Shown here: piece after piece, positions 1-64,000 of the stretch | How positions within the stretch are numbered: position 1 is the stretch's first letter | Layout: each line of letters begins with the position of its first letter | IMG/VR virus record: IMGVR_UViG_3300031673_000012 | Span: 1 to 64,000 of that record | Source of the DNA: a virus | DNA length: 64,000 bases | Direction: 5' to 3' (one strand) | Position numbers and translations under genes: made by a program | Notes under the pieces: generated by a model | Told to the model about the DNA's origin: nothing | Database searches by the model: none | Seen by the model: the letters and a program-made list of their open reading frames with translations, nothing else

Positions 1-106
1 GCGTAATAAGGTGTCTGAAGAGGAGAGATTTATCCTGTTCTTCCCCTGATTCTTGATACTTTAAAGATAGGAATGTAGCTCCCTGAGGTCTTGGTTTTCT
101 GATCAT
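1..106 (-). CDS. Partial hypothetical protein (C-terminus beyond window)
   Basis: An open frame starts at an ATG at 104-106 and runs off the left edge, showing 35 codons without a stop. The visible N-terminus begins MIRKPRPQGATFLSL and is polar and basic. No family is recognised. It lies about 170 nt downstream of the next minus-strand gene and so may belong to the same leftward transcript or have its own promoter. Only the open frame and its orientation support it, so it could be a chance frame. Confidence 0.45.
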   Translation of the reverse strand, partial: MIRKPRPQGATFLSLKYQESGEEQDKSLLFRHLIT

Positions 107-276
107 GATTGGTATTTTTTATTTATTTTATGAGTGGTGGTCTAGTAAAAGCAATGCTGGGAATTTAACTATAGAGATACTAAAAAGGTATAACTATTTG
201 GTAGTTAGATAGTTATGCTAGCAATTATAAGTAATTAGCACTAGAATATATTAGGTAAGAAATGCAGTAATACTAG
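107..276. other. AT-rich intergenic gap, no gene seen
   Basis: This 170-nt AT-rich stretch lies between the partial leftmost gene and the 133-aa gene. No open frame of useful length, strong hairpin or tRNA-like fold is visible. Promoters are likely in such gaps here, but no clear match can be named. Confidence 0.4.
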
Positions 277-678
277 CTATTTTCTGAAATTCCCCTCGTT
301 TTTAGCTTTTAAACGATATTTTGAACTACATGTATTAATCCGTCTTTGAAGATTATGTAACTTTATCCTTTTCTTTTTCTGTTTTATACTGTAGTTCTTA
401 ACTCCCTCAATCCCCTTACTTTCCAATGAATAGAAGTGAGTTTTACATTTCTCTAACATCTCCAAATCATGGCCAGGTTTCTCTATCCTAAACTCTTTAG
501 TTATACCAACTTCTTCTAAAATGTCTTCCTGAAAAGATATCTTATCATATTTAAAATACACAAATCTCACATAATAACCATGTCCTAAAGTTAATATTTG
601 TTGTATAGATAACCCTTCAAATTTTCCTAGATCAAAGACTGATTTCCTAGCCATTGTCCTTAATCTGATAATATCCAT
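277..678 (-). CDS. Hypothetical protein, weak exonuclease-X C-terminal-like motif
   Basis: 133 aa. Residues 13-45 (VFDLGKFEGLS, then a GHGYYVRFVYFKYDK segment) resemble the short FGKYKG...DPGYxxW motif found at the C-terminus of exodeoxyribonuclease X-type proteins and in stand-alone phage proteins. The C-terminal third is strongly basic, which fits nucleic-acid contact. No catalytic acidic triad is seen, so it is not an exonuclease by itself. The start could instead be the Met at residue 9 (MARKS). It is the last gene of a tight run of small leftward genes. Confidence 0.6.
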   Translation of the reverse strand: MDIIRLRTMARKSVFDLGKFEGLSIQQILTLGHGYYVRFVYFKYDKISFQEDILEEVGITKEFRIEKPGHDLEMLEKCKTHFYSLESKGIEGVKNYSIKQKKKRIKLHNLQRRINTCSSKYRLKAKNEGNFRK

Positions 679-680
679 GA

Positions 681-908
681 TTAGAATCTTTTAGAGGTTA
701 AACGTCTTGGTGGTAGAGTATAATTCTTCTGTTTTTTACGGATAGCATAAAGGATTCTAAGAGCAGATTTAATCTCATTTCTCTCACGGATATCTAGTGG
801 GTTATTGTTTTTAGGTTTCTTTAACGCTGCTTCTAGTTCCTTAATTCTGGTAACTACCTTGTCAGGTTTACTATTAACTGTTAAAGATTTTGGTTCTTTT
901 GTTTTCAT
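681..908 (-). CDS. Small basic hypothetical protein
   Basis: 75 aa, lysine- and arginine-rich, with a likely helical centre (residues 20-55, heptad-like leucines) and a basic C-terminus PPRRLTSKRF. No family recognised. The ATG overlaps the stop of the upstream gene (905-1096) by 4 nt, and its own stop is 2 nt from the next start, so translation is probably coupled within this operon of tiny genes. A nucleic-acid-binding accessory protein is possible from charge alone. Confidence 0.6.
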   Translation of the reverse strand: MKTKEPKSLTVNSKPDKVVTRIKELEAALKKPKNNNPLDIRERNEIKSALRILYAIRKKQKNYTLPPRRLTSKRF

Positions 909-1096
909 GGTTTATCTGTTTTAGTGATTAGTCGGATTAACCATAACGGTACCCAAGCTTTATATTGAGGTTGTGGCAAATGATACCCCACATCCATTTT
1001 AGTATGGAAAAAGGCAAAAGTATTATCTAAATGTTTTACCGCTCCTTGTACAGTATCAAAGGATTCTTTTGTTCTGACAAAATAAGATTTTTTCAT
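905..1096 (-). CDS. Small hypothetical protein
   Basis: 63 aa, beginning MKKSYFVRTKESFDTVQGAV and ending in a tryptophan-rich stretch (YKAWVPLWLIRLITKTDKP). It looks like a compact soluble domain rather than a membrane protein. No family recognised. It overlaps the next gene downstream by an ATGA junction, which supports it as a real gene. Confidence 0.55.
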   Translation of the reverse strand: MKKSYFVRTKESFDTVQGAVKHLDNTFAFFHTKMDVGYHLPQPQYKAWVPLWLIRLITKTDKP

Positions 1097-1101
1097 GATT
1101 T

Positions 1102-1290
1102 CTAGATTACAGATAATAATAGATTCCTGTCTTGCATTAATTCTTCGATTTCTGATTCGATTTCGTTTCTTTTAAAATCTCCTGCAGCCATTCGTTTGTA
1201 ATCATTAAGCAAACCCTTAAGACTAATGATCCTTTCGTTAAGGTCATTAATCTCTTTTTTAACTGAGTAATCAACTATAATTTTATTCAT
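1102..1290 (-). CDS. Small coiled-coil hypothetical protein
   Basis: 62 aa and almost entirely predicted alpha helix by composition. It has heptad-spaced leucine and isoleucine residues (NDLNERIISLKGLLNDYKR and EIESEIEELMQDRNLLLSVI) and no proline. It probably forms a two-helix or dimeric coiled coil. No family recognised. It sits between two other small genes with gaps of 2-5 nt. Confidence 0.55.
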   Translation of the reverse strand: MNKIIVDYSVKKEINDLNERIISLKGLLNDYKRMAAGDFKRNEIESEIEELMQDRNLLLSVI

Positions 1291-1292
1291 AA

Positions 1293-1571
1293 TTAAAATA
1301 ATGAGTCGTAACGAGCAATATCTGAATTATAATATTCAAGGATTTGGTCATCGATTTCCTTAAAAGCAATTTTACTTTTGTCCTTTGGCAAAGATTCTAA
1401 GAATTTAACAGCATTGTTAAATTTAATTTGCCAAGGCTTTACATAGTCAATTTGTGGTGGTAATGTATTAAAGATAACAATATCTTTAATCGCTTCCTTT
1501 ATACAATCGCAAGGAGTTTGGTTAATAATCCCTTCTCCATGGCATTTCGAGCAATTTCTGTTTATTTCCAT
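1293..1571 (-). CDS. Small zinc-finger-like hypothetical protein
   Basis: 92 aa. The N-terminus carries CSKCHGEG followed by CDC (residues 7-23), the CxxCxGxG pattern of DnaJ-type zinc ribbons, so it probably binds one zinc. The rest is a soluble helical segment ending DIARYDSLF. No enzymatic motif. Phages often encode such single-finger proteins as regulators or adaptors. The role here is unknown. Confidence 0.6.
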   Translation of the reverse strand: MEINRNCSKCHGEGIINQTPCDCIKEAIKDIVIFNTLPPQIDYVKPWQIKFNNAVKFLESLPKDKSKIAFKEIDDQILEYYNSDIARYDSLF

Positions 1572-1576
1572 GATCG

Positions 1577-1789
1577 TTAATTATAATGGTTAAAGCTCCT
1601 GTTATCTGAAAATATCCCCACTAATTCTGTAGGTTCAAATGTTTTAACTTGTTCAATCCATGAAGCCCAAAGGTCTGCATGTTCAGGATTTTTCCAGTTA
1701 AAAATTTTCCGTAAATGATTATAGGCAAGAAATGATTGCCATGAATCGACCCTATTAATAGGTCCGTCAGGTAATTTTAAATGTAACAT
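1577..1789 (-). CDS. Small hypothetical protein
   Basis: 70 aa, starting MLHLKLPDGPINRVDSWQSF and rich in Trp, Asp and Glu. It has a soluble composition with no membrane segment and no recognised family. It is separated by 12 nt from the small membrane peptide upstream (start 1894) and by 5 nt from the zinc-finger-like gene downstream, so it belongs to the same leftward operon. Confidence 0.5.
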   Translation of the reverse strand: MLHLKLPDGPINRVDSWQSFLAYNHLRKIFNWKNPEHADLWASWIEQVKTFEPTELVGIFSDNRSFNHYN

Positions 1790-1801
1790 AGTTCTGATTT
1801 T

Positions 1802-1894
1802 TTAAGAATAAAGACAGATAAAAACTACCATAATTACCAAAATTAAAACCCATAATGTTGATTCTGAAATTTGGATTGATTTCTGTGGTTTCAT
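1802..1894 (-). CDS. 30-aa single-pass membrane peptide (tandem copy 2)
   Basis: A complete 30-codon frame beginning MKPQKSIQISEST, followed by one hydrophobic segment (residues 14-29, WVLILVIMVVFICLY). It is clearly related to the adjacent 32-aa peptide at 1906-2004. Both start MK-x-Q, share Q-(I/V)-SES and Leu-Trp, then a valine/isoleucine-rich membrane helix. Two neighbouring peptides with the same plan make chance frames unlikely. Function unknown; an inner-membrane effector or regulator is possible. Confidence 0.6.
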   Translation of the reverse strand: MKPQKSIQISESTLWVLILVIMVVFICLYS

Positions 1895-1905
1895 AATTCC
1901 AATCT

Positions 1906-2004
1906 TTAAAGATAATAGCAGGTAATAGATACTACTACTACCAAGATTATGAATATGATCCATAATCTTGATTCTGAAACTTGAATTTGATTCTGTGTTT
2001 TCAT
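1906..2004 (-). CDS. 32-aa single-pass membrane peptide (tandem copy 1)
   Basis: 32 aa. The N-terminus MKTQNQIQVSESRLW is followed by a membrane helix rich in Ile and Val (residues 15-32). The ATG overlaps the TGA of the gene at 2001-2285, which suggests translational coupling. It is paralogous to the peptide at 1802-1894, so a duplication followed by divergence is the simplest history. No known family. Confidence 0.6.
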   Translation of the reverse strand: MKTQNQIQVSESRLWIIFIILVVVVSITCYYL

Positions 2005-2285
2005 GATTCTGATTTTTTAGTGATTATTGTGGTGGATTTTATTAATTCATCAAGTTTGTTCTTTATCAGTGCATGGAGAAAAATTTTGACTGGGTGCTGG
2101 GATATCGGAATTATGTTTTCATAATTGCATTTATGTTTGAATAATCTGTGGATATCCCGTTTTACCCAAGGATTGATTCCCAATTGATGCAATATTTTAT
2201 TTAGCCTTCTTTCTTGTTTTTGCATAAGGTATTTTTCCCAGTGGTGGATTCCTTTATCGGCGGTGGATACTTTAATCGAGGGCAT
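2001..2285 (-). CDS. Basic hypothetical protein
   Basis: 94 aa with many Lys, Arg and His (KQERRLNKILHQLG, KRDIHRLFKHK) and probably helical. No family recognised. It is the first gene of its leftward operon: upstream, at 2319-2340, lies the 22-nt AT-rich element that recurs in front of other early genes. The high positive charge fits nucleic-acid binding, but no motif proves it. Confidence 0.55.
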   Translation of the reverse strand: MPSIKVSTADKGIHHWEKYLMQKQERRLNKILHQLGINPWVKRDIHRLFKHKCNYENIIPISQHPVKIFLHALIKNKLDELIKSTTIITKKSES

Positions 2286-2318
2286 AGTCTGAGTTTTTAA
2301 ATTTGCATATATAATTAA

Positions 2319-2340
2319 TAATATAAATATAATAAATATA
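2319..2340 (-). promoter_or_regulatory. Repeated AT-rich early promoter-like element
   Basis: On the coding strand this reads TATATTTATTATATTTATATTA. The identical 22 nt recur at 4225-4246, and related versions lie at 6203-6220 and 11637-11655. Each sits shortly upstream of the first gene of a leftward run. The TATATTTA cores resemble the Bacteroidota -7 element TAnnTTTG. A promoter role is inferred from position and recurrence. Confidence 0.45.
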
Positions 2341-2389
2341 GTAACCTGATTTTTCCATCCGGATATTTTTTATTACCAAAAATAATTAA

Positions 2390-2430
2390 TTAATAAAATA
2401 ACCCCCTCCCACCACAGAAGGGGTTATTCA
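2390..2430 (-). terminator. Rho-independent terminator candidate
   Basis: On the minus strand, AATAACCCC (2428-2420) pairs with GGGGTTATT (2405-2397) around a 14-nt loop and is followed by TTATTAATTAATTATT. It lies downstream of the 2615-2899 gene and just upstream of the next promoter-like repeat, the expected place to end one leftward transcript. Confidence 0.6.
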
Positions 2431-2541
2431 CCCACATAGCTCGAACACTACACCATGAAACTTATATCTTGCAAGTAATATCAAAAGGTATATTCAAAGA
2501 GCAAGTTTTATTAAATTCTAGCAACTTTTAACATATCAATA

Positions 2542-2584
2542 ATGAACTAGTTCTTTTGCATTTCAAATGCACTAGAACTATTCA
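2542..2584. repeat. Long imperfect inverted repeat
   Basis: ATGAACTAGTTCT-TT-TGCATTT and AAATGCA-CT-AGAACTATTCAT form a hairpin of about 20 pairs with one 2-nt internal mismatch, a small bulge and a very short loop. It starts 31 nt downstream of the stop of the 2615-2899 gene. It lacks a T tail, so it may be an mRNA 3'-end stabiliser, a processing site or a protein-binding dyad rather than a terminator. Confidence 0.5.
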
Positions 2585-2614
2585 TGGGAATAAGTACTTA
2601 ATAGATAATCTATA

Positions 2615-2899
2615 TCATAATTCATTAAAATCATGAGTTACAGTTTCAATAGAAGGGCAAAAATCAAATTCATATATCTCACTAGTTTCTTCTATACATT
2701 CACATATCCCATTTTCAATATCTGCTGTATTAAGATTACCACAGAAAATTACATTATCTAATTTTAGAGCTTCTATTGAAAGGAATAATATATTTCCATT
2801 CCTTTCATCCGACGTATATCCGATTTCATCCAAACAATTAGCCAATATAATGGCTTCTGTATTTGTTTTACAAGTGATTTTAAAAGCTGGTGTTTTCAT
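2615..2899 (-). CDS. Acidic hypothetical protein
   Basis: 94 aa, acidic, with four cysteines (CKTN, CLDE, CGNL, CECIEE region) and a pattern of short strands and helices. It begins MKTPAFKITCKTNTEAIILA. No family recognised. The ATG overlaps the TGA of the 48-aa gene upstream by the ATGA arrangement. The small size and acidity fit an inhibitor or DNA-mimic type protein, but that is speculation. Confidence 0.55.
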   Translation of the reverse strand: MKTPAFKITCKTNTEAIILANCLDEIGYTSDERNGNILFLSIEALKLDNVIFCGNLNTADIENGICECIEETSEIYEFDFCPSIETVTHDFNEL

Positions 2900-3042
2900 T
2901 GTGAGTGGGTTTGTTTATAATAATTTTCAAAAGAAATCTTACCTCTTACATAAGCACTCATCGCACTATTAATAGGTCTCTTATTACGATTATATTTTTT
3001 AGCACCTTTAGTTCTACCTGAACCTTCTTTCTTTGCAGCCAT
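2896..3042 (-). CDS. 48-aa strongly basic protein
   Basis: A complete frame of 48 codons. The N-terminus MAAKKEGSGRTKGAKKYNRN is very rich in Lys, Arg and Gly, and the C-terminus is SAYVRGKISFENYYKQTHSQ. It overlaps the downstream gene by 4 nt (ATGA), which supports translation. The composition suggests binding to nucleic acid or ribosomes. No family recognised. Confidence 0.55.
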   Translation of the reverse strand: MAAKKEGSGRTKGAKKYNRNKRPINSAMSAYVRGKISFENYYKQTHSQ

Positions 3043-3104
3043 TATTAAACTATTTATTAATTAGTGAAAATGCCCACAAATTGTTTTCAGTAAGATGACA
3101 ATAA

Positions 3105-3281
3105 CTATACAATCCATATTTTCAATGGGATTGATATTCTTTTATCATCTCTAACCCAAGTAGTTATTTTGCCGTAAACTTTCCACCTACGTGGAGTTCC
3201 ATCAGCATTTTTTGCATTCATTTCATAAAGAATGTCACCATGCTTGAGTTGTTTTGCTTCTTCAATTGTTATTGGTTTCAT
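3105..3281 (-). CDS. Small conserved-type phage hypothetical (ILYE/NADGTPRRWKV protein)
   Basis: 58 aa when started at the ATG at 3281 (MKPITIEEAKQLKHGDILYE). An upstream ATG at 3362 would overlap the neighbouring gene by 80 nt and is less likely; with 3281 the gap is one base. The layout (short helix, then GDILYE, then NADGTPRRWKVYGKITTW) resembles small phage and prophage proteins I have seen without an assigned function. It probably forms a small beta barrel. Function unknown. Confidence 0.6.
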   Translation of the reverse strand: MKPITIEEAKQLKHGDILYEMNAKNADGTPRRWKVYGKITTWVRDDKRISIPLKIWIV

Positions 3282-3282
3282 A

Positions 3283-3606
3283 TCAAGTATGTATTTGCCA
3301 TCCATTTGTTGGCTCCAAACAAACTGAAAATGTTGGGGCACCTCCATCCCCACCTCGATCATGAATTCCGTGAAATATTATTCCACCATTTCCTTTGAAC
3401 AATCCCGTAAGTTCGTCATGTCTAGAAAAATAAAATGAATAAGGAGCAAAATCAATTGAAATATATGTTTGAATAGGTCTCCCATCTATTTTATATGTCT
3501 CTTCTGTTTTTTTCAGACGATTTAAACAGTTTTGAAGACTATTATCCTTAATTTCCTTTGCAAATTTAAGGGCTTCATCAAGTTTACCTTCTGTAAGATC
3601 TTTCAT
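3283..3606 (-). CDS. DUF4120-like protein
   Basis: 107 aa. An N-terminal helical part (LDEALKFAKEIKDNSLQNCL) is followed by a DFAPYSFYFSRHDE segment, then GGIIFHGIHDRGGDGGAP and the ending CLEPTNGWQIHT. This order matches what I recall of DUF4120, a small family common in Bacteroidota and their mobile elements. No catalytic role is known. It supports a Bacteroidota host. Confidence 0.65.
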   Translation of the reverse strand: MKDLTEGKLDEALKFAKEIKDNSLQNCLNRLKKTEETYKIDGRPIQTYISIDFAPYSFYFSRHDELTGLFKGNGGIIFHGIHDRGGDGGAPTFSVCLEPTNGWQIHT

Positions 3607-3612
3607 TACTTA

Positions 3613-3801
3613 TTATTTTAAATATTTATCCCCACCATAAATCATAGCTCTCAAATACAATCTTACATCATTAGCAATTTGAGCTTTAGTAATTTCTTTA
3701 GCTAATTGTTTTCTTAACTCAGGATCAGCAATTCCACTTTCAGCTCTTTCCCGATATCTTAAAACTCTATCTCCAAGAGTTTTTAAATTACCTATTTCCA
3801 T
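3613..3801 (-). CDS. Small helical hypothetical protein
   Basis: 62 aa, charged and helical (GDRVLRYRERAESG, then ELRKQLAKEITKAQIANDVR). No family recognised. It starts just downstream of the terminator at 3813-3840, so it may depend on read-through or on a weak promoter inside 3802-3894. It is spaced 6 nt from the DUF4120-like gene downstream. Confidence 0.5.
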   Translation of the reverse strand: MEIGNLKTLGDRVLRYRERAESGIADPELRKQLAKEITKAQIANDVRLYLRAMIYGGDKYLK

Positions 3802-3812
3802 AGTTTTAAGTG

Positions 3813-3840
3813 TAAAAAGGGAGCCACCACCCGCTCCCTA
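3813..3840 (-). terminator. Strong rho-independent terminator
   Basis: Minus strand: GGGAGC (3838-3833), loop GGGTGGTG, GCTCCC (3824-3819), then a TTTTTACAC tail. This is a textbook intrinsic terminator about 57 nt after the stop of the 98-aa gene (3895-4191). Confidence 0.75.
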
Positions 3841-3894
3841 ATTAATCCAAGTTATGAAAACAACCGGACCCTTTGTGGTGAAGGGCTTTAGTCC

Positions 3895-4191
3895 TTAGCA
3901 AAGATTCTCCTGCAAGTAAGTTGCTAATTCAATTTTGAGAACCCTACGTTCTTCTCCTTTCAGAGTAGCAATTTTTCTTTCCATCGTTCTGATGGTATTC
4001 CTGACTTTCTGACGGAAAGATTTCCTTTTGAGAACTTCTTTGCAATCTCTTGGGTACTTATATTTAAGAACCCTGTGCATGATTACTTTTTGAACTGTAA
4101 CCGTTTTGTTGGCTTGATCCAAACTCCCCTTTGTAGTAGGTTTTGTAACCTTCTTAATGGTAGTTTTGGCTTCTTCTCTCTTTTTTGTCAT
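3895..4191 (-). CDS. Basic protein with YxYP module
   Basis: 98 aa, very basic. The N-terminal 35 residues are Lys/Thr-rich and look disordered. Residues 44-63 read YKYPRDCKEVLKRKSFRQKV and continue as a charged helix. The same YxYP-(D/K)-C/Y ... Y/F-R pattern occurs in the proteins at 7028-7450 (residues 86-105) and 9767-10642 (residues 84-103). A shared nucleic-acid- or partner-binding module is inferred; I know of no named family. It is monocistronic, between a repeat-type promoter (4225-4246) and a strong terminator (3813-3840). Confidence 0.6.
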   Translation of the reverse strand: MTKKREEAKTTIKKVTKPTTKGSLDQANKTVTVQKVIMHRVLKYKYPRDCKEVLKRKSFRQKVRNTIRTMERKIATLKGEERRVLKIELATYLQENLC

Positions 4192-4224
4192 AGCCTTTGA
4201 ATTTGAGTTGCATTATTAAATTTA

Positions 4225-4246
4225 TAATATAAATATAATAAATATA
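4225..4246 (-). promoter_or_regulatory. Repeated AT-rich early promoter-like element
   Basis: A perfect 22-nt copy of the element at 2319-2340, located 34 nt upstream of the ATG of the 98-aa gene. Together with the terminator at 3813-3840 it frames a single-gene transcription unit. Confidence 0.5.
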
Positions 4247-4286
4247 ATGACCCCAATTAACAGAACCTGAAAGTTTTTTTACCCTT

Positions 4287-5042
4287 TTAGTTTAAAGCTG
4301 CAGTTCCATTTCCTTTACTTCCTATTCCCTTATTAATTGCCATACTCCTACCATCACGATATCCAAGAGATTCCCCAACTTGTGCACTTAATATTGTCCT
4401 AGCCCTTCCATTTTTTAAATTTGGAAAAAAGTGAGTTACTGCATCATATAATTTGATATCATTAGCTAATACTAAGGCGTTAATTTGCTTTGATTCCCCC
4501 ATAGCTCGAACTTTAGCTTCTTTTAACTGAATATCAATTCCATGGCAAGCACCCATAAGATAAGCTCTCCTAAAAGCATTTCGTTTTTCACCATAATATT
4601 TACCTTCACTATCCCAAGCTTTTATTTCAAGTCTTCTTAACCTATTATCTAATTGATCTGCCAGAAATTTAACTACTATAACATTATCCTTAGTACCAAT
4701 TAAATTCACATACATATTAAACTTATTATTAGTATCGCGAAATCTACTAAAGATAACATCACAAAGATTATGTTTAGCAAGAACATCATATAATCTATAA
4801 ATCCATTTACCCTCATTCTTCTTAGCATAAACATCTCTATAAATCGCTCTTCCTATTTTTTGTTCCCTATCTGGATCATAAGCAGAAATATCTGCCATTT
4901 CCAAATTGTACTTTAAAAGTAAGGTTTGAACTTTCTCTGCAGCATTAGCAGCTTCTTTAAGAGACCCAATTACTTCAGCCCCCTTTTGAAGGCTAAGGAG
5001 TTTTTGAACCTTCTCAATAATTGATTTTGTTTGTTCTGTCAT
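4287..5042 (-). CDS. DUF2786-domain protein
   Basis: 251 aa. Residues 5-50 (IIEKVQKLLSLQKGAE, then NAAEKVQTLLLKYNLEMADI) match the DUF2786 N-terminal helical domain. The middle (WIYRLYDVLAKHNLCDVIF, then NLIGTKDNVIVVKFLADQL) fits the domain that usually follows it, and the end (VGESLGYRDGRSMAINKGI) is the usual tail motif. The family is common in phages and prophages, with no proven function. The gene is 4 nt from the membrane protein upstream. Confidence 0.75.
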   Translation of the reverse strand: MTEQTKSIIEKVQKLLSLQKGAEVIGSLKEAANAAEKVQTLLLKYNLEMADISAYDPDREQKIGRAIYRDVYAKKNEGKWIYRLYDVLAKHNLCDVIFSRFRDTNNKFNMYVNLIGTKDNVIVVKFLADQLDNRLRRLEIKAWDSEGKYYGEKRNAFRRAYLMGACHGIDIQLKEAKVRAMGESKQINALVLANDIKLYDAVTHFFPNLKNGRARTILSAQVGESLGYRDGRSMAINKGIGSKGNGTAALN

Positions 5043-5045
5043 AGT

Positions 5046-5375
5046 TTAATCTTTATCATTTTCAAGATCATATTCTTCACCCCAATATGTATCCTCCAAA
5101 TAATTAGGTATCTTTTTTTCTAGATATCTTTGTAGTTCCTTTTCCGTTACTCCTCGTTTTTTATTACCATTAGCTCGAGGTTGTTGAAATACATAAACCC
5201 ATGTTTCAGAATCAAAATCATAAAACATGGGTTGCCCTGGATCAGGACTTGGTGGAATTTGTGTTGAAGTACTCGGAATTGGGTTTTTATTATAAGTTAA
5301 ACCAATCCAAAGTCCTAACAGTAAACTTATAATTACACCAATCAATATTTTTAAACCTATCCCTACTTTCTTCAT
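5046..5375 (-). CDS. Single-pass membrane protein, N-in anchor
   Basis: 109 aa from the ATG at 5375; two codons further upstream there is only a TTG. Residues 1-26 form a membrane anchor (VGIGLKILIGVIISLLLGLW), then a Pro/Ser-rich linker, then a soluble acidic C-terminal domain (YFLEK-like ELQRYLEKKIPNYLEDTYWG). The topology suggests a periplasmic or envelope-facing domain on an inner-membrane anchor. No family recognised. Confidence 0.6.
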   Translation of the reverse strand: MKKVGIGLKILIGVIISLLLGLWIGLTYNKNPIPSTSTQIPPSPDPGQPMFYDFDSETWVYVFQQPRANGNKKRGVTEKELQRYLEKKIPNYLEDTYWGEEYDLENDKD

Positions 5376-5377
5376 AA

Positions 5378-6178
5378 TCAATACTTCAATAGGTATCCTA
5401 ATACTTCTTGATCCATTTCATCTTTCTTGCTTTCTTTAGCTTTTAATTCCTCATTATGATTTAATTGGTAATTGAAAGCATTATATACTAACCAATCATT
5501 GGGTTTTATCCCAGGCATCTGAATAAGTTCTTTTTCCATTCTCTCTACCACATCCTCCTGAAGAGATATGGGAAACATGGTTTCTTCTACTACTTCCTCT
5601 ATTCTCATCATCCAATCGGAAACTGGTTGATCTTGGAGTTCCCTATAAGTTTCTGATATCTCAGATGATTCAGCAAGAAATTCAGAAGTCATTCCTAAAA
5701 CAGCTTCAAACGAAGTTTCTTTTCCCAATTTAGGAGTGTGCATTGAAACTATTTCTTTGGTATCCCCAACAGAAACTGTTAATCCATTTGAACAAATTTG
5801 ACGAAAAAATCCCATTTGAAAATGGTAACGAATTGACCCATCATAGGAATTAATTACCGTAATTCTAGGGAATATTGCATCTTTAGGATTAATAATTAAT
5901 GTTTTATCTCTTAATATAAAATCAATAAAAAATCGAGCCCATCTCTGAACCCTTATTTTTTTATCAACCTTAAAGAATCGAGATATTTCTTGTTCAAATG
6001 CAGGAACAATTACCGCATTTGGAACAAGGTAATAAAGGTCAGAGCAGTATTGCACTACTCTTTTAATCCCATCAGGTTTAGTAACCACAATAGCATGGCT
6101 TAACCCAGAAGGATGTTCAAATCCAGGAGATACTTCCTCGATAGGAACTTTCACTACAGGAAAGAAAATGTCTGTCAT
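5378..6178 (-). CDS. DUF932-family protein
   Basis: 266 aa. The core VINSYDGSIRYHFQMGFFRQ, followed by ICSNGLTV (residues 107-136), is the signature of DUF932 proteins, found in many phages and plasmids including crAss-like phages. The C-terminal 130 residues are helical and carry a conserved-looking LVYNAFNYQLNH motif. A function is not established; related proteins have been suspected in recombination or anti-restriction. The repeat-type promoter lies 25 nt upstream, so it leads an operon with the two genes downstream. Confidence 0.7.
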   Translation of the reverse strand: MTDIFFPVVKVPIEEVSPGFEHPSGLSHAIVVTKPDGIKRVVQYCSDLYYLVPNAVIVPAFEQEISRFFKVDKKIRVQRWARFFIDFILRDKTLIINPKDAIFPRITVINSYDGSIRYHFQMGFFRQICSNGLTVSVGDTKEIVSMHTPKLGKETSFEAVLGMTSEFLAESSEISETYRELQDQPVSDWMMRIEEVVEETMFPISLQEDVVERMEKELIQMPGIKPNDWLVYNAFNYQLNHNEELKAKESKKDEMDQEVLGYLLKY

Positions 6179-6202
6179 AGTTTTTGATTTGATTTAATTA
6201 AT

Positions 6203-6220
6203 TAATAATATAAATATAAT
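6203..6220 (-). promoter_or_regulatory. AT-rich early promoter-like element (partial repeat)
   Basis: Coding strand ATTATATTTATATTATTA, matching 15-16 bases of the 22-nt element at 2319-2340 and 4225-4246. It lies 25 nt upstream of the DUF932 gene start. Confidence 0.4.
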
Positions 6221-6318
6221 TAAAAAATAAACACAAAGCAAACTTTTAAGGTACAATCTTAACAATCGAGGTAAAAATTCTTTTAAGTATTTAGGTATAA
6301 ATAGATCTATAAATAGAC

Positions 6319-6558
6319 CTATTCAGCACTTTGTATTGGATCGACTTTTTTATAATTAATTCGTGGATTTTTTCTAATCTTTTCCGCAAAATATTTACCT
6401 TTACTTTTAGCCTTAATCAAAAGATTCCAACCGGTTATTGTAATAGGCCAATATTGATATATACCGCCATTAGTAAATTTTATCTCAAGTGTCTGAGAAT
6501 CATAGTTGTAACCTATTTCAGAAATATTACTTGACCCCTCAATTTTTTGCCTATCCAT
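6319..6558 (-). CDS. KTSC-domain protein
   Basis: 79 aa from the ATG at 6558, which leaves a 4-nt gap to the upstream stop; longer starts would overlap that gene. The sequence SSNISEIGYNYDSQTLEIKF, then NGGIYQYW, then AKSKGKYFAEKIR follows the KTSC domain, which is named after a lysyl-tRNA-synthetase-linked short chain. KTSC proteins are common in bacteria and phages and their function is unknown. The C-terminus continues RINYKKVDPIQSAE. Confidence 0.75.
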   Translation of the reverse strand: MDRQKIEGSSNISEIGYNYDSQTLEIKFTNGGIYQYWPITITGWNLLIKAKSKGKYFAEKIRKNPRINYKKVDPIQSAE

Positions 6559-6562
6559 AACT

Positions 6563-6940
6563 TTATTGTTTATTATATAATTCATTTGAAAAATCCCAGA
6601 TATATAATTTGTTCCATAAATTATAATAAGCTTTAGGATATCTATCCTGCCACTTATGAGCAAAATTGAAAAGAATGTATCTAAAGATTATCATATCTAA
6701 TTCATCAAAAGTAAAAAGTCTTTCTGGTTCTTTTTCTATTTCTCTGAACTTTTTAATAGTTTTTATTAATTCGATATCAAAATCCTTTCTGTCCAATCCC
6801 AATTCCATAAGTATATCTTCATATCTGTCTCCATCCACATCACTTCCCAAATCTACTTGGATTAAAATATCTTCCAAAGATTTAAATTGGATAGAACAAA
6901 TTTCCCTTATGATAATTTTCTGAGCATCAGTTAATAACAT
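6563..6940 (-). CDS. Hypothetical protein
   Basis: 125 aa, mostly helical, acidic in the middle (LGSDVDGDRYEDILMELGL) and aromatic at the end (RYPKAYYNLWNKLYIWDF). No family recognised. It is followed closely by the KTSC gene. The first codons MLLTDAQKIIIREI look like a regular soluble N-terminus. The AT-rich gap upstream (6941-6980) is partly occupied by the terminator of the preceding gene. Confidence 0.55.
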   Translation of the reverse strand: MLLTDAQKIIIREICSIQFKSLEDILIQVDLGSDVDGDRYEDILMELGLDRKDFDIELIKTIKKFREIEKEPERLFTFDELDMIIFRYILFNFAHKWQDRYPKAYYNLWNKLYIWDFSNELYNKQ

Positions 6941-6977
6941 ATTTTTAAATTATAATACATTTTCCAAATTAAAAATT

Positions 6978-7013
6978 AAAATATCCCCCTATATTAACAT
7001 AGAGGGATATTTT
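6978..7013 (-). terminator. Rho-independent terminator candidate
   Basis: Minus strand AATATCCCTCTAT (7011-6999) pairs with ATAGGGGGATATT (6992-6980) with one mismatch and a 6-nt loop, followed by TTAATTTTTAATTTGG. It lies 15 nt after the stop of the 140-aa gene (7028-7450). Confidence 0.7.
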
Positions 7014-7027
7014 ATCAACCAGGATCG

Positions 7028-7450
7028 TTAGTCCTCTTCTTCCTCCTCGGATGCAGTTTTCTTTACTACTTTCTTTTTAGTAGATTTCTCAGCTTTCGGA
7101 TTTTTTTCCTCGGTCCCTTTCTTTGCCTCCCGACGCATTTTGGCACGATACTTTTTCTTGTCTTTGTCGGTTATGCAATCTGCAGGATACACATACTTGG
7201 TAGTACGTTCCTTATGAGGCTTGAGTTCCTTAGCATTTTCTTTTGCTGTTTCAAAAGCTTCACGGGCTTTTTCAATAGCAACTTCTTTCTTTTCCAAAGA
7301 TGCCTGAAGTTTTGGATCTTCAATCGGTTTGTTTCTTTTTACCTTGTTTTCCCTTTTAAATTCTCTGAGATCTTCTTTCAGAGCGGCAAGGTTTTCTTTA
7401 GCAGCATCTAACTGCAGAAGAGCTTCTTCGTAACTTTTTGGTTTTGACAT
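7028..7450 (-). CDS. Lys/Glu-rich coiled-coil protein with YxYP module
   Basis: 140 aa. Residues 8-80 form a long charged coiled coil (LDAAKENLAALKEDLREFKR, ASLEKKEVAIEKAREAFETA). Residues 86-105 carry the module YVYPADCITDKDKKKYRAKM also seen at 3895-4191 and 9767-10642. The C-terminus is a Lys/Glu tail ending in a run of glutamates. It is terminated by the hairpin at 6978-7013. It is probably an abundant nucleic-acid-associated protein; the exact role is unknown. Confidence 0.6.
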   Translation of the reverse strand: MSKPKSYEEALLQLDAAKENLAALKEDLREFKRENKVKRNKPIEDPKLQASLEKKEVAIEKAREAFETAKENAKELKPHKERTTKYVYPADCITDKDKKKYRAKMRREAKKGTEEKNPKAEKSTKKKVVKKTASEEEEED

Positions 7451-7523
7451 AGCATTAAAATTTAATTAAATTAAAGAACTGAATTTATATGGAATAGTAG
7501 ATTTCTCTACTAATCATTTCAAT

Positions 7524-7895
7524 TTAACTAGTTGTTATAATTATACCCGGTCTGATAAAAGTAATAGAATAATGTATAACATTTTTTACATGTAATTTTA
7601 CTAATGCAGATGCTTCTGTTTCTGTTATATTAATAAAATACAAATTAAATCTCTCTTGAACCAAGATTCTGGGATTCCTTATATGTGGTCTGGATCTTTT
7701 TCCTTGTACATGACAAATGTTCCCAAGCGTCCCGATTTCCTTAGCTTTTCTTTTAAGACCATCAAGTTTATTTATCAATTGTAATTTCCTTTTTTGATAA
7801 ATTTCCCCTTTAATCTGTTCAACATATTCCGAGTCCAAAGTTATTAATTCTTGTTGAACTATTTCATACTGTTGTACAATTTCAAAATACTTCAT
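7524..7895 (-). CDS. Hypothetical protein
   Basis: 123 aa. An N-terminal helical half (IVQQYEIVQQELITLDSEYV) is followed by a strand-rich half (RILVQERFNLYFINITETEA, then IRPGIIITTS). No family recognised. It overlaps the upstream gene by 4 nt (start 7895, upstream stop 7892), indicating a two-gene unit with 7892-8557. Confidence 0.55.
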   Translation of the reverse strand: MKYFEIVQQYEIVQQELITLDSEYVEQIKGEIYQKRKLQLINKLDGLKRKAKEIGTLGNICHVQGKRSRPHIRNPRILVQERFNLYFINITETEASALVKLHVKNVIHYSITFIRPGIIITTS

Positions 7896-8557
7896 AATAG
7901 CATTCTTTTATGGCAAAATTTAGTACTAATAGCATGGTAATATTCATGAACATCAGTATTATAGTTCTTATAATCTAATTTAAATTGTTCTTTAATTACA
8001 TTCTCTAACCAAAGAGTATATCCTAAATCAGGTACTAGTATTTTCTTTATAAAACTATATATTGTATCTCTTTGAATTTCAAGTAATTGACTAGCATAAG
8101 CTTTAACTTCTATATAATTTTGCCCTTTCGGCAACTTCTCTAAATCTATTTCATAAGAACATGAATTATTCCATTTATTTTTGATATGGGTTTCGTATGT
8201 AAAATGTCCCTTGAAAAAATAATTAGCAATATACATCCATAATTCCATATTTTCCTGTACCCCTATTACCCATAATCCCTTATAAATATCAAAAGGATCC
8301 TGAGTTATGAGATTTCTCCACATAAGTTTAACTTTACAAAGTTTTGCAAATATAAATAATATATTATAATAATCCTCTCTTAAAGGCCTATCATAAGGCA
8401 ATATCCATAGAGAATATTTGATTTCTGTTTTTGATGATAATTTCTTATAACTATTCTTATAAAATATCTTTACTGACTGGATAAATTTATGAGTAAATTT
8501 ATCGTCATAACATTCAGTGGGTTGAAAAAATTTAGTATATTTATTTAAATTTTTCAT
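7892..8557 (-). CDS. Hypothetical protein, weak DUF2786-linked domain resemblance
   Basis: 221 aa from the ATG at 8557 (MKNLNKYTKFFQP); an in-frame TTG at 8566 overlaps the promoter-like sequence and is unlikely to be the start. The middle (YYNILFIFAKLCKVKLMW, then GLWVIGVQENMELWMYIANY) loosely parallels the second domain of the DUF2786 protein at 4287-5042. This is weak visual similarity only. No catalytic motif seen. Confidence 0.5.
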   Translation of the reverse strand: MKNLNKYTKFFQPTECYDDKFTHKFIQSVKIFYKNSYKKLSSKTEIKYSLWILPYDRPLREDYYNILFIFAKLCKVKLMWRNLITQDPFDIYKGLWVIGVQENMELWMYIANYFFKGHFTYETHIKNKWNNSCSYEIDLEKLPKGQNYIEVKAYASQLLEIQRDTIYSFIKKILVPDLGYTLWLENVIKEQFKLDYKNYNTDVHEYYHAISTKFCHKRMLL

Positions 8558-8563
8558 ATAATG

Positions 8564-8571
8564 CAAATATA
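8564..8571 (-). promoter_or_regulatory. Bacteroidota-type -7 element candidate
   Basis: The minus strand reads TATATTTG, an exact fit to the Bacteroidota -7 consensus TAnnTTTG, within GGTTACTATTTATATTATATTTGC. The same GGTTACTAT start is seen before the 2319-2340 repeat, and GGTTACTAG occurs upstream of the helicase gene. It is only 7 nt from the ATG at 8557, so a transcript from it would be nearly leaderless. Confidence 0.35.
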
Positions 8572-8610
8572 ATATAAATAGTAACCCGATAAAGGGAATC
8601 CAGAAAATAT

Positions 8611-8787
8611 TTATATCTGTATTGTCTCCAGATTATCCTGATTATCCTCTTTTCGTTTAGATTGCTCTTCCCTGATTTTATCAATTAGGATACTTAATTC
8701 ACTGTTGTTTAAATCAGTAACCAGAGCAAGAATCTGATTTATCTTGCCCTGGTCAAACTTAAAACCAGAATCTGCTTTTATTGACAT
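8611..8787 (-). CDS. 58-aa hypothetical protein
   Basis: A complete 58-codon frame (MSIKADSGFKFDQGKINQI and onward), helical with heptad-spaced leucines (ILALVTDLNNSELSILIDKI), ending in a polar acidic tail. The ATG lies 4 nt before the stop of the 209-aa acidic gene upstream, typical spacing for this genome. No family recognised. It could dimerise through the helix. Confidence 0.5.
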   Translation of the reverse strand: MSIKADSGFKFDQGKINQILALVTDLNNSELSILIDKIREEQSKRKEDNQDNLETIQI

Positions 8788-8791
8788 GAGA

Positions 8792-9421
8792 TTACTTTTT
8801 AATCACTTTCGGAGCTGTTATATCAATTTCTTTAGCGACAGCTCGACGGAATTTTTCTTCCTCATCTTCATCATAATCATTTGGATCCGTATCCAAATCA
8901 TTTTCGTCACAAAGATCAGATAATTCCTCAAAATCCATTTCAAGAAGATCCTCCCAGGTATACTTATCATCTTTCTCTTCTCCCGATTCTTTTTTCTCAG
9001 ACTCCTTCTCTTCTTTAGGAATTTCTACTTCAATTTCTTCAGCAACATCCTTTCTGAATTCCATTACCTCATCCTTATCCTCTTTATCATAATCCTTTGG
9101 ATCAGTATCCAAATCATTATCATCACAGAGTACCTTTAAATCCTTATACTCCATTTCAAGAAGATCTTTCCAAGTATAATTCTCTTCACTTGAATCCAAA
9201 GGCAATTCTGATTGAGAAGCTTCCTTTTCAGATTTAGGATTCTTTGCCTTGGATTTAATTTTTGATTCTGCAAGTTCATCCAATTTCATGAACTCCTTTA
9301 AATCTTCATCAAGCCCATCAGGAGTAATAATCTTCATAAAGGCCATATCACCATCATCGAATTTGGCAAGAATATAATTCTCCCCTAATTCAAGCGTTCT
9401 AACAATTGTTTTTCCTTCCAT
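8792..9421 (-). CDS. Acidic protein with two SAP-like repeats
   Basis: 209 aa, extremely acidic. The N-terminus (about residues 1-45) is a small beta unit (GKTIVRTLELGENYILAKFD). Two copies of a roughly 48-residue repeat follow: YTWKDLLEMEYKDLKVLCDD with NDLDTDPKDY, and YTWEDLLEMDFEELSDLCDE with NDLDTDPNDY, each ending in a helix with VA(E/K)EI. The DLL...L..LC..N.LDTDP pattern resembles SAP/HeH-type two-helix motifs. They are separated by a Glu/Lys linker. An adaptor or DNA-mimic role is possible. Confidence 0.6.
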   Translation of the reverse strand: MEGKTIVRTLELGENYILAKFDDGDMAFMKIITPDGLDEDLKEFMKLDELAESKIKSKAKNPKSEKEASQSELPLDSSEENYTWKDLLEMEYKDLKVLCDDNDLDTDPKDYDKEDKDEVMEFRKDVAEEIEVEIPKEEKESEKKESGEEKDDKYTWEDLLEMDFEELSDLCDENDLDTDPNDYDEDEEEKFRRAVAKEIDITAPKVIKK

Positions 9422-9433
9422 TTGTCTTTAATT

Positions 9434-9697
9434 TTATAGTTCAAAATCGATTTTAAAATCTTTGTTTTGAGGTAATGCTGCTATAACTTTAGATTTAAAA
9501 TGTTGATAACCATCAGGTTTACCAGTTAATTTTAACATAATAGCCAAAGCTAATTGTGCAGGACCCGATCCTCCATATCCCCAATTAAACCCATCTGGAG
9601 AATGATTATGATATTTCTGACTTGGTTTTGGGTCGAGAATTAAACCATCAAGTGAAACACTTCTTGTTTCTGCATCCCCAGCTAATGTATGTTTCAT
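9434..9697 (-). CDS. DUF6166-like protein
   Basis: 87 aa. The run SPDGFNWGYGGSGPAQLALA (residues 33-52), preceded by SLDGLILDPKPSQ, matches the DUF6166 pattern of small proteins found in prokaryotes and phages. No enzymatic function is known. It stands between the acidic SAP-like gene and a 70-nt AT-rich gap. Confidence 0.7.
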   Translation of the reverse strand: MKHTLAGDAETRSVSLDGLILDPKPSQKYHNHSPDGFNWGYGGSGPAQLALAIMLKLTGKPDGYQHFKSKVIAALPQNKDFKIDFEL

Positions 9698-9766
9698 AAT
9701 TCATGTAATATATTATATAATAGTACCTATGTAGTAAGGCTATTTTTCTCTTTTCTAGTCCATTTA

Positions 9767-10642
9767 TTAAGTAACCCTATGGGCCTTTGTAAAACCCGGT
9801 ATACCCATTCCAGTCTGAAAATCAAATACATTATGATCATATAATTTACTATCTCTTCCAGCAAACCAGCATACTTCTGGATGGGCTAAAGTTGGTTTTA
9901 TACGTATAGATTCAATATAATTATCACCCTCATTAAACCCTATTTCAGATTTTTCCAAAAATCCTCTTGCTTTAAACTCTTTTATAACCTTATCTTCATC
10001 TATTGGGTTAGCTCGAAGGACATCACAATGCTTTTTAATCCTATGTTTCCATTTTTCATAAATAAACATAGCTACCTGAGCAGTATCATATAATCCCAGA
10101 TCATAATATTCTTTTAAAACCCTAACTATATTACAGATATGTCGGATATCTCTAGGCCAATCATAATGCTTTTCAAATTCATGTAACCCTTCTACAGGTT
10201 CTGAAAAAGCCCAGTGATTATCTCTATAATATTTTAACCTTGTAATAAATAATACTGGTTGATCATTCAATATCTCCCAAACAGCAGTTTCAGTAACTTT
10301 CGGTAATCTTTTTAATTGTTTCATTTTTTTTCGTTCTGTATTTCTATAAATCTGTCTTTGATGTTGGGTCTTATATTTAGATGGATAATTATATTTAGCT
10401 GTATGATGTTTATGCCTTTTCTTTTTATTTATAAAATCCCTAAGACCATATTTCATAGCCTCCTTCCAATTAATTACATCATAATATTTATTATAATATC
10501 TCTCCTTAAATTCTTCAGCCTGTTGTTTATTATCAAGATGTTTACGAACAAGAACTGGCTTATGAAAATTTCGTAAATCTACTAAATACCATTTCCATTT
10601 TTTAACCTTAAACCATTCGCCAAATAATTTATCCCGTGGCAT
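9767..10642 (-). CDS. Hypothetical protein with internal YxYP module
   Basis: 291 aa, basic. The N-terminus looks like a small mixed domain (WFKVKKWKWYLVDLRNFHKP). Residues 70-115 are Lys/Arg/His-rich and contain the module YNYPSKYKTQHQRQIYRNTE shared with 3895-4191 and 7028-7450. The rest is helical with conserved-looking Trp, Tyr and His (HYDWPRDIRHICNIVRVLKE). No family recognised. It is 1 nt from the 61-aa gene upstream. Nucleic-acid binding is inferred from charge. Confidence 0.55.
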   Translation of the reverse strand: MPRDKLFGEWFKVKKWKWYLVDLRNFHKPVLVRKHLDNKQQAEEFKERYYNKYYDVINWKEAMKYGLRDFINKKKRHKHHTAKYNYPSKYKTQHQRQIYRNTERKKMKQLKRLPKVTETAVWEILNDQPVLFITRLKYYRDNHWAFSEPVEGLHEFEKHYDWPRDIRHICNIVRVLKEYYDLGLYDTAQVAMFIYEKWKHRIKKHCDVLRANPIDEDKVIKEFKARGFLEKSEIGFNEGDNYIESIRIKPTLAHPEVCWFAGRDSKLYDHNVFDFQTGMGIPGFTKAHRVT

Positions 10643-10643
10643 A

Positions 10644-10829
10644 TCATTCTACTACTTCTCCCAATCCTTGGGATACTATATAATCAGCAGCCATATCAGC
10701 AGCCATTCTCATAGAATAGCAACTAGTAATAAAACTAATAATCTCTGAATCAGTCAATACCAATTCTATGTAACCATAGTCCTTATTCCATAATTCCTTA
10801 AATTCTTTTAATTTCTCTTCCATCCTCAT
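10644..10829 (-). CDS. Small acidic hypothetical protein
   Basis: 61 aa (MRMEEKLKEFKELWNKDYG and onward), acidic and helical, with a Met/Ala-rich helix (SMRMAADMAADYIVSQGLG). No family recognised. It overlaps the upstream gene by 4 nt (ATGA). The start could be either Met 1 or Met 3. Confidence 0.5.
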   Translation of the reverse strand: MRMEEKLKEFKELWNKDYGYIELVLTDSEIISFITSCYSMRMAADMAADYIVSQGLGEVVE

Positions 10830-11392
10830 TCTATTTTTATTTTATGTAACTTACGAGATTTATTATACCATATCCCAATTGATTTCTCAGAAGCATCAGG
10901 GAATTGAGTCATTACCTTCTTTATTACTTCTTCTTTTGATAAACCTTTTTGTTGTGATTCAAAAGTAAAAGCTTTCTTAGTCCCTTTAAATATCCCATCA
11001 TTAGTTCTTTCCCTTTTCTTTTTCTTCCTTTTCACAATAGTACGAACCCTTTTTCTCTTGATAATATTTCCTTCTGCATCATTTTCAGCTATATACCCCA
11101 ATCTTAATGTAGGATGTAATAATACAGTAAAATCCTCACCTCTAGATTCCATAACTTGTCTTATCAACTCTTCTTGATAAGTATCAAACGCATCCAATAG
11201 CTCGAAATGAATAGTATCAGGAAAATGATTTCTTAACCAATTAACCAACTTAGGAATAGTCCCTTCTATAACCTTATCAAATTCCATCCCCCTAATCACA
11301 CATTCCCGTTTTATATCCTTATATTTTAAATTCCCTATAAATTTATCAGCATCAGGAATATTCATTTCATATTTTCTCTTTTTCCTACTCAT
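10826..11392 (-). CDS. Putative DNA-binding hypothetical protein (HTH-like C-terminus)
   Basis: 188 aa. The N-terminal part (LKYKDIKRECVIRGMEFDKV, then TIPKLVNWLRNHF) looks like a compact helical domain. The centre is a highly basic stretch (KRKRVRTIVKRKKKKRERT). The C-terminal 45 residues (GLSKEEVIKKVMTQFPDASE, KSIGIWYNKSRKL) look like a winged or helix-turn-helix domain. Similar hypothetical proteins recur in Bacteroidota phages as far as I recall. A transcription or DNA-metabolism role is inferred. Confidence 0.55.
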   Translation of the reverse strand: MSRKKRKYEMNIPDADKFIGNLKYKDIKRECVIRGMEFDKVIEGTIPKLVNWLRNHFPDTIHFELLDAFDTYQEELIRQVMESRGEDFTVLLHPTLRLGYIAENDAEGNIIKRKRVRTIVKRKKKKRERTNDGIFKGTKKAFTFESQQKGLSKEEVIKKVMTQFPDASEKSIGIWYNKSRKLHKIKIE

Positions 11393-11600
11393 CTTTATTA
11401 AGTATTATACAATATTCAAGAAGAGTTTCTACTAAATGATCATAATTACCACTCATACACTCTTTTAAAACTGCAGCTATTTCATCTTGATCCCAACCTT
11501 CTTTTCTAGCTTGTTTCTGAAAATGTCCCATTAAACTATAGGCATTACTATCTATAGAAGTAAGATCAAGGTTTACTGTTTTTTCTGTAATTTTACCCAT
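11385..11600 (-). CDS. Small conserved-type phage hypothetical
   Basis: 71 aa. The segment NAYSLMGHFQKQARKEGWDQ, then DEIAAVLKECMSGNYDHLV, then a short helix, is a familiar pattern of small phage proteins of unknown function (usually 70-80 aa). It is the first gene of its leftward run, with the AT-rich promoter-like element at 11637-11655 upstream, and it overlaps the next gene by 8 nt. Confidence 0.65.
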   Translation of the reverse strand: MGKITEKTVNLDLTSIDSNAYSLMGHFQKQARKEGWDQDEIAAVLKECMSGNYDHLVETLLEYCIILNKDE

Positions 11601-11636
11601 AACTAGTTTGTTAAGTAATACTTATAATAAATAAAT

Positions 11637-11655
11637 AAATATAAATATAATAAAA
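11637..11655 (-). promoter_or_regulatory. AT-rich early promoter-like element (variant)
   Basis: The coding strand reads TTTTATTATATTTATATTT, sharing the TTATTATATTTATAT core of the 22-nt repeat at 2319-2340. It lies 37 nt upstream of the 71-aa gene. Confidence 0.4.
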
Positions 11656-11674
11656 AAGAAACTACTAGCAAAAT

Positions 11675-11691
11675 AAAAAAGGCTCTTTTTT
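11675..11691 (-). terminator. Weak terminator-like hairpin overlapping a stop codon
   Basis: Minus strand AAAAAAG-AGC-CTTTTTT followed by ATTTTGC. It overlaps the stop of the 329-aa gene and precedes the next promoter-like repeat. The stem is mostly A-T, so it would be weak. Confidence 0.35.
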
Positions 11692-12679
11692 ACTTCTCGG
11701 GATAAAAAAATTCATAGTCTTCAGCACGTTTCTCTCCAGGTTGGGGTTTTTCTTTTCGATTTTTTACAATCTGTTTATCCCTATCAAATAATGCGTTATC
11801 TAAATATGTCCTAGATTTATGAATATTTTCAAGTTCCTTATAATTTAATGACTTAGTAATCAAAACTCTAAATTCTGGCCAAAATCTTTGCCCAGTTTTA
11901 CAATTCTTAACAGAATTTAAAAAATATCCAGCAATTAATCTTGCAAAATTTTCAGCGTTAGCTCGATCAGTAAAAATAAATAATCCTATTTCTGTTATCT
12001 CATTAATTATACTAGTTTTTTTTCTAACCTTAATAATTTTATAATCATTCTCTAAATGTTCAGAAATTAATGGTAAATAAATCCTACGATATTTACCCGA
12101 ATAGGAATATTTTTCCACTACTTTCAATACAGAAAATTGAGGTAATGTTGTTATATTTCTTAAGTGTTTTACATTTCTAACTTTATTCCTTCTTTTAAAA
12201 GCCGAAGGTTCTTGGATTTCCAAAGGTAAAATCCTAAAATTATTCCATCGATCAAAATCCATTATTAAATTATAGAAATCTCTGGTAGATTCATTATCTA
12301 TCTCTCTTAATTTTTCTATTTGATTAATGATAAATTTATTCCTTCTACTAGCAATCCCATAAGAAGGATCCTCCATTTGTTTAACAGATTGAGATATATT
12401 TTTTCTTTCTAAAATTGTTAAAGTCAAATATTCCTTAAAAGCAAAAGAAATATATAAATCTTCTGGAAAAAATATACCATATTTCTCAAAATGATTTGTA
12501 AATATTTCTAAAAATTTCCTAGCCCTTTTCTGAATCTCTAAATATTTAAAATGAGCTTTACTCATTATCTCCCCTGCCTCCCAAGTCGATTTACTATGGC
12601 CAAGAGATAAAGATATTGCTGTTTTTTCATCATCATTCAATATGTTCCATGCTTCCTGATTTATTCTATCTTTCGCCAT
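11690..12679 (-). CDS. Hypothetical protein next to the NusG-like gene
   Basis: 329 aa from the ATG at 12679 (MAKDRINQEAWNILNDDEK); ATGs at 12685 and 12700 are also possible but deepen the overlap with the upstream NusG-like gene. The protein is helical in the first half (LEIFTNHFEKYGIFFPEDLY) and mixed in the second (KYRRIYLPLISEHLENDYKI, then a FTDRANAENFARLIAGYFL helix). No family recognised. Its overlap with the NusG-like gene suggests a linked role in transcription, but only by position. Confidence 0.6.
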   Translation of the reverse strand: MAKDRINQEAWNILNDDEKTAISLSLGHSKSTWEAGEIMSKAHFKYLEIQKRARKFLEIFTNHFEKYGIFFPEDLYISFAFKEYLTLTILERKNISQSVKQMEDPSYGIASRRNKFIINQIEKLREIDNESTRDFYNLIMDFDRWNNFRILPLEIQEPSAFKRRNKVRNVKHLRNITTLPQFSVLKVVEKYSYSGKYRRIYLPLISEHLENDYKIIKVRKKTSIINEITEIGLFIFTDRANAENFARLIAGYFLNSVKNCKTGQRFWPEFRVLITKSLNYKELENIHKSRTYLDNALFDRDKQIVKNRKEKPQPGEKRAEDYEFFYPEK

Positions 12680-13442
12680 CTCCATATGAAATTTTAGCAT
12701 AAATCCTATCTAAACTTCTCTTACCTTGTTCATTTATTTCATCCAAACTTTTTTCTTTACAAGATTTATCAAAATCAGCATAAACAGTATAAAATATATT
12801 TTCAAAACTCACTATCGCTGTAGTTATCATTGTTTCAAGTAATAATCTAACTTTTACCTGTTTTTTCTGTTTATTAACATTAACTACTTCAGCTGTCATT
12901 CCATCATAAGGATATCCCTGAAGAGTTAAAAAATCCCCTAACTGTAATTTTTCTATTAACTCATCTGAAAATACAGACATATTTTCTGCAGTTTTTAATA
13001 ATTCAACAATCTCTTCTTCAGTGGCTGTAGCAATTCTTACTTTTTTCCTTGATTTCTTTAAAATCTTAATCCCATTTTTATTAGTTTCTTCTTTAATTTT
13101 TGTATCCTTATTATCCATTCTAAGATTTGGTTTTCTAGAAAGAGTCTTAGCTGGATCAAGTACCCAACCATAAATTGCTGGAATCTCTTCTCTTAATTTT
13201 TTAAGAAATTCTATATCACAAGCTTTATTATAAGGAATCTGAAAAAACCCATAGTTAAATAATAATGGAACATATTCATATATATTTCTATTCTTAAATT
13301 GTTTCTTTAATATCCTTATAGTAGGAATATAAACTCTAATAGAACCAAATCCTTTTAATAACAAATCACTTTCTACCCTATGAATATGGTCTCTACTTAT
13401 ATAAGCCACTACCCAAATATAATCATACTTCTGTGGGGACAT
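12666..13442 (-). CDS. NusG-like transcription elongation/antitermination factor
   Basis: 258 aa, longer than typical NusG (about 180). Residues 8-75 form an NGN-type domain: YIWVVAYISRDHIHRVESDL, then a VYIPTIRILKKQ segment, then YVPLLFNYGFFQIP, parallel to NusG WYVVH...VFVP...LFPGYVLV. A charged insert (about 95-140) follows. Then ATEEEIVELL and a KOW-type segment LQLGDFLTLQGYPYDGMTAE, then VVNVNKQKKQVKVRLLLE (about 165-205), as in NusG FKVGDxVRVxxGPFxGxxG. By family it would bind RNA polymerase and RNA to modify elongation. Phage-encoded NusG homologues are uncommon. It overlaps the upstream nuclease gene by 20 nt. Confidence 0.75.
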   Translation of the reverse strand: MSPQKYDYIWVVAYISRDHIHRVESDLLLKGFGSIRVYIPTIRILKKQFKNRNIYEYVPLLFNYGFFQIPYNKACDIEFLKKLREEIPAIYGWVLDPAKTLSRKPNLRMDNKDTKIKEETNKNGIKILKKSRKKVRIATATEEEIVELLKTAENMSVFSDELIEKLQLGDFLTLQGYPYDGMTAEVVNVNKQKKQVKVRLLLETMITTAIVSFENIFYTVYADFDKSCKEKSLDEINEQGKRSLDRIYAKISYGDGER

Positions 13443-13980
13443 TTTTTCTTACTTTCCTTCCTAACCTATAAATTATTTGGTAATCACTATTAAACAAATC
13501 CATTGAATTTATAATAGTAAAATTATGATCATTACTTGAATAATGAAGGATTCCATATTTACAATCCCATGGCTCTATCTGAGATAACCATAATAAAAAA
13601 AAATTCGTAGGCATAACTACGAAGTGCATTCCAGCTTTCATTCCGTTCCTACGCATAAATAAAATTGGGATCTTATTATATTGTTTAGCATCCCTTTCAC
13701 ATTGCTCCCAAAATAAGATTACTTTATTTGATTTTTTACCTATAGTATCATCTATTAGATGTAAAAGATCTAATTCTAAATGAAATTTAGCCTCTAATGA
13801 AAAGGGGAATCTTAATCCATGTTTATCATCTATACAAACTACATCTCCACATGTATGTTGTTTTTTCCAATGAAGTCCACCAGATTGGGGTGTTCTAGCA
13901 AATTCATAACCAGTCCATTTAAACATTAATCTAGCTACATCTCTTTCATTTTTAGAACCTTTTCTTCTTGAATTAACCAT
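13423..13980 (-). CDS. Holliday-junction-resolvase-like / restriction-fold nuclease
   Basis: 185 aa. The N-terminus SRRKGSKNERDVARLMFKWT supplies the basic patch and the early Glu of Hjc-like nucleases. It is followed by TPQSGGLHWKK, then GDVVCIDDKHG with the metal-binding Asp, then PFSLEAKFH with the E-x-K motif. That order (E, D, ExK) fits the PD-(D/E)xK fold used by phage Holliday junction resolvases. In this genome it would resolve recombination and packaging intermediates. It overlaps the NusG-like gene downstream by 20 nt. A restriction-like endonuclease of other specificity is the alternative. Confidence 0.65.
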   Translation of the reverse strand: MVNSRRKGSKNERDVARLMFKWTGYEFARTPQSGGLHWKKQHTCGDVVCIDDKHGLRFPFSLEAKFHLELDLLHLIDDTIGKKSNKVILFWEQCERDAKQYNKIPILFMRRNGMKAGMHFVVMPTNFFLLWLSQIEPWDCKYGILHYSSNDHNFTIINSMDLFNSDYQIIYRLGRKVRKNVPTEV

Positions 13981-14026
13981 GGCTCTAAGGTATTTTTATA
14001 TAATAGTAGTTTTTACAATACTGGTA

Positions 14027-15847
14027 TTAGGCCAAACTAGTTATTCCATCTAAATAATCTATTAGGATAATGTTTGCATTAGTAGGATTAAATTCAGCTC
14101 TATGTGTTACTAGATATAAACATTTAGATTGGGCTTTATCCTGAATTAAATCAGTTATTATTTCAATATTATCCTTATCAAGAGATTCAAATATCTCATC
14201 CATAACTAATAAAGAACATTCCTTTGTATCTGAAACGACATCATGAATAGCAAAAGCAGAAACAATATCTACCGTTTGTTGTTGACCCCCAGACAGATCA
14301 TCATAGGGAACTGGCTCCTTATTTTTAAACACATAAGTTTCCAAATCTTTATTAGCTGATTTCATATCCATGAAGAAAAACACTTGAAAATCAATGAATT
14401 TGGTATAAAATTCCAATCGTTCATTTACATCATCAAGCATTCGATTAAAGATAAAAACTTTTAAACCAGCATTAGATAATGGATCGCGAATTAACCATTC
14501 ATAAGTTTTTACATCTCGTTGAATCCTTTTTAAATTAACTGCTTTAACTCTAAGCTGAATTTTTAAGTCCCTTAGCTCGACACTTAATTTTTCAATATTA
14601 TTTTCAAGCTTTCTTTCCTTGATTTCCTGTATTCTATTTTTATGTATTTCGACCTTATCATTAAGTTCTTCGATACTCTTTAAAATAACGTCTAGTTCTT
14701 TAATTGCACTTTTACAAGAAGTAATATTTTCTAGCAATTTATTTGCACTAGCAATATTCTTTTCTACCTCTTTTATTTGCCTCTTTAATGCACCAATAGT
14801 AGCAATTTTATTTTCATAGGTTTTTCTTAATTTTATCAAATCCAATTTAATTCTTGAAATTTGTTCTTCCTTTTCCTTACTACTATAAAAGCGCCCACAT
14901 TTATCACATTTTTCTGGTAAATATTTTAAATCTTCTTCAGAACTTTTTATATCTAATTTTATTTTATCTTTTTCTTCTCTATATCGATCAATTTCACTTT
15001 CCAATTTAGTTAAATTTTTTTCCAAAGCTAAGATTTCCTTATCTGATAAACAATCGTGTTCAAATATCTCCAATTCCAATTCAAATTCATGTTTTCTTAA
15101 ATCAGCTTCATCATTATTATCAAATATCTGCCTTAGCTCGATCCTCAAAGAAGTAATAATTTCCCTTTCTATTTTAATTTCCCTTTTCTTATTATTCTCA
15201 AAATTTTCAACCATTAATTTTTGAGACCCCAATTCTGATTCTTTACCCCTAACTTTTTCTTCAATTAAACTATAAGCGCCCCCAGTTTTTAATTCTTCTA
15301 TTCGAAATTCTTGAAGTTTTCCATCAGCAAGCTTTTTCGCTTTAGAAATATAAGCAATTTCGAAAGCTTCATCAAATATTTTCTTTTTATTAGGACCAGT
15401 TTCAGAGATAATTCTTTTAAGTTTTTGTCCAAATATAATACTGTTTTTAAATAAATCATAACTATATCCAATTATCTGTTCAATCCTCTTTTGTATATCC
15501 CTCTTATCCCCTTCTTCAGGATTTTCATTATCATTAATATAAAGTAATAAAGAATTTTTAAGCTTAGAAAAATTTTCATGCCTTATAATTTTAATTACAG
15601 TTGAATCCACATATATCATTTGCTTAACTCGAGTACCGCGATAGCTCGAAGGACGAATATGAGACCAAGGTTCTACTGATCCAGATAAAAGTTTTCCGTA
15701 TATACACCAAACCAAGGCATTGATAAATTTAGTTTTACCATAACCATTAGGAGCTTGGATTATATTCAATCCATGTAATCCCCAATCAAATTTCTCATTA
15801 GAAATAGAAGCAAACCCCTCTATTTCCATTGGCCCAAAATTAATCAT
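14027..15847 (-). CDS. SbcC/Rad50-like (T4 gp46-like) recombination ATPase
   Basis: 606 aa from the ATG at 15847; a TTG two codons upstream is less likely. Walker A APNGYGKT at about residues 32-39. A long coiled coil (about 195-450) is interrupted by a zinc-hook CDKC at 314-317. The C-terminal ABC signature LSGGQQQTVDIVSAFA is followed by Walker B LLVMDEIFESLD. This is the Rad50/SbcC/gp46 plan. With the phosphoesterase encoded immediately downstream (15856-16806 is upstream in transcription, 9 nt away), it would form the exonuclease complex that resects DNA ends for recombination-dependent replication. Confidence 0.93.
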   Translation of the reverse strand: MINFGPMEIEGFASISNEKFDWGLHGLNIIQAPNGYGKTKFINALVWCIYGKLLSGSVEPWSHIRPSSYRGTRVKQMIYVDSTVIKIIRHENFSKLKNSLLLYINDNENPEEGDKRDIQKRIEQIIGYSYDLFKNSIIFGQKLKRIISETGPNKKKIFDEAFEIAYISKAKKLADGKLQEFRIEELKTGGAYSLIEEKVRGKESELGSQKLMVENFENNKKREIKIEREIITSLRIELRQIFDNNDEADLRKHEFELELEIFEHDCLSDKEILALEKNLTKLESEIDRYREEKDKIKLDIKSSEEDLKYLPEKCDKCGRFYSSKEKEEQISRIKLDLIKLRKTYENKIATIGALKRQIKEVEKNIASANKLLENITSCKSAIKELDVILKSIEELNDKVEIHKNRIQEIKERKLENNIEKLSVELRDLKIQLRVKAVNLKRIQRDVKTYEWLIRDPLSNAGLKVFIFNRMLDDVNERLEFYTKFIDFQVFFFMDMKSANKDLETYVFKNKEPVPYDDLSGGQQQTVDIVSAFAIHDVVSDTKECSLLVMDEIFESLDKDNIEIITDLIQDKAQSKCLYLVTHRAEFNPTNANIILIDYLDGITSLA

Positions 15848-15855
15848 ATCCAATA

Positions 15856-16806
15856 TTATTCATCTGTTTTATTTAAAATATCTATTAAAGCACGTATTTT
15901 TCTTGAGCTTTTAATTCCCTTTTCTTCTGCATATCTTTTAGCCATTTCTGTTTTATCCATAGTAGATTTAAATTCAGCCTCTGAATGTTTTTTAATTTTT
16001 TTAGGTTTTGGAATTTCTATCCAAAAATCAAGAGTCCTTTCATGTTCTTCTCCTTCTTGATAAAACCTAAATTTAGGAGATTTATAAATTACTTGTTTTA
16101 CTGAAAAATCATCGTATATTTCTAAATATCCCATATCACATCCAGCATCTGATTTACGTTGTTGGTTAGGCGCCCCCACCATATAAACATTCTTTTCTAC
16201 TCGGGTAAACTTATGGACATGTCCTGCTAGAACTAAATTAAAGTCCTTAAATAGCGCGTTAAGTTGTCGTGGTAAATTTTGAGGTTCTGGAATATATCCG
16301 CTCGGATCAGGAGCCCCATAAAGTTCTGTGTGAAGAAGTAAAATTTTATTCCCACCAATTTTAGCAAACTCTTTTATTTTATCTACCAATCCTATATTTC
16401 TACGGATATATGGTATTCCTATAATACTATACCCATTAATTTCTAATACCTTATTATCAAGACATTCAAAAACTTCCGGAAAAGCATCACAAGCAGCTTG
16501 GAACAAAGAATATTTCCCATCAATTTCATGATTACCCGATATCCCATAAATTTTTACTCCATTAAATTCTCTAATAAACCCCCTCATGGTAGAATTAAAT
16601 AAACATAAAGTCTTAGTTGTAATGGATTTTGGGGTATGAAATAAATCTCCGGGAAAAAATATAGGAACCCTTAATGATTGGGCTCTTAAAAATAAATCAA
16701 ACATAAAATGAATCGTAATAAAGATACGCTCTTCATTTTCATTAAATTGTTTCCAATCATAAAAATGCCAATCTGCCGAAGCTAAACCTATAATTTTTTT
16801 ATCCAT
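15856..16806 (-). CDS. SbcD/Mre11-like (T4 gp47-like) nuclease
   Basis: 316 aa calcineurin-like phosphoesterase. Metal-binding motifs in order: ASADWHFYDW (D-x-H), FFPGDLFH (G-D), GISGNHEIDG (GNHE), LLHTELYG (H) and VLAGHVHKF (GHxH). All catalytic motifs are present. The C-terminal 90 residues are Lys-rich and probably bind the coiled-coil partner. The gene is directly followed by the SbcC-like gene, as in T4 gp47-gp46. It overlaps the kinase-like gene upstream by 19 nt. Confidence 0.93.
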   Translation of the reverse strand: MDKKIIGLASADWHFYDWKQFNENEERIFITIHFMFDLFLRAQSLRVPIFFPGDLFHTPKSITTKTLCLFNSTMRGFIREFNGVKIYGISGNHEIDGKYSLFQAACDAFPEVFECLDNKVLEINGYSIIGIPYIRRNIGLVDKIKEFAKIGGNKILLLHTELYGAPDPSGYIPEPQNLPRQLNALFKDFNLVLAGHVHKFTRVEKNVYMVGAPNQQRKSDAGCDMGYLEIYDDFSVKQVIYKSPKFRFYQEGEEHERTLDFWIEIPKPKKIKKHSEAEFKSTMDKTEMAKRYAEEKGIKSSRKIRALIDILNKTDE

Positions 16807-17366
16807 TTATCAACTTCTGTTATTCGAGATAAAAAATTCCATTGAGTTAATTCCAGAATAGGACAAATTCTAAAAACTATCATATCCTTAATTATCCAAT
16901 CTATTACTGCATCAGAATAAGCCTGATAAAAGGGGTTCATCATTCTTTTACCATCATCTTCAAGTTTTATGTCTCCATTCCATCTTATAAATATTAGACC
17001 ATTACATTTAACCATTCCAGTATTACAAGAAGTAATAAATTCCAGAGTTTCTGAATGATCCAAGCAATACCCCAGTTGCATCATAATATAAGCCATATTA
17101 TCAATTGGGCTTCTATCTGTAATATAAGATTCCCTATCCAATACCATAAGCCTTTGGTTAAGAATAGCTGCTTGATACATTACTCCTACCATCTTATCCT
17201 TTACTGATTTTTCATGAGCTTCTTGATGATTTTTAAATCCAAATCTAGGCCAGATTGCTTTAGCTGAACTAGTAACAAATGGTAAATCATATTGTTCTGA
17301 AATATGAGAAGCTAAAGTAGTTTTACCCACGCCGCTAGCTCCAGTTATCATTATTCTTTTATGCAT
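16788..17366 (-). CDS. P-loop NTPase, nucleotide/nucleoside kinase-like
   Basis: 192 aa. It starts directly with a Walker A, ITGASGVGKTTLASHI (residues 7-22), and carries a DRSPIDNMAY segment near residue 105 resembling the DR(S/T)..D motif of AAA_28/NadR-type and deoxynucleoside kinases. A lid-like basic segment DDGKRMMNP follows. It probably phosphorylates a nucleotide or nucleoside in the phage nucleotide pool; the substrate cannot be read from the sequence. It sits between the 5'-3' exonuclease and the gp47-like gene with overlaps on both sides. Confidence 0.65.
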   Translation of the reverse strand: MHKRIMITGASGVGKTTLASHISEQYDLPFVTSSAKAIWPRFGFKNHQEAHEKSVKDKMVGVMYQAAILNQRLMVLDRESYITDRSPIDNMAYIMMQLGYCLDHSETLEFITSCNTGMVKCNGLIFIRWNGDIKLEDDGKRMMNPFYQAYSDAVIDWIIKDMIVFRICPILELTQWNFLSRITEVDKWIKKL

Positions 17367-18270
17367 GTTTTAAATTTTTAAAGGTTTTTATAAATTGGGG
17401 TTTTAGAAATGAATTAATTTCATAGGTACTACATATTTTTTTTAATTTATCTTCATCAAATTTCTCAACAGGATTAATCCAAGGAATCTTTTCTCCCATT
17501 AAAAATTTTCTGTAAAAAAATTTTAAATCTATTAATTGTTTATTTAATTTCCAAATTCCCTTAAGTTTTTCTTTATCTATTTTCCCAAACTTATCTCCAG
17601 ACTTAAGAAAATTTTTAACACTACCATATTTATTTAATAAATCTAAAGCCCTTTTTGGACCTATTCCTGGGTACCCACTTATCTTATCTGATTTATCCCC
17701 AGTGATAGCCAGATAATCTACTGTTTGTTCAACAGTATACCCCACCAATTTAGGTAAAGTAGTATACCCAATCTCTTTTCCCTTTCCGGTATTATAGATT
17801 GTAATTTCCCCATGCAAACCCGGTTCAGGATATGATATAAGTTGGTTAAAATCTTTGTCACCCGAAACTATTATTACATCCCATTCCTTTTGAGAATATC
17901 TACGGGTTATCATAGCTATAAGATCATCGGCTTCCATATTTTTTTGATAAGCGATTAATAATCCCAGAGCCATAAAAATTTCTCTACCCATATCTTTTTG
18001 TCTAAAAAAGTCTTCCACATCAAATCCAAGTTTCTTATCCCTTTCTTTATAAGAAGGCAAAAGCCCTATTCTAAAAAGGCTTCTACCACCGTCAAAAACT
18101 ACGACAACTTTATCTGGACTTAATCGTCTAATCAAACTTTCTGTTATATAAGGCATACCATAAATTACCCCAGTCTTAGCTCCATCCAATGTTTGTAAAT
18201 TCATAAATTTATAATAAGCTCGATACGCTAAATGATTACCATCGAATATGACTAACCTATTATTCATCAT
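17359..18270 (-). CDS. 5'-3' exonuclease / flap nuclease (T4 RNase H-like)
   Basis: 303 aa. FDGNHLAYRAYY (N-terminal Asp), VVVFDGGRSLFR, MEADDLIAMI, VSGDKDFNQL and LAITGDKSDKISGYPGIGPK (helix-hairpin-helix) are the conserved acid and H3TH motifs of the PolA-type 5' nuclease/FEN family. A stand-alone version fits a phage whose polymerase has only the 3'-5' proofreading domain. Its role is removing RNA primers and flaps during lagging-strand synthesis. It overlaps the RecA-like gene by 4 nt. Confidence 0.92.
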   Translation of the reverse strand: MMNNRLVIFDGNHLAYRAYYKFMNLQTLDGAKTGVIYGMPYITESLIRRLSPDKVVVVFDGGRSLFRIGLLPSYKERDKKLGFDVEDFFRQKDMGREIFMALGLLIAYQKNMEADDLIAMITRRYSQKEWDVIIVSGDKDFNQLISYPEPGLHGEITIYNTGKGKEIGYTTLPKLVGYTVEQTVDYLAITGDKSDKISGYPGIGPKRALDLLNKYGSVKNFLKSGDKFGKIDKEKLKGIWKLNKQLIDLKFFYRKFLMGEKIPWINPVEKFDEDKLKKICSTYEINSFLKPQFIKTFKNLKHA

Positions 18271-19421
18271 TTTTCCATGTTATCTTTCTCTGTCCTTTTT
18301 GAATTTTTTCTTACTGATTTTTTAATAAGAACTGGATAACGATTTATTCCCATTGAATTAAGTTTTTCTATTTTCCTTTGAGTTTGAGATAATGTGTTCA
18401 CCTTAGCTCGACGAATAAATTTAGACCTTAACTCCTTATCTGATTCAAGTAATTCTTGAAAGTTTTCTTTTCCATTAGCAATATTTTCTCCCCGGTATTT
18501 ATATATACTTGATCCACTAGTTCTTTCCACAACCCCCGTGTTTTCCATTAACTCTACCAAATTCCCATATCTATCAAAACCCACCCTACCATATTCAGCA
18601 TTAAAATATATCTCAGTAGTAAAAGTAGGTCTCGGAGGAGCAACTTTATTTTTCTTCATCCTAACAGATACCTCATTACCCAACCATATCCTATTCTCCC
18701 TTTCCCCTTGTGTTATTTGTTTTTTCCTAAAAAAAGCCAATCTTTGATGAGCAAAAAATTTCATTGCCTCTCCACCAGGAGTAGTATCTGGATCCTCATA
18801 ACTAGTAACCCCTATTCTTTTTCTAAGCTGGTTAATAAAAATAACTATTATACCTAAATCAGCAAATAATTGGTTACGAGTCCTGATATATCTATAGAAT
18901 GCTTTAGCTCGATTCCCCATTTCAGCTTTAGCATCTGACTGTACAGAATTAATATTATCATTACAATCCAGAGCAGCTATGGAATCTGTTACTATTACTA
19001 TAGGCTCATTATTTTTTAATCTCGATCTCCAAGTTACTGCCATATCAGCAGACCAATCTGATATTAATTCAATAGATGTTTCATTATAAACTATTATTTT
19101 TTCTAAATCTAGCCCATTTTTTATAGCCCATCCAGGATCAAATGCTTGTTCTGCATCATTCCATAAAAGTATACCACCCAAATACTGAGCAGAATATCCA
19201 AAATCCATAGCCACTAAAGATTTACCAGAACTCTCTCCTCCAAATATCTCACAAATTTTCCCATAAGGTATTCCCCCACCCATAGTATAATTTAAATATA
19301 AATGACGTGAGGGTAACCAGAGAGCATCTTCTGGCATTACAGAAATCTTACTCGCTAATCCAGAACCCCTATATTTTTTTTCCAGTTCTGAATCAGAATA
19401 TACTTTCTTAGTATTACTCAT
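18267..19421 (-). CDS. RecA/UvsX-like recombinase
   Basis: 384 aa. MGGGIPYGKICEIFG precedes Walker A GGESSGKS (61-68); ILLWNDAEQAFDP fits the RecA DAE motif; PIVIVTDSIAAL is Walker B; LFADLGIIVIFINQLRKRI is the L2-adjacent segment. The C-terminus is basic. It forms filaments on ssDNA for strand exchange in recombination-dependent replication. It is placed directly beside the SSB gene (8-nt overlap). The length is typical of UvsX/RecA. Confidence 0.93.
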   Translation of the reverse strand: MSNTKKVYSDSELEKKYRGSGLASKISVMPEDALWLPSRHLYLNYTMGGGIPYGKICEIFGGESSGKSLVAMDFGYSAQYLGGILLWNDAEQAFDPGWAIKNGLDLEKIIVYNETSIELISDWSADMAVTWRSRLKNNEPIVIVTDSIAALDCNDNINSVQSDAKAEMGNRAKAFYRYIRTRNQLFADLGIIVIFINQLRKRIGVTSYEDPDTTPGGEAMKFFAHQRLAFFRKKQITQGERENRIWLGNEVSVRMKKNKVAPPRPTFTTEIYFNAEYGRVGFDRYGNLVELMENTGVVERTSGSSIYKYRGENIANGKENFQELLESDKELRSKFIRRAKVNTLSQTQRKIEKLNSMGINRYPVLIKKSVRKNSKRTEKDNMEK

Positions 19422-20166
19422 CGAGATCGCTAGTTTTCTTTTTAATTATCTTTTTAATTCCCTTTTTTACCCTTTTCTTTCTCTTTCCCCCATTCCCTTC
19501 ATCCTCTGGGTCTAACCCTAAGAATTGTTCAATCATTTCTTTTGTTTTCTCATAGGTAGGCAAGATTTTTTTGATCTCTTCATCCAAATTATATGGGCCA
19601 CTAAATGCTTTTGATACAGGAGTATTTTTACAGGACATAACTGTATATTCTGTATCCATTTTTCCAGAACCAATCCTTTTAATTTTTATATCATACCCAT
19701 TTACTGGATCAGTCATATCTCCCCAATCTGATTCATCAAGATAAAGATCAAGAATTTCTTGATATACTCCACCAGTAACTAATAAAAATTTCGGAGATAA
19801 TTGCTCATCAATTTCTTTCCCCCTCTCATCCTTATAAAATAAACAAAATGCGAGATACCTATTACGTGGAAAAAACTTACCAGCAAGTTCCTTGTCATCA
19901 TCATTTTCTGAATTTTTTAATTCATCATACGATTCCATAATACCACAAGGCATACCATAAGTTGCAGGAGATATTACTCCCTTTAAATCTGGACCAAGAT
20001 AAAATTGAATTACTTCTTTTACAAATTCCTCTTCTTCTCCCATATTTAAAATCCTTACCCGAATTGTAGTATCAGGTTTTTGAAAAAAGATAGCTCCCTG
20101 TTGGCTTTTGGCCTTTAGTTCTAGTTTCTTTTTTCTTAATCTCTCTTTTAAATTTTCTTTTACCAT
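19414..20166 (-). CDS. gp32-like single-stranded DNA-binding protein
   Basis: 250 aa. The basic N-terminus (LKERLRKKKLELKAKSQQG) is followed by an OB-like core, then a Lys/Arg-rich segment (GGKRKKRVKKGIKKIIKKK) and a short acidic tail (SDLDE). This N-basic, core, C-acidic plan and the position between RecA-like and polymerase genes fit a T4 gp32-type SSB. The core contains GMPCGIMESYDELK and FPRNRYLAFCLFY segments as in phage SSBs. A zinc site is not obvious. Confidence 0.75.
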   Translation of the reverse strand: MVKENLKERLRKKKLELKAKSQQGAIFFQKPDTTIRVRILNMGEEEEFVKEVIQFYLGPDLKGVISPATYGMPCGIMESYDELKNSENDDDKELAGKFFPRNRYLAFCLFYKDERGKEIDEQLSPKFLLVTGGVYQEILDLYLDESDWGDMTDPVNGYDIKIKRIGSGKMDTEYTVMSCKNTPVSKAFSGPYNLDEEIKKILPTYEKTKEMIEQFLGLDPEDEGNGGKRKKRVKKGIKKIIKKKTSDLDE

Positions 20167-20168
20167 AG

Positions 20169-20642
20169 TTAATTATTTTTACGTATATTAGCCGAAAGTG
20201 TTTGTATTAATGAAGACCTTTGTTCAAATGATTTAACACATACTTCTAAAATCTCAGACTCATGTTGAGCTTCTATATATTCTATAACAGCCTTCTGATA
20301 TCTTGAAGATACGATTGCTTGTTCTTTAGCTAAATCATTAGCAGTAGGACGATTTGTTTGAAGATCAGTTTGACTTTTAAATTTAATAAACATAATCCCA
20401 TAAGTTTTTTCCATCTCCCTTTTCTTATCCTGTGCTTTTCTGACTAACTTTTTATACAGCATACCCAAAAAAGCATAAGCTGAAGGCTGGTCCTGTATCT
20501 CTTGATTTATCTTATTTTCATTAACAACTACCTCTGAATTTAAATTAAATTTAAAAGTTTCATCACCGAAAAAAATCGATATATTCATCAAGTTCGATAA
20601 TCTAGCATATTTAATTATTTCACCCTTATTCATGATATCCAT
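20169..20642 (-). CDS. Hypothetical helical protein in the recombination cluster (UvsY-like candidate)
   Basis: 157 aa, helical. The C-terminal part (RYQKAVIEYIEAQHESEILE, then CVKSFEQRSSLIQTLSANIR) resembles small phage proteins next to SSB genes that end in AFxxRxxMLxxLGAxxR. By position between SSB and polymerase, and by size (T4 UvsY is 137 aa), it could be the recombination mediator that loads the RecA-like protein. That is inference; there is no diagnostic motif. Confidence 0.5.
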   Translation of the reverse strand: MDIMNKGEIIKYARLSNLMNISIFFGDETFKFNLNSEVVVNENKINQEIQDQPSAYAFLGMLYKKLVRKAQDKKREMEKTYGIMFIKFKSQTDLQTNRPTANDLAKEQAIVSSRYQKAVIEYIEAQHESEILEVCVKSFEQRSSLIQTLSANIRKNN

Positions 20643-20659
20643 TTTATATTAATAGTACA

Positions 20660-22840
20660 TTAAGTAACCCATGTCAAGTAATTTTCTTGTGGATCATACT
20701 TAAATAATTCCCCCCAATTTTTCCCAATTTCAAAATCTACCTTCATTTCTATTCCCTTAACTTCAAAATTAAACCATGTTTTAGTTTCAGGATTACGACA
20801 TATACTATATAATTTAGGAACAGCTTCATGAATATCTATAGGATCAATATAAAATTTTAAAGAATCATGAACTGTCCCTACTTGTTCAAGCGATAATGGT
20901 AACGACTGTCTAATAATATGTTCTCTTATAAGTATTGAACTAAATAAAGCAAAATCCGAAGCCGTTCCTTGGATTGGAGCATTAACTGCTTGTCGTAAAG
21001 CTTCTGATTTTTGTCCCCAATTACTTGAACTAACATTAAGGAGTCTTCGTTTTCTTCCAAATAAACTATAAACATAACCATGTTCTTCAGCAAATTTATG
21101 CTGAACTTTAATATATCTTTTTACTCTTGGGAAATCAGCAAACCATTCTTTTAAAAATTCTTCAGCTTCATATAAAGAAGTTGGGATACCTTCATCAGAA
21201 AGAGTTTGCGCAAGTTTTCTAGCACTTTGCTCATAGACTATACCAAAATTAGTAGTCTTAGCTTTCTTTCTTCTTTTTTTCCATTTAATAAACTCTTTAT
21301 GATTTTCATCAGCCAAAATTTCTTTAACCTCATCATAATCCCCCCCAAATTTTTTACAAGCTACTGCTAAATGTATATCTTTACCTTCAGAAAACCATTC
21401 AATCATTGTATTCTCTTTTGCTTGATAAGCAAGAACTCTAAGTTCAGCCTGAGAATAATCTAGTTGTAATATAAGTTTTCCTTTAGGGGCTACAAACATA
21501 CGTTTAATATCACTAGAAGTAGTATCACGTGGGATATTTTGCAGATTAGGATTACGACTACTAAGTCTACCAGTAACTGTACCATGCAATAAAAAACTTG
21601 CATGTACCCTATTATCAGAAGTTAATCTTTCCCACATACCTACAATATAGGTAGAATTTAATTTCGTTAAACCCCTTAGCTCGAGAAGATCATTAATAAA
21701 ACCAGAGTCATCTAATTCCTTTAATTCAATCAACACTGCTTCATCCGTAGATGCAGTTTCAGTTTTCTTTCTAGTCTCTTTATTTTCAGTAAATTTTACT
21801 ACATCAAATTTAAACCCATCCGGACTATCAAATAATAAATCTATCATTTGTTTAGGACTACCAAAATTTGTAGGAGCTACCATTTTTTGCTCTTTTTTAT
21901 TAATGTAATCCCCAGCTATATATCGCGAAATTTTTTCCTCTCTTCTTTTTATAACCCTCTCATCATCATAACCTTGATTCCTAATAGTCCTGATTTCTTT
22001 TTTTAAATCAGAAATCATTTTTCTTTTAACAGATTCCATTCTGGATTTTTCATATTGAATTATAATAGGATTATTTCTTAATCTTTTTTCGCAATCAATA
22101 ATTTTAATTTCATATATTTTTATTAATTCCCTTAAATAATCCCTATCAATATTATTCCCCCGCCATTCCACTTCAGCAAGAACTCTAGAAGCCATCATCA
22201 TCATATTCCTAAACAAAGTATAAAAACCACTATCTATTAAACGCCTTTCAAAAAAAATCCATAATCTTAAACAAAGATCAGCATCAAAAGCACAGTATAA
22301 AGATAAATCCTTGAGAGGAACATTAGACCAAAATTCTATTAATTTATCAATCCCAGCTTTAGCTGAAGGTTGTCCTGGTAAATCATAACCCGAAAATTTT
22401 GGAATAAAACGAGTTACCATTTCTTTCAAACCATGAGGACGTTCCTCATCTAATAAATATTTAGCAAGCATAGTATCAAATATTCTTCCAACCATAATTA
22501 TACCATACTTATACCACCAATTTATTTCAAATTTAATATTTTGACCAACTTTTATTATATCTGGGTTCTCAATAACTTCACGGCCAAAATATCTTAACAC
22601 CAATTTCCATTTTTCATTTTTTAAAAAAGGGGATTCCTTATGAGCTAAAGGTATTATCCAAGCACTACCTGGTTGAAATGATACACCTAATATAGTAGGT
22701 TTACTACCCGGATACATAGCACTAGTTCCAGTAGATTCATAATCAGTAGAAGCATACTTTGTTTGTTTACAGTATACCACTAACTGTTTAAGTTCCTCCC
22801 AGTTCGTAACGAGTTTATATTTATAATTTAATGTCTTCAA
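20660..22840 (-). CDS. Family A DNA polymerase with 3'-5' exonuclease domain
   Basis: 726 aa. Proofreading domain: D33 and E35 in STDYESTG, VGQNIKFEINWW, and YCAFDADLCLRLW. Polymerase domain: motif A LQLDYSQAELRVLAYQ near 460, motif B KKAKTTNFGIVYEQSARKLA near 530, motif C VGTVHDSLKFYI near 660. There is no 5' nuclease domain; that is encoded separately at 17359-18270. The only usable initiator is TTG at 22840, because an in-frame TGA lies three codons upstream; it is preceded by AAAAGG. It overlaps the end of the hydroxymethylase-like gene by 20 nt. Confidence 0.95.
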   Translation of the reverse strand: MKTLNYKYKLVTNWEELKQLVVYCKQTKYASTDYESTGTSAMYPGSKPTILGVSFQPGSAWIIPLAHKESPFLKNEKWKLVLRYFGREVIENPDIIKVGQNIKFEINWWYKYGIIMVGRIFDTMLAKYLLDEERPHGLKEMVTRFIPKFSGYDLPGQPSAKAGIDKLIEFWSNVPLKDLSLYCAFDADLCLRLWIFFERRLIDSGFYTLFRNMMMMASRVLAEVEWRGNNIDRDYLRELIKIYEIKIIDCEKRLRNNPIIIQYEKSRMESVKRKMISDLKKEIRTIRNQGYDDERVIKRREEKISRYIAGDYINKKEQKMVAPTNFGSPKQMIDLLFDSPDGFKFDVVKFTENKETRKKTETASTDEAVLIELKELDDSGFINDLLELRGLTKLNSTYIVGMWERLTSDNRVHASFLLHGTVTGRLSSRNPNLQNIPRDTTSSDIKRMFVAPKGKLILQLDYSQAELRVLAYQAKENTMIEWFSEGKDIHLAVACKKFGGDYDEVKEILADENHKEFIKWKKRRKKAKTTNFGIVYEQSARKLAQTLSDEGIPTSLYEAEEFLKEWFADFPRVKRYIKVQHKFAEEHGYVYSLFGRKRRLLNVSSSNWGQKSEALRQAVNAPIQGTASDFALFSSILIREHIIRQSLPLSLEQVGTVHDSLKFYIDPIDIHEAVPKLYSICRNPETKTWFNFEVKGIEMKVDFEIGKNWGELFKYDPQENYLTWVT

Positions 22841-23537
22841 TACACCTTTTCAATGTTGGCCAATCTTTTTTATAAGCATGAAGAGAACCTATATTGTGGA
22901 ATAAATAACCGGGTCTCATTTCTATTTCAGCTGCTATATATAACATTAATCTCCAAGCTAAATAAACATCATTACCGAAATGGGTTACCACATCTGCGCT
23001 ACGTTGATTATATATAAGGTTAACTTTATTATCTCTAATAAGTACCTGATAATACATAGAACATGGGATTCTTTTTTTACCCCCCAAATTAAGGGAGTCT
23101 ATTTGAGCATTCCATATTGAGATAATAGCCTGTCTAGAATCAGGATTACATCGTAATTCTTTTACAACAGCATTTATTGAGAACCGCATTCTATTATTAT
23201 AGGAATAATCAAATCTACCTTCTTCATTAAGAAATTCTTTCCAAATATATTCTCTTAATTTCCAAGCTAAACCAGGATTTATATAATTAGGATCAATCCT
23301 ATCAGCAAATTCTGCATCTGCCCATGTTCTAGCTTTTGGATCAGCAAAAAATAAATAATCAACCTTATAAAGATTGGTTAAAGAATAAGAATAATTAGTT
23401 ATTTCCCTTGTAGAATAGTTATCATCATCCTTTACTATCTTATTTTGCATAGAATAAGGATGTACAATATGCCCCATCTCCCATACCTCACGAAAGATTT
23501 CTGACATAAGTTCATAACAATTAGAATAAATTCTCAT
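22821..23537 (-). CDS. Thymidylate-synthase family, dCMP hydroxymethylase-like (T4 gp42-like)
   Basis: 238 aa. The catalytic Cys is C159 in KRIPCSMYYQVLIRD. The nucleotide-binding segment is QRSADVVTHFGND (178-190). Aligned with thymidylate synthase QRSxDV...FN, the position that is Asn in dUMP-using enzymes (N177 in E. coli) is Asp190 here, the hallmark of dCMP hydroxymethylases. From memory, T4 gp42 reads RSNDVVFGFRND and GSLHVYSRH; this protein has RSADVVTHFGND and GSLHAYKKD. It probably makes 5-hydroxymethyl-dCMP. It lies next to a GroES-like gene and near a dUTPase/dCTPase-like gene. Confidence 0.75.
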   Translation of the reverse strand: MRIYSNCYELMSEIFREVWEMGHIVHPYSMQNKIVKDDDNYSTREITNYSYSLTNLYKVDYLFFADPKARTWADAEFADRIDPNYINPGLAWKLREYIWKEFLNEEGRFDYSYNNRMRFSINAVVKELRCNPDSRQAIISIWNAQIDSLNLGGKKRIPCSMYYQVLIRDNKVNLIYNQRSADVVTHFGNDVYLAWRLMLYIAAEIEMRPGYLFHNIGSLHAYKKDWPTLKRCIEDIKL

Positions 23538-23848
23538 TAGTCTATTAATCTTACAATAGCCATAATATCCAACTGGTTCATGATTTTATAAACCTGTTCT
23601 CCATAAGGATTAATATTAAGTTTAACTTCTACCCCAGCATACTGACTATATATTACTTTTTGACCCACAGAATATTCCATAGGGTTATCACTAGACCCAG
23701 TTCCAGTAACAATTACTTCAGCCACTTCAGGCTTATTATCTGCAACAGAAGGAGGAATAATAATCCCCGATTCTCGAAGAGTAGCTTTTTGTTTTTCCGG
23801 GAGTACTATTACCCTTTGTTCAGCAGGATAAATTAACATTTTCTTCAT
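23537..23848 (-). CDS. GroES-like co-chaperonin (gp31-type)
   Basis: 103 aa, a typical Cpn10 length. It begins with AEQRVIVLPEKQK, then ESGIIIPPSVADNKPE where the mobile loop is expected, then AEVIVTGTG, VGQKVIYSQYAGVEV and a C-terminal IMAIVRLID, all following the GroES beta-barrel pattern. Phage versions replace or complement host GroES to fold capsid or other proteins. No GroEL partner is in this window. Its stop overlaps the next gene start by one base. Confidence 0.85.
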   Translation of the reverse strand: MKKMLIYPAEQRVIVLPEKQKATLRESGIIIPPSVADNKPEVAEVIVTGTGSSDNPMEYSVGQKVIYSQYAGVEVKLNINPYGEQVYKIMNQLDIMAIVRLID

Positions 23849-23878
23849 AATCTTTTAATTTTAAATAGTATATAGGAT

Positions 23879-24631
23879 TCAAAGTAATAATTCTTTTGCC
23901 TTAAGAGAAGTAGTTTCTACTTTCTGAATTCTTTTTACAGCTCGAAGATGAACTTTATAAGCTATTTTCATCGATTCTGGTTTTTGAAATTTTTCAAGTA
24001 TATCCATAATCTTTTTTTCCATAATACTATGATCAGGATTAATAAATGTAATTAAAGATTTATGATTATGATACATTACAAAATTCTCTGCAGTAATATA
24101 AAGATTACTACAATATAATTTAATACTTACACTAATTTGTGGCCCATAAATATACTCAGCAATTCTTTGTACTAAAAGGAAATCCATAAGTAATCTTTTA
24201 GTTACTTCTGATGATCTGATATTAATTATAATAATAGGATTATCTTGTGTATACCTTCGTTGGAATACCAAAGAGATTAAACAACCATGTCCAGAACCAT
24301 GAGTATTAGAAAATTTAAAAGCTAAATTATAATTTTGTGTTTTCTTTTTTTCCCTCTCTAATATTTCGCTTTTAACCAAATCAAGCATATTCATATCAAT
24401 ATAGTTACTCTTAAGAATACTCCACTTCTGTTTTTTATAACCAAACATTAATCCAAAATTAAATTCTGGATCAACCCAAGCTTTATTTATCTCCATAAAA
24501 TGATCATAAGAAATCATTTGTGGTCCGTTACGAACACCACCCCTATTTTTAATCCGCCTTTCCTGTGTGGCTAGGAACTCATTAATCCATTCCCAGCATT
24601 CTTGACTAGTAGCATGTTTACTTTTAATCAC
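23879..24631 (-). CDS. Possible second thymidylate-synthase-fold protein
   Basis: 250 aa, starting at a GTG that shares one base with the upstream stop. C117 (HGSGHGCLISLVFQRRY) is followed 22 residues later by INIRSSEVTKRLLMDF (R139), then NLYITAENFVMYHNH. This mirrors C159, NQRSADVVTHFGND and GSLHAYKKD in the neighbouring hydroxymethylase-like protein. The match is loose and the Asp/Asn determinant is not clear. It may be a diverged paralogue with another pyrimidine substrate, or a non-catalytic partner. Confidence 0.45.
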   Translation of the reverse strand: MIKSKHATSQECWEWINEFLATQERRIKNRGGVRNGPQMISYDHFMEINKAWVDPEFNFGLMFGYKKQKWSILKSNYIDMNMLDLVKSEILEREKKKTQNYNLAFKFSNTHGSGHGCLISLVFQRRYTQDNPIIIINIRSSEVTKRLLMDFLLVQRIAEYIYGPQISVSIKLYCSNLYITAENFVMYHNHKSLITFINPDHSIMEKKIMDILEKFQKPESMKIAYKVHLRAVKRIQKVETTSLKAKELLL

Positions 24632-25437
24632 TAATATTTTGATTTAATGCGGAATTGGTTCACCTTATTTTTTTTATAATAAATTTCATAAAGAGATTCT
24701 GGAGTAAACCCAGCAAAATAAAAGAATTTAAATAAGGCTAAAGTAGTATCTCTTATAGCCACCTCATATTGTCTGGTATCAGTCATCATCTCAGTTTGTT
24801 TCCAGGGTTTATTTTTAAGAGTATTTCTAGCTATTTGAAGATGGTAAGTTATATCCCAAAGATACTGTTTCATTATATCCCTTCTATTACTCCCCAATTG
24901 TCTTCCACCCCTAAGAAATTCGTCTTCAAGCATGTGATCCTTTATTACCCATCTACATGGAATTTTCTTTGCAGCAACTTCTGAGTTAACTACCAAGCCC
25001 CCAAAATCATACCATGATTTAAATAAATCAGATACCACAACGTATTCATCCATAACATAGGATAACCAATTCTCAAGTATTTCTGTTTCATAACCAGAAT
25101 AAAGCATTAATTCCAACCAAAAATGAATGGCATCTGAAATTTCTTCATTAAAATTTTGTAAATGAGGGATCATTTCTTTTTCATCTATTCCCTGATGAAA
25201 CATGTCCATCATGATTAAATAAGATTCAAAACCTTCACCGAGTTCCTCAATAATCCTACCAGTAAAATCTTTTATCAATACCTGAGATTCCCGAGTATTA
25301 ATATCAACAGGATAAAAAGGTAAATGTCCTTCTATCCCAGCATAATGATCTATAAGTACTTTTTGTAGATCAAAGATATCCTTAAAGGCTGATGCTCCAG
25401 GATATTTTACATTTTCTCTAATGTCTCGTACATCCAT
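24631..25437 (-). CDS. All-alpha dUTPase/dCTPase-like NTP pyrophosphohydrolase
   Basis: 268 aa. RIIEELGEGFES (about 60-71) and NEEISDAIHFWLELMLYSGY (about 95-115) supply the E-x-x-E and E-x-x-D metal-binding pattern of the dimeric dUTPase/MazG superfamily. The C-terminal TLALFKFFYFAGFTPESLYE then KKNKVNQFRIKSKY matches the family tail (YxKKNxxNxxR). T4 gp56, which destroys dCTP and dUTP, belongs to the same superfamily. Together with the hydroxymethylase-like gene it would keep unmodified cytosine out of phage DNA; substrate choice is inferred. Confidence 0.75.
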   Translation of the reverse strand: MDVRDIRENVKYPGASAFKDIFDLQKVLIDHYAGIEGHLPFYPVDINTRESQVLIKDFTGRIIEELGEGFESYLIMMDMFHQGIDEKEMIPHLQNFNEEISDAIHFWLELMLYSGYETEILENWLSYVMDEYVVVSDLFKSWYDFGGLVVNSEVAAKKIPCRWVIKDHMLEDEFLRGGRQLGSNRRDIMKQYLWDITYHLQIARNTLKNKPWKQTEMMTDTRQYEVAIRDTTLALFKFFYFAGFTPESLYEIYYKKNKVNQFRIKSKY

Positions 25438-25442
25438 AATAA

Positions 25443-25841
25443 TTAATTTTGATCATAAATTTGTTTGATTATATTTTTGGGTAAATTTAACTCATGAGCA
25501 ACAAGAATTATGGTTTTTAATCTTTTATACCCTTTTTTCTTATACTCCTCAATGATTCCTTTTACTCGTTCTTTTTTCTTTAATATTTCCTCATCTGCTT
25601 CTTCAATATCCTTAAATCTTTGTTTAGATTCTATTTCAATCCTTTCCTTATGTAATCCCTGAGCCTTAACTATTGCACAAAAATCTGCATCACCACACTC
25701 TTTACATTCTGCAGCAAGTAAATCATGATACTTTCCAAAACATGGATCATCATCAGACCCCAAAGATAATACATCTAATGGTTTTAAAAAATCATAATCA
25801 TCTTTATTTATTTCTTCTCTTGGTGTTCTTTCTTTTGCCAT
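25443..25841 (-). CDS. Hypothetical protein with four-cysteine motif
   Basis: 132 aa. DDPCFGKYHDLLAAECKECG, then DADFCAIV (residues 32-58), gives four cysteines (C...C..C....C) that could bind zinc or a cluster. The rest is a charged helical segment (KERVKGIIEEYKKKGYKRLK) ending in HELNLPKNIIKQI, which is HTH-like. I have seen the same cysteine pattern in uncharacterised phage proteins. It lies between the pyrophosphohydrolase and the helicase. Confidence 0.55.
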   Translation of the reverse strand: MAKERTPREEINKDDYDFLKPLDVLSLGSDDDPCFGKYHDLLAAECKECGDADFCAIVKAQGLHKERIEIESKQRFKDIEEADEEILKKKERVKGIIEEYKKKGYKRLKTIILVAHELNLPKNIIKQIYDQN

Positions 25842-25867
25842 ATTAATTATTTATAATTAATAGTCTT

Positions 25868-27274
25868 TTAAGATTTCCAGAGTTCTATCACCTTAAACCT
25901 CTGGTGTTTATAATATTGCAATCTATGTTTACTATGTCTTTTAAGATAGTATCCATCATCCCAAAAATCCTCATAATAAACTTTTTTCTTAGATTTATGA
26001 ATCCTGATAGCTCGACCAATTAATTGTAAAGCATTGATTTGAGAATCTCCACCAGCTGCATTCTGCATATATTTTATCAATGGCATATTCTGACCAAGTT
26101 TTACTATTAAAGAAGAAATAAGAATATCAATTTTACCATCTTTAAAACGATCCAAAATTTCCTTTCTATTTCTAATTTTATGATGAATGAATTCGATACT
26201 ATATTTATTTCCAAATCTAATTTGGAAACTATGATAAAGTCTCTCAATATGTTCATGATATTTTCCAACAATAAGAATCGGATAGCATCCACGCTGTAAA
26301 TAAAAATCTGCCCTTTGCATTGACATCCGAGTTCGTTCACAGGATAAAGTAATTCCTTCTCTATATTCTGCATCATAATCACCTCCTATTATAACTTTAG
26401 TATTTCCTTTAACTATTTTAATTATAATAGGAGTAGAAAATCCCATATACATAAGTTTAATATTAGATATGGTATAAGTTATTTCCCCAAAAAAAGATCT
26501 AACATCCATATTCTTAGTTTGATCTTTATGCCCAAAAGCAGTACCTGATAACCCAACTCTGATAACTGTATTATATAAAGTTGTGACTACCTTTTTATTT
26601 GTTGCACTAGTTATCAAATGGCATTCATCAAAGATAACCATATTATATCTAGCTAGTTTATGAGAAAATTCACTTAATCTATTTCGTAAAGTAGGAGTCA
26701 TACATACCATAATATCCGCCCATTTAATATTTTGCCCTTGCATATACCCCCATTTATCCCCAAACATTTTAGGCATATCATCTAAAAACTGTTGATATAA
26801 ATCTTTATTATTAACCAATATCAAAGCTCTTGCTTCAGGAAATGATTTATAAATCATAGCAGCTATTAAAGTTTTTCCCGCATTAGTAGCTGCTCCGATA
26901 ATACCCCTTTGAAATTGTATTCCACCTACTTCATTATATATTATACTTTTTACTGCTTTTACCTGATAATCTCTAGCTTTAAACTCACCTACTTTTATAG
27001 GTATCTCATTAAATTCTAGTACATTACGTCTATCTATTATATCATATTCTTCTTTATATTTTTCTATTAAACTAATAACCATAGGAAAAAGTCCAGTCTT
27101 ACTATACCCTTGATCGGTTAAATATTTGATCTTACCATCCCATCCAGGTTCCATATAAGGACGAAGATACCATTGATTTGGGTGTCTGACTTTCATATCT
27201 TCATACACTTTATTCAATACTTTCATATTCCCCGAAAGTTTAAATTTATTATTATTTAATTCTATCCGAATCAT
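25868..27274 (-). CDS. UvsW-like SF2 DNA helicase
   Basis: 468 aa. Motif I GAATNAGKT at 127-135; motif II VIFDECHLI near 210; motif III VGLSGTAFG; motif VI LQLIGRAIRIHKSKKK. The 100-residue N-terminal region (WYLRPYMEPGWDGKIKYL) resembles the T4 UvsW DNA-binding extension. UvsW-type enzymes unwind R-loops and branched DNA and help switch from origin- to recombination-dependent replication. It overlaps the 73-aa gene upstream by 23 nt. Confidence 0.85.
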   Translation of the reverse strand: MIRIELNNNKFKLSGNMKVLNKVYEDMKVRHPNQWYLRPYMEPGWDGKIKYLTDQGYSKTGLFPMVISLIEKYKEEYDIIDRRNVLEFNEIPIKVGEFKARDYQVKAVKSIIYNEVGGIQFQRGIIGAATNAGKTLIAAMIYKSFPEARALILVNNKDLYQQFLDDMPKMFGDKWGYMQGQNIKWADIMVCMTPTLRNRLSEFSHKLARYNMVIFDECHLITSATNKKVVTTLYNTVIRVGLSGTAFGHKDQTKNMDVRSFFGEITYTISNIKLMYMGFSTPIIIKIVKGNTKVIIGGDYDAEYREGITLSCERTRMSMQRADFYLQRGCYPILIVGKYHEHIERLYHSFQIRFGNKYSIEFIHHKIRNRKEILDRFKDGKIDILISSLIVKLGQNMPLIKYMQNAAGGDSQINALQLIGRAIRIHKSKKKVYYEDFWDDGYYLKRHSKHRLQYYKHQRFKVIELWKS

Positions 27275-27473
27275 TCCTTATTTTATATTCTTCAAGATTT
27301 TTTATCAATATTTTATTATCTTTTAACCATTTCACTACTTCTTTTTCTGTCGTATCCGAATTTCTTGAAAGACAATAGATTAATATATTCCTACCTTCTT
27401 CATAATAAATAGCTGTATTTTTTATACTACTCTGTAATCTATTAAAAGCCATTTCAATTGCAAACGATTTCAT
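27252..27473 (-). CDS. Small hypothetical protein
   Basis: 73 aa (MKSFAIEMAFNRLQSSIKNT and onward), helical with a central RNILIYCLSRNSD strand. No family recognised. It is sandwiched between overlapping genes (4-nt overlap upstream, 23-nt overlap downstream), which supports translation as part of the replication operon. A UvsW.1-type helicase accessory is conceivable by position only. Confidence 0.55.
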   Translation of the reverse strand: MKSFAIEMAFNRLQSSIKNTAIYYEEGRNILIYCLSRNSDTTEKEVVKWLKDNKILIKNLEEYKIRNDSDRIK

Positions 27474-28255
27474 TTTTTATTAACTTTAATACCATGTGTA
27501 AAGCAATACCTAATCACTCTTTCAATTGCTTTAGTCCCCACTAACTGTGTTGGGTGGGGTATTCCTTTAGAAAAATCAAACCCATCAAATTGAGCTTGCA
27601 TATATATTTTAACTGACACATTTAATTTTTCAGCCTGTTCTCTAGCCCTTACAAACCAAACATATCTTTCTGGTAATTGTTCTAAAACATCATGCATACC
27701 TGTATTTTCAATAACCCTCTGAGCATAAGCTCTATACATTAAGTTTGTCATTTCTGTATCCTTATCTTTTTCTATTTCCAACATAGCTTGATAAGTCTCA
27801 TAAATTCCCTCATACATTACAGGAAATTTATTTATATTAAATTTTTTCATCTTAGATAACCCTATCTGTATATATTTTAAAAAACCATATCTACGAGTAA
27901 GGTTAAATTCATTAGTAAAATTTAAGGCGTGAGCAGTTATTTCTTTAAGAACCCCCCAATCTCTACTACCAACTTTAATTGGAGTTATCCCTCGGTGTTT
28001 CATTCTCTTTCGAGTAGCATAAATTAATTGGGCAAGAAGATCTGCATCACGCCTTGATGATTGAACTAATCTTTTAGCTTTCTTTTCCATGTGTTCTGTA
28101 CTAATAGAAATAGTTCTTGTATGTAAAGAATAAGGTTTTGCTATAAAGAAAAATTTATTAGTTAATCCTTCGATATCTACTCCAATAGGCATTAACTCTT
28201 TCATAAGATTAAAAAAATCTTTTTTGGTTATATGTATACTTGGTTCACGATGCAT
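27470..28255 (-). CDS. Hypothetical protein between primase and UvsW-like helicase
   Basis: 261 aa, basic and helical (HMEKKAKRLVQSSRRDADLL, AQLIYATRKRMKHRG), ending in RVIRYCFTHGIKVNKK. No family recognised. It overlaps the primase gene by 11 nt. Phages with DnaB-like helicases often encode a helicase loader near helicase and primase (T4 gp59 is 217 aa), so a loader is one guess; no motif confirms it. Confidence 0.55.
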   Translation of the reverse strand: MHREPSIHITKKDFFNLMKELMPIGVDIEGLTNKFFFIAKPYSLHTRTISISTEHMEKKAKRLVQSSRRDADLLAQLIYATRKRMKHRGITPIKVGSRDWGVLKEITAHALNFTNEFNLTRRYGFLKYIQIGLSKMKKFNINKFPVMYEGIYETYQAMLEIEKDKDTEMTNLMYRAYAQRVIENTGMHDVLEQLPERYVWFVRAREQAEKLNVSVKIYMQAQFDGFDFSKGIPHPTQLVGTKAIERVIRYCFTHGIKVNKK

Positions 28256-29183
28256 GTTTCATCTTTATTAAATCATTATAATTTAACCACCGAGATCTAT
28301 TCACATATCGTAATGTTCTTTTTTGTCCTATATCATTTACATCCTTACCTTCTGGTAATTCAATAAGTTTCAAATTTTTATGATAAGTTAATTCTAATGA
28401 TACTTTAATGGCATCCTCCATAGCATCTGGATCAAGTAATATAATAACATTCTCAACATCTGATTTGATCAACATAGAAATCTGATAATGTGATATCTTC
28501 TTACCACCTGTTGCTACTCCCTGATCTCCCATTGTCTGAGCATTAATGACCCCTTCTACTAAATATATAGTTTGGTATAAAGCAAGAGCATCTATATTAT
28601 ACATAATAAGAGATTTACCTAATCCAAAATCCTCTATCTTAGGATTCATATACTTAGGACCCATACCTACAAATCTTCTACCATTAAAATATATTAATTT
28701 ACCACCTGCATAAAATGGTATTATTATATAACCAAAATAATCCCCTCTAGTCCCATAACCCCAACCTTTATATGCCATCTCTTCTGGATCAAATCCCCTT
28801 CCACTTACATAATTTCTTGCAGTCTTTGCTAACCTACTATCTCCTAATACCAAACTCTTAAATCCATCTGGTAATACAGTATCTATTCTTTCAATCCTTT
28901 CAATTATAGGTTCTAAGTATTCCCTTCCTTCATACGCTTCAAGATAATTCCAAGTCTCTTGAAAATTTGAAAATCCTTCCATATCCATTACTAATCTAAC
29001 AGGTGAAGGATGAAATCCGCATACAAAACAATTAGTTCTATTCCGTGAAAGGTTCATTCCAAATTTATCTATTCTTCCACAGTCAGGACAATTACCCTTT
29101 AACCATCCTCTACGGTATTCCCTTAACCCCAATCTTTTTAGAGCATACGAATAAAGCTTAGTTCTTATAATTTTATTCAGCAT
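28245..29183 (-). CDS. DnaG-type DNA primase
   Basis: 312 aa. The N-terminal zinc ribbon CPDC (32-35) ... CFVC (52-55) with a basic linker fits the CHC2-type template-recognition domain. The centre has a GYGTRGDYFGYIIIPFY segment like the primase core, and the Toprim domain shows IYLVEGVINAQT near 207 and VIILLDPDAMED near 250. It makes RNA primers for lagging-strand synthesis. It is shorter than bacterial DnaG and lacks the C-terminal helicase-binding domain, as in many phages. Confidence 0.88.
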   Translation of the reverse strand: MLNKIIRTKLYSYALKRLGLREYRRGWLKGNCPDCGRIDKFGMNLSRNRTNCFVCGFHPSPVRLVMDMEGFSNFQETWNYLEAYEGREYLEPIIERIERIDTVLPDGFKSLVLGDSRLAKTARNYVSGRGFDPEEMAYKGWGYGTRGDYFGYIIIPFYAGGKLIYFNGRRFVGMGPKYMNPKIEDFGLGKSLIMYNIDALALYQTIYLVEGVINAQTMGDQGVATGGKKISHYQISMLIKSDVENVIILLDPDAMEDAIKVSLELTYHKNLKLIELPEGKDVNDIGQKRTLRYVNRSRWLNYNDLIKMKHAS

Positions 29184-30603
29184 CTTCTAAATCTTTATTT
29201 CTTAATTTTCTTCTTGAACCTTCATAACTATTATCTCTCGTATCTGAACCATCAGAAGGGTATGATTTATTATACTCTTCTAATTCTTTTTTCGATAACG
29301 GTCTTAATAATTGTATTACTGGATCAATCTTAAAAATTACTTTACCATGTGGTGGTCCATCTCTTTGATCTATAATAGTTAATCTTTGATACCCATTTGT
29401 TTCTTCTCTTTCAGATCTATTCAATCCATATAAAGCTTGAACATGTCTAGTGATATCAATAGCTCCAGCAACATCAGTAGATTCATAAATCTTTCCTTCC
29501 CTTTGTTTAGCAGCTTCTCTAGTAACATGTTGAGCAGTCCAAACTAAATCAATATTTTTTTCCAAAGCCAAATTCCCCATATCAATATAAGCTTCTGATA
29601 TCCTTTCATGAAGAGAATCTTTACCAGATATACAACCCATTTTAGAAACATAATCTATAACAAGAATATCAACTTGAAAACCATATTCCCGATACAAATA
29701 ATCTATATAATTCCCAATATCTGTAGCTGTAGTTACAAGTGAAGGCATTCTTTTAACTATAATCTCACCACCATGCCTTTTACTTTTACGTAATGATTCC
29801 CTTACTACCTGATCTACATCACCATCTTCATCTAATAACTCCTTTTTAGTTACACCGGCTACACATTGTTCAATCCTCATTAAAATTTCATCCTCCCCAT
29901 TATCCAAATCTATAATCAGAACATTCTTTTTATACCTTTGCATATATCTTAAAGATATATTAATAAGTACCCCTGTTTTAAATTTCTTAGCTCGATCAAG
30001 AACAACCAATATACTCCCTTTAGAATATCCTCCAGCATTTGTTAACCTATTTAATTGTTCCCATGGCATAGTAATAATAGAACCTTTTTCTTTTCTTTTA
30101 ACTTGCCTTAATCTTACATCACGAACTAAAAATGTTCCCTTTTCTTCTATCTTCTGAATACGAGGGGCAATAGCTTTTTGAACCTTTCTAGAAAATATAT
30201 CATATTGTTCATAATCCAATAAATTAATATTTTCTATCTCATGTTTTAAATCTACGTATTGTGCAAATTTTTCTGTACTAGCTAAGATTTCGTCACCATC
30301 TTTAATTATACCTTTAAATAAATCAGAAGCAATAGATAATATTTCTTTTCTATCATTATCAGTAAGATTATTAACAAATTCTCGATTATCAAATGTTTTA
30401 TGTAATTCTTCAAATAAAATAGTTTTTCCAGGAATTGTTTTTCGCCTTTTATAATAAGACTTTAAAGTAAAAGCTATTACAGCATGTTCAACTAAAGTAA
30501 AATAAGAATCATCATATAATTCTATTACCTTATAACCGTTTTTATCCTGAACTGTATATTTTAATAAATCTAATTGAAAATCAGTAGTGAATTTGAATTT
30601 CAT
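29173..30603 (-). CDS. DnaB-like replicative helicase (T4 gp41-like)
   Basis: 476 aa from the ATG at 30603; a GTG two codons upstream is possible. The N-terminal helical domain is followed by the RecA-like core: SKGSILVVLDRAKKFKTGVL (P-loop position, about 200), VLIIDLDNGEDE, VDILVIDYVSKMG (Walker B), LALEKNIDLVWTAQHVTREA (motif 3) and AGAIDITRHVQALYGLNR. The P-loop is unusual: AKKFKTG keeps the Lys-Thr but lacks the usual glycines. It overlaps the primase gene by 11 nt. It would unwind the fork as a hexamer. Confidence 0.85.
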   Translation of the reverse strand: MKFKFTTDFQLDLLKYTVQDKNGYKVIELYDDSYFTLVEHAVIAFTLKSYYKRRKTIPGKTILFEELHKTFDNREFVNNLTDNDRKEILSIASDLFKGIIKDGDEILASTEKFAQYVDLKHEIENINLLDYEQYDIFSRKVQKAIAPRIQKIEEKGTFLVRDVRLRQVKRKEKGSIITMPWEQLNRLTNAGGYSKGSILVVLDRAKKFKTGVLINISLRYMQRYKKNVLIIDLDNGEDEILMRIEQCVAGVTKKELLDEDGDVDQVVRESLRKSKRHGGEIIVKRMPSLVTTATDIGNYIDYLYREYGFQVDILVIDYVSKMGCISGKDSLHERISEAYIDMGNLALEKNIDLVWTAQHVTREAAKQREGKIYESTDVAGAIDITRHVQALYGLNRSEREETNGYQRLTIIDQRDGPPHGKVIFKIDPVIQLLRPLSKKELEEYNKSYPSDGSDTRDNSYEGSRRKLRNKDLEDAE

Positions 30604-30751
30604 AATCACCCAATTAACTTATGCAACATTATTATATAGTATATAGTATAATCCCAAAGAACTAGTAACCTTGTTAAAAGAATTTGCCTTAATGTATTTG
30701 CATATTAAATAAATATATATTATATTTGAATTACAATACTAATTATAAAAA
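30604..30751. promoter_or_regulatory. Divergent promoter region between helicase and sigma-like genes
   Basis: A 148-nt gap separating leftward replication genes from the rightward sigma-like gene. Minus side: GGTTACTAG followed by a TATA-rich stretch (30630-30655 on the plus strand). Plus side: a TTTG and TATATTTG pair (see 30697-30728). It is the only clear divergent junction in the window and likely a regulatory hub. Confidence 0.55.
30697..30728 (+). promoter_or_regulatory. Bacteroidota-type promoter for the sigma-like gene
   Basis: TTTG at 30697-30700 (-33 type) and TATATTTG at 30721-30728 (an exact fit to the -7 consensus TAnnTTTG) are separated by 20 nt, the normal spacing for Bacteroidota vegetative promoters. 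The ATG follows 24 nt later. This suggests early transcription by the host RNA polymerase. Confidence 0.6.
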
Positions 30752-31402
30752 ATGGAAATACATAGATTAGTACCCATGAAAGAAGGTTATGATCAAAACC
30801 TTTTCAACAAATTATACAAAGAAACTGAGGGCTTAAGGAATTTATTAACTTATCAAATCGATGCTAGAAGATATGGAGTAACTCCAGATATTATACACTC
30901 TTGGTTTGATGATAAATTTATCTGGGTATTTAATAAATATTATGGGGAATTATCAGAAGGCCAATTAAAAGGTAGATTAATTAATTCCCTTAAAACATTT
31001 AAATTTAGGATATTAAGAAAAGCATATTCTAAATATAATATCCATATTAACGAAGTCAGATTAGAAGGAGAAATGAATCTAATAAATATTATCCAAATAG
31101 AAGAAGAAATATCAAATCATGATTTGTTTTTAGAAATGGCATTAAAATACCTTAAGAAAAATTTATGTGATGATGCTTATTTAATTTTAGAATTGGAATT
31201 AAATCCCCCACCATATATACTTAAAAGAATTAGTTCATCCAAAACGAAAATACCCAGCAAATTACTTGCTGAGTATTTAGATTTAGAACCTATTAAAAAT
31301 AGTTCTTTATATATAAATGAACTTAGATCTGAAATAGGTTCATGTATTGAATGCGCTAAAAATTATTTTTCTAAACAGTCGTTTGCCATGCAAGTACAGT
31401 AA
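30752..31402 (+). CDS. Sigma-factor-like protein (late sigma, gp55-type candidate)
   Basis: 216 aa and the only convincing plus-strand gene. The segment FIWVFNKYYGELSEGQLKGR, then LINSLKTFKFRILRKAYSKY (about 50-95), resembles sigma region 2 as seen in phage sigma factors. A C-terminal segment IPSKLLAEYLDLEPIKNSSL, then YINELRSEIGSCIECAKNYF (about 168-210), looks like a region 4 helix-turn-helix. It is placed exactly between replication and virion genes. By analogy with T4 gp55 it would redirect RNA polymerase to late promoters. Its last 32 nt overlap the convergent fibre gene. Confidence 0.65.
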   Translation: MEIHRLVPMKEGYDQNLFNKLYKETEGLRNLLTYQIDARRYGVTPDIIHSWFDDKFIWVFNKYYGELSEGQLKGRLINSLKTFKFRILRKAYSKYNIHINEVRLEGEMNLINIIQIEEEISNHDLFLEMALKYLKKNLCDDAYLILELELNPPPYILKRISSSKTKIPSKLLAEYLDLEPIKNSSLYINELRSEIGSCIECAKNYFSKQSFAMQVQ

Positions 31403-32651
31403 CACTTATTGTAACTAAATGTGTAGCCGGTGTTCCCGCAACTACAAACCAATAAAGGGTCTTATTAGTTTTAAGTCCTATTATACTACTTTCAAAAGCA
31501 TTTGTACCTTCATTTACCCCAGATGCAGCTAATTCTATATTAACTGATCCCCCAACTGTAACATCCTTTTTAAATCCTAATATTACTTTATCAGTTGCGA
31601 TTGTATATTGAGAAGCTAAAACTATTCTAAGCCAAGCTATCTCACAATCACTGGGTACTATAGCAGAAAGATCAAGATAACCAGTACTACTTGCAAAACT
31701 ACCAAAATCAGACATATCAAAATCTGATATTATAGGTGTATCTCTCCAATATAATCTTTTACCTAAAGGAGTTGCCCAATCCCCCTCACCATTTAAAAAC
31801 TCTGAAGCTATATTAGAAAGTTTTGGTAATAACCCATGTCTTGTATCAGTAGCATCAAGATCGGTATTATCATCAGGAACTCCCCAATCATCAAGTTTAG
31901 TTGCTTGAAGAATGATTATATCATCTTCATTATCTTTTGCGATTTGATCCAGAGCATCTAATGAATCAGAAATAGATTGAAGATTAGTTATAAAATTTTG
32001 TTCAGAAAATTGACGATCCCCAATAGCTCCATCTGCAGGAATTGTTCCTACTGCACCATCTACAGTTTCATCCAAAAATTTAACAGCAGTACCACTACCC
32101 CAAAGTTTAGCAGCTATATTCTGATCACCATAGTTTTGGGATACATTAGCCTTATAATAAATTAAATCAGCAAAGTCATTAGCCCCCGGAACTTCTTCAA
32201 TATATCCTATTGGAACTTGTTTTGTAGGATAATCAAGGGTAGGTATTCCTCCACCATCACTTCCAGCTTTAACCCCATAAGTAGCATTATTAGCCCCAGG
32301 TACTGAAGGATAATAAGCATGTTCAAAATAAAGTATATGCCATTTAATACCAGTAGGAGCAGATACAACAATTGTAAAATCTATATCACCATCTTCAGTA
32401 ATAATCTGACCTTGAGTACTAATAAGAATCCCGCGGTTAGCTTCAATAACAGGAGTAGGATAAGTTTTATCATATTTAGCTATACCCCCACCAGATACCC
32501 TACAATAAACATTATTACCTGATTGAGCTTGATATTCAGTCATCGCATTAAATCCATAATACCTACCAGGGTTTAATATCCCTATCAAGGCATCTCTTAG
32601 CTCGAAAGAGAGAATATCTGCTTGATAAGTTGTGTATTGACGTTGACTCAT
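31371..32651 (-). CDS. Virion fibre/baseplate-periphery protein
   Basis: 426 aa, Gly/Ser/Thr-rich with many strands. It starts MSQRQYTTYQADILSFELRD, then LNPGRYYGFNAM. The middle has FTIVVSAPTGIKWHILYFEH, as in phage tail-fibre attachment regions. A coiled-coil-like part follows (FITNLQSISDSLDALDQIAK), then a beta C-terminal domain ending VTISVTVLAWQTTV. It is probably a tail fibre or baseplate attachment subunit by composition and position. It overlaps the convergent sigma-like gene by 32 nt. Confidence 0.6.
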   Translation of the reverse strand: MSQRQYTTYQADILSFELRDALIGILNPGRYYGFNAMTEYQAQSGNNVYCRVSGGGIAKYDKTYPTPVIEANRGILISTQGQIITEDGDIDFTIVVSAPTGIKWHILYFEHAYYPSVPGANNATYGVKAGSDGGGIPTLDYPTKQVPIGYIEEVPGANDFADLIYYKANVSQNYGDQNIAAKLWGSGTAVKFLDETVDGAVGTIPADGAIGDRQFSEQNFITNLQSISDSLDALDQIAKDNEDDIIILQATKLDDWGVPDDNTDLDATDTRHGLLPKLSNIASEFLNGEGDWATPLGKRLYWRDTPIISDFDMSDFGSFASSTGYLDLSAIVPSDCEIAWLRIVLASQYTIATDKVILGFKKDVTVGGSVNIELAASGVNEGTNAFESSIIGLKTNKTLYWFVVAGTPATHLVTISVTVLAWQTTV

Positions 32652-32785
32652 GACTTTAAATTATTATCTAGTTTATAAATTTTATTAATTATATAGAATA
32701 TAGTTAAATAAGTAATTAGGTTGCTAGAAAGTATATAAAATTAATTAAGAAGTATACCTTTTAACTAATCTAGTAGATAGTTTAA
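32652..32785. other. AT-rich intergenic gap
   Basis: A 134-nt gap upstream of the fibre gene at 31371-32651, very AT-rich with several CTAG and TATA-like stretches. No open frame and no clear hairpin are seen. It probably contains the promoter for the fibre gene, but no specific element can be called. Confidence 0.4.
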
Positions 32786-33451
32786 TTAAGTTGTGTAAGT
32801 TAATGACTCTAACTGAGCCCATATAGGATTAATGAAATTTTGAATAGTTGGTTTTAAATAATTATCAAGCCAAGCTTGAGGAGGGTTCTTAGACCCTGTT
32901 CCCGGTAAATCAGTTATGACTAAATCATAACCAGAATAAAATGTAAAACCTATGTCATAAAGAGGACCATCATCATAAAGCAAAGGATCAGGATATTCAT
33001 CATAACTTGTTAATGTTACCTCATTTTCTGTAAAGGTATCTATCATATATCCATATATTGCTAAAAAATATTCTAATGATTTCTTAGTACCTTTAGTTCT
33101 TAATATATGAGTTATATATCTTATTAAAATAATATACTCATCTTCACCACCACTATAAGATTGACCTATTCCTACATCTGGAGGGTTACCAAATAATGCT
33201 GAAATATAAATAAGAAGTTCTGTAGGGTTATCCCGAGTTAAACCAGATAAAGCTTCGGCATTTGTAATATCCAAAACCTCATCTATAGAAGGGCTAAATT
33301 TATTATCTATTTCAAGACAAAAAATTTCCAAATACCTTTCCAATAAACCTTCCCCATTCACATCTTTATAAGAATCATTTTCTTTAAAATAATTTGGAAA
33401 TTTCCCAAATAAGAAATTGGGTTTAGTAACTGTCTTTGCTAATGTGATCAT
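32786..33451 (-). CDS. Baseplate protein, P2 gpI-like candidate
   Basis: 221 aa. GLLERYLEIFCLEIDNKFSP, then LIYISALFGNPPD, then HILRTKGTKKSLEYFLAIYG (about 115-135) follow the pattern of phage tail protein I (a KGT-x-x-S helix after an approximately 100-residue helical part). The C-terminus is rich in Tyr and Asp. It overlaps the gp6/J-like gene by 4 nt, and gpI follows gpJ in P2-type baseplate operons, which supports the call. Confidence 0.6.
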   Translation of the reverse strand: MITLAKTVTKPNFLFGKFPNYFKENDSYKDVNGEGLLERYLEIFCLEIDNKFSPSIDEVLDITNAEALSGLTRDNPTELLIYISALFGNPPDVGIGQSYSGGEDEYIILIRYITHILRTKGTKKSLEYFLAIYGYMIDTFTENEVTLTSYDEYPDPLLYDDGPLYDIGFTFYSGYDLVITDLPGTGSKNPPQAWLDNYLKPTIQNFINPIWAQLESLTYTT

Positions 33452-35181
33452 ACCCCTATTTGTTCATTAACAACTAATGTTAATTCATCAACATCATATA
33501 CTGGAATAGTATAATCTTCAAATTCCATATCTTGATTATAAGGATAAGTTATAAATCTCCATTCATCTGCTACACTAAACGATCCCCACATTCCGATCTT
33601 TAAACTTCCGTCATTAGAAGTATAATCTGTATCTCCAGGATCAGTAACATGAATAGTAATTTGACCATCAAATGATTCTACCCCAGATGGACCAGTTCTA
33701 TATACCCTTGCAATAGTACTACTAATAACAACTAATCTCCAACTTGCAATTTGAACAGAACTAGATGTAATTTCTACATACCAATTATCTTCTAAAGGAT
33801 TAGAACCATTAAATATTCGAGGATATGGTTTACTAGAAACTAGATCTAATTTAAGATAATCTATTTTATCTAGGTTATCTATTAAAGCAATTATATCTGA
33901 CCTTCTTACCGATCTATTAATATCTGAATTATTAAACCCAAATTCATTTTGAAGAGCTGCTTTTATATCAGATTCTGCTTGGCTTGTATTTCTTCTAAAC
34001 TTAACAGTTGCAGTTATACCTAATCTTAATTTTGTTTCCCCAGCAGCATAAGCCTCAACTGAAGTAGAAATCATTTTTTTATCAGCAAAATAATCTTTTA
34101 CATCTAACAGCAATTGTGACGGAGCAGTTCCCCCTTCATTTGGAGCAACATAAAAAATAATTTTCTTTAGATTAGCCTTAAATTCTACAGCTGCTTTTCC
34201 TACACCAGGAACTAATAAACACATATCCTTATGATCCTGAAGAGTAACTGCCCTGTTTAAAGTTCGTAAACTTAAAGCAGCATGTTTCCTGATATCTTCT
34301 AAACCCTCTTCATCTAAACCTCCAACAGCGGGTAATTCATTGGTTATATCGTAATGATCAATAGTTGGAGTTTGAACTGGTGGTGTTGGAGCCGAATCCC
34401 ATATTATTAATGTATTGGCTTCTACATTACCAGCTACTCCCTCACATATATAAAAGGTCCCATAAACTGTTTGTCCACTTGGAGGTATAGCGCCATGAAC
34501 ATTATCCCCGAATACTACCCAGGCCTGTTTATTCTGATCTACTTCTACAATAAAATGGGTATCTTGTGGACCAGAAAAAGTAAAAGTATCCCTTAACTCC
34601 CAGGTTATAGAATTGATTTCAATCTGCAATGTCCCATCTTGATAATCATCAGGTAGTTCAAAAGATTGATCTGGAGATGAACTAGTCATGCCTAAATTTT
34701 CATCTATAACTTCTACCCGTTGTCTAGCTCCTACTACTGCATAAGATGCCCCCAAAAAAATAGTAATACTAGATTGTGTAATGAATTCTACCCCAGCTGC
34801 ATTCTTAACTATATACCCTTCACTAATAGTTTCATTAGCCTGTAATGGAACTGGATCCCCACTTGTATCTACTGCAGTTATTTTAAGATCAACTACTGAT
34901 CCAATTTTAGCTTTAATTCGATAATCAATTAACCTTGTTAACTTAACCAGAGAACTATATTTTCTAGCAGTAGTAACAAAAGATTCTCTAGCTACACTAT
35001 CTACATAATAATTTAATTGTTCTACCAAACCAGCAAAGGCATTGATAATTATTACAAAGATATTACTCTCACTATGATCGGTTATCTCTGGAACTTCAGT
35101 CTGCATCCTGGTCAGAATAGAAGCCTTAATACTTTTATAACTACGATGTAAGTATGTTACCCATGTATTTTCTAAAGCCAT
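33448..35181 (-). CDS. Baseplate J / gp6-like wedge protein
   Basis: 577 aa. The N-terminus MALENTWVTYLHRSYKSIKA, with VEQLNYYVDSVARESFVTTA and LVKLTRLIDYRIKAKIG, is the conserved start of baseplate J-like proteins. GDNVHGAIPPSGQTVYGTFY and GGLDEEGLEDIRKHAALSLR, then TLQDHKDMCLLVPGVGKA, are the central signature. It forms the baseplate wedge core that triggers sheath contraction. It lies next to the gp25-like wedge gene (12 nt). Confidence 0.9.
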   Translation of the reverse strand: MALENTWVTYLHRSYKSIKASILTRMQTEVPEITDHSESNIFVIIINAFAGLVEQLNYYVDSVARESFVTTARKYSSLVKLTRLIDYRIKAKIGSVVDLKITAVDTSGDPVPLQANETISEGYIVKNAAGVEFITQSSITIFLGASYAVVGARQRVEVIDENLGMTSSSPDQSFELPDDYQDGTLQIEINSITWELRDTFTFSGPQDTHFIVEVDQNKQAWVVFGDNVHGAIPPSGQTVYGTFYICEGVAGNVEANTLIIWDSAPTPPVQTPTIDHYDITNELPAVGGLDEEGLEDIRKHAALSLRTLNRAVTLQDHKDMCLLVPGVGKAAVEFKANLKKIIFYVAPNEGGTAPSQLLLDVKDYFADKKMISTSVEAYAAGETKLRLGITATVKFRRNTSQAESDIKAALQNEFGFNNSDINRSVRRSDIIALIDNLDKIDYLKLDLVSSKPYPRIFNGSNPLEDNWYVEITSSSVQIASWRLVVISSTIARVYRTGPSGVESFDGQITIHVTDPGDTDYTSNDGSLKIGMWGSFSVADEWRFITYPYNQDMEFEDYTIPVYDVDELTLVVNEQIGV

Positions 35182-35193
35182 GATATGGGATTA

Positions 35194-35568
35194 TTAATTA
35201 GTATAGAATGTATAGTTAAGGGTATCCTCAATATTAATATCCTTAATAAGATATAGGAGATCAACAATTAGTCTTTCATTATTTGGTCTTTCAAAAACCA
35301 TTTTCTTTAGCTCAACTCGTTTCTCCCATTTAGTAATTGAATCTATAATAAACTTCTTAATCAAAGTAATTAAAACTTCATCATTCTGATCTTCTAATGC
35401 CTCATGGATACGTGATCCAAAATCATCTTGATATTCACGAGTATATAGTGGCCATGAAAGAATTATTCTTATAGAAGATTTTATAAGATCATCTCCTTCA
35501 GATATCACATGTTTACCAGATGATAATAAGAGAGGGAAAATTAACCCCTGAGTTCTTATTTGAGCCAT
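35194..35568 (-). CDS. gp25-like baseplate wedge protein
   Basis: 124 aa, the normal size. TQGLIFPLLLSSGKHVISEG, then SIRIILSWPLYTREYQDDFG, then KKFIIDSITKWEKRVELKKM follow the GPW/gp25 pattern (start of sheath polymerisation). The usual E-R-x-x-xPxFG motif appears as TREYQDDFG. It lies between the J-like gene and a small assembly gene. Confidence 0.88.
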   Translation of the reverse strand: MAQIRTQGLIFPLLLSSGKHVISEGDDLIKSSIRIILSWPLYTREYQDDFGSRIHEALEDQNDEVLITLIKKFIIDSITKWEKRVELKKMVFERPNNERLIVDLLYLIKDINIEDTLNYTFYTN

Positions 35569-35897
35569 TATTCTTTTTCAATAAAAATTTCAAGAAATTT
35601 TTGAAGATCAGCATGTCGTATCATCCATCTTGATAAATTAACTATGCGCTTTAAATTTTTCCAATCGGCATCTTCAAAATGAATTATTTTATCTTTAGAT
35701 TTTCGATCCTTATCAATCGCAGTTTGTATTCTATTTCTATCCCTTATTTCTGAAGGACTAAATCCTCCTTGTGGAACTATATCTAAGGATACTTCTAAAA
35801 GGTCAACATAATCCATAATAGAATCTTCAGCTTCTTTAATCCCAAATTTAACTTGAGAAACTTTAATATTAGTCTTTTCGATTTTTAATTCTTGCAT
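35568..35897 (-). CDS. Small baseplate-region hypothetical protein
   Basis: 109 aa (MQELKIEKTNIKVSQVKFGI and onward). The middle is IVPQGGFSPSEIRDRNRIQT and the end RHADLQKFLEIFIEKE. No family recognised; it is soluble and charged. Its place directly before gp25-like suggests a baseplate or assembly role. Upstream (35898-35963) is an AT-rich gap with several TAGTACTAG-like short repeats that may hold a promoter. Confidence 0.55.
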   Translation of the reverse strand: MQELKIEKTNIKVSQVKFGIKEAEDSIMDYVDLLEVSLDIVPQGGFSPSEIRDRNRIQTAIDKDRKSKDKIIHFEDADWKNLKRIVNLSRWMIRHADLQKFLEIFIEKE

Positions 35898-35963
35898 AAT
35901 TATCTCTATTATATATAACTAGTGTTGTTAAATAATAGTACTAGGGAATACTAGTCATTAAAA

Positions 35964-38900
35964 CTATGGTGTTCCATAACTTAATTTCCCAGTACTAGGA
36001 TTATAATAAACTATATATGTTTCAGTAGTTTTAGCAGGTAGATATCCAGCACTACCATTACCAAAATATATATTACCTCTTATCCCAGAACCATTAGGAG
36101 ACCCACCATATAAATAAAGATTACCACCATCATTATTACCTATACCATAACCTGTACCTCCCCTAACAGTAAGATTATATCCTATAGGATGCCCACTATA
36201 TCCCATAGACCCATAAACTTGTCCATTTATTGCAGCCCATGATATCCAACCATCACTAAGTAAATTTACAGGATTTAAAATACCTGCTATGATAACTGAA
36301 GCATTAGCATTACCTAAATAAATTCCTTGATTCCCTGATATTGTACCCAATACAATAGACCCATCAGCCCCTGACATAATAGTCATATCTGGACTTGCTA
36401 CAGGTGTATATATGTTATTAGTATATAACCTTGACGCATAAAAATATCCATTATAATTTAATCTTGTTGTAGCTGTTGTATCTGTTGTACCTGTATAAAA
36501 TTCTCCACCTGATTGTTTTGACCCATAAGCCTGATACCTATCAGTAACCCAATCGAGTAAAGTAGAATCAACTGGAGTAGTACCTCCTCCACCTGCAGGT
36601 ACAGCCCAATTACCATCAGCTCGAAGAAAATAAGTAACACCTAAATTACTTGACCCGGGAACTAACCCTTTCAGATTACTGGTAGTTGAAAATAGATTAA
36701 GTAATGAAGTAGCTTGAGTAGCATTTAAAGCTTCTACATCACCAAAACCTACAGTAATACGGCCTAGAAATGAAGCTGTGGCTACCTGAGCCATTTTAAC
36801 AAGGGTTACTTTATTTGTTCCTATTGCAACAACTCCAGAACCATTAATTGTTATATCACCTGAAACTGTAGTGAAACCATAAGTTGTAGCAGCCGTAGCT
36901 AATAAAATTTGTCCTGCTGTTTTACCCGAAATAGTATGAAATGAGCTATCCAATACATGAGGTAATGCAGTTTGAGCATCTCCTAATAATCCTCCCAAAC
37001 CCACTACTGATATTTCATCTGAACCACCATCTTGGTGAGAAGTAGCATGTGCATCCGGGGTTCCTGCTGTAGGTATATCATACCATCCTTTTATTCCAGA
37101 ACTATTAGTACCATATAATTTACTATTACCTGGAGCATCAGCATCATTTACAAAATTAACATAATTACTGGATTCTACTAAAGAATATCTAAAAGTATAA
37201 ACAGTTCCACCTCCAACACCTAAATCAATAGTAGATCCATTTATCCTTGCATACGCACTTGTAGTAGTAGTCCATATATCACCATTAACTGGAGATGCCG
37301 GAGCAGCTCCATGTGGTAATCTTAATCCAGCATAAGACGTAGTAGATGCTGGTGTTATTACTCTATGACCAAAAGTTATACCATCTCCTACAGTAAATTC
37401 ATTAATTAGATTCGTTTTAAAAATATAATCTGTTCCTACCCACTCTGAATAAAGTTCCATATTACCCTCTAAAAGATACCTATCATTAATACCTAATCTA
37501 AATTGATAATTTACATTAGCAGAATATAAAGTTACATAATTTCCTATTAAAAGATTAAAAGAACCCGTAGTAAAATTATGCCCTGCAGTATAACCTATAA
37601 ATAAATTATATGATCCTGTTGATTGTCCATCTATTCCAAAACCTGCTTGAGCTCCTAAAAATGTATTAATTTCTCCAGTAGCATAATATCCACTACAATA
37701 ACCAATTGCTGTTAAACTAACAGATGTAGTTATTTTATGTCCTGCTTGATAACCTACTGCTACATTAGAATGACCTGTAGATATATTATATAAGGATTGA
37801 AATCCTATTCCTACATTACTAAGTGCATTATTAGATAAATTTGTACCTTTACCTGCCCCACCCCCTATATATACATTATAATAACCACTTGAATTATACC
37901 GTCCTGCCTCTGATCCTATTGCTACATTACCTGCTCCAGTAATTGTATATGAATCAGAACCAGCCATAGAAAATGCACCCACTACTGTATTACTTGTTCC
38001 CGTAGAATGATACCAACCTGCAGAATACCCTATTAAAACATTAAGATCACCCGTAATAGAAGCTGATACTATTCCTGTTCCTGCACCATATCCTACAAAT
38101 ACATTATATTCACCAATTGAATAATAACCAGCATCAACACCTATAGCTACAGAATATTCCCCATCAATTAAACTTCTTAAAGAATTATTCCCTATGGCTA
38201 TATTACCCTCTCCACTATTCAAACTTACTAAACTATTGACTCCTATACCTAAATTATTATTACCTGTAGTTATAGCATATAAAGCACTAGTACCTATTCC
38301 TATATTAGCTGCTCCCGTACTTGTTGTCTCAACACCAAACCCAGCTGCATAACCTATAAACACATTATTAGCTCCTACAATATGATGTCCAGCTGCATAA
38401 CCTATATAAACTATAGTTCCATAATTAGCATCCATACCTGCAGCATACCCTATTATTACACTATCTGATACATTATTAGAGCTTCTAAGGGTATTATACC
38501 CTATCACTACATTACGACTCCCCTCAGAAATATTAATAAATGATTCTGCCCCTATTATTATATTTGATGATCCACTTGTTATATTATTTCCAGCTAAATA
38601 CCCAATTAAAATATTATCCAATCCTGTTATAGAATCATTACCTGCAGATTCAGCTATTCTTATTACCCTATTAATAGAACTATAAAATATTATTTTAGTT
38701 GAATCTTCTCTTATATCAAGAGCATCAGGGAAACTAATATAATTATCCTTATGAAATATACCTTCTATTTCAACTCCATAATCAAGAGTATATTCTTCAA
38801 TAATATCAACCAATATTTTACCACTAGTAGCTATATTATCACCTAAAGTAAATGGACTTAAAACTATACCATTTTTTTGCCAATACTGAGTAGTAGTAAA

Positions 38901-40304
38901 TGCCAATTCAGCTAAAGTTTTGGTACCAGTAACTTCATCAGTAAAAGATAAATTACCCCCAAGGTCTTTCCATATTTGAACTGTTGATAAAATTTGTCCT
39001 AACCCTACTGTTTCCCCTACATAACTAAATATAATATCATTAGCAGAAGAATTATCAACATTCATATTAAGTCTTAAATCATTACCTAAAATATCCCCAG
39101 TAACTGTTAATCCTATATCATCAGCATCCCAGATATGTGATATCTCAATAGCTGACATTTTATTTAGTAAAATTATTTCCCCCTGTTGATATAAAGAACC
39201 TCTTTTTGCTGTATAATTAATAATTACCGTTGCATCATCTATTCTACCCCCGACCACTAAATTAGTAATAGAATTATATGGCAATGTTTCATGGTAAGTA
39301 ATAATACCATATTGAGTACCACCACCAGAAACTATTCTTGCCCCAAAACCAATAGACTCATCTCTAAGAAGCATACCTTCTATTTCAACCCCATAATCAA
39401 GGGTATACTCATTAATAGTATCAACATTAATCGTAGAAGGTAATTCATAAGGAGGTACCCAAGATCTAATCCCCGCAATAGTAGAAGATAATAATCTACC
39501 ATCAACAGTTGGATTACCCAAAGCTTCCTCTGCCCCAACATCAAGATAACCCAAACCATGAAATGCAAACCCAAAAGTAGTAGTACTTAATGATTTTAAA
39601 AAATACCCCACAGTAAGTCCCGAAACAGTATGATAAGTTGAGCTATCTAATTGATGACTTAAAGGTTCGTAAGCAGATGGTTTCCCAGTAATATTATCCC
39701 ATACTAAATAATAATTTGGTAACTGACTACCTAATCTCTCTGAATCATCTACTACCCCATTTTCATCAGTATCGTAAGTAGACTTTAACATATTACCTAC
39801 ACCACCCCCTGAAACTGCCTGAATAGCCGAGTCAACATATACTTTTACTGCTCTAGATGTAGGAGCCATATTATTTCCCCCGACCAATAAAGGACTTGTT
39901 TCAGCATTAAACATTAAATCATTTCCTTGCATATAAAGGAAAGGTTGGGCTCCCACTTGAACTCCCCCTACTTTAATATTAGTGGCTAAAGGAATAATAT
40001 CAACATAAAGTTTATAATTATTAAGGTTTAATTTTATAGTTTCATCATCAATTTTATCCGCCAAATATCCCGGTAAAATATCATCAAAATCCCCCCTTAC
40101 TTGATATGAGGGTTCTAACATTGTGGGATCTAAAACATAAGATTCTAATAAAGTATATATAGGATTAGCTAATCTCTCCATAGAATCTTTCATCTCATTA
40201 TACATAGACATAGGCATAGGCTGACCAGCTAAGATTGGGTAACGTGAGTTAACCACCATAGCTTGAAAAATAGCCTCTAAAAATTCTAACCTAGTCTGTG
40301 CCAT
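35964..40304 (-). CDS. Long tail fibre with YadA-head-like repeats
   Basis: 1446 aa. The N-terminal 150 residues (LEFLEAIFQAMVVNSRYPIL and onward) look like the virion attachment part. About residues 290-330 and 490-530 carry the duplicated motif EYTLDYGVEIEG. Residues about 545-960 hold many roughly 25-residue repeats of the type GxxNxxIGxxAGxxxxTG (for example NNVFIGYAAGFG), the beta-roll pattern of YadA-type adhesin heads. A second beta region and a C-terminus with GGGSPNGSG-like glycine-rich turns follow. It is probably a trimeric receptor-binding fibre. Confidence 0.8.
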   Translation of the reverse strand: MAQTRLEFLEAIFQAMVVNSRYPILAGQPMPMSMYNEMKDSMERLANPIYTLLESYVLDPTMLEPSYQVRGDFDDILPGYLADKIDDETIKLNLNNYKLYVDIIPLATNIKVGGVQVGAQPFLYMQGNDLMFNAETSPLLVGGNNMAPTSRAVKVYVDSAIQAVSGGGVGNMLKSTYDTDENGVVDDSERLGSQLPNYYLVWDNITGKPSAYEPLSHQLDSSTYHTVSGLTVGYFLKSLSTTTFGFAFHGLGYLDVGAEEALGNPTVDGRLLSSTIAGIRSWVPPYELPSTINVDTINEYTLDYGVEIEGMLLRDESIGFGARIVSGGGTQYGIITYHETLPYNSITNLVVGGRIDDATVIINYTAKRGSLYQQGEIILLNKMSAIEISHIWDADDIGLTVTGDILGNDLRLNMNVDNSSANDIIFSYVGETVGLGQILSTVQIWKDLGGNLSFTDEVTGTKTLAELAFTTTQYWQKNGIVLSPFTLGDNIATSGKILVDIIEEYTLDYGVEIEGIFHKDNYISFPDALDIREDSTKIIFYSSINRVIRIAESAGNDSITGLDNILIGYLAGNNITSGSSNIIIGAESFINISEGSRNVVIGYNTLRSSNNVSDSVIIGYAAGMDANYGTIVYIGYAAGHHIVGANNVFIGYAAGFGVETTSTGAANIGIGTSALYAITTGNNNLGIGVNSLVSLNSGEGNIAIGNNSLRSLIDGEYSVAIGVDAGYYSIGEYNVFVGYGAGTGIVSASITGDLNVLIGYSAGWYHSTGTSNTVVGAFSMAGSDSYTITGAGNVAIGSEAGRYNSSGYYNVYIGGGAGKGTNLSNNALSNVGIGFQSLYNISTGHSNVAVGYQAGHKITTSVSLTAIGYCSGYYATGEINTFLGAQAGFGIDGQSTGSYNLFIGYTAGHNFTTGSFNLLIGNYVTLYSANVNYQFRLGINDRYLLEGNMELYSEWVGTDYIFKTNLINEFTVGDGITFGHRVITPASTTSYAGLRLPHGAAPASPVNGDIWTTTTSAYARINGSTIDLGVGGGTVYTFRYSLVESSNYVNFVNDADAPGNSKLYGTNSSGIKGWYDIPTAGTPDAHATSHQDGGSDEISVVGLGGLLGDAQTALPHVLDSSFHTISGKTAGQILLATAATTYGFTTVSGDITINGSGVVAIGTNKVTLVKMAQVATASFLGRITVGFGDVEALNATQATSLLNLFSTTSNLKGLVPGSSNLGVTYFLRADGNWAVPAGGGGTTPVDSTLLDWVTDRYQAYGSKQSGGEFYTGTTDTTATTRLNYNGYFYASRLYTNNIYTPVASPDMTIMSGADGSIVLGTISGNQGIYLGNANASVIIAGILNPVNLLSDGWISWAAINGQVYGSMGYSGHPIGYNLTVRGGTGYGIGNNDGGNLYLYGGSPNGSGIRGNIYFGNGSAGYLPAKTTETYIVYYNPSTGKLSYGTP

Positions 40305-40933
40305 TAATGTAATACTCTTTCATTTTCAATATAAGGTTGATCTGTTTCTGATACATCTTCTGGTGCAGGATTACTCGGATCTAATGGACCAGCAAAACCA
40401 GAAATTGGGTCTATCAAATTATGTAACCTATAATGAGCTAAAAAATCATTTAACTTTTGTTCTATCTTATTTAACATTTCTGTTAGCTCGATCACTTTTA
40501 CTAACCCCACATTCTCCCCATGATTTATTATGATCTGATTATTTATATCATCAACAACAATTGTTTGACCTTTAGGAGATCTAAAACCATAAATTTTAGT
40601 TGAAGTAAATTCTTCAGGCTTCTCCCCCTTAGCTCGATGCCCAAAATTCCAAATAGGAAACCTTGTATCGCCATGCTCAAATTCAATCCATACTATTTCT
40701 CCCTTAAGAGGTAATAATTGAATCCCATAATTATTCCCACCCCATTGAGTTTTAGGATAAGCCCATGATGGGTGTAATTTATTTTTTGTAACAGATGGAA
40801 TTTTAACTTGAATTCTTCCTAAACCTATTGGATCATCATTATCAATCACATAACCCCGATAAGAAGAATAGTATTTTCCTATTGATTCAAAACCATAATA
40901 AAGTATATTATCAAAAACTTCTCGTAAGGTCAT
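40304..40933 (-). CDS. Baseplate spike, gp5/gpV OB-fold protein
   Basis: 209 aa. GYVIDNDDPIGLGRIQVKIP, then WGGNNYGIQLLPLKGEIVWI and FEHGDTRFPIWNFGHR, are the OB-fold signature of central spike proteins (gp5/gpV/Vgr). GQTIVVDDINNQIIINHG begins the beta-prism-like tip. No lysozyme domain is inserted, unlike T4 gp5. The stop of the adjacent hub gene overlaps its ATG. It forms the membrane-puncturing tip. Confidence 0.85.
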   Translation of the reverse strand: MTLREVFDNILYYGFESIGKYYSSYRGYVIDNDDPIGLGRIQVKIPSVTKNKLHPSWAYPKTQWGGNNYGIQLLPLKGEIVWIEFEHGDTRFPIWNFGHRAKGEKPEEFTSTKIYGFRSPKGQTIVVDDINNQIIINHGENVGLVKVIELTEMLNKIEQKLNDFLAHYRLHNLIDPISGFAGPLDPSNPAPEDVSETDQPYIENERVLH

Positions 40934-42804
40934 TTGTTTTCTGGTTTAAAATCCACGATTGATTTTGGGTCACTAGCCAATCTAATTAACCTATCAATAG
41001 CCTCATCGGGTTCATATTTATCAAATAAATCTCGAAGAGTAATAGTTTTATATTGTGATTGTAATATTGGGGATTTTAATTCCACTCCAGGTATAGCTAC
41101 AAAATCTCTTTCCTCCATCCAATAAGTAACACTAATATTGGATCCAAATATATACTGTTCTCTTTTATACTGTTCTTTAATAAGTTCTTTAACCTCTTCA
41201 GACATTGCTTCATACTCTTCTTTTGAAAAATTAGTTATAATAGTCATCATAGCTTCAGGAACAACCTTAATACAATCCAATTCTACTTTATATCCCTGAT
41301 TAGTGATTATATGTTCACATACTTTTACATAATAATGGCCCTCATGTTGTTTATGTACATTTGTTATCCTAAGAGTTAATTCACTTTTCATCCAAGGATC
41401 ACCCTCGAGAATAACATTCCCTTCTTCTTTATCCATAGCTAATTCCCTTTGACGATTATTAGTTACATTAACTGCTTCTTCATAAGTCATCATAGGTAAT
41501 GTATACCACAAAGCCCTTAATATTACATCATGTATATATGGATCAAATTGTGGACCTTCACTACTTCTTACAAAAGGATCTGGATTTACTACTCTTGTAT
41601 TATCTGGAACTGCTAACCCAGGATACCCATCTTTTAATTTAAAAGGTTTATCAAAATGTCCTGGCCAGAATCTTTGTTCTGGAGTACCAGGATTAAAATA
41701 AGCCCCTTCTATTTCTGTAACCCCAAACTTTCCATAAGGAACATTTCTTAAATTTAAATATTTTTCGATCTCGTATTTTTTCATTTCATCCGAAATCTTC
41801 CTATCTTTTAATACTTCTTTTGGTGTTCTTAATTCATATAAAGCTTTTCTATAATCATCTATAAAAAAGTTTTTACGATCTTGAGGATCCATACCAGCAT
41901 AAGATATAACTTCTTTATCAAAATTTTCAAATTTTGTTTTAGCTGTAAAGTCAATTAATCCTATTTCTTCTGATTTATATTTATATTGTTTATAAACCCC
42001 TTTCCCCAAATTTCTATTATGAATTAATAATGTATCACCTCGACCTGTTATAAACCAAGGACCTCTAGGACATTTTTTAAATATATCTTGCATTACTATA
42101 AAAGTAGATCTATTAGAAGTTGGTATACTTTGTTTCTCTTCTAAAAATACTCTTACAGGATGATCAACATCAACAAACCAAGTCCCAGCTTGAGTAGGTT
42201 TTTGGTTTATTAAAATACTTTTTGATCCCTCTGGTGCTTCATCAATAGGGTCAAAAAATATTCCTTCATATGGCGGTCCGTAATCTGGAACATTAACTGG
42301 AACTAATCTATCCTCACTTTGATATTCTTTTCTTCTAACTTGAGCATAAATCCTTTCCCCCCTATCCTTAATTACAATATTATATCTCCCATAAACTTGA
42401 GCCCTAATATAATCGATAAAAGCCCCCTCACCAATATCATCTGACCTAGTAACTTTAAGATATGCTAAATAATCTGTACATATCAATTCTGTATAAATTA
42501 CTTCCCTACCATATTTACTTGTTAAATCCCTAACTACTACTGTTGTAACAGGACTTATAGGATTACCAATATACCCCCAAACACATTGTAATTTTGTTCC
42601 ACGTTCCACCCTAAATTTATTTAAAGCTTTTGGATTTCTCATTTGTAACTTTATCGTACAAATATCTTCATCCTCATCATCATATTTATATCTAAAAGAC
42701 ACAACTGACACATCATCTTGATCTTCAGTTGTGGCTAATTGATTACCCAACATATCAAAAATAGATACAAAAATAGTTTTTATTGGTCTATCTAGCTCCG
42801 CCAT
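40930..42804 (-). CDS. Baseplate hub, gp27/gpD-like
   Basis: 624 aa. It starts RPIKTIFVSIFDMLGNQLAT and has RYKYDDEDEDICTIKLQMRN, a layout typical of gp27/late-control-D proteins (two barrel domains above the spike). It is longer than T4 gp27 (391 aa). The extra length includes a FDKPFKLKDGYPGLAVPDN segment and a C-terminal helical tail. It overlaps the spike gene by 4 nt and the LysM gene by 17 nt, the standard hub order. Confidence 0.75.
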   Translation of the reverse strand: MAELDRPIKTIFVSIFDMLGNQLATTEDQDDVSVVSFRYKYDDEDEDICTIKLQMRNPKALNKFRVERGTKLQCVWGYIGNPISPVTTVVVRDLTSKYGREVIYTELICTDYLAYLKVTRSDDIGEGAFIDYIRAQVYGRYNIVIKDRGERIYAQVRRKEYQSEDRLVPVNVPDYGPPYEGIFFDPIDEAPEGSKSILINQKPTQAGTWFVDVDHPVRVFLEEKQSIPTSNRSTFIVMQDIFKKCPRGPWFITGRGDTLLIHNRNLGKGVYKQYKYKSEEIGLIDFTAKTKFENFDKEVISYAGMDPQDRKNFFIDDYRKALYELRTPKEVLKDRKISDEMKKYEIEKYLNLRNVPYGKFGVTEIEGAYFNPGTPEQRFWPGHFDKPFKLKDGYPGLAVPDNTRVVNPDPFVRSSEGPQFDPYIHDVILRALWYTLPMMTYEEAVNVTNNRQRELAMDKEEGNVILEGDPWMKSELTLRITNVHKQHEGHYYVKVCEHIITNQGYKVELDCIKVVPEAMMTIITNFSKEEYEAMSEEVKELIKEQYKREQYIFGSNISVTYWMEERDFVAIPGVELKSPILQSQYKTITLRDLFDKYEPDEAIDRLIRLASDPKSIVDFKPENK

Positions 42805-43087
42805 ATAAAGACTGGATTAATGGAATACTTGGAATTAGAATAATTTCCCCTACAGGTAAATCAAATATATCTTCTATATTATCATTAACATCAGCTATCA
42901 TAAACCATAAAGAAGAATAACCATAATATTTTCTAGCAATAAAATGAAGTGTATCACTATATGAGATAGTATGATAAATATCTGATACTGATTGTTTATA
43001 AAAAATATTATTTCTAAATAAGGTCAATTCCCCAGAACCAAAATCCACCAAATATCCCCTATCATATAACCCTTCTGAAATTACCAT
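42788..43087 (-). CDS. LysM-like baseplate protein (gp53-like)
   Basis: 99 aa. YHTISYSDTLHFIARKYYGY, then SSLWFMIADVNDN and LPVGEIILIPSI, match a LysM fold, the form found in small baseplate proteins (gp53, XkdP-like) of contractile tails. It would bind peptidoglycan or stabilise the hub. The usual position beside the hub and tube-initiator genes supports the call. Confidence 0.8.
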   Translation of the reverse strand: MVISEGLYDRGYLVDFGSGELTLFRNNIFYKQSVSDIYHTISYSDTLHFIARKYYGYSSLWFMIADVNDNIEDIFDLPVGEIILIPSIPLIQSLYGGAR

Positions 43088-43096
43088 AGCTTTATA

Positions 43097-43942
43097 TTAT
43101 TTACTAGTAGGTGAAGCATTCCCAACATATTCTATTTCAACTTTAGTTAAATTATTTCTAGTAATTCTTCCTAATGTTATCGTTTGATATGCCTGTATTG
43201 GTAACATATATGTAGATTCTAATTGACCTTGTAAATTAATATTACCCTTATTAAAATTAGACAATCTATAAGGTGCAGATAATACTATAAATTCATGATC
43301 AGAGAATAATACATTTTCTTTTCCCCACATAAGTTTTACTCTATGTGGATCACCTGTATAACCGTCTGCCTTAGTAAGAGATTCTATTCTTCTACAATTT
43401 TCAATAACTTGTCTCCTCCCCCAATCAAAAGCATACCAATCTATTTCGAATTCCAGTTTATCTTGACTCCCAGTATAATGATATATAGGATTATTTCTAC
43501 CCATAGGTTGGATAGTAGCAAAAGCAGACTCACAATTATATTCTAATTCCTTAGGAATAAAAGGTAACCTAATAACTTCATATTGATTATCTTTTCCTTT
43601 AGCATCCAAATCAATAATAGATATATAATCCCTTAATTCTAAACCCTTATTAGGAACAAATTTACTATGACCAGAAACATCTGGTGAATTTTCACCTAAT
43701 ACTGGGATTTTTCTTTTTTCCTCGAGTTCTTTAGAATATGGGGTAATTATACTATGATCCCTAGTATCTGGAGAAAAAGTTCCAAATATTTTTATATCTG
43801 GATCTTCACCTACATTTTTAACCCTACGAAAAAATACTATAGCTCTACGAGCATCCATACTCCATTGTATTACCTGACTAACTGGTTTAGGAGGAATAAA
43901 AGTATGGTAATTTGTAAATAAAGGATTAGTAATTATAGCCAT
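43097..43942 (-). CDS. Tail hub/tube-initiator protein near LysM gene
   Basis: 281 aa. YTGSQDKLEFEIDWYAFDWG, then VIENCRRIESLTKADGYTGD and HRVKLMWGKENVLFSDHEFI, then SAPYRLSNF, follow a pattern typical of contractile-tail proteins between the tape measure and the LysM gene (XkdP-related or gp48/gp54 analogues). It is probably part of the baseplate-tube interface. The stop of this gene lies 9 nt before the LysM start. Confidence 0.65.
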   Translation of the reverse strand: MAIITNPLFTNYHTFIPPKPVSQVIQWSMDARRAIVFFRRVKNVGEDPDIKIFGTFSPDTRDHSIITPYSKELEEKRKIPVLGENSPDVSGHSKFVPNKGLELRDYISIIDLDAKGKDNQYEVIRLPFIPKELEYNCESAFATIQPMGRNNPIYHYTGSQDKLEFEIDWYAFDWGRRQVIENCRRIESLTKADGYTGDPHRVKLMWGKENVLFSDHEFIVLSAPYRLSNFNKGNINLQGQLESTYMLPIQAYQTITLGRITRNNLTKVEIEYVGNASPTSK

Positions 43943-46023
43943 TATTGTAATCTACTTAATGAATCCATCATATTACGTTCAATCATTTTCTGAACAGTAA
44001 GTTCATTATCAATATAAATATTTATTGGTTGAGTCTGTTTAATTGTTAACATTTTTTCCAATTGATTAGCTAACTGGGATAAAACTTCTGTACTAACCCC
44101 CCTATTAGTTTCACCAACCCTTGTTTGTCCCACCATAGTTACCGGAGGAGCATTCAAATCTTGGAATTGAATCATGTGACCAATCTGTGAATATTTTGTT
44201 TCTGACCTTATCTGGGCTCTATTAGCTTCTTCTAATTTTTTTGTGTTTTGGTTAGTGGCTTCTTTATTACTTCTAATGGCATTTGTTAAAGCCCCAATTA
44301 ATCCAGGTAATACAAATGCTAAAGTCATACCTAAAGGTCCACCCAAGACTCCTAAAAATTTTCCTAATACCCCCCCAACCATAGCTCGAGTTCCAGTTCC
44401 AGTAGCCATTTTAGATAACCCAAACATAGTAGCACTTGCTCCAGCTCCTCTAGCATATCCAGCCCCTCTAGCTGCTTGAGCTGCAGCACTTGCTCCTTTA
44501 TAAGCTTTATACCCACCACCAGGAGCCCTAACATAATATCCTCCAGTTCCCCTAAATAATCTTTGATTAAACCCAAACATACCCCCAGCTCCTGCTACTG
44601 AAGCCACCCCAGCTCCTCTAGCCGCAACTGTATATCTCATAGCTGCAGCCGTCATAGAATTATATGCAGTATTTGCAGCTGCAGCCATTGTAGTTGCAGA
44701 AGTCCCAGTTTGTAAGTGCATTACTCTTAACCCCAAAACTACTGCTCGATATGCAAATGTTGCCGTTTTTAAAACCAAAAATCCTGTTATCCCTGCAGCT
44801 AAAAATCCCCCTAAAAGTTTACTATCAAAAATCTTTTCTAATATCGCAAAAGTTTTTGTTAACATTTTTAATAATACCGTAAATACAGGAGTCATTTTTT
44901 CAGTAAATGAAACCCACATAGCTTGCCATGCAGACCCAGTTTTATATATCCATCCTTGAAGTGTACTCATCATATCTCCCATAATCCTAGCAGAATGGCC
45001 AGCAGACTTAGTAGTGATCTCCCCAGAAAATCTTTCAAATTCTTGTAAATTTCTTAAAAATAAAGAACCTGCCCTTTTTCCCCTAACTCCAAATACTGAT
45101 TGTAAAATTGCTTGTTTTTCAACATTCATCCCTTCTCCAAAATGTTCATCTATAGCTACACCCATTTTCTTCATGACTTCAGTCATGGTTAATAAATTCC
45201 CAGTTTGATCTGTAACATCTGTTACATTCATTCCTAATTCTGCAAGAGCTTTTCTACTAGGTCCAGAAGCAAATGAAGAAAATGCTCTAGCCAAATATCT
45301 CATAGAGTTTTCCATAGCAACCCCTGCCATAGAACCTTGCATCCCTGCATTACCTAATGCCATTACCATAGCAGTAGATTCAGCAAGTGTAATATTAAGG
45401 TCCATCGCAGTAGCACCCCCATATTTAAGAGCCTCCCCTAAGTCAAATAAATTAGTATTAGCTCGAGTTACTGCATAAGATAATAAGTCAGCAACATCAT
45501 TAGTATATTGAAACCCGATTCTAAACTGCTTCATAACATTAGTCATGATATCAGCAGCTCCACCTTTTCCTCCTAATAATGATTTAGTAGCACCAGCAAG
45601 ATTAACAGCACCTTCAATATTCTTTTCAGTTTCCGTAGCTGACATCCCAGCCATTGCCATAAATCTCATACCCTCAGCAATATCCTGAGGATAAAACATT
45701 GTCTCTCTACCTAACCTTTTAGATATATTTGTTAATCTTTTTTGTTCTTCTGAAGTAGCATCAGTGATTGATTTAACAAACTCCATTTCATAACTAAATT
45801 CGGCAGCTTTTTTAACCATCCTACCCATACCACGTAAAGCCATGGCTCCTGCAAAAGCTAACCCAGCATACATATTACGTTGTTGCTTAAGCTGAGCTTC
45901 TTGCATTCTTATAAACTCCTGTTCTGTTTGAACAGCAGAAGTCCTAATTCTAGCCGCAGGACCTGAAAATTGATCTCTAAGGAACATGGTTACACCAATT
46001 CCCAGAGTACTTCCACCCATCAT
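43942..46023 (-). CDS. Tail tape-measure protein (TP901 type)
   Basis: 693 aa. MEFVKSITDATSEEQK-type start (EFVKSITDATSEEQKRLTNI), then ISKRLGRETMFYPQDIAEGM and AMAGMSATETEKNIEGAVNL, is the TP901 core tape-measure signature. Hydrophobic segments occur near 395-440 and 560-590. A Gly/Ala-rich stretch follows, with a C-terminal coiled coil. It sets the tail length and is ejected first. 693 aa predicts a fairly short tail. The ATG lies 2 nt after the end of the frameshifted chaperone frame. Confidence 0.9.
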   Translation of the reverse strand: MMGGSTLGIGVTMFLRDQFSGPAARIRTSAVQTEQEFIRMQEAQLKQQRNMYAGLAFAGAMALRGMGRMVKKAAEFSYEMEFVKSITDATSEEQKRLTNISKRLGRETMFYPQDIAEGMRFMAMAGMSATETEKNIEGAVNLAGATKSLLGGKGGAADIMTNVMKQFRIGFQYTNDVADLLSYAVTRANTNLFDLGEALKYGGATAMDLNITLAESTAMVMALGNAGMQGSMAGVAMENSMRYLARAFSSFASGPSRKALAELGMNVTDVTDQTGNLLTMTEVMKKMGVAIDEHFGEGMNVEKQAILQSVFGVRGKRAGSLFLRNLQEFERFSGEITTKSAGHSARIMGDMMSTLQGWIYKTGSAWQAMWVSFTEKMTPVFTVLLKMLTKTFAILEKIFDSKLLGGFLAAGITGFLVLKTATFAYRAVVLGLRVMHLQTGTSATTMAAAANTAYNSMTAAAMRYTVAARGAGVASVAGAGGMFGFNQRLFRGTGGYYVRAPGGGYKAYKGASAAAQAARGAGYARGAGASATMFGLSKMATGTGTRAMVGGVLGKFLGVLGGPLGMTLAFVLPGLIGALTNAIRSNKEATNQNTKKLEEANRAQIRSETKYSQIGHMIQFQDLNAPPVTMVGQTRVGETNRGVSTEVLSQLANQLEKMLTIKQTQPINIYIDNELTVQKMIERNMMDSLSRLQ

Positions 46024-46025
46024 AG

Positions 46026-46957
46026 TTATTTAAGTTTATTTAGTTCTTCATCAAATTCTTTGGATAATTCAACAAATCTTTTTCTTCGCTTAACATTTAA
46101 TTTTATAAACTCAGAAAAAGGGATATGAATATGGTGTTGAGAAACATAGAAGTATTCCCCTTCTATATCCCCCGTGGATAAAAAAAATCCGCGGTACCAA
46201 TTATAGGATATTCAAATTTTTCTTTAGTTTCAGGATGTTCTAGTATAGTTATTAGATTAATTATTCGATCATTTTCAGTAACATCTTTTCTAATCTCCAT
46301 CATATCAATTGAAGAAAATGTTTTAAAATTCTGAATTTTAACCCAATTATTATTAACATTTAATTCGATTCCCCTAGCTTTAAGTTCAGCATTTATACTT
46401 TGTTGATCCATTGGTAAATTCATCAAATATCTTTCTCCATGACCATTCATAAAATAATAACGTATCAATTTACCAGAACTTAATTTTATTTCTTTAGATT
46501 TATCTTTTCCAAATTTATGGGGTTTAATACGAAATTCATAATAATCTGGACTACCTTTTTCCGGAAATGGTTTATCTGGATTACCATATTCCCAAATAAG
46601 TAATCCAAGATCCTCTTCATAATCAACTTCCAAATTATCAGGCCATTTATATGAAAATTTAATATATTGCCCTATAGAAAATATCCTACTGGCAACCATA
46701 ATAAAATATTTATCACATAACTTTAAATCTCTTGCATCATCCAGATTAAATTTTTTATTTTCTGTTATATTAGTAGATACTACAATCTCTTTAACAAATT
46801 TATTTGAAGATGTCCCATCAGCTACATTTCCCGCATTAGAAAGTATATCATCATCTTCCCCATTTTGTTGTCTAATAACAACTTCATAACCAGAAGGAGT
46901 AATAAGAGATAATAAGCTCCCATGAATTTCTTCAAGTTTACTTAAGTCTGATTTCAT
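46026..46957 (-). CDS. Predicted -1 frameshift product of the tail-assembly chaperone gene
   Basis: The zero frame reads to residue 259 (ADFF) through GAT TTT TTT TAT. A -1 slip on the T8 run (plus-strand A8 at 46180-46187) continues with 51 codons, beginning LSTGDIEGEYFYVSQHH and ending EEFDEELNKLK-like (KEFDEELNKLK), to TAA at 46028-46026. The extension has no ATG, GTG or TTG of its own and ends 2 nt before the tape-measure ATG. The fusion would be 310 aa. This matches programmed frameshifting in chaperone genes that precede tape measures in many tailed phages. Confidence 0.75.
46163..46957 (-). CDS. Tail-assembly chaperone / T4 baseplate-assembly-like protein
   Basis: 264 aa. LLSLITPSGYEVVIRQQNGE, then DDDILSNAG, fits the start of tail-assembly chaperones (the T4 gp26 region-like family) found before tape measures. 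The body is helical and charged, ending IIGTADFFYPRGI. The T8 run near its 3' end is the slip site for the longer product listed separately. By family it keeps the tape measure soluble and recruits tube subunits. Located between the tube gene and the tape measure. Confidence 0.75.
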   Translation of the reverse strand: MKSDLSKLEEIHGSLLSLITPSGYEVVIRQQNGEDDDILSNAGNVADGTSSNKFVKEIVVSTNITENKKFNLDDARDLKLCDKYFIMVASRIFSIGQYIKFSYKWPDNLEVDYEEDLGLLIWEYGNPDKPFPEKGSPDYYEFRIKPHKFGKDKSKEIKLSSGKLIRYYFMNGHGERYLMNLPMDQQSINAELKARGIELNVNNNWVKIQNFKTFSSIDMMEIRKDVTENDRIINLITILEHPETKEKFEYPIIGTADFFYPRGI

Positions 46958-46997
46958 AATTTTATTTTTAATAGTATTTCCCGAATCTAGTAAACTA

Positions 46998-47036
46998 TAA
47001 AAAAGGGTACAACCTATTAGTTTGTACCCCCTTTAT
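46998..47036 (-). terminator. Strong rho-independent terminator after the tail-tube gene
   Basis: Minus strand GGGGGTACAAA (47030-47021), loop, TTGTACCC (47012-47005), then TTTTTTATAG. It lies 28 nt after the tail-tube stop, so the very abundant tube/sheath message is probably separated from the chaperone and tape-measure genes. Confidence 0.8.
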
Positions 47037-47063
47037 TAACTATGGACCAAAAATCGAGAGAAG

Positions 47064-47525
47064 CTATATCTTTGTTAATTTATCAATCGAAAATTCAACA
47101 TGTTCAATTGTATTATCAGATGATTGACGATCCTGTTCTTGACCAGATACTGAAGCAGGCCATACCCCCAATGCAATCCATGTATTAAGAACAGTAACAC
47201 CATCCTCAGCAAATTCCACAACGGTTATAACCTTTTTATAAACATCTGGAGGAGCTCCTCCACCGAGCATTGAACTTTGACAAGTATCATGCCATGACCA
47301 TATATAAGCATCACCCTGGCTCGAAGATAAAAGTTTATCACAGGCAATCTCACCATAAGTAACCCTTCCCGCTGTTTTAATATCATGATTGGTATCCCCA
47401 TGAGCTACCTTCTCAATATCTGAATCTGGTAATGTTACCTTTTGAAATAAAAAAGGATTAATGGGGTCTGGGCTAATCTGAATAGACCAGTTAAATTTTT
47501 TTCTTGGATTAGCAAATTTTGCCAT
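47064..47525 (-). CDS. Tail tube protein (gp19-like)
   Basis: 153 aa, the usual size. FNWSIQISPDPINPFLFQKV, then LPDSDIEKVAHGDTNHDIKT and AGRVTYGEIACDKL, match tube proteins of contractile tails, with IEHVEFSIDKLTKI as the C-terminal strand. It forms the hexameric-ring tube inside the sheath. It follows the sheath gene by 21 nt and ends at a strong terminator. Confidence 0.92.
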   Translation of the reverse strand: MAKFANPRKKFNWSIQISPDPINPFLFQKVTLPDSDIEKVAHGDTNHDIKTAGRVTYGEIACDKLLSSSQGDAYIWSWHDTCQSSMLGGGAPPDVYKKVITVVEFAEDGVTVLNTWIALGVWPASVSGQEQDRQSSDNTIEHVEFSIDKLTKI

Positions 47526-47546
47526 GTTATTAAATTTAATATGTTA

Positions 47547-49073
47547 TTAATCGATATATACACCTTCACCCTGAACAAGCATCAGATTAAATATTAATTC
47601 CTGAAGAGATGGGATTGGCCATATTTTCAAGTTAATTTTATATTTCCCATTCTGAACATCAACAGGATCATTAACTTGAAGATCATCTATAGTATTTGCA
47701 AACTGGTCTCCATAATATTCGTATTTATAGATTGCCCTATAAGCCGGAGAAGATAATTTATCCAGATAAGGTTTTAGATGATAATAGATTTTATTAAAAG
47801 TAATGGGATCTGTCGGTTCTTCCAAATAGGATTCCAGAATTGGTTTTAAAGTTTTTTTCATCCAGAGAACCAACATAACTACACTTAAAAATTTCTCTTG
47901 ATTATTTGCAAACTGAGCTGAAAAATTACCAGAAAGTTGAACTATCCCATTTTTCTGAACCATCATATTAATTTGAGAATTTGCTAATAAATTAAGATCA
48001 GCAAAAGAAGCAGGAGTACCAAAATTATTCACAACCCCAATAGCATCCTGAACAGCCCCTTTAGTTTGACCGGCAAGAGAATACCATTCACCAAAATTAT
48101 TATGAACATAAGCAGCTATTCCAAGAATATCCCCCATTTCTGACATAGCTTTTTCCTGAAGAGTTTTTTCTTCTCTAATCCTAATTCCCCCACCATAGAT
48201 AGCTCCATATTTAGAATCACTAGCAATAACTACTCTTTCTGCTACTAAGGTAGTTGCAGTAACAAGAGAATTTGGTAAATGAGCAAAGAATACCAGATCT
48301 TTTCTAGCAGTAGCATAAGTAATTCCCGCAGCATTCACACCATCATCATCCTGTTCAGGAGCAGCTAAAATAAGACCATCATCAACCCCATCAAATGTAA
48401 CCATAGCATTTGTATAATCCCCAGCTACATGCCCAGTAGGATCAACTCCACCCGTAAATGCAGAAGCAGCAGCTACAGCTGGAATAAGTAATACAGCAGC
48501 AGAAGCATCAGCATAAGTAAAATCAAAATTTTGAGACATTGCCTTAACCTCATCCAAACAGGTCTGATTATTCGCAGTAGATGCAATAAAAGAACCAATA
48601 TTTACATATACCTCATTAAGTTCAGGTTCAACATCATGGATAATTTCCATATTCCAATAATCAGATGACCCATTAGAAGCAGCTTTAATTTCAATCTTAA
48701 AGCTATTATAATTAACTCCTTTGTATTTTGGTTGAACAGAGAAAAGAGTAACTGGAGTACCATCACCGTTTGCTATATTCTTTGAAGAAGCTTTAACAGC
48801 TGGAGTTGCAGCTGCATCTACTCTACATACTCTCAATCTAGCACCCCGTACTAATGACCTTTTACAAAGATATGGAAAATCAGAAGTTTCCATGAAACCA
48901 CCAAAAACTCTCTCAAATTGAGGCCAACTATTTATTAGTGAAACGTTCAAAACTGGTTGTTCTACAGGACCCCTCTTAGTTATCCCTAATACGTAAAAAA
49001 TACCCGGAGCAGGTGTAGATACACCAGGTGTAAAATTCTTCACGTTAAATTGAACTTTAGCTGCGTCTGGCAT
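47547..49073 (-). CDS. Tail sheath protein (gp18-like)
   Basis: 508 aa. The N-terminus TPGVSTPAPGIFYVLGITKR, then GPVEQPVLNVSLINSWPQFE, then VFGGFMETSDFPYLCKRS, then GARLRVCRV, is the sheath N-terminal pattern. The C-terminus shows KIYYHLKPYLDKLSSPAYRA and LKIWPIPSLQELIFNLML, as in contractile sheath subunits. It would form the contracting tail sheath. Upstream (49074-49134) is an AT-rich, promoter-like gap. Confidence 0.95.
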   Translation of the reverse strand: MPDAAKVQFNVKNFTPGVSTPAPGIFYVLGITKRGPVEQPVLNVSLINSWPQFERVFGGFMETSDFPYLCKRSLVRGARLRVCRVDAAATPAVKASSKNIANGDGTPVTLFSVQPKYKGVNYNSFKIEIKAASNGSSDYWNMEIIHDVEPELNEVYVNIGSFIASTANNQTCLDEVKAMSQNFDFTYADASAAVLLIPAVAAASAFTGGVDPTGHVAGDYTNAMVTFDGVDDGLILAAPEQDDDGVNAAGITYATARKDLVFFAHLPNSLVTATTLVAERVVIASDSKYGAIYGGGIRIREEKTLQEKAMSEMGDILGIAAYVHNNFGEWYSLAGQTKGAVQDAIGVVNNFGTPASFADLNLLANSQINMMVQKNGIVQLSGNFSAQFANNQEKFLSVVMLVLWMKKTLKPILESYLEEPTDPITFNKIYYHLKPYLDKLSSPAYRAIYKYEYYGDQFANTIDDLQVNDPVDVQNGKYKINLKIWPIPSLQELIFNLMLVQGEGVYID

Positions 49074-49134
49074 AATTATTAAATTTTATGATTTTAAATC
49101 TTTTTATTTAATATATAAAACTATGGTATTGTAC
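49074..49134 (-). promoter_or_regulatory. AT-rich promoter-like gap upstream of the sheath gene
   Basis: The coding strand reads ACCATAGTTTTATATATTAA ATAAAAAG before the sheath ATG. CATAGTTT followed by an AT run also occurs at the gaps before the 109-aa gene (35961-35968) and the 288-aa gene (52716-52748). These could be late promoters read with the sigma-like factor, but no consensus can be proven. Confidence 0.3.
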
Positions 49135-49851
49135 TCAAGTAATAACCATGGGGTCAGAATCATAACCCCAACTTCCATCCATATATTTCTGTAAATTAAT
49201 ATTTAATGTTATTTCACTTATCTTAGCAATAGTACCAGCCAATTCTATATCCTCTCTATCCCAAGCATCCGGTATTTCATAAGCATAAACATGTTCAATT
49301 ATACCTTGTTGTATATCGCTTTGATCAAAATAGTTTAAATATCTTATAAAAAATAAATTAGACAAACTATTATACCATGGTAAATAACCTCTTCTTGGAA
49401 TAGCCAAAGCTAATAAAGAATTTAATATTCTAGACTGAGCTATAGTATTTGATATAAGATGAAAATTAATATAAAAATCTACAGTTTGAGGGGGAGTGAC
49501 CAAGGCTTTATATGGTTCCCCAATACCTTGATCCAAGAAGTACTTACGAGGGTCTCCCCCTAAAGCCCCGGATAAAAAATTACCAGAATCCATAACAATT
49601 CTTGGTATCTTTTCTATACCCCTAGACTCACTGCTACCCCCGCTAAAAATTTCTATAGCAAACCCCTTAGCTCCATCTGCTATTGTTTTAATATCTGCCT
49701 TCCATTTATCCCAACCTATTTGTGTATTTGGATAAGTAACATTATCAGCAATATCTGGTAAATATAATTTATCAACCAATTCTACACGAATAGCCTCAAA
49801 TAAACTTCTTTCAATTATTTCTTGAACGGTTGCTAAAGCTGTATCAGACAT
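49135..49851 (-). CDS. Tail/neck hypothetical protein
   Basis: 238 aa (ALATVQEIIERSLFEAIRVE and onward), with PRRGYLPWYNSLSNLFFIRY and a C-terminal EITLNINLQKYMDGSWGYD strand-rich part. It sits just before (upstream of) the sheath, where tail-terminator or neck proteins are usual. No family recognised with certainty. It overlaps the next gene by one base. Confidence 0.6.
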   Translation of the reverse strand: MSDTALATVQEIIERSLFEAIRVELVDKLYLPDIADNVTYPNTQIGWDKWKADIKTIADGAKGFAIEIFSGGSSESRGIEKIPRIVMDSGNFLSGALGGDPRKYFLDQGIGEPYKALVTPPQTVDFYINFHLISNTIAQSRILNSLLALAIPRRGYLPWYNSLSNLFFIRYLNYFDQSDIQQGIIEHVYAYEIPDAWDREDIELAGTIAKISEITLNINLQKYMDGSWGYDSDPMVIT

Positions 49852-50429
49852 TATATAATAGGAGTTATATTAATCCCTTTTCTTTTTAAATTCCTAATTA
49901 AATGAAATTGCAAAAAACTTTTTAAACCAGCCATCCCTTTCATATCACGTTTAAAAGTATCAGCAAAAATTGGCCTAGCTGGTATCCCCATACTCCAAGC
50001 TCCATGTTCAAGTATATTTGCATATTCACTAATAGTTAAAAGTTCACCCTCATGGGAATGATAAGGTACTCTCATTAACCCTCTAGGTATTCCAATTCCA
50101 AGTCTCCCACCCGGTAAACCCATTATCCCAACTGCATTGTGCATAGCTCCACTCCAATAAAATAATCGAGCAGGACCACCGTACCTGGTTTTATATTGTT
50201 TATATTTAACTGAATGTCCAGGGTACCCAAATCTTTTACCACCAGTTCTTATATTTGTTTTTACACGATCTCGATATTCTTCAGCAAATTTTCTTTGAGC
50301 TGATTTAGCTGCCAACATTAAATTAAGATCAATAGAACCCACCATCTGATTAAATCTTAACCAGTCTCCCTCCAATCTAATCCCTACATCAAATGCCCCT
50401 CTGGTTCTTACACCATGTCGTACAGCCAT
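49851..50429 (-). CDS. Tail-completion / HK97 gp10-like or Mu gpG-like protein
   Basis: 192 aa. The basic N-terminal helix (AAKSAQRKFAEEYRDRVKTN) is followed by SEYANILEHGAWSMGIPARP, then FADTFKRDM. The YAxxLEHG...IPARPxF motif is typical of HK97 gp10 and virion-morphogenesis proteins that complete the neck or tail. Located between other head-tail joining genes. Copy number and exact role are not readable here. Confidence 0.65.
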   Translation of the reverse strand: MAVRHGVRTRGAFDVGIRLEGDWLRFNQMVGSIDLNLMLAAKSAQRKFAEEYRDRVKTNIRTGGKRFGYPGHSVKYKQYKTRYGGPARLFYWSGAMHNAVGIMGLPGGRLGIGIPRGLMRVPYHSHEGELLTISEYANILEHGAWSMGIPARPIFADTFKRDMKGMAGLKSFLQFHLIRNLKRKGINITPII

Positions 50430-50441
50430 AATAATTATAAA

Positions 50442-50900
50442 TTAATATTTAGCATCCCCAGTTTTAGTTTCTTCTCTTTTAAGAATTATATAAAATAATA
50501 ATGATTCATCACCTGCCTGAGCTACTGGAGTTTCTCCTGCTGAACGGTATTTGATACCCATGTGAAAAAATTCATCTTGACCAGGGTCTAGAGCAAAAAA
50601 TCCATCGGCATTCAAATAACCATTATCAGCAAGATATTTTTTATTTAATATTATTACTGTGTTTTCCTTATCAATAGCTCCACCTATATTTTCATCTGTC
50701 ATTGGCCGAGTAAAGAAAAAGTTATAAGCCATTAAACATTTTAATGGGATATCAACATAAACTTCATTAGATTGTATATCTTCCCCATACCTTTGAAAAC
50801 CACGGGTATACCTACGCCATGTAACAGTAGCCTGATTAAAAGAGTCATGAACACCATTAATGATATCTTTATATTGTTGCCATTGAGCTGTAGTTAACAT
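50442..50900 (-). CDS. Head-tail joining region hypothetical
   Basis: 152 aa (TTAQWQQYKDIINGVHDSFN, then VDIPLKCLMAYNFFFTRPMT), with a beta C-terminal half (ESLLFYIILKREETKTGDA). The size, position and mixed fold fit a neck or head-completion protein. No family recognised. It is followed 12 nt later by the gp10-like gene. Confidence 0.55.
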   Translation of the reverse strand: MLTTAQWQQYKDIINGVHDSFNQATVTWRRYTRGFQRYGEDIQSNEVYVDIPLKCLMAYNFFFTRPMTDENIGGAIDKENTVIILNKKYLADNGYLNADGFFALDPGQDEFFHMGIKYRSAGETPVAQAGDESLLFYIILKREETKTGDAKY

Positions 50901-51316
50901 TAACTGTTACCCTTTCTTAAGATTAAACTTAATCCCACACATAATGCAAGAAATTGAAACATAGCCAGAAATTGAACGTGATCAATTCCCGACCAGTTAA
51001 AAAACCACTGCCATACCTGATCATATAATTTTGTTTTGCCAATATAAAATAGATCGAGTCTGGCACATTTATTTAATATCAAATTAAATAACGCAAATCG
51101 TAAAAGCACGTAACCAATAATAACCCTTACAAAAATAGGTTTATATTCATACATTCTCAATCCAGTTTTCCAAGCAAATAAACCCAGAGTGGTACCCGAC
51201 AGATAAATAAAATAAAATACTCCTGCAAGTGTCTTATGCCCCGCTAGCGCAAGTCCATCAGGGACAGCCTTAAAAACTATCAAAAAAAGAGCAAGAATAA
51301 AAATCTGCCAATTCAT
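50900..51316 (-). CDS. Four-helix integral membrane protein
   Basis: 138 aa with four hydrophobic segments (about 3-20, 28-50, 58-82, 112-134) and short polar loops (CARLDLFYIGKTK between helices 3 and 4). No catalytic motif. It lies within virion genes but is unlikely to be a virion subunit. It may be a holin, a superinfection-exclusion protein or an acquired accessory gene. The base composition looks slightly less AT-rich than its neighbours. It shares one base with both adjacent genes. Confidence 0.6.
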   Translation of the reverse strand: MNWQIFILALFLIVFKAVPDGLALAGHKTLAGVFYFIYLSGTTLGLFAWKTGLRMYEYKPIFVRVIIGYVLLRFALFNLILNKCARLDLFYIGKTKLYDQVWQWFFNWSGIDHVQFLAMFQFLALCVGLSLILRKGNS

Positions 51317-51717
51317 TATCTTTTTTTAATAATTAAAAACTTATATTTTTCAATTACACTTGGATCAATAACTCCAAGTGTATCAAAAGCAACTAATATA
51401 ATGGTATTCATTGAATAACTAAACATCACATACGCTGCATAACCTTCTGTATCTGCAAAAATAAATGGTAAAGGATACCATGCCTCATCTATAAAAAAAA
51501 ATCCTAAAACAGTTCCATTATTAACAACATCTTCATCTATCGCTGTATTTACAAGAGCATAAACATTAGCTACCCTCCCCATAAATTCACCTTCAATCCA
51601 TGAAATAGAAGTTGCTAATAAAATAAAAGTTGTAATTCCAGGTATACCGAGAACCGTCTTGAGTGCGGAATTTGTAGCACCATCCAATTCAGATGGTTTC
51701 TTTCCAATTAAAGTCAT
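51316..51717 (-). CDS. Virion-region hypothetical protein
   Basis: 133 aa. MTLIGKKPSELDGATNSALK, then mostly strands (GTVLGFFFIDEAWYPLPFIF, then YSMNTIILVAFDTLGVIDPS). It starts like phage capsid-decoration or fibre-tip proteins (KKPSEL), but no family can be named. It lies between a 37-aa repeat peptide and the membrane protein gene. Confidence 0.5.
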   Translation of the reverse strand: MTLIGKKPSELDGATNSALKTVLGIPGITTFILLATSISWIEGEFMGRVANVYALVNTAIDEDVVNNGTVLGFFFIDEAWYPLPFIFADTEGYAAYVMFSYSMNTIILVAFDTLGVIDPSVIEKYKFLIIKKR

Positions 51718-51729
51718 AATATTAATTTA

Positions 51730-51843
51730 TTAAATTAATAATTTTATATAAAACTGACCATCTTCAGTACTGATATAAAACTGACCATCCTCAGTTAATA
51801 AAGCTATACCAATAAATTGAAAATTAGTTATAATGAATTTCAT
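51730..51843 (-). CDS. 37-aa peptide with tandem TEDGQFYI repeat
   Basis: MKFIITNFQFIGIALL is followed by TEDGQFYIS and TEDGQFYIK, then LLI. The repeat is also visible in the DNA as two near-identical 26-nt units (51745-51800). It lies 5 nt downstream of the 288-aa gene and fills what would otherwise be a gap. It may be a real micro-protein or the remnant of a larger beta-repeat protein. Confidence 0.4.
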   Translation of the reverse strand: MKFIITNFQFIGIALLTEDGQFYISTEDGQFYIKLLI

Positions 51844-51848
51844 ATCTT

Positions 51849-52715
51849 TTATCCTTGTGATGGTTCAAACTCTGAAGTTGAATCAGAGAGAGTAGGGTAA
51901 ACCCAATCTGGATTTTGAAAATACTTTGGAGTAATTATCATATTTCTCTCTGCACACATTGGTAATTTAACCTGAAGAAATTCTGAGAGCCCACAAATAT
52001 CTTCTTTAAAAGTATCAAGAGCACTTACTCCTTGAGCATTTCGTTTAAACATAGTTTCAATAGTATCCCCAACTGGAAAATATTCCACTCTAGTTGGACC
52101 AGTTTCTATACTCTTAACTCCTCCCTGACCAGTAGATTCTGAAGAAGTGAATGAACCACCAAAGAACCCAATTAAATTTCCCTTAGCTGCTAAAATTAAG
52201 GCATCATAAACAACCAATTTAGCTAATAAAGCATTTACTAATATAGGCCATTTTTCTTCAATATTCAAATCCTGGTCAGCAATATTAAAAGCTGATTGTA
52301 ATATCTTTCTCCAAAAGAAAATTCTTTGATTACGATAATCCTCGGATAATACTATGTTAGCGGGTAATTCTGCATTTAAATAAGCCTGAATAGTTTCAGA
52401 GAAAGGAACATAATCCAATACAGTTATGTTTCCTTTTACTAAAGGTATAACTTCTGTCGATACTTTTGTTTCTTCTATAATATATTCAAAAGTCCCATTA
52501 ATAGCAGAATGAGTAATAGTAAATGGTACTGTAATTTTACCGTTTATTTCATCTACATTACAAACTATTTCAATTGGAGTTAGGGTTAGATAGAGTAAAC
52601 ACTTAGCTGTACTATCAACCATATTATAAATAGTCCCATCAAAATTAGTAAACTTAAATACTTTACTCTCTGCTTTACCTTTTATTAATTTAAAATCAAT
52701 TTCCTTTACAGTCAT
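51849..52715 (-). CDS. Virion protein with BppU-like N-terminal domain
   Basis: 288 aa. The N-terminal 105 residues (DFKLIKGKAESKVFKFTNFD, GTIYNMVDSTAK, then NGTFEYIIEETK) resemble the Ig-like N-terminal domain of BppU-type upper-baseplate proteins (KGDT...F...DGT..D). The remainder is helical (NLIGFFGGSFTSSESTGQGG and a CAERNMIITPKYFQ tail). It is probably a virion adaptor. An AT-rich gap with CATAGTTT-like sequence precedes it (52716-52748). Confidence 0.55.
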   Translation of the reverse strand: MTVKEIDFKLIKGKAESKVFKFTNFDGTIYNMVDSTAKCLLYLTLTPIEIVCNVDEINGKITVPFTITHSAINGTFEYIIEETKVSTEVIPLVKGNITVLDYVPFSETIQAYLNAELPANIVLSEDYRNQRIFFWRKILQSAFNIADQDLNIEEKWPILVNALLAKLVVYDALILAAKGNLIGFFGGSFTSSESTGQGGVKSIETGPTRVEYFPVGDTIETMFKRNAQGVSALDTFKEDICGLSEFLQVKLPMCAERNMIITPKYFQNPDWVYPTLSDSTSEFEPSQG

Positions 52716-52748
52716 AATTATATATTTATTATATAAACTATAGTGTTG

Positions 52749-53024
52749 TTATTGTGTTTCGGTCTCTAAAATAACAATAGTTATAAATTCTGATTCCTTA
52801 GTTACAGGAGTTTCTTTCTGAACCATTTCAACATTAAGATCTGAATCCCCTACTTGAACCTCCATTGGCTCGAGTTCATCAACCATGATAGCTTCTAATT
52901 CTAATACTTCAACATCGAATTCCTGCCCATAAATAATACTCCCAGTTGAAATATTTAAGAAATGTTCTAAAGCTGTTCCTGTAGTTAAAGTTGATATTTC
53001 GACTAACCTTTCTCCTGTTGTCAT
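52749..53024 (-). CDS. Small acidic hypothetical protein
   Basis: 91 aa, Glu- and Thr-rich (VLELEAIMVDELEPMEVQVG), probably strand-rich, ending ITIVILETETQ. No family recognised. It starts at an ATG that shares one base with the stop of 53024-53494. A structural or decoration role is possible because all neighbours are virion genes. Confidence 0.5.
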   Translation of the reverse strand: MTTGERLVEISTLTTGTALEHFLNISTGSIIYGQEFDVEVLELEAIMVDELEPMEVQVGDSDLNVEMVQKETPVTKESEFITIVILETETQ

Positions 53025-53494
53025 TATGGTAATACTTTATCCCAAACAGCATCGGCATTTCCAGAAGCATCAGGTATACCCATTAATTGATCATGTTCTT
53101 CAATAGATAATCCACTTCCAATAGTTTTAACAATTAACCCGGCTGAATTTGTTGGAATAACCTGTACTTGATTCTGAACTAATATACCACCTACCGCATC
53201 AAAGATATTATTATTACTTCCTATTAATATTACAGTATATTGACCATCCTCATATTCAACAGAGTATGGTGGTAATATTGATATTGCTCTTGCGTATGTA
53301 ATTCCTGCTACTGTAACTTCTGTATTATGATTATGTGTTTTTTGTTGAACAATTCCCTCTTCACTATCTTCCCATGATTTAAGTTGTAATCTAAAAGTAT
53401 TTGTATCATGATTATATAATGTTCCAGATATAAAAATTAAATCTACTTTTGGTACGAAAATCACATGGGTTAAAGGATTAACAGAAATTGCCAT
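53024..53494 (-). CDS. Virion-region beta-rich hypothetical protein
   Basis: 156 aa. The LTHVIFVPKVDLIFISGTLY and NTFRLQLKSWEDSEEGIVQQ segments suggest an Ig-like fold, like small head or fibre proteins in marine and Bacteroidota phages. The C-terminus EEHDQLMGIPDASGNADAVW resembles the short LxxIP-x-x-xA(DA)VW tail common in such proteins. No assigned function. Confidence 0.55.
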   Translation of the reverse strand: MAISVNPLTHVIFVPKVDLIFISGTLYNHDTNTFRLQLKSWEDSEEGIVQQKTHNHNTEVTVAGITYARAISILPPYSVEYEDGQYTVILIGSNNNIFDAVGGILVQNQVQVIPTNSAGLIVKTIGSGLSIEEHDQLMGIPDASGNADAVWDKVLP

Positions 53495-53739
53495 TATTCA
53501 GTTCCTCCACTAAATAATTTTGTTTGAACTCCAGCTAATTGAATTTTAAATTGTTCTATTTGTGCTTTTTGTGCTCTTAATTCTGCTTCTAATGAAAAAA
53601 TTTTTTCCCGCATCTCTCTCAATTCTCTTCGAGTTTCTTTTGAATAAGCAATTACTGTCATTACATTTCTCGTAGTAACTTCTTCAAAAGCTTTTTTTAA
53701 TTCTTTTTCTCCTGATTGGAATATTTCATCTTTACTCAT
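53494..53739 (-). CDS. Coiled-coil small protein
   Basis: 81 aa. Residues 30-70 form a clear coiled coil (ETRRELREMREKIFSLEAEL, RAQKAQIEQFKIQLAGVQTK). The tail is LFSGGTE. It overlaps the 606-aa gene by 8 nt. It could be a chaperone for the virion protein encoded next to it. No family recognised. Confidence 0.55.
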   Translation of the reverse strand: MSKDEIFQSGEKELKKAFEEVTTRNVMTVIAYSKETRRELREMREKIFSLEAELRAQKAQIEQFKIQLAGVQTKLFSGGTE

Positions 53740-55552
53740 CTGGTATCATTTGAATTATTTGATTAAGTCCTGTAACACTATCTACGGTTCCTACTATTGG
53801 ACTTTGCTGATATAAAATACCTGAAGTAGCCCTTCTAACTCTTCCTATTACTGGTTGATCTATACCTACAATTCTCACATCTTCAATTTCTCCAATAGAA
53901 TCAGTTATCCCATTAATAAAAGCAAAAGTTGCTAATATTGTTCCAGTAGCAGGAGAACTTGCAGACTCAACCATTGTATATGAATATGAATTATCACTTA
54001 TATAGGTAATTTCATATGCTCCATTATATGCTTCTTCATTAGCTCCAAGTATAATTATATTATCTCCTGAACTTAAACCATGATCTGTATGAGTTACAGT
54101 TGCAGTTGTTCCCGAGCTTACTATTGTAACTAAATCTTGATAAGGAAAATTAGTATCATCAGTAACCCATAAAAGAACTCTTGCTCCTATAACTTCATCT
54201 CCTGAAAGAATATCTTTTACTATTATCTTTGTTGTAACAGATGCTCCAAGAAATGTAACTGTACTACCAGTATAAGTACTTGGATCGGATCCATCATTTT
54301 TATAAATCCCAATAGCACTACCTGATGTATTATTTACAGCATAAGTATTACCTGAAAAAGTTAAATTATAATATGCAAATGGACTTCCAGTTGCACTTGG
54401 GTGTTGGACTCCTGCTCCAGTTGTATTAGCAATAAATTTAGAGTTTTTAATATTAGTACTACTACTCCAAAGTAATGCTCCAAGTGTACTTGTAGTTTCA
54501 GAAAAAGTAATATTTCTTGCTACTACCGCTCCAATATCTATTTGTCCACACGCTTGAAATACTACACCTGCAAGTATATGAGATGTATCAGAACCAAAAT
54601 CTATTCCTTGATCAACTAACTGAAACTTAGTATTATATAATTCTAATACATCTAAATTAGAATCAGTAAAATCAACATATAATTCTGGACCAGCACTAAG
54701 ATAAGTTGATCCTGATCGACCATTTATTGTATCTCCACTACCTACAACAACTCCATCAATAAATGTATTAGTTCCTGTAGAATTTCCTACTGCTGATATA
54801 TTATAAGTTAAGGCACCACTATCAAGAAATACTACTGTAGCATTTTGATCTTTAAAATATGTTGTAGTAGTACCACTATTATCTCCAAATGTTATATCTC
54901 CTTGTACTCCATAAACACCAGGTTGATATTCCATTACTATTCCATAAGCCTTACCTGCTGATGTACTTGCATCATCAGCTGCTATTTCTGCCCATATACC
55001 AGGATCACCTGATGTTCCTCCTTTTATATTAAGTCCTGTTCCATGACGAGCTATATCAATAAAACAGTTTTCTGTACCCCCTAGAGATTTAGCAAGTGTT
55101 TTAAATCCAACTCCAACTTGAGTAATAGAACCCCATACCATTGAACCCTCACTACCTGCTAATGTTGACTTATAAGTAGGCAAATTATTAGCATCAAGCA
55201 TATAACAAGTCCAACCACCAACGTTAAATGCTGGATAATAATTACTACCTCCTACATGATATGCCATCCTATTTGTCCCATCTCCTACAACAATTCTTAC
55301 CCCACCATTTTCAATAGTATCCATCTGTCCTCTTGGAGACATCCAAATATATATCTTTCTATTTAAAGCATTAAATGAAGAAACAGTTTGATATCCCTGT
55401 ACGGTGGAATTAGAAACAACAACACCTAAACAGTTCGTACCTTCCCTCTGAAATCCTGCAAAAGTATCAAATGTTATACCTACCCAAGTGCCAATGGTAT
55501 CAGCATCCCAAAGTTCTGTCATTGTTTCTGTTATGGTTATACTTACTGCCAT
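53732..55552 (-). CDS. Large virion protein with beta-repeat/helix architecture
   Basis: 606 aa, Thr/Ser/Gly-rich. Middle segments such as NTKFQLVDQGIDFGSDTSHI and SSTNIKNSKFIANTTGAGVQ suggest stacked beta coils. The C-terminal 170 residues contain an Ig-like part (TKIIVKDILSGDEVIGARVL) followed by TVTHTDHGLSSGDNIIILGA, a domain common in phage structural proteins. It is probably a tail or capsid-surface protein. Next to it are two genes of similar virion type. Confidence 0.55.
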   Translation of the reverse strand: MAVSITITETMTELWDADTIGTWVGITFDTFAGFQREGTNCLGVVVSNSTVQGYQTVSSFNALNRKIYIWMSPRGQMDTIENGGVRIVVGDGTNRMAYHVGGSNYYPAFNVGGWTCYMLDANNLPTYKSTLAGSEGSMVWGSITQVGVGFKTLAKSLGGTENCFIDIARHGTGLNIKGGTSGDPGIWAEIAADDASTSAGKAYGIVMEYQPGVYGVQGDITFGDNSGTTTTYFKDQNATVVFLDSGALTYNISAVGNSTGTNTFIDGVVVGSGDTINGRSGSTYLSAGPELYVDFTDSNLDVLELYNTKFQLVDQGIDFGSDTSHILAGVVFQACGQIDIGAVVARNITFSETTSTLGALLWSSSTNIKNSKFIANTTGAGVQHPSATGSPFAYYNLTFSGNTYAVNNTSGSAIGIYKNDGSDPSTYTGSTVTFLGASVTTKIIVKDILSGDEVIGARVLLWVTDDTNFPYQDLVTIVSSGTTATVTHTDHGLSSGDNIIILGANEEAYNGAYEITYISDNSYSYTMVESASSPATGTILATFAFINGITDSIGEIEDVRIVGIDQPVIGRVRRATSGILYQQSPIVGTVDSVTGLNQIIQMIPDE

Positions 55553-55959
55553 GACTTTTTAAACCTATCATATAAAATTATTGATGCCGTATGTATCCCC
55601 TGCATAAGACCAGAATCTCTTGGAGTTTCAACCTTTAAAGAAATATCAATTCCTCTCTTTAAAAGTGGAGTTAAATTTACTCCACTTTTACCAAAAATAT
55701 ATAAAACATTTTCTGGGTGTATAAAATCTTTTAATCTAACACTTCCTTTTTCATGCAAAAATATAATATTTAAATCCCTATTTTCTTCAAGAACTTCTTG
55801 CATTGTCTGACGTTCTGTAAGATATTGATTTAATATTCCAGAAACAGGAACCATATAAAATTGATCAACAAGAAATTCCCTTACTAACAATTCCCACACA
55901 TTTATTTCCATAAGAGGAGCATTCCAAGTCCTCTCCCACATTCCTGCAATCTTAATCAT
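55543..55959 (-). CDS. Virion-region hypothetical protein
   Basis: 138 aa (MIKIAGMWERTWNAPLMEIN, then YLTERQTMQEVLEENRDLNI and IFGKSGVNLTPLLKRGIDIS). No family recognised. It is placed between two large virion proteins with overlaps on both sides (10 nt and 1 nt), so probably an assembly factor or small virion protein. Confidence 0.5.
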   Translation of the reverse strand: MIKIAGMWERTWNAPLMEINVWELLVREFLVDQFYMVPVSGILNQYLTERQTMQEVLEENRDLNIIFLHEKGSVRLKDFIHPENVLYIFGKSGVNLTPLLKRGIDISLKVETPRDSGLMQGIHTASIILYDRFKKSWQ

Positions 55960-57731
55960 TAAGCATCTGTTGTTCTAATTACTGATATACTTTGACCTGA
56001 TGATAAAAAAGTCCAAGCAGAAATAAACTGCTTAATTGGACTTCCACCACCATCTCTTACAATTACTACAAGATTTCTATCTGAAACATAAGTACCTTGA
56101 TAAGATAATGAACCTGAATCTGCCAACTTATCTATATATGCTATATAAACATCATTACCAATAGAAGCATTAACAGAAAGAAAATCTTCATTACCATCAG
56201 TAGTATCAATAGTAAAATAATTAGGAGTACCATTCTCCCAACCTGAATAATGAAGCCTACGTTCAAAACCATTATTATCAATTACTCTAATATATCCTGT
56301 TGAAGGAGTATCTAATGGGATTGATTCTGTAACTTCTACCTGAGTAATATCATTAATAGTAAGAGCAAGATCAAGTGAAAGTTGATCTTTTTTAATCGCT
56401 GGATCACCATTAGTATCATAACTTGTACCATCCCAAGGAGCAACAAGAACATAATCTTCTCCTGATACAAGACCAGTGACAGAGTTTGTTACAAGATTAG
56501 GTGGACTCCATTGAACATTAGCAAGATCAAATAATTTATCTCCTGAATTTATATCTGATGGTTGAATACCTATACCATAGGCACCAATTATTTGTGTACC
56601 TGTAGAAACACCAATAAATGGTTTAGATATAAGAGCAGAACGATCTGTTACAGTTCCTTGTACTGCTGTTGCAGAAGCTCCATTTATAGTTACTCCACCA
56701 GAAGGAGCTTGTCCTGTAAGTATTTGTATCCACATTTTTGTTCCTGCTGTTGTACTATCAATAGCAAGTAACTGTCCTGTTCCAGGTGTTGCTCCTGCCC
56801 AATCTAATTCTTCTGGTTCAACAAAAGTTCCAGTTGGAGATGATATAGCAATTTCATGAGTAATTCCTCTAAATAATTCTCCATTTAACCCATAAAGAGT
56901 TGAACTTGACCCATCTCTTGTTAACCACTTCATTCTTTCATAGAAATTATTAATAGTCCTACTTGGATAATTAGTATTCCATTCAGAATAAAAATACTCA
57001 AGAGTAGAATCATCATTAATATCTAAACCTTTATATCCCTCAGTTACAAGAGTAATTCCCGTCCATCCTGAAACAGTAGCTTCTATTGTTTGATTATTCA
57101 AATCTGTAGCATCCGCAAGAGCTAATACGTTATTACCTCTAGATGAGCCATTAATCTTAAATTCCTGATAAGTATAATTAAATCTACGAGCAGTACCAAT
57201 TATTCTTCTACCATCAATATCTCCACCATCAACTGCATAATCATGAACTTTAAGCATAAATCTATGAGAAATACCTGAATTATCATTATAGTTAAGACCA
57301 CCATCCCCTTGAACTTTATCCCTACAATTCCACCAATCATCTGCTAATACTTCACCATTCTGAATAATTTGGATCTGCACATCAGAATTACCAAAGTTTA
57401 CTATACCATCCCATATTATCTGATCTACACCTATCGTTCCTTGTATAACAGAACCATCATACAAATGTTCGGGAGCATTCACATCAAGCTTATAACTATT
57501 TATTAGAGTTATAATATTATCAGTAGATCTTCTTGAAGGATCAACATTGGTAATATCAAGTTCATCACTACTAGAGGGTACAGCCACAGCATCGTCTGCC
57601 AAAGATTGTAACCATCTATGGAACTCAATAACTGTTGCATAAGAAGGAGCTGAACCTGTATGGTCATCTCCTATATATGAGATAACCTTAGTATCCCTAT
57701 CAATTGTCCAATCAGCTGCTACTATAGCCAT
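55959..57731 (-). CDS. Large virion protein
   Basis: 590 aa. The start ADWTIDRDTKVISYIGDDHT, then YATVIEFHRWLQSLADDAVA and SSDELDITNVDPSRRSTDNI, is a layout I recognise from uncharacterised virion proteins of environmental phages. It is strand-rich, with an Ig-like C-terminus (YQGTYVSDRNLVVIVRDGGG). It is probably a head fibre or tail-associated protein. First gene after the less AT-rich accessory island on its upstream side. Confidence 0.6.
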   Translation of the reverse strand: MAIVAADWTIDRDTKVISYIGDDHTGSAPSYATVIEFHRWLQSLADDAVAVPSSSDELDITNVDPSRRSTDNIITLINSYKLDVNAPEHLYDGSVIQGTIGVDQIIWDGIVNFGNSDVQIQIIQNGEVLADDWWNCRDKVQGDGGLNYNDNSGISHRFMLKVHDYAVDGGDIDGRRIIGTARRFNYTYQEFKINGSSRGNNVLALADATDLNNQTIEATVSGWTGITLVTEGYKGLDINDDSTLEYFYSEWNTNYPSRTINNFYERMKWLTRDGSSSTLYGLNGELFRGITHEIAISSPTGTFVEPEELDWAGATPGTGQLLAIDSTTAGTKMWIQILTGQAPSGGVTINGASATAVQGTVTDRSALISKPFIGVSTGTQIIGAYGIGIQPSDINSGDKLFDLANVQWSPPNLVTNSVTGLVSGEDYVLVAPWDGTSYDTNGDPAIKKDQLSLDLALTINDITQVEVTESIPLDTPSTGYIRVIDNNGFERRLHYSGWENGTPNYFTIDTTDGNEDFLSVNASIGNDVYIAYIDKLADSGSLSYQGTYVSDRNLVVIVRDGGGSPIKQFISAWTFLSSGQSISVIRTTDA

Positions 57732-57750
57732 AATTTTATAATTTTATATA

Positions 57751-57873
57751 TTAATTAAAGTTAAAAGTTATACCGGAAAGAATAAAAAATTTACGAATAT
57801 AAAAATCATAACCCACACCAAAATTTAAATGTTGAAAAACTGTAACCACTCCGACATTCTCAAACCTAACCTA
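57751..57873 (-). pseudogene. Remnant of a beta-barrel C-terminus
   Basis: This frame encodes VFQHLNFGVGYDFYIRKFFI, then LSGITFNFN and a stop. It is clearly similar to the last 32 residues of the neighbouring protein (57896-58741: INALQFVNIGGGYNFTVKQF, then FILTGAVYNF). An in-frame TAG at its 5' side leaves no start. It looks like the leftover of a duplication or of a recombination that replaced an older version of the downstream gene. It is more AT-rich than the intact copy. Confidence 0.6.
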
Positions 57874-57895
57874 AAACCCATGAAAAAAAGTTTCC

Positions 57896-58741
57896 TTAGA
57901 AATTATAAACTGCTCCTGTTAAAATAAAGAATTGCTTTACTGTGAAGTTATACCCGCCTCCAATATTCACAAATTGAAGCGCATTAATGGTCACTGCTGC
58001 AGCAAAACCCGAATCTTCTTCAGAAGCATCAAGCATTACAAGCGCATTAAAGCCATAATTATTAACCAAAGTTCCGCTATGTTCAACATAATGCTGATAG
58101 CCCAAGCCGATCCCTGCAGAGCTGAATGTCGATGATTTGAATGTTTTAAGCTCTTTGTCAAAGTTAAACTGGACTGCTGTTAATGTTGCTGAAGGACGGA
58201 AAAACCATTGAGCAGATTGATCCCCTTCGGCCCTGATTGACATTGTATGACCTTTGGGTTTAAGAAACCCGTCCCAGGGACCTTGTGCAGAAGCTATCAG
58301 GGGAAAGGAAAAAAGAATAAAAATAGCTGCTGCCTTTACTAATTTACTGATATATCTCTTGCTTGCAAATACCCGTTTTTTCTCAGTGCTATAAGGCGGT
58401 GCAAAGAATGTGGTTACAAGATAAGTACCGGTTGTGTAAGCAACTACTTTTAAAACGATAGGCCATAAAATTTGCCCGGCTACAATAAATGTACCTACGG
58501 CTTCAAGAATTCCCGCACCTAAAGCAATAAGTAATCCTGAAAAAACATTGATAATACTCAGTGATCCTGCCGGTGAATCAGAATGCAACAAAGAGATAAG
58601 GTTCTTTCCCGCATAATTAAGTGCAATGCAAATGGCTGTAACAGCCATAAGCACATAATCAATAGGTGTAGTGGTGAAAAAAGTCACCACTACTCCAATA
58701 ATCGCCATTAAAAGTCCTTTAAAAAATTGTTGTGTTGTCAT
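57896..58741 (-). CDS. Holin-like membrane domain fused to a secreted beta-barrel domain
   Basis: 281 aa. Residues 8-25, 29-43, 62-87 and 91-112 are membrane helices (a holin-like part). Residues 132-153 (LVKAAAIFILFSFPLIASAQ) look like a signal segment with an ASA-Q cleavage-type end. The final 125 residues are strand-rich with alternating aromatics and end in Phe, as outer-membrane barrels do. Base composition is visibly less AT-rich than the surrounding virion genes. Possible roles are envelope disruption or modification; it pairs with the caspase-like gene 11 nt upstream. Confidence 0.65.
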   Translation of the reverse strand: MTTQQFFKGLLMAIIGVVVTFFTTTPIDYVLMAVTAICIALNYAGKNLISLLHSDSPAGSLSIINVFSGLLIALGAGILEAVGTFIVAGQILWPIVLKVVAYTTGTYLVTTFFAPPYSTEKKRVFASKRYISKLVKAAAIFILFSFPLIASAQGPWDGFLKPKGHTMSIRAEGDQSAQWFFRPSATLTAVQFNFDKELKTFKSSTFSSAGIGLGYQHYVEHSGTLVNNYGFNALVMLDASEEDSGFAAAVTINALQFVNIGGGYNFTVKQFFILTGAVYNF

Positions 58742-58752
58742 TGTTTTAATTT

Positions 58753-59562
58753 TTAAATTAATACTGGTAAATCTTTTAAAATATCTGCAATCTTATCATC
58801 ATTTATCATCCCGTCATAAAGATATGGTCCCTCATCCTGCTGGTCCGGCTCGTCTCCGCTTTCATCATAAGTATGACTACCATGAGAAGAAATCTCAAAA
58901 CAATAGACAGTACCTTCAAATATCTGCCTGTCAATAAGTTTATCCGGCCCCTCAATAGTACAAGCCTGAGAGAATCCCAGTCTCCTTAATTCTCTGGCAG
59001 CTAAATCATCCCATTGCCTGTAAGTAAGTCCCTTCTTCTTAGTTTCTATCAATGCGTAATGATAGGCTCCATTTGCCCTACCATTAAATACTGCATCTGC
59101 AGCCGTTTCGTAATCCCGGCAAGCTGACATTGCTATATAGTTAAGCCCTTCAGTCGGAGACAATACCTTATTCACTATCTCTTTATGTATAGGGAATTGT
59201 GGGTTATGATAAACCCTTGCCTGCAATAAATTATCAGGTTGTATGGCCCGTGTATTTGATTCTGAGAAACAAGTATCCATGATAAACAAAAGAAGATCAC
59301 CGGGCTTCATTCTCGAAACAACCGCTTTTAATTCAGACAGGAATCTGGCACAAGTTGATTGGGAGTCTTTGAATTTCCTAAATGTGTAATAAGGCCAGAT
59401 TTTAAGAACCGCCTTTTCAAAGTCAACCTGGTCATTGGGAGGCCCGGCAAGATCATTCGCCGTTCCGGGATAATTGCCACAGACAATACTAACAACTGTG
59501 TTATCGGTAAAGTCAGGCAATTCCACTACATCATTATTCCCAAACCATTTCTTAAAGCACAT
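58753..59562 (-). CDS. Caspase/metacaspase-like peptidase with permuted catalytic blocks
   Basis: 269 aa. Cys block: PGDLLLFIMDTCFSES with C98 (canonical DxCHSG). Then YIAMSACRDYETAADA, NGRANGAYHYAL and GFSQACTIEGP (141-206), the usual metacaspase C-terminal half. The His block, normally before the Cys block, is instead at the C-terminus: FEISSHGSHTYDESGDEPD, then QQDEGPYLYDGMINDDKI (H227). Canonical metacaspases read SGHGSQ..D..GDEPDG.DE.L...DDE before DxCHSG. The fold may be intact by permutation; activity is unproven. The gene is less AT-rich than the virion genes. Confidence 0.8.
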   Translation of the reverse strand: MCFKKWFGNNDVVELPDFTDNTVVSIVCGNYPGTANDLAGPPNDQVDFEKAVLKIWPYYTFRKFKDSQSTCARFLSELKAVVSRMKPGDLLLFIMDTCFSESNTRAIQPDNLLQARVYHNPQFPIHKEIVNKVLSPTEGLNYIAMSACRDYETAADAVFNGRANGAYHYALIETKKKGLTYRQWDDLAARELRRLGFSQACTIEGPDKLIDRQIFEGTVYCFEISSHGSHTYDESGDEPDQQDEGPYLYDGMINDDKIADILKDLPVLI

Positions 59563-59564
59563 AT

Positions 59565-59774
59565 TTAATCCCTTTCTTTTAACATTATTTTATTTTCCCT
59601 TTTTGCTTTATTAACTATCATTACAAGATCCACAAGTTCTTGGTATAATTTCGGATATTCAGTTTGACTAAGACAATAACTATCCCACCATCCTGCTCCG
59701 TTATATTCACACCTAAGTTTATAACATAATTTTTCAAGTTGATGGATTCGTTCTTCCGCTTTTTCTATTGTCAT
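59565..59774 (-). CDS. Small hypothetical protein
   Basis: 69 aa. MTIEKAEERIHQLEKLCYKL is a helix, followed by NGAGWWDSYCLSQTEYPKLY and a second helix (LVDLVMIVNKAKREN). No family recognised. It overlaps the holin-like gene upstream by 41 nt and starts the caspase gene 3 nt after its stop, like a lysis-cassette member. Confidence 0.5.
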   Translation of the reverse strand: MTIEKAEERIHQLEKLCYKLRCEYNGAGWWDSYCLSQTEYPKLYQELVDLVMIVNKAKRENKIMLKERD

Positions 59775-59982
59775 TTATTTTTTTTATTTTTTTAAAAATC
59801 CAATCTAATAACAATTTCATAAGATAACCAACAATTGTTCCAACAATAGTTAAGATTATTAATGAAAATATTGCTCCCCAAGTTGGCATGAATTTATTTA
59901 TTTGAGATACAGCACCAGATACAGCACCAAGAATTGGTAAACTATCAGTATTAAATAAAGAAGAAATTATTTTATTTATCAT
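59734..59982 (-). CDS. Small holin-like membrane protein
   Basis: 82 aa. An amphipathic N-terminus (INKIISSLFNTDSLPILGAV) is followed by one or two membrane segments (about 18-30, and WGAIFSLIILTIVGTIVGYL at 35-54) and a basic tail (KKIKKINDNRKSGRTNPST). Size, hydrophobic core and a charged C-terminus fit a class II or III holin. It lies between the giant beta-helix gene and the caspase cluster. No endolysin is visible nearby. Confidence 0.55.
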   Translation of the reverse strand: MINKIISSLFNTDSLPILGAVSGAVSQINKFMPTWGAIFSLIILTIVGTIVGYLMKLLLDWIFKKIKKINDNRKSGRTNPST

Positions 59983-59998
59983 AAGACATATTTTTATT

Positions 59999-62900
59999 TT
60001 ATGGTATTATTATTGTAGCTCTTTTCCCATTATATGTACCTACTGTTCCCCCAAATGTACCTACTGTATTTACAGGTGGTGGTTCTTCTTCTTCTTCACC
60101 TTCATAAACTCCCATGGCCGGAGGATCTTCCCATTCTTCTAAATCAAAATCATATATTACCCCACTAACAGTAAGCCCTTCCCCAATTACAGGAGAAGTT
60201 TCTTGCAAATGAAAATCACTTCCTGAAACAAATTCTGGGTCTTCACCAATAGCATTAGCCTCTTGGGATATTGCCGCCTGCCACGTTGATAATGAACTAT
60301 AATTGGTACTACCTATTCTCCCTATATAACCAGTTGTTGTATAATAACAATTATAATCCAATGTAATATTAGTAAGATCACTTAATGAACCTATTGAAAA
60401 TAATCTTTCCGTTGCATTATAAAATATATTATTTCTTATATTAACATTTGATCTTGTTGCAGTAAAATTATATATTCTTATCGCTTGTCCTGTTACCCCA
60501 TCTGTTCTTTGATAATGACCAAATCCCCCTCCAGAATTAACTATTGTATTATGTTCAAAATAAATATTTTGAGCAGTTGCTGTTTCAGGTCTAAAATAAA
60601 ATTCAAAACCATATTCGCAATTTGAAATAATATTATTTCTTAAGACAAGGTTTTGTGCTGTATATGTTCCAGTATATCCCTGTGCAGATAAACCAGCATC
60701 ATAAATATTATCTACCTTACATCTCTCAATAGTTATATCACGAATCCCTTCCCACATTTGCAACCCATTCCCAAAACGTACAGAATAATCACTATTCTGA
60801 TCTACACCCCCGATATAACTAATATCAAGATCATAAAAATTAATATAATTACCTCCATAAGCCCATAAACAAGCACCCCAATATCTAAAATCAAGATTCT
60901 GAAATGTTACATATTGTTTTCCTGACATTGATGTTAACCCATATTTATATAATGCACATTCAATATCAGTATAATAAGTAGCAGGATTACTTGTAGAATA
61001 AAGTCTTATCCTATTATTAACATGATCATACCAAAATTCTCCCTGAGCATCAAGTGTAGGTGTTGCCGACATTATCTTAACCCCACAACTTGCTTCTCCA
61101 TTAAAAATAAGATTTCCTACATCAACTGTAAATGTAGCATCTGAGTTTTGCCAAATATTTGTTAAAACTTCAGACCAATCACCTGTACTATTTTCTTCCT
61201 TTGAACCTAAGAATAATGGTTTATTACCTGTATCATAAGCACCATAATACATATAATAAGATGATGTTCCAGAATTTGGAATTAAAGCCTCTCTCCATAT
61301 ACTACCCCTTTTAAAGAATACAGAATCTGATTCCAAAAATGTAAAATTATTTACCTTACCCACCGTTTCCCATGCCAAAGCATCAGAAGTTCCTGTATAA
61401 CTATCATTACCCCCATTCTTTACATAATATTTAATCCCCCCACTTGGTTCACCTATAAATTCATAAGCCCCAATAGCTGGAGGATCATCCCATGGCTCGT
61501 AATCATAATCGTAATCTGATACTGGAGTATAACCTTCTCCTATAGCTGGAGAAGTTTCTAATAAATGCCAATCAGAAGAACTTACAAAATTTGGATTATA
61601 ACCTTCCCAATTATCAGAATATGTATATCCGGTACCTGGAACATAATCTCCATGATCACCTGTATCTTCAGTGTAAAGTGGCACATTAGAATTACCATTA
61701 CCATAAAAAAGATTATTTGTAATACGAACATTAGTATTATCCGTTTCTCCCCATCCAATAATAGGTGCTTGATAAGAACCATAATCAAATCCAACTATAA
61801 TATTATTTCGAATATTATAATTATCCGTTGTAACTCCACTCGGGAGAAACATACCAGTACCAACATAAACACCCGATTTCGTAACATCAATAGATGTTAT
61901 AGTATTATTATATATATAAACATCCTCTATAGTATTAATATCATATTGTGACCAACTTGTAGAACCAATTCCATATATTGATCCGCGAGTATACCCAGAC
62001 CCATTCTCACCAAGATTAACAATCAGATTATCATAAATCCAAATATCCCGATAATAACTTGGGTAATCATGACCATAAGCATATTGTGGCCATATAAAAG
62101 AATATATTATTCCCTGAGATACATATTTAATTAAGTTGTTATTTATTATTATCCCATTAATATAAGCCTCAAGATTAATACCTCTTTCAAAATGATCCTG
62201 AGTAGAACTGAAGCCCGTTGTATTATCATGTATCCATGTACCATAATTTGTTGCTCTCTTATGAGTACCAGTTACATCTATTTCTCCAACAATAGTATTA
62301 TCATGTATCTCACATTCATCCATATTATACCAACATTCTATAGCAAAATTATAACTACCCGTTGGTCGTTCATCAACTGTTATATCACAATCATAAATTT
62401 TGAATCCCCTGTTAAAGCCAGTTACCATCTTAATACCATAACCATTTGATCCCCAAGCTCTGGCTGTTTGTGTTATTATAACATCATGACATAAGAATCC
62501 GTTCTGTGTATTAAATTCCAAATTACCATGCCCTGATGTACCAGATAATAATCCACAATTAGTAAATACACAACTATAAATCTGGTTACCATTAGACCAA
62601 TATGAGGGCATTACCTCATCTGGTTCAAATATATTTGTAGCAGTCCAAGAACTTGAATGTTGCCCATTAAAATATACTCCCTTATAATAAAAGTTATTAA
62701 AATCACAATCATGTATAATAACATTATGCCTATAGTTAATTGATATACACATATAGGTACTTGATCCATTACCATTAAATGTTATTCCACTTATAGATTG
62801 ATTTCCCTCACCATATAACCATCCTTCATCTGTTTCAGCCTCAATCATTGCCTCACTACTACTCCCAGTAAAAGTTGATGTTATAGTAACTACACTCTTC

Positions 62901-64000
62901 CCTGCTCCTTCAATAATAACTCCATTCTCTAAAATACATTGAGTAGCTTGACTATAAGCCCCTGCATTAATATGAATTTTATCTCCAACAGTAGTTGCTC
63001 TAGTACAAGCATAACCTAATGTTGCCCAAGGTTCACTAGCTGAACCATCTCTCCCTGGATCATCAACACCATCTTCATCAACATAATAAATATTTTCTTC
63101 ACCAACAAACTCATAAGCTCCCATAGTAGCAGTAGATGGAGTATCCCATGGAACTCCATCATAATCATAATTTGAATATGCTACAGTACCTTCACTTATA
63201 ACTGGTGAACCTTCCTGTAAATGAAGATTAGTGGTACTTACAAATAAAGGATTACTGGTAATATTACCTGTAGATAAATCAACCCTTACTTGAGTAATTG
63301 ACCCACTAATATATACTATATTATATCCATTATTATAAAAATCATTATAAGTAACATCTATATCTGTAAATGATGCTGATTCCCCCACCTGAATACCAAA
63401 ATAAATAGGATAATTATCCCAACTGTGAAATATATTATTTTGAATTGTAGAATTAGTAAAAGTCCCATTAGCTGTCCATCTTATACCATTATAATTATAT
63501 CCAGATCCACCATAAAATGTATTATTTCGAATATGAAAATTATCAAGAGTTACACTATATCCACCATTAGCAGCTAAATCAACAAGCATCCCCCAAGTAG
63601 AAGTATAATCAGTATAACCTATATTATCCAATACATTATTATAAATATAGAAATATGTAAAACTTTGATTATAAGTACCAGCAGTGGTAAAAGCTATACC
63701 ACGTGGATTTGATTTAATATAATTATTATAAATATAAACATAATTATATGTTCCCTTTTCAACCTCAATAGCTGCATTAGTATGACCAACTTGAGTTGGA
63801 CTATAATAAGAAATTTGATTTCCAGTAGTAGTTGTAAAAGTATTATCATGTACTGATATTGTAAAAGGATAAGATCCTTTTGTTGATGAACCATTATCCG
63901 CATTACTAAAATCTAATTTTGCAGCTCCTATAAATGTATTATCATAAAATTCAACTCCACCTTGTAAATGAAATATTTCTGAAAAGAAATTCCATCTTCC
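59999..64000 (-). CDS. Giant parallel beta-helix protein (tailspike/fibre), N-terminus beyond window
   Basis: The frame is open to the right edge; 1333 residues are visible. A TTG at 63631 is only an internal Leu codon. It is full of N-rich beta-helix coils (YIYNNYIKSNPRGIAF, IWIYDNLIVNL, LRNNIISNC). Three copies of a linker (FVS-x-x-x-x-HL-x-E-x-SP-x-I-x-EG ... PW/EW-D/E-x-P ... G-A/V-YE) separate beta-helix modules, at about 61.46-61.6, 63.1-63.25 and 60.1-60.24 kb. The C-terminus has an acidic Glu/Pro stretch then TVGTFGGTVGTYNGKRATII. It is probably a receptor-binding or glycan-degrading spike. Confidence 0.75.
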   Translation of the reverse strand, partial: GRWNFFSEIFHLQGGVEFYDNTFIGAAKLDFSNADNGSSTKGSYPFTISVHDNTFTTTTGNQISYYSPTQVGHTNAAIEVEKGTYNYVYIYNNYIKSNPRGIAFTTAGTYNQSFTYFYIYNNVLDNIGYTDYTSTWGMLVDLAANGGYSVTLDNFHIRNNTFYGGSGYNYNGIRWTANGTFTNSTIQNNIFHSWDNYPIYFGIQVGESASFTDIDVTYNDFYNNGYNIVYISGSITQVRVDLSTGNITSNPLFVSTTNLHLQEGSPVISEGTVAYSNYDYDGVPWDTPSTATMGAYEFVGEENIYYVDEDGVDDPGRDGSASEPWATLGYACTRATTVGDKIHINAGAYSQATQCILENGVIIEGAGKSVVTITSTFTGSSSEAMIEAETDEGWLYGEGNQSISGITFNGNGSSTYMCISINYRHNVIIHDCDFNNFYYKGVYFNGQHSSSWTATNIFEPDEVMPSYWSNGNQIYSCVFTNCGLLSGTSGHGNLEFNTQNGFLCHDVIITQTARAWGSNGYGIKMVTGFNRGFKIYDCDITVDERPTGSYNFAIECWYNMDECEIHDNTIVGEIDVTGTHKRATNYGTWIHDNTTGFSSTQDHFERGINLEAYINGIIINNNLIKYVSQGIIYSFIWPQYAYGHDYPSYYRDIWIYDNLIVNLGENGSGYTRGSIYGIGSTSWSQYDINTIEDVYIYNNTITSIDVTKSGVYVGTGMFLPSGVTTDNYNIRNNIIVGFDYGSYQAPIIGWGETDNTNVRITNNLFYGNGNSNVPLYTEDTGDHGDYVPGTGYTYSDNWEGYNPNFVSSSDWHLLETSPAIGEGYTPVSDYDYDYEPWDDPPAIGAYEFIGEPSGGIKYYVKNGGNDSYTGTSDALAWETVGKVNNFTFLESDSVFFKRGSIWREALIPNSGTSSYYMYYGAYDTGNKPLFLGSKEENSTGDWSEVLTNIWQNSDATFTVDVGNLIFNGEASCGVKIMSATPTLDAQGEFWYDHVNNRIRLYSTSNPATYYTDIECALYKYGLTSMSGKQYVTFQNLDFRYWGACLWAYGGNYINFYDLDISYIGGVDQNSDYSVRFGNGLQMWEGIRDITIERCKVDNIYDAGLSAQGYTGTYTAQNLVLRNNIISNCEYGFEFYFRPETATAQNIYFEHNTIVNSGGGFGHYQRTDGVTGQAIRIYNFTATRSNVNIRNNIFYNATERLFSIGSLSDLTNITLDYNCYYTTTGYIGRIGSTNYSSLSTWQAAISQEANAIGEDPEFVSGSDFHLQETSPVIGEGLTVSGVIYDFDLEEWEDPPAMGVYEGEEEEEPPPVNTVGTFGGTVGTYNGKRATIIIP

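Follow-up and report, generated by a model that had tools for sequence, protein, structure and literature searches.

Here we describe a caspase/metacaspase gene of a tailed phage in which the part of the catalytic domain that carries the histidine lies behind the part that carries the cysteine. The gene lies in the window (the whole stretch of DNA analysed, 64,000 nucleotides, positions 1 to 64,000 of IMG/VR virus record IMGVR_UViG_3300031673_000012; Table 1). The transposed caspase domain is real, is conserved in phages and is under purifying selection. As read from its sequence, the product is likely to be a catalytically competent, cytoplasmic, metacaspase-like protease of caspase fold with a rewired core, probably Arg/Lys-specific, that would act late and probably in lysis.

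Table 1 Features of the permuted caspase locus (positions in the window)
Feature	Position	Strand	Description
Permuted caspase/metacaspase gene	58753..59562	-	ATG start, 269 aa; order N - Cys/p10 - His
N block, aa 1-88	59299..59562	-	Met-Cys start (conserved), β1-α1-β2-α2; from profile and model strands/helices
Cys block + p10, aa 89-215	58918..59298	-	From profile positions
Transposed His block, aa 216-269	58756..58917	-	From profile positions and His-block profile
Catalytic Cys98 codon	59269..59271	-	Invariant in 7/7 permuted proteins
Catalytic His227 codon	58882..58884	-	Invariant in 7/7 permuted proteins
Small upstream ORF, 69 aa	59565..59774	-	No TM segment; ends 2 bases before caspase start
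Small ORF, 82 aa	59734..59982	-	One strong TM segment (aa 37-55); holin-like by size/hydropathy only
Downstream MTTQQFFKGL membrane protein, 281 aa	57896..58741	-	Three hydrophobic segments in N-terminal 152 residues; syntenic marker of the slot

Order of the catalytic blocks

The 269-residue protein belongs to peptidase family C14 by profile, matching both Pfam Peptidase_C14 (PF00656; E=1.4e-6, above the curated cut-off) and a canonical caspase profile that we built from 19 canonical caspases. The SxHG and DxC motifs of the C14 dyad are present as S225-x-H227-G228 and D96-x-C98, invariant in seven homologues, and the open reading frame and both catalytic positions given in an earlier note on this DNA were confirmed in the translation. 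The departure from the family lies in chain order: canonical C14 peptidases place His/β3 before Cys/β4, whereas all seven proteins read N-Cys-His. The protein has no signal or transmembrane segment, and PHROGs gave no match for it. In the Cys block, β4 leads straight into D96-T97-C98-F-S-E, and a variable loop (residues ~103-130) follows; the p10 part carries SAC...TAADA and the final canonical strand, ...IEGPDKLIDRQIF. The His block comprises β3 (TVYCFEI), S225-S226-H227-G228, the acidic loop DESGDEPDQQDE, D255-D256 and α3.

Against the canonical profile (E=1.6e-38, summed across three pieces), the window protein is matched in three abutting pieces whose model order 1-2-3 is read as 1-3-2: model positions 6-70 fall on residues 27-93, 123-261 on residues 91-215 and 61-117 on residues 213-265. 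Only ~5 model positions are lost, and the His block has therefore been moved, neither lost nor duplicated. Searched by separate block, as the earlier note had proposed, the protein is recognised by a His-block profile alone at residues 216-264 (E=1.1e-12, Z=100000). By phmmer against the PDB, residues 212-262 align with residues 69-119 of 3bij, that is, with the His block that precedes the Cys block in that protein, and residues 143-203 with residues 269-333 of AtMC9 (metacaspase 9), in the p10 part. The order Cys block before His block, first proposed from the letters alone, is thus borne out by the profile pieces and by the PDB alignments.

The breakpoints are the same in all seven proteins (N block, positions 3-70; Cys block, 114-123 to 255-260; His block, 61-66 to 115-118, of 260). 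One of the cuts flanking the His block falls just before β3 and the other just before β4, so that α2 leads directly into β4 (KPG-DLLLFIMDTC); the strand GDLLLF does run into IMDTC with the His block absent between them, as had been claimed. The His unit comes after the native C-terminal strand (DRQIF-EG-TVYCFEISSHG), which is the protein end in canonical relatives from the same genomic slot (L064, ...EGNEEYMDRIVFQ-stop; L071, ...DGPERLFERKVFEPILF-stop). Judged from these alignments, the rearrangement is a segment transposition, in which the β3-His-acidic loop-α3 unit (residues ~216-265) would have moved from between α2 and β4 to just behind the native C-terminus. The earlier note had left the choice between a transposed and a circularly permuted domain; the former holds and the latter is rejected, because the change from N-His-Cys to N-Cys-His reverses the cyclic order. 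The layout of type III metacaspases, with p10 N-terminal to p20, does not apply either: p10 stands between the N block of p20 and the His unit of p20, the chain starting with the former and ending with the latter.

Conservation and selection

The record is metagenomic, and an assembly chimera or a local rearrangement in a single contig could in principle have produced the order. A 42-kb contig from dataset 3300031578 differs from the window by 1 mismatch in 13,245 bases. Six further permuted proteins share the breakpoints: L015 and L016 (48-49% identity), L062 and L063 (found via the downstream neighbour gene), and L068 and L069 (found with a profile of the permuted group). Distinct permuted proteins thus number seven, from seven IMG/VR datasets (the window and six others), the other six being 31-49% identical to the window protein. 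Overall dN/dS is about 0.07-0.13 (0.07 for L015/L016, 0.11 for L062/L069) and that of the His block is ~0.14 in both pairs, which shows selection on the permuted frame. Around the gene we found no recombination repeats or invertible element, just chance-level short matches (about 12-20 nt), and the flanks of the His block likewise hold no repeats beyond these; a 12/13 match near both His-block ends (58776-58788 and 58915-58927) is not regarded as significant. The seven distinct proteins from seven datasets exclude the assembly error that the earlier note had named as fatal to its reading, and the chance of a chimera is negligible.

Across the seven proteins 47 columns are invariant. They include C98, H227, D96, D44 and S225, the acidic-loop residues D233, D237, E238, D240, D243 and E244, and the D255/D256 pair.

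Outside the permuted group, the order was found nowhere that we searched. A scan of viral contigs for the junction (GD, six hydrophobic residues, DxC) returned only the near-identical contig; it missed the other permuted members because the junction differs in them. One scan of genome contigs gave 13 caspases or caspase-like proteins, with the permuted order in none. Profile searches at strict cut-offs, which omit weaker relatives, gave no full-length permuted match in 396 Bacteroidota (a run without a positive control), 82 Calditrichota and 393 Bacteroidales genomes, all of these sets being samples; the Bacteroidales matches were canonical, as were the Calditrichota matches examined. Homologues with the same order, which the earlier note had proposed to seek in both phages and Bacteroidota, thus exist in the former (six proteins) and did not appear in the Bacteroidota genomes at these cut-offs.

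Predicted fold

An AlphaFold2 (AF2) run with three homologues, without canonical fragments, left the domain unfolded (pLDDT 36.7). With canonical His-block and Cys-block fragments as added alignment rows, the model reached pLDDT 73.4 and pTM 0.76, with the element order β1-α1-β2-α2-β4(C98)-β5-α-β3(H227)-hairpin-α3. In this model the His block forms strands at 219-225, 228-232 and 242-248 and a helix at 255-262 (block pLDDT about 80-86), so the unstructured C-terminal block that would have spoken against the earlier reading was not seen. The loop after the Cys block (residues 103-130) is of low confidence. The best PDB matches by Foldseek were the plant metacaspases AtMC9 and AtMC4 (E 4e-6 to 1e-3), and the best viral matches were giant-virus caspases; the sequential alignment gave TM about 0.5 and r.m.s.d. 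about 10 Å, values that are expected for a transposition and prove no superposition.

The caspase sheet has the order 2-1-3-4-5-6, with His at the end of β3 and Cys at the end of β4 (PMC4357240). A moved β3-α3 unit would need a return crossing from β6 to between β1 and β4, for which ~12 linker residues are available. The C-terminal strand would then slot back between β1 and β4 and rebuild the His/Cys dyad and the S1 pocket from three non-contiguous segments.

A domain-swapped dimer offers another geometry, in which constraint on the C-terminal His unit keeps it from the core of its own chain and it instead completes the active site in a second copy; the protein would then be an obligate dimer with activity controlled by assembly. 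The His unit does sit at a free C-terminus after a short linker (about residues 205-217), the classic swap arrangement, and the run with three homologues left the domain unfolded; the monomer model from the deeper alignment, however, orders the His block with pTM 0.76, and metacaspases are reported as active monomers (PMC4357240). We consider such a dimer unlikely and favour completion of the active site within one chain.

Active site and regulation

The acidic S1 pocket of TbMCA2 is formed by Cys92, Asp95, Ser156 and Asp211 (PMC4357240). Equivalents of three of the four are present, assigned by motif and not by structure (D44 for Asp95, S225 for Ser156, D96 for Asp211); the Cys92 position is Pro41 in the window protein and Cys in L062, L068 and L069. 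An Arg/Lys-specific cysteine protease is therefore predicted from these three S1 positions together with the invariant dyad. The conserved acidic loop suggests, by analogy with other metacaspases, dependence on Ca2+. The earlier note had taken CFSES for a deviation from the usual Cys motif. CFS itself is no deviation, as canonical Calditrichota relatives have DSCFSG, but CFS[E/D] is a mark of the permuted group.

The activity of the permuted caspase is a prediction, and the transposition could instead have destroyed catalysis, leaving a pseudo-protease retained for binding or regulation. The change of the G after CFS to E/D in the permuted group and the lack of the Cys92 equivalent in the window protein would fit such a loss. 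However, loss of catalysis should have let some active-site positions drift, and here seven proteins, six of them only 31-49% identical to that of the window, agree without exception in the dyad, in three of four S1 positions and in the acidic loop. A pseudo-protease is accordingly very unlikely, and we retain the reading as an active enzyme.

The loop after the Cys block corresponds to a region at which canonical metacaspases may undergo processing. Cleavage at this point would put Cys and His on separate chains, whereas the canonical large subunit holds both. Self-cleavage after the Cys block could thereby create a split-dyad active site whose formation or decay (through Ca2+ or dimer exchange) serves as a timer or switch of lysis, a new form of caspase regulation that we offer as a rather doubtful conjecture.

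Canonical and transposed forms in one slot

Caspases of canonical order occupy the same slot in L064 (943-1698) and L071 (5693-6493), directly upstream of the same type of membrane-protein gene as the permuted ones. Each matches the canonical profile in a single piece (E 1e-78 and 1e-72); as both belong to the training set of that profile, the result is the one-piece order and not the E-value. They share with the permuted proteins the slot, an MC N-terminus, the downstream gene type, the tree clade and a C-terminal [E/D]Gxxxxxx[D/E]RxxF ending, and differ from them in the canonical N-His-Cys order and, in L071, in a reduced acidic loop. From just past the caspase through the endolysin, L071 (6519-7936) is 82% identical in DNA to L041, in which the gene has the permuted form; inside the slot the two show no DNA-level alignment. 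More generally, all the syntenic caspases, permuted or canonical, can start with Met-Cys (as MC or MTC), the next residue being aromatic or hydrophobic (window 59557-59562, minus strand; L064 from 943, L068 from 1942, L071 from 5693), and the seven permuted proteins have this Cys without exception.

In a tree computed on reordered sequences, the permuted proteins together with L064, L071 and L073 form a single clade (support 92/97). The permuted group requires one change in 88% of bootstrap trees, and the support of its branch is weak (73/82). The simplest reading of these sequences is that the rearrangement probably arose once, within a phage-specific caspase lineage whose slot adjoins small membrane proteins and an endolysin. 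A 27-sequence tree that placed the permuted group beside the long branch L010 was unreliable and was replaced by the reordered-sequence tree.

Genome context and role

By its sheath, tube, tape measure, gp25 and baseplate wedge, the phage of the window is a myovirus; it also has genes for a major head protein, scaffold, head maturation protease, portal and large terminase; the L041 phage has siphovirus-type tail proteins. The portal resembles those of phages from human faeces, and the host of the phage group probably belongs to Bacteroidota. Large β-helix-like proteins precede the caspase region in the window (59999-63631) and L041 (7856-9520; Pfam support in L041 only).

The arrangement of the window, with an MTTQQFFKGL-type membrane protein immediately downstream of the caspase, recurs in L041, L062, L063, L064, L069 and L071, the membrane protein of the window being 49% identical to the one behind the permuted caspase of L015/L041. 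L068 is the exception: there the caspase is followed by a protein that resembles, by eye, the C-terminal part of the window neighbour. The MTTQQFFKGL proteins of the window and L041 carry this extra C-terminal domain, and its counterpart in L068 (3044-3499) is a stand-alone protein of 151 residues with a signal-like N-terminus, which suggests a gene fusion. Behind the slot, L041 and L071 encode an M15 peptidase; L064 and L068 have DUF5675 close by, and several loci have small TM ORFs upstream of the caspase. In the window phage we recognised no endolysin. From this gene content the slot is a probable lysis neighbourhood. Near the permuted caspase of L062 (2906-3478), L063 (1406-1948) and L069 (189-761), a small late-region gene resembles, by eye, an ECF-type sigma factor.

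The protease would stay cytoplasmic, act probably late in infection and most likely cut a membrane, lysis or host protein. A role in virion maturation was set back, as the phage has a head maturation protease of its own. The protein may instead serve counter-defence or host takeover and merely occupy a variable slot beside lysis genes. Such a slot, canonical or permuted within and 82% identical behind, is typical of arms-race genes, and canonical caspases in other phages have other surroundings; against this, the small upstream ORFs are tightly coupled to the caspase, and the MTTQQFFKGL protein and the M15/DUF5675 genes make up a constant neighbourhood in several phages. We regard counter-defence or takeover as a credible possibility short of probable, and prefer a function in lysis.

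Two phages with a canonical caspase have other genes of note directly beside it. In L005 a patatin-like phospholipase (3668-4792; PF01734, E=1e-21) directly precedes the caspase (4803-5612), a possible protease-lipase pair. In L026 the caspase (2671-3453) overlaps a 318-residue gene (3446-4402) that has, by eye, an amidase-like SWGAK stretch and no Pfam match; this is perhaps a further case of a caspase beside lysis genes.

Relation to known caspases

Bacterial type I metacaspases/Peptidase_C14 (GSU0716, 3bij; Calditrichota L027 and L028) share with the phage protein all sequence blocks, the His/Cys dyad, the Asp positions of the S1 pocket, the acidic loop and the p10 motif SxC...D..G...GA. 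They differ in holding the His block between α2 and β4, where the phage form has it C-terminal to p10, and in having C[H/F]SG in place of CFS[E/D]. The nearest analogue of the phage form, as a natural change of segment order, is the type III metacaspase of algae derived by secondary endosymbiosis, in which p10 precedes p20 (PMC5756287), a type that a large survey found absent from prokaryotes (PMC6426788). In the algal form p20 is intact and all of p10 stands ahead of it; in the phage protein the break lies within p20, from which the His unit has been displaced. A circularly permuted caspase-2, reported as an engineered and working tag-removal enzyme (PMC7760212), likewise has a rearranged chain order; it is man-made and keeps the cyclic order, whereas the phage transposition is natural and non-circular. 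That enzyme was the only permuted caspase found in the open-licence literature. These open-licence papers, beyond which an earlier mention is possible, describe no permuted or phage-lysis caspase in the present arrangement, in keeping with the suspicion of the earlier note that the form is undescribed in phages.

Implications

The phage protein looks like a natural re-wiring of a well-known enzyme fold. Few catalytic cores are naturally permuted in a non-circular way, and a single locus that shows both the earlier and the later state is rarer still. Such proteins will score too low or be split in profile searches that assume the canonical order. The finding points to the caspase as a recurrent component beside the lysis genes of tailed phages. 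With canonical and transposed forms in one slot, natural proteins allow direct tests of the evolutionary step, of the rules by which the caspase sheet folds and of how chain order affects zymogen control.
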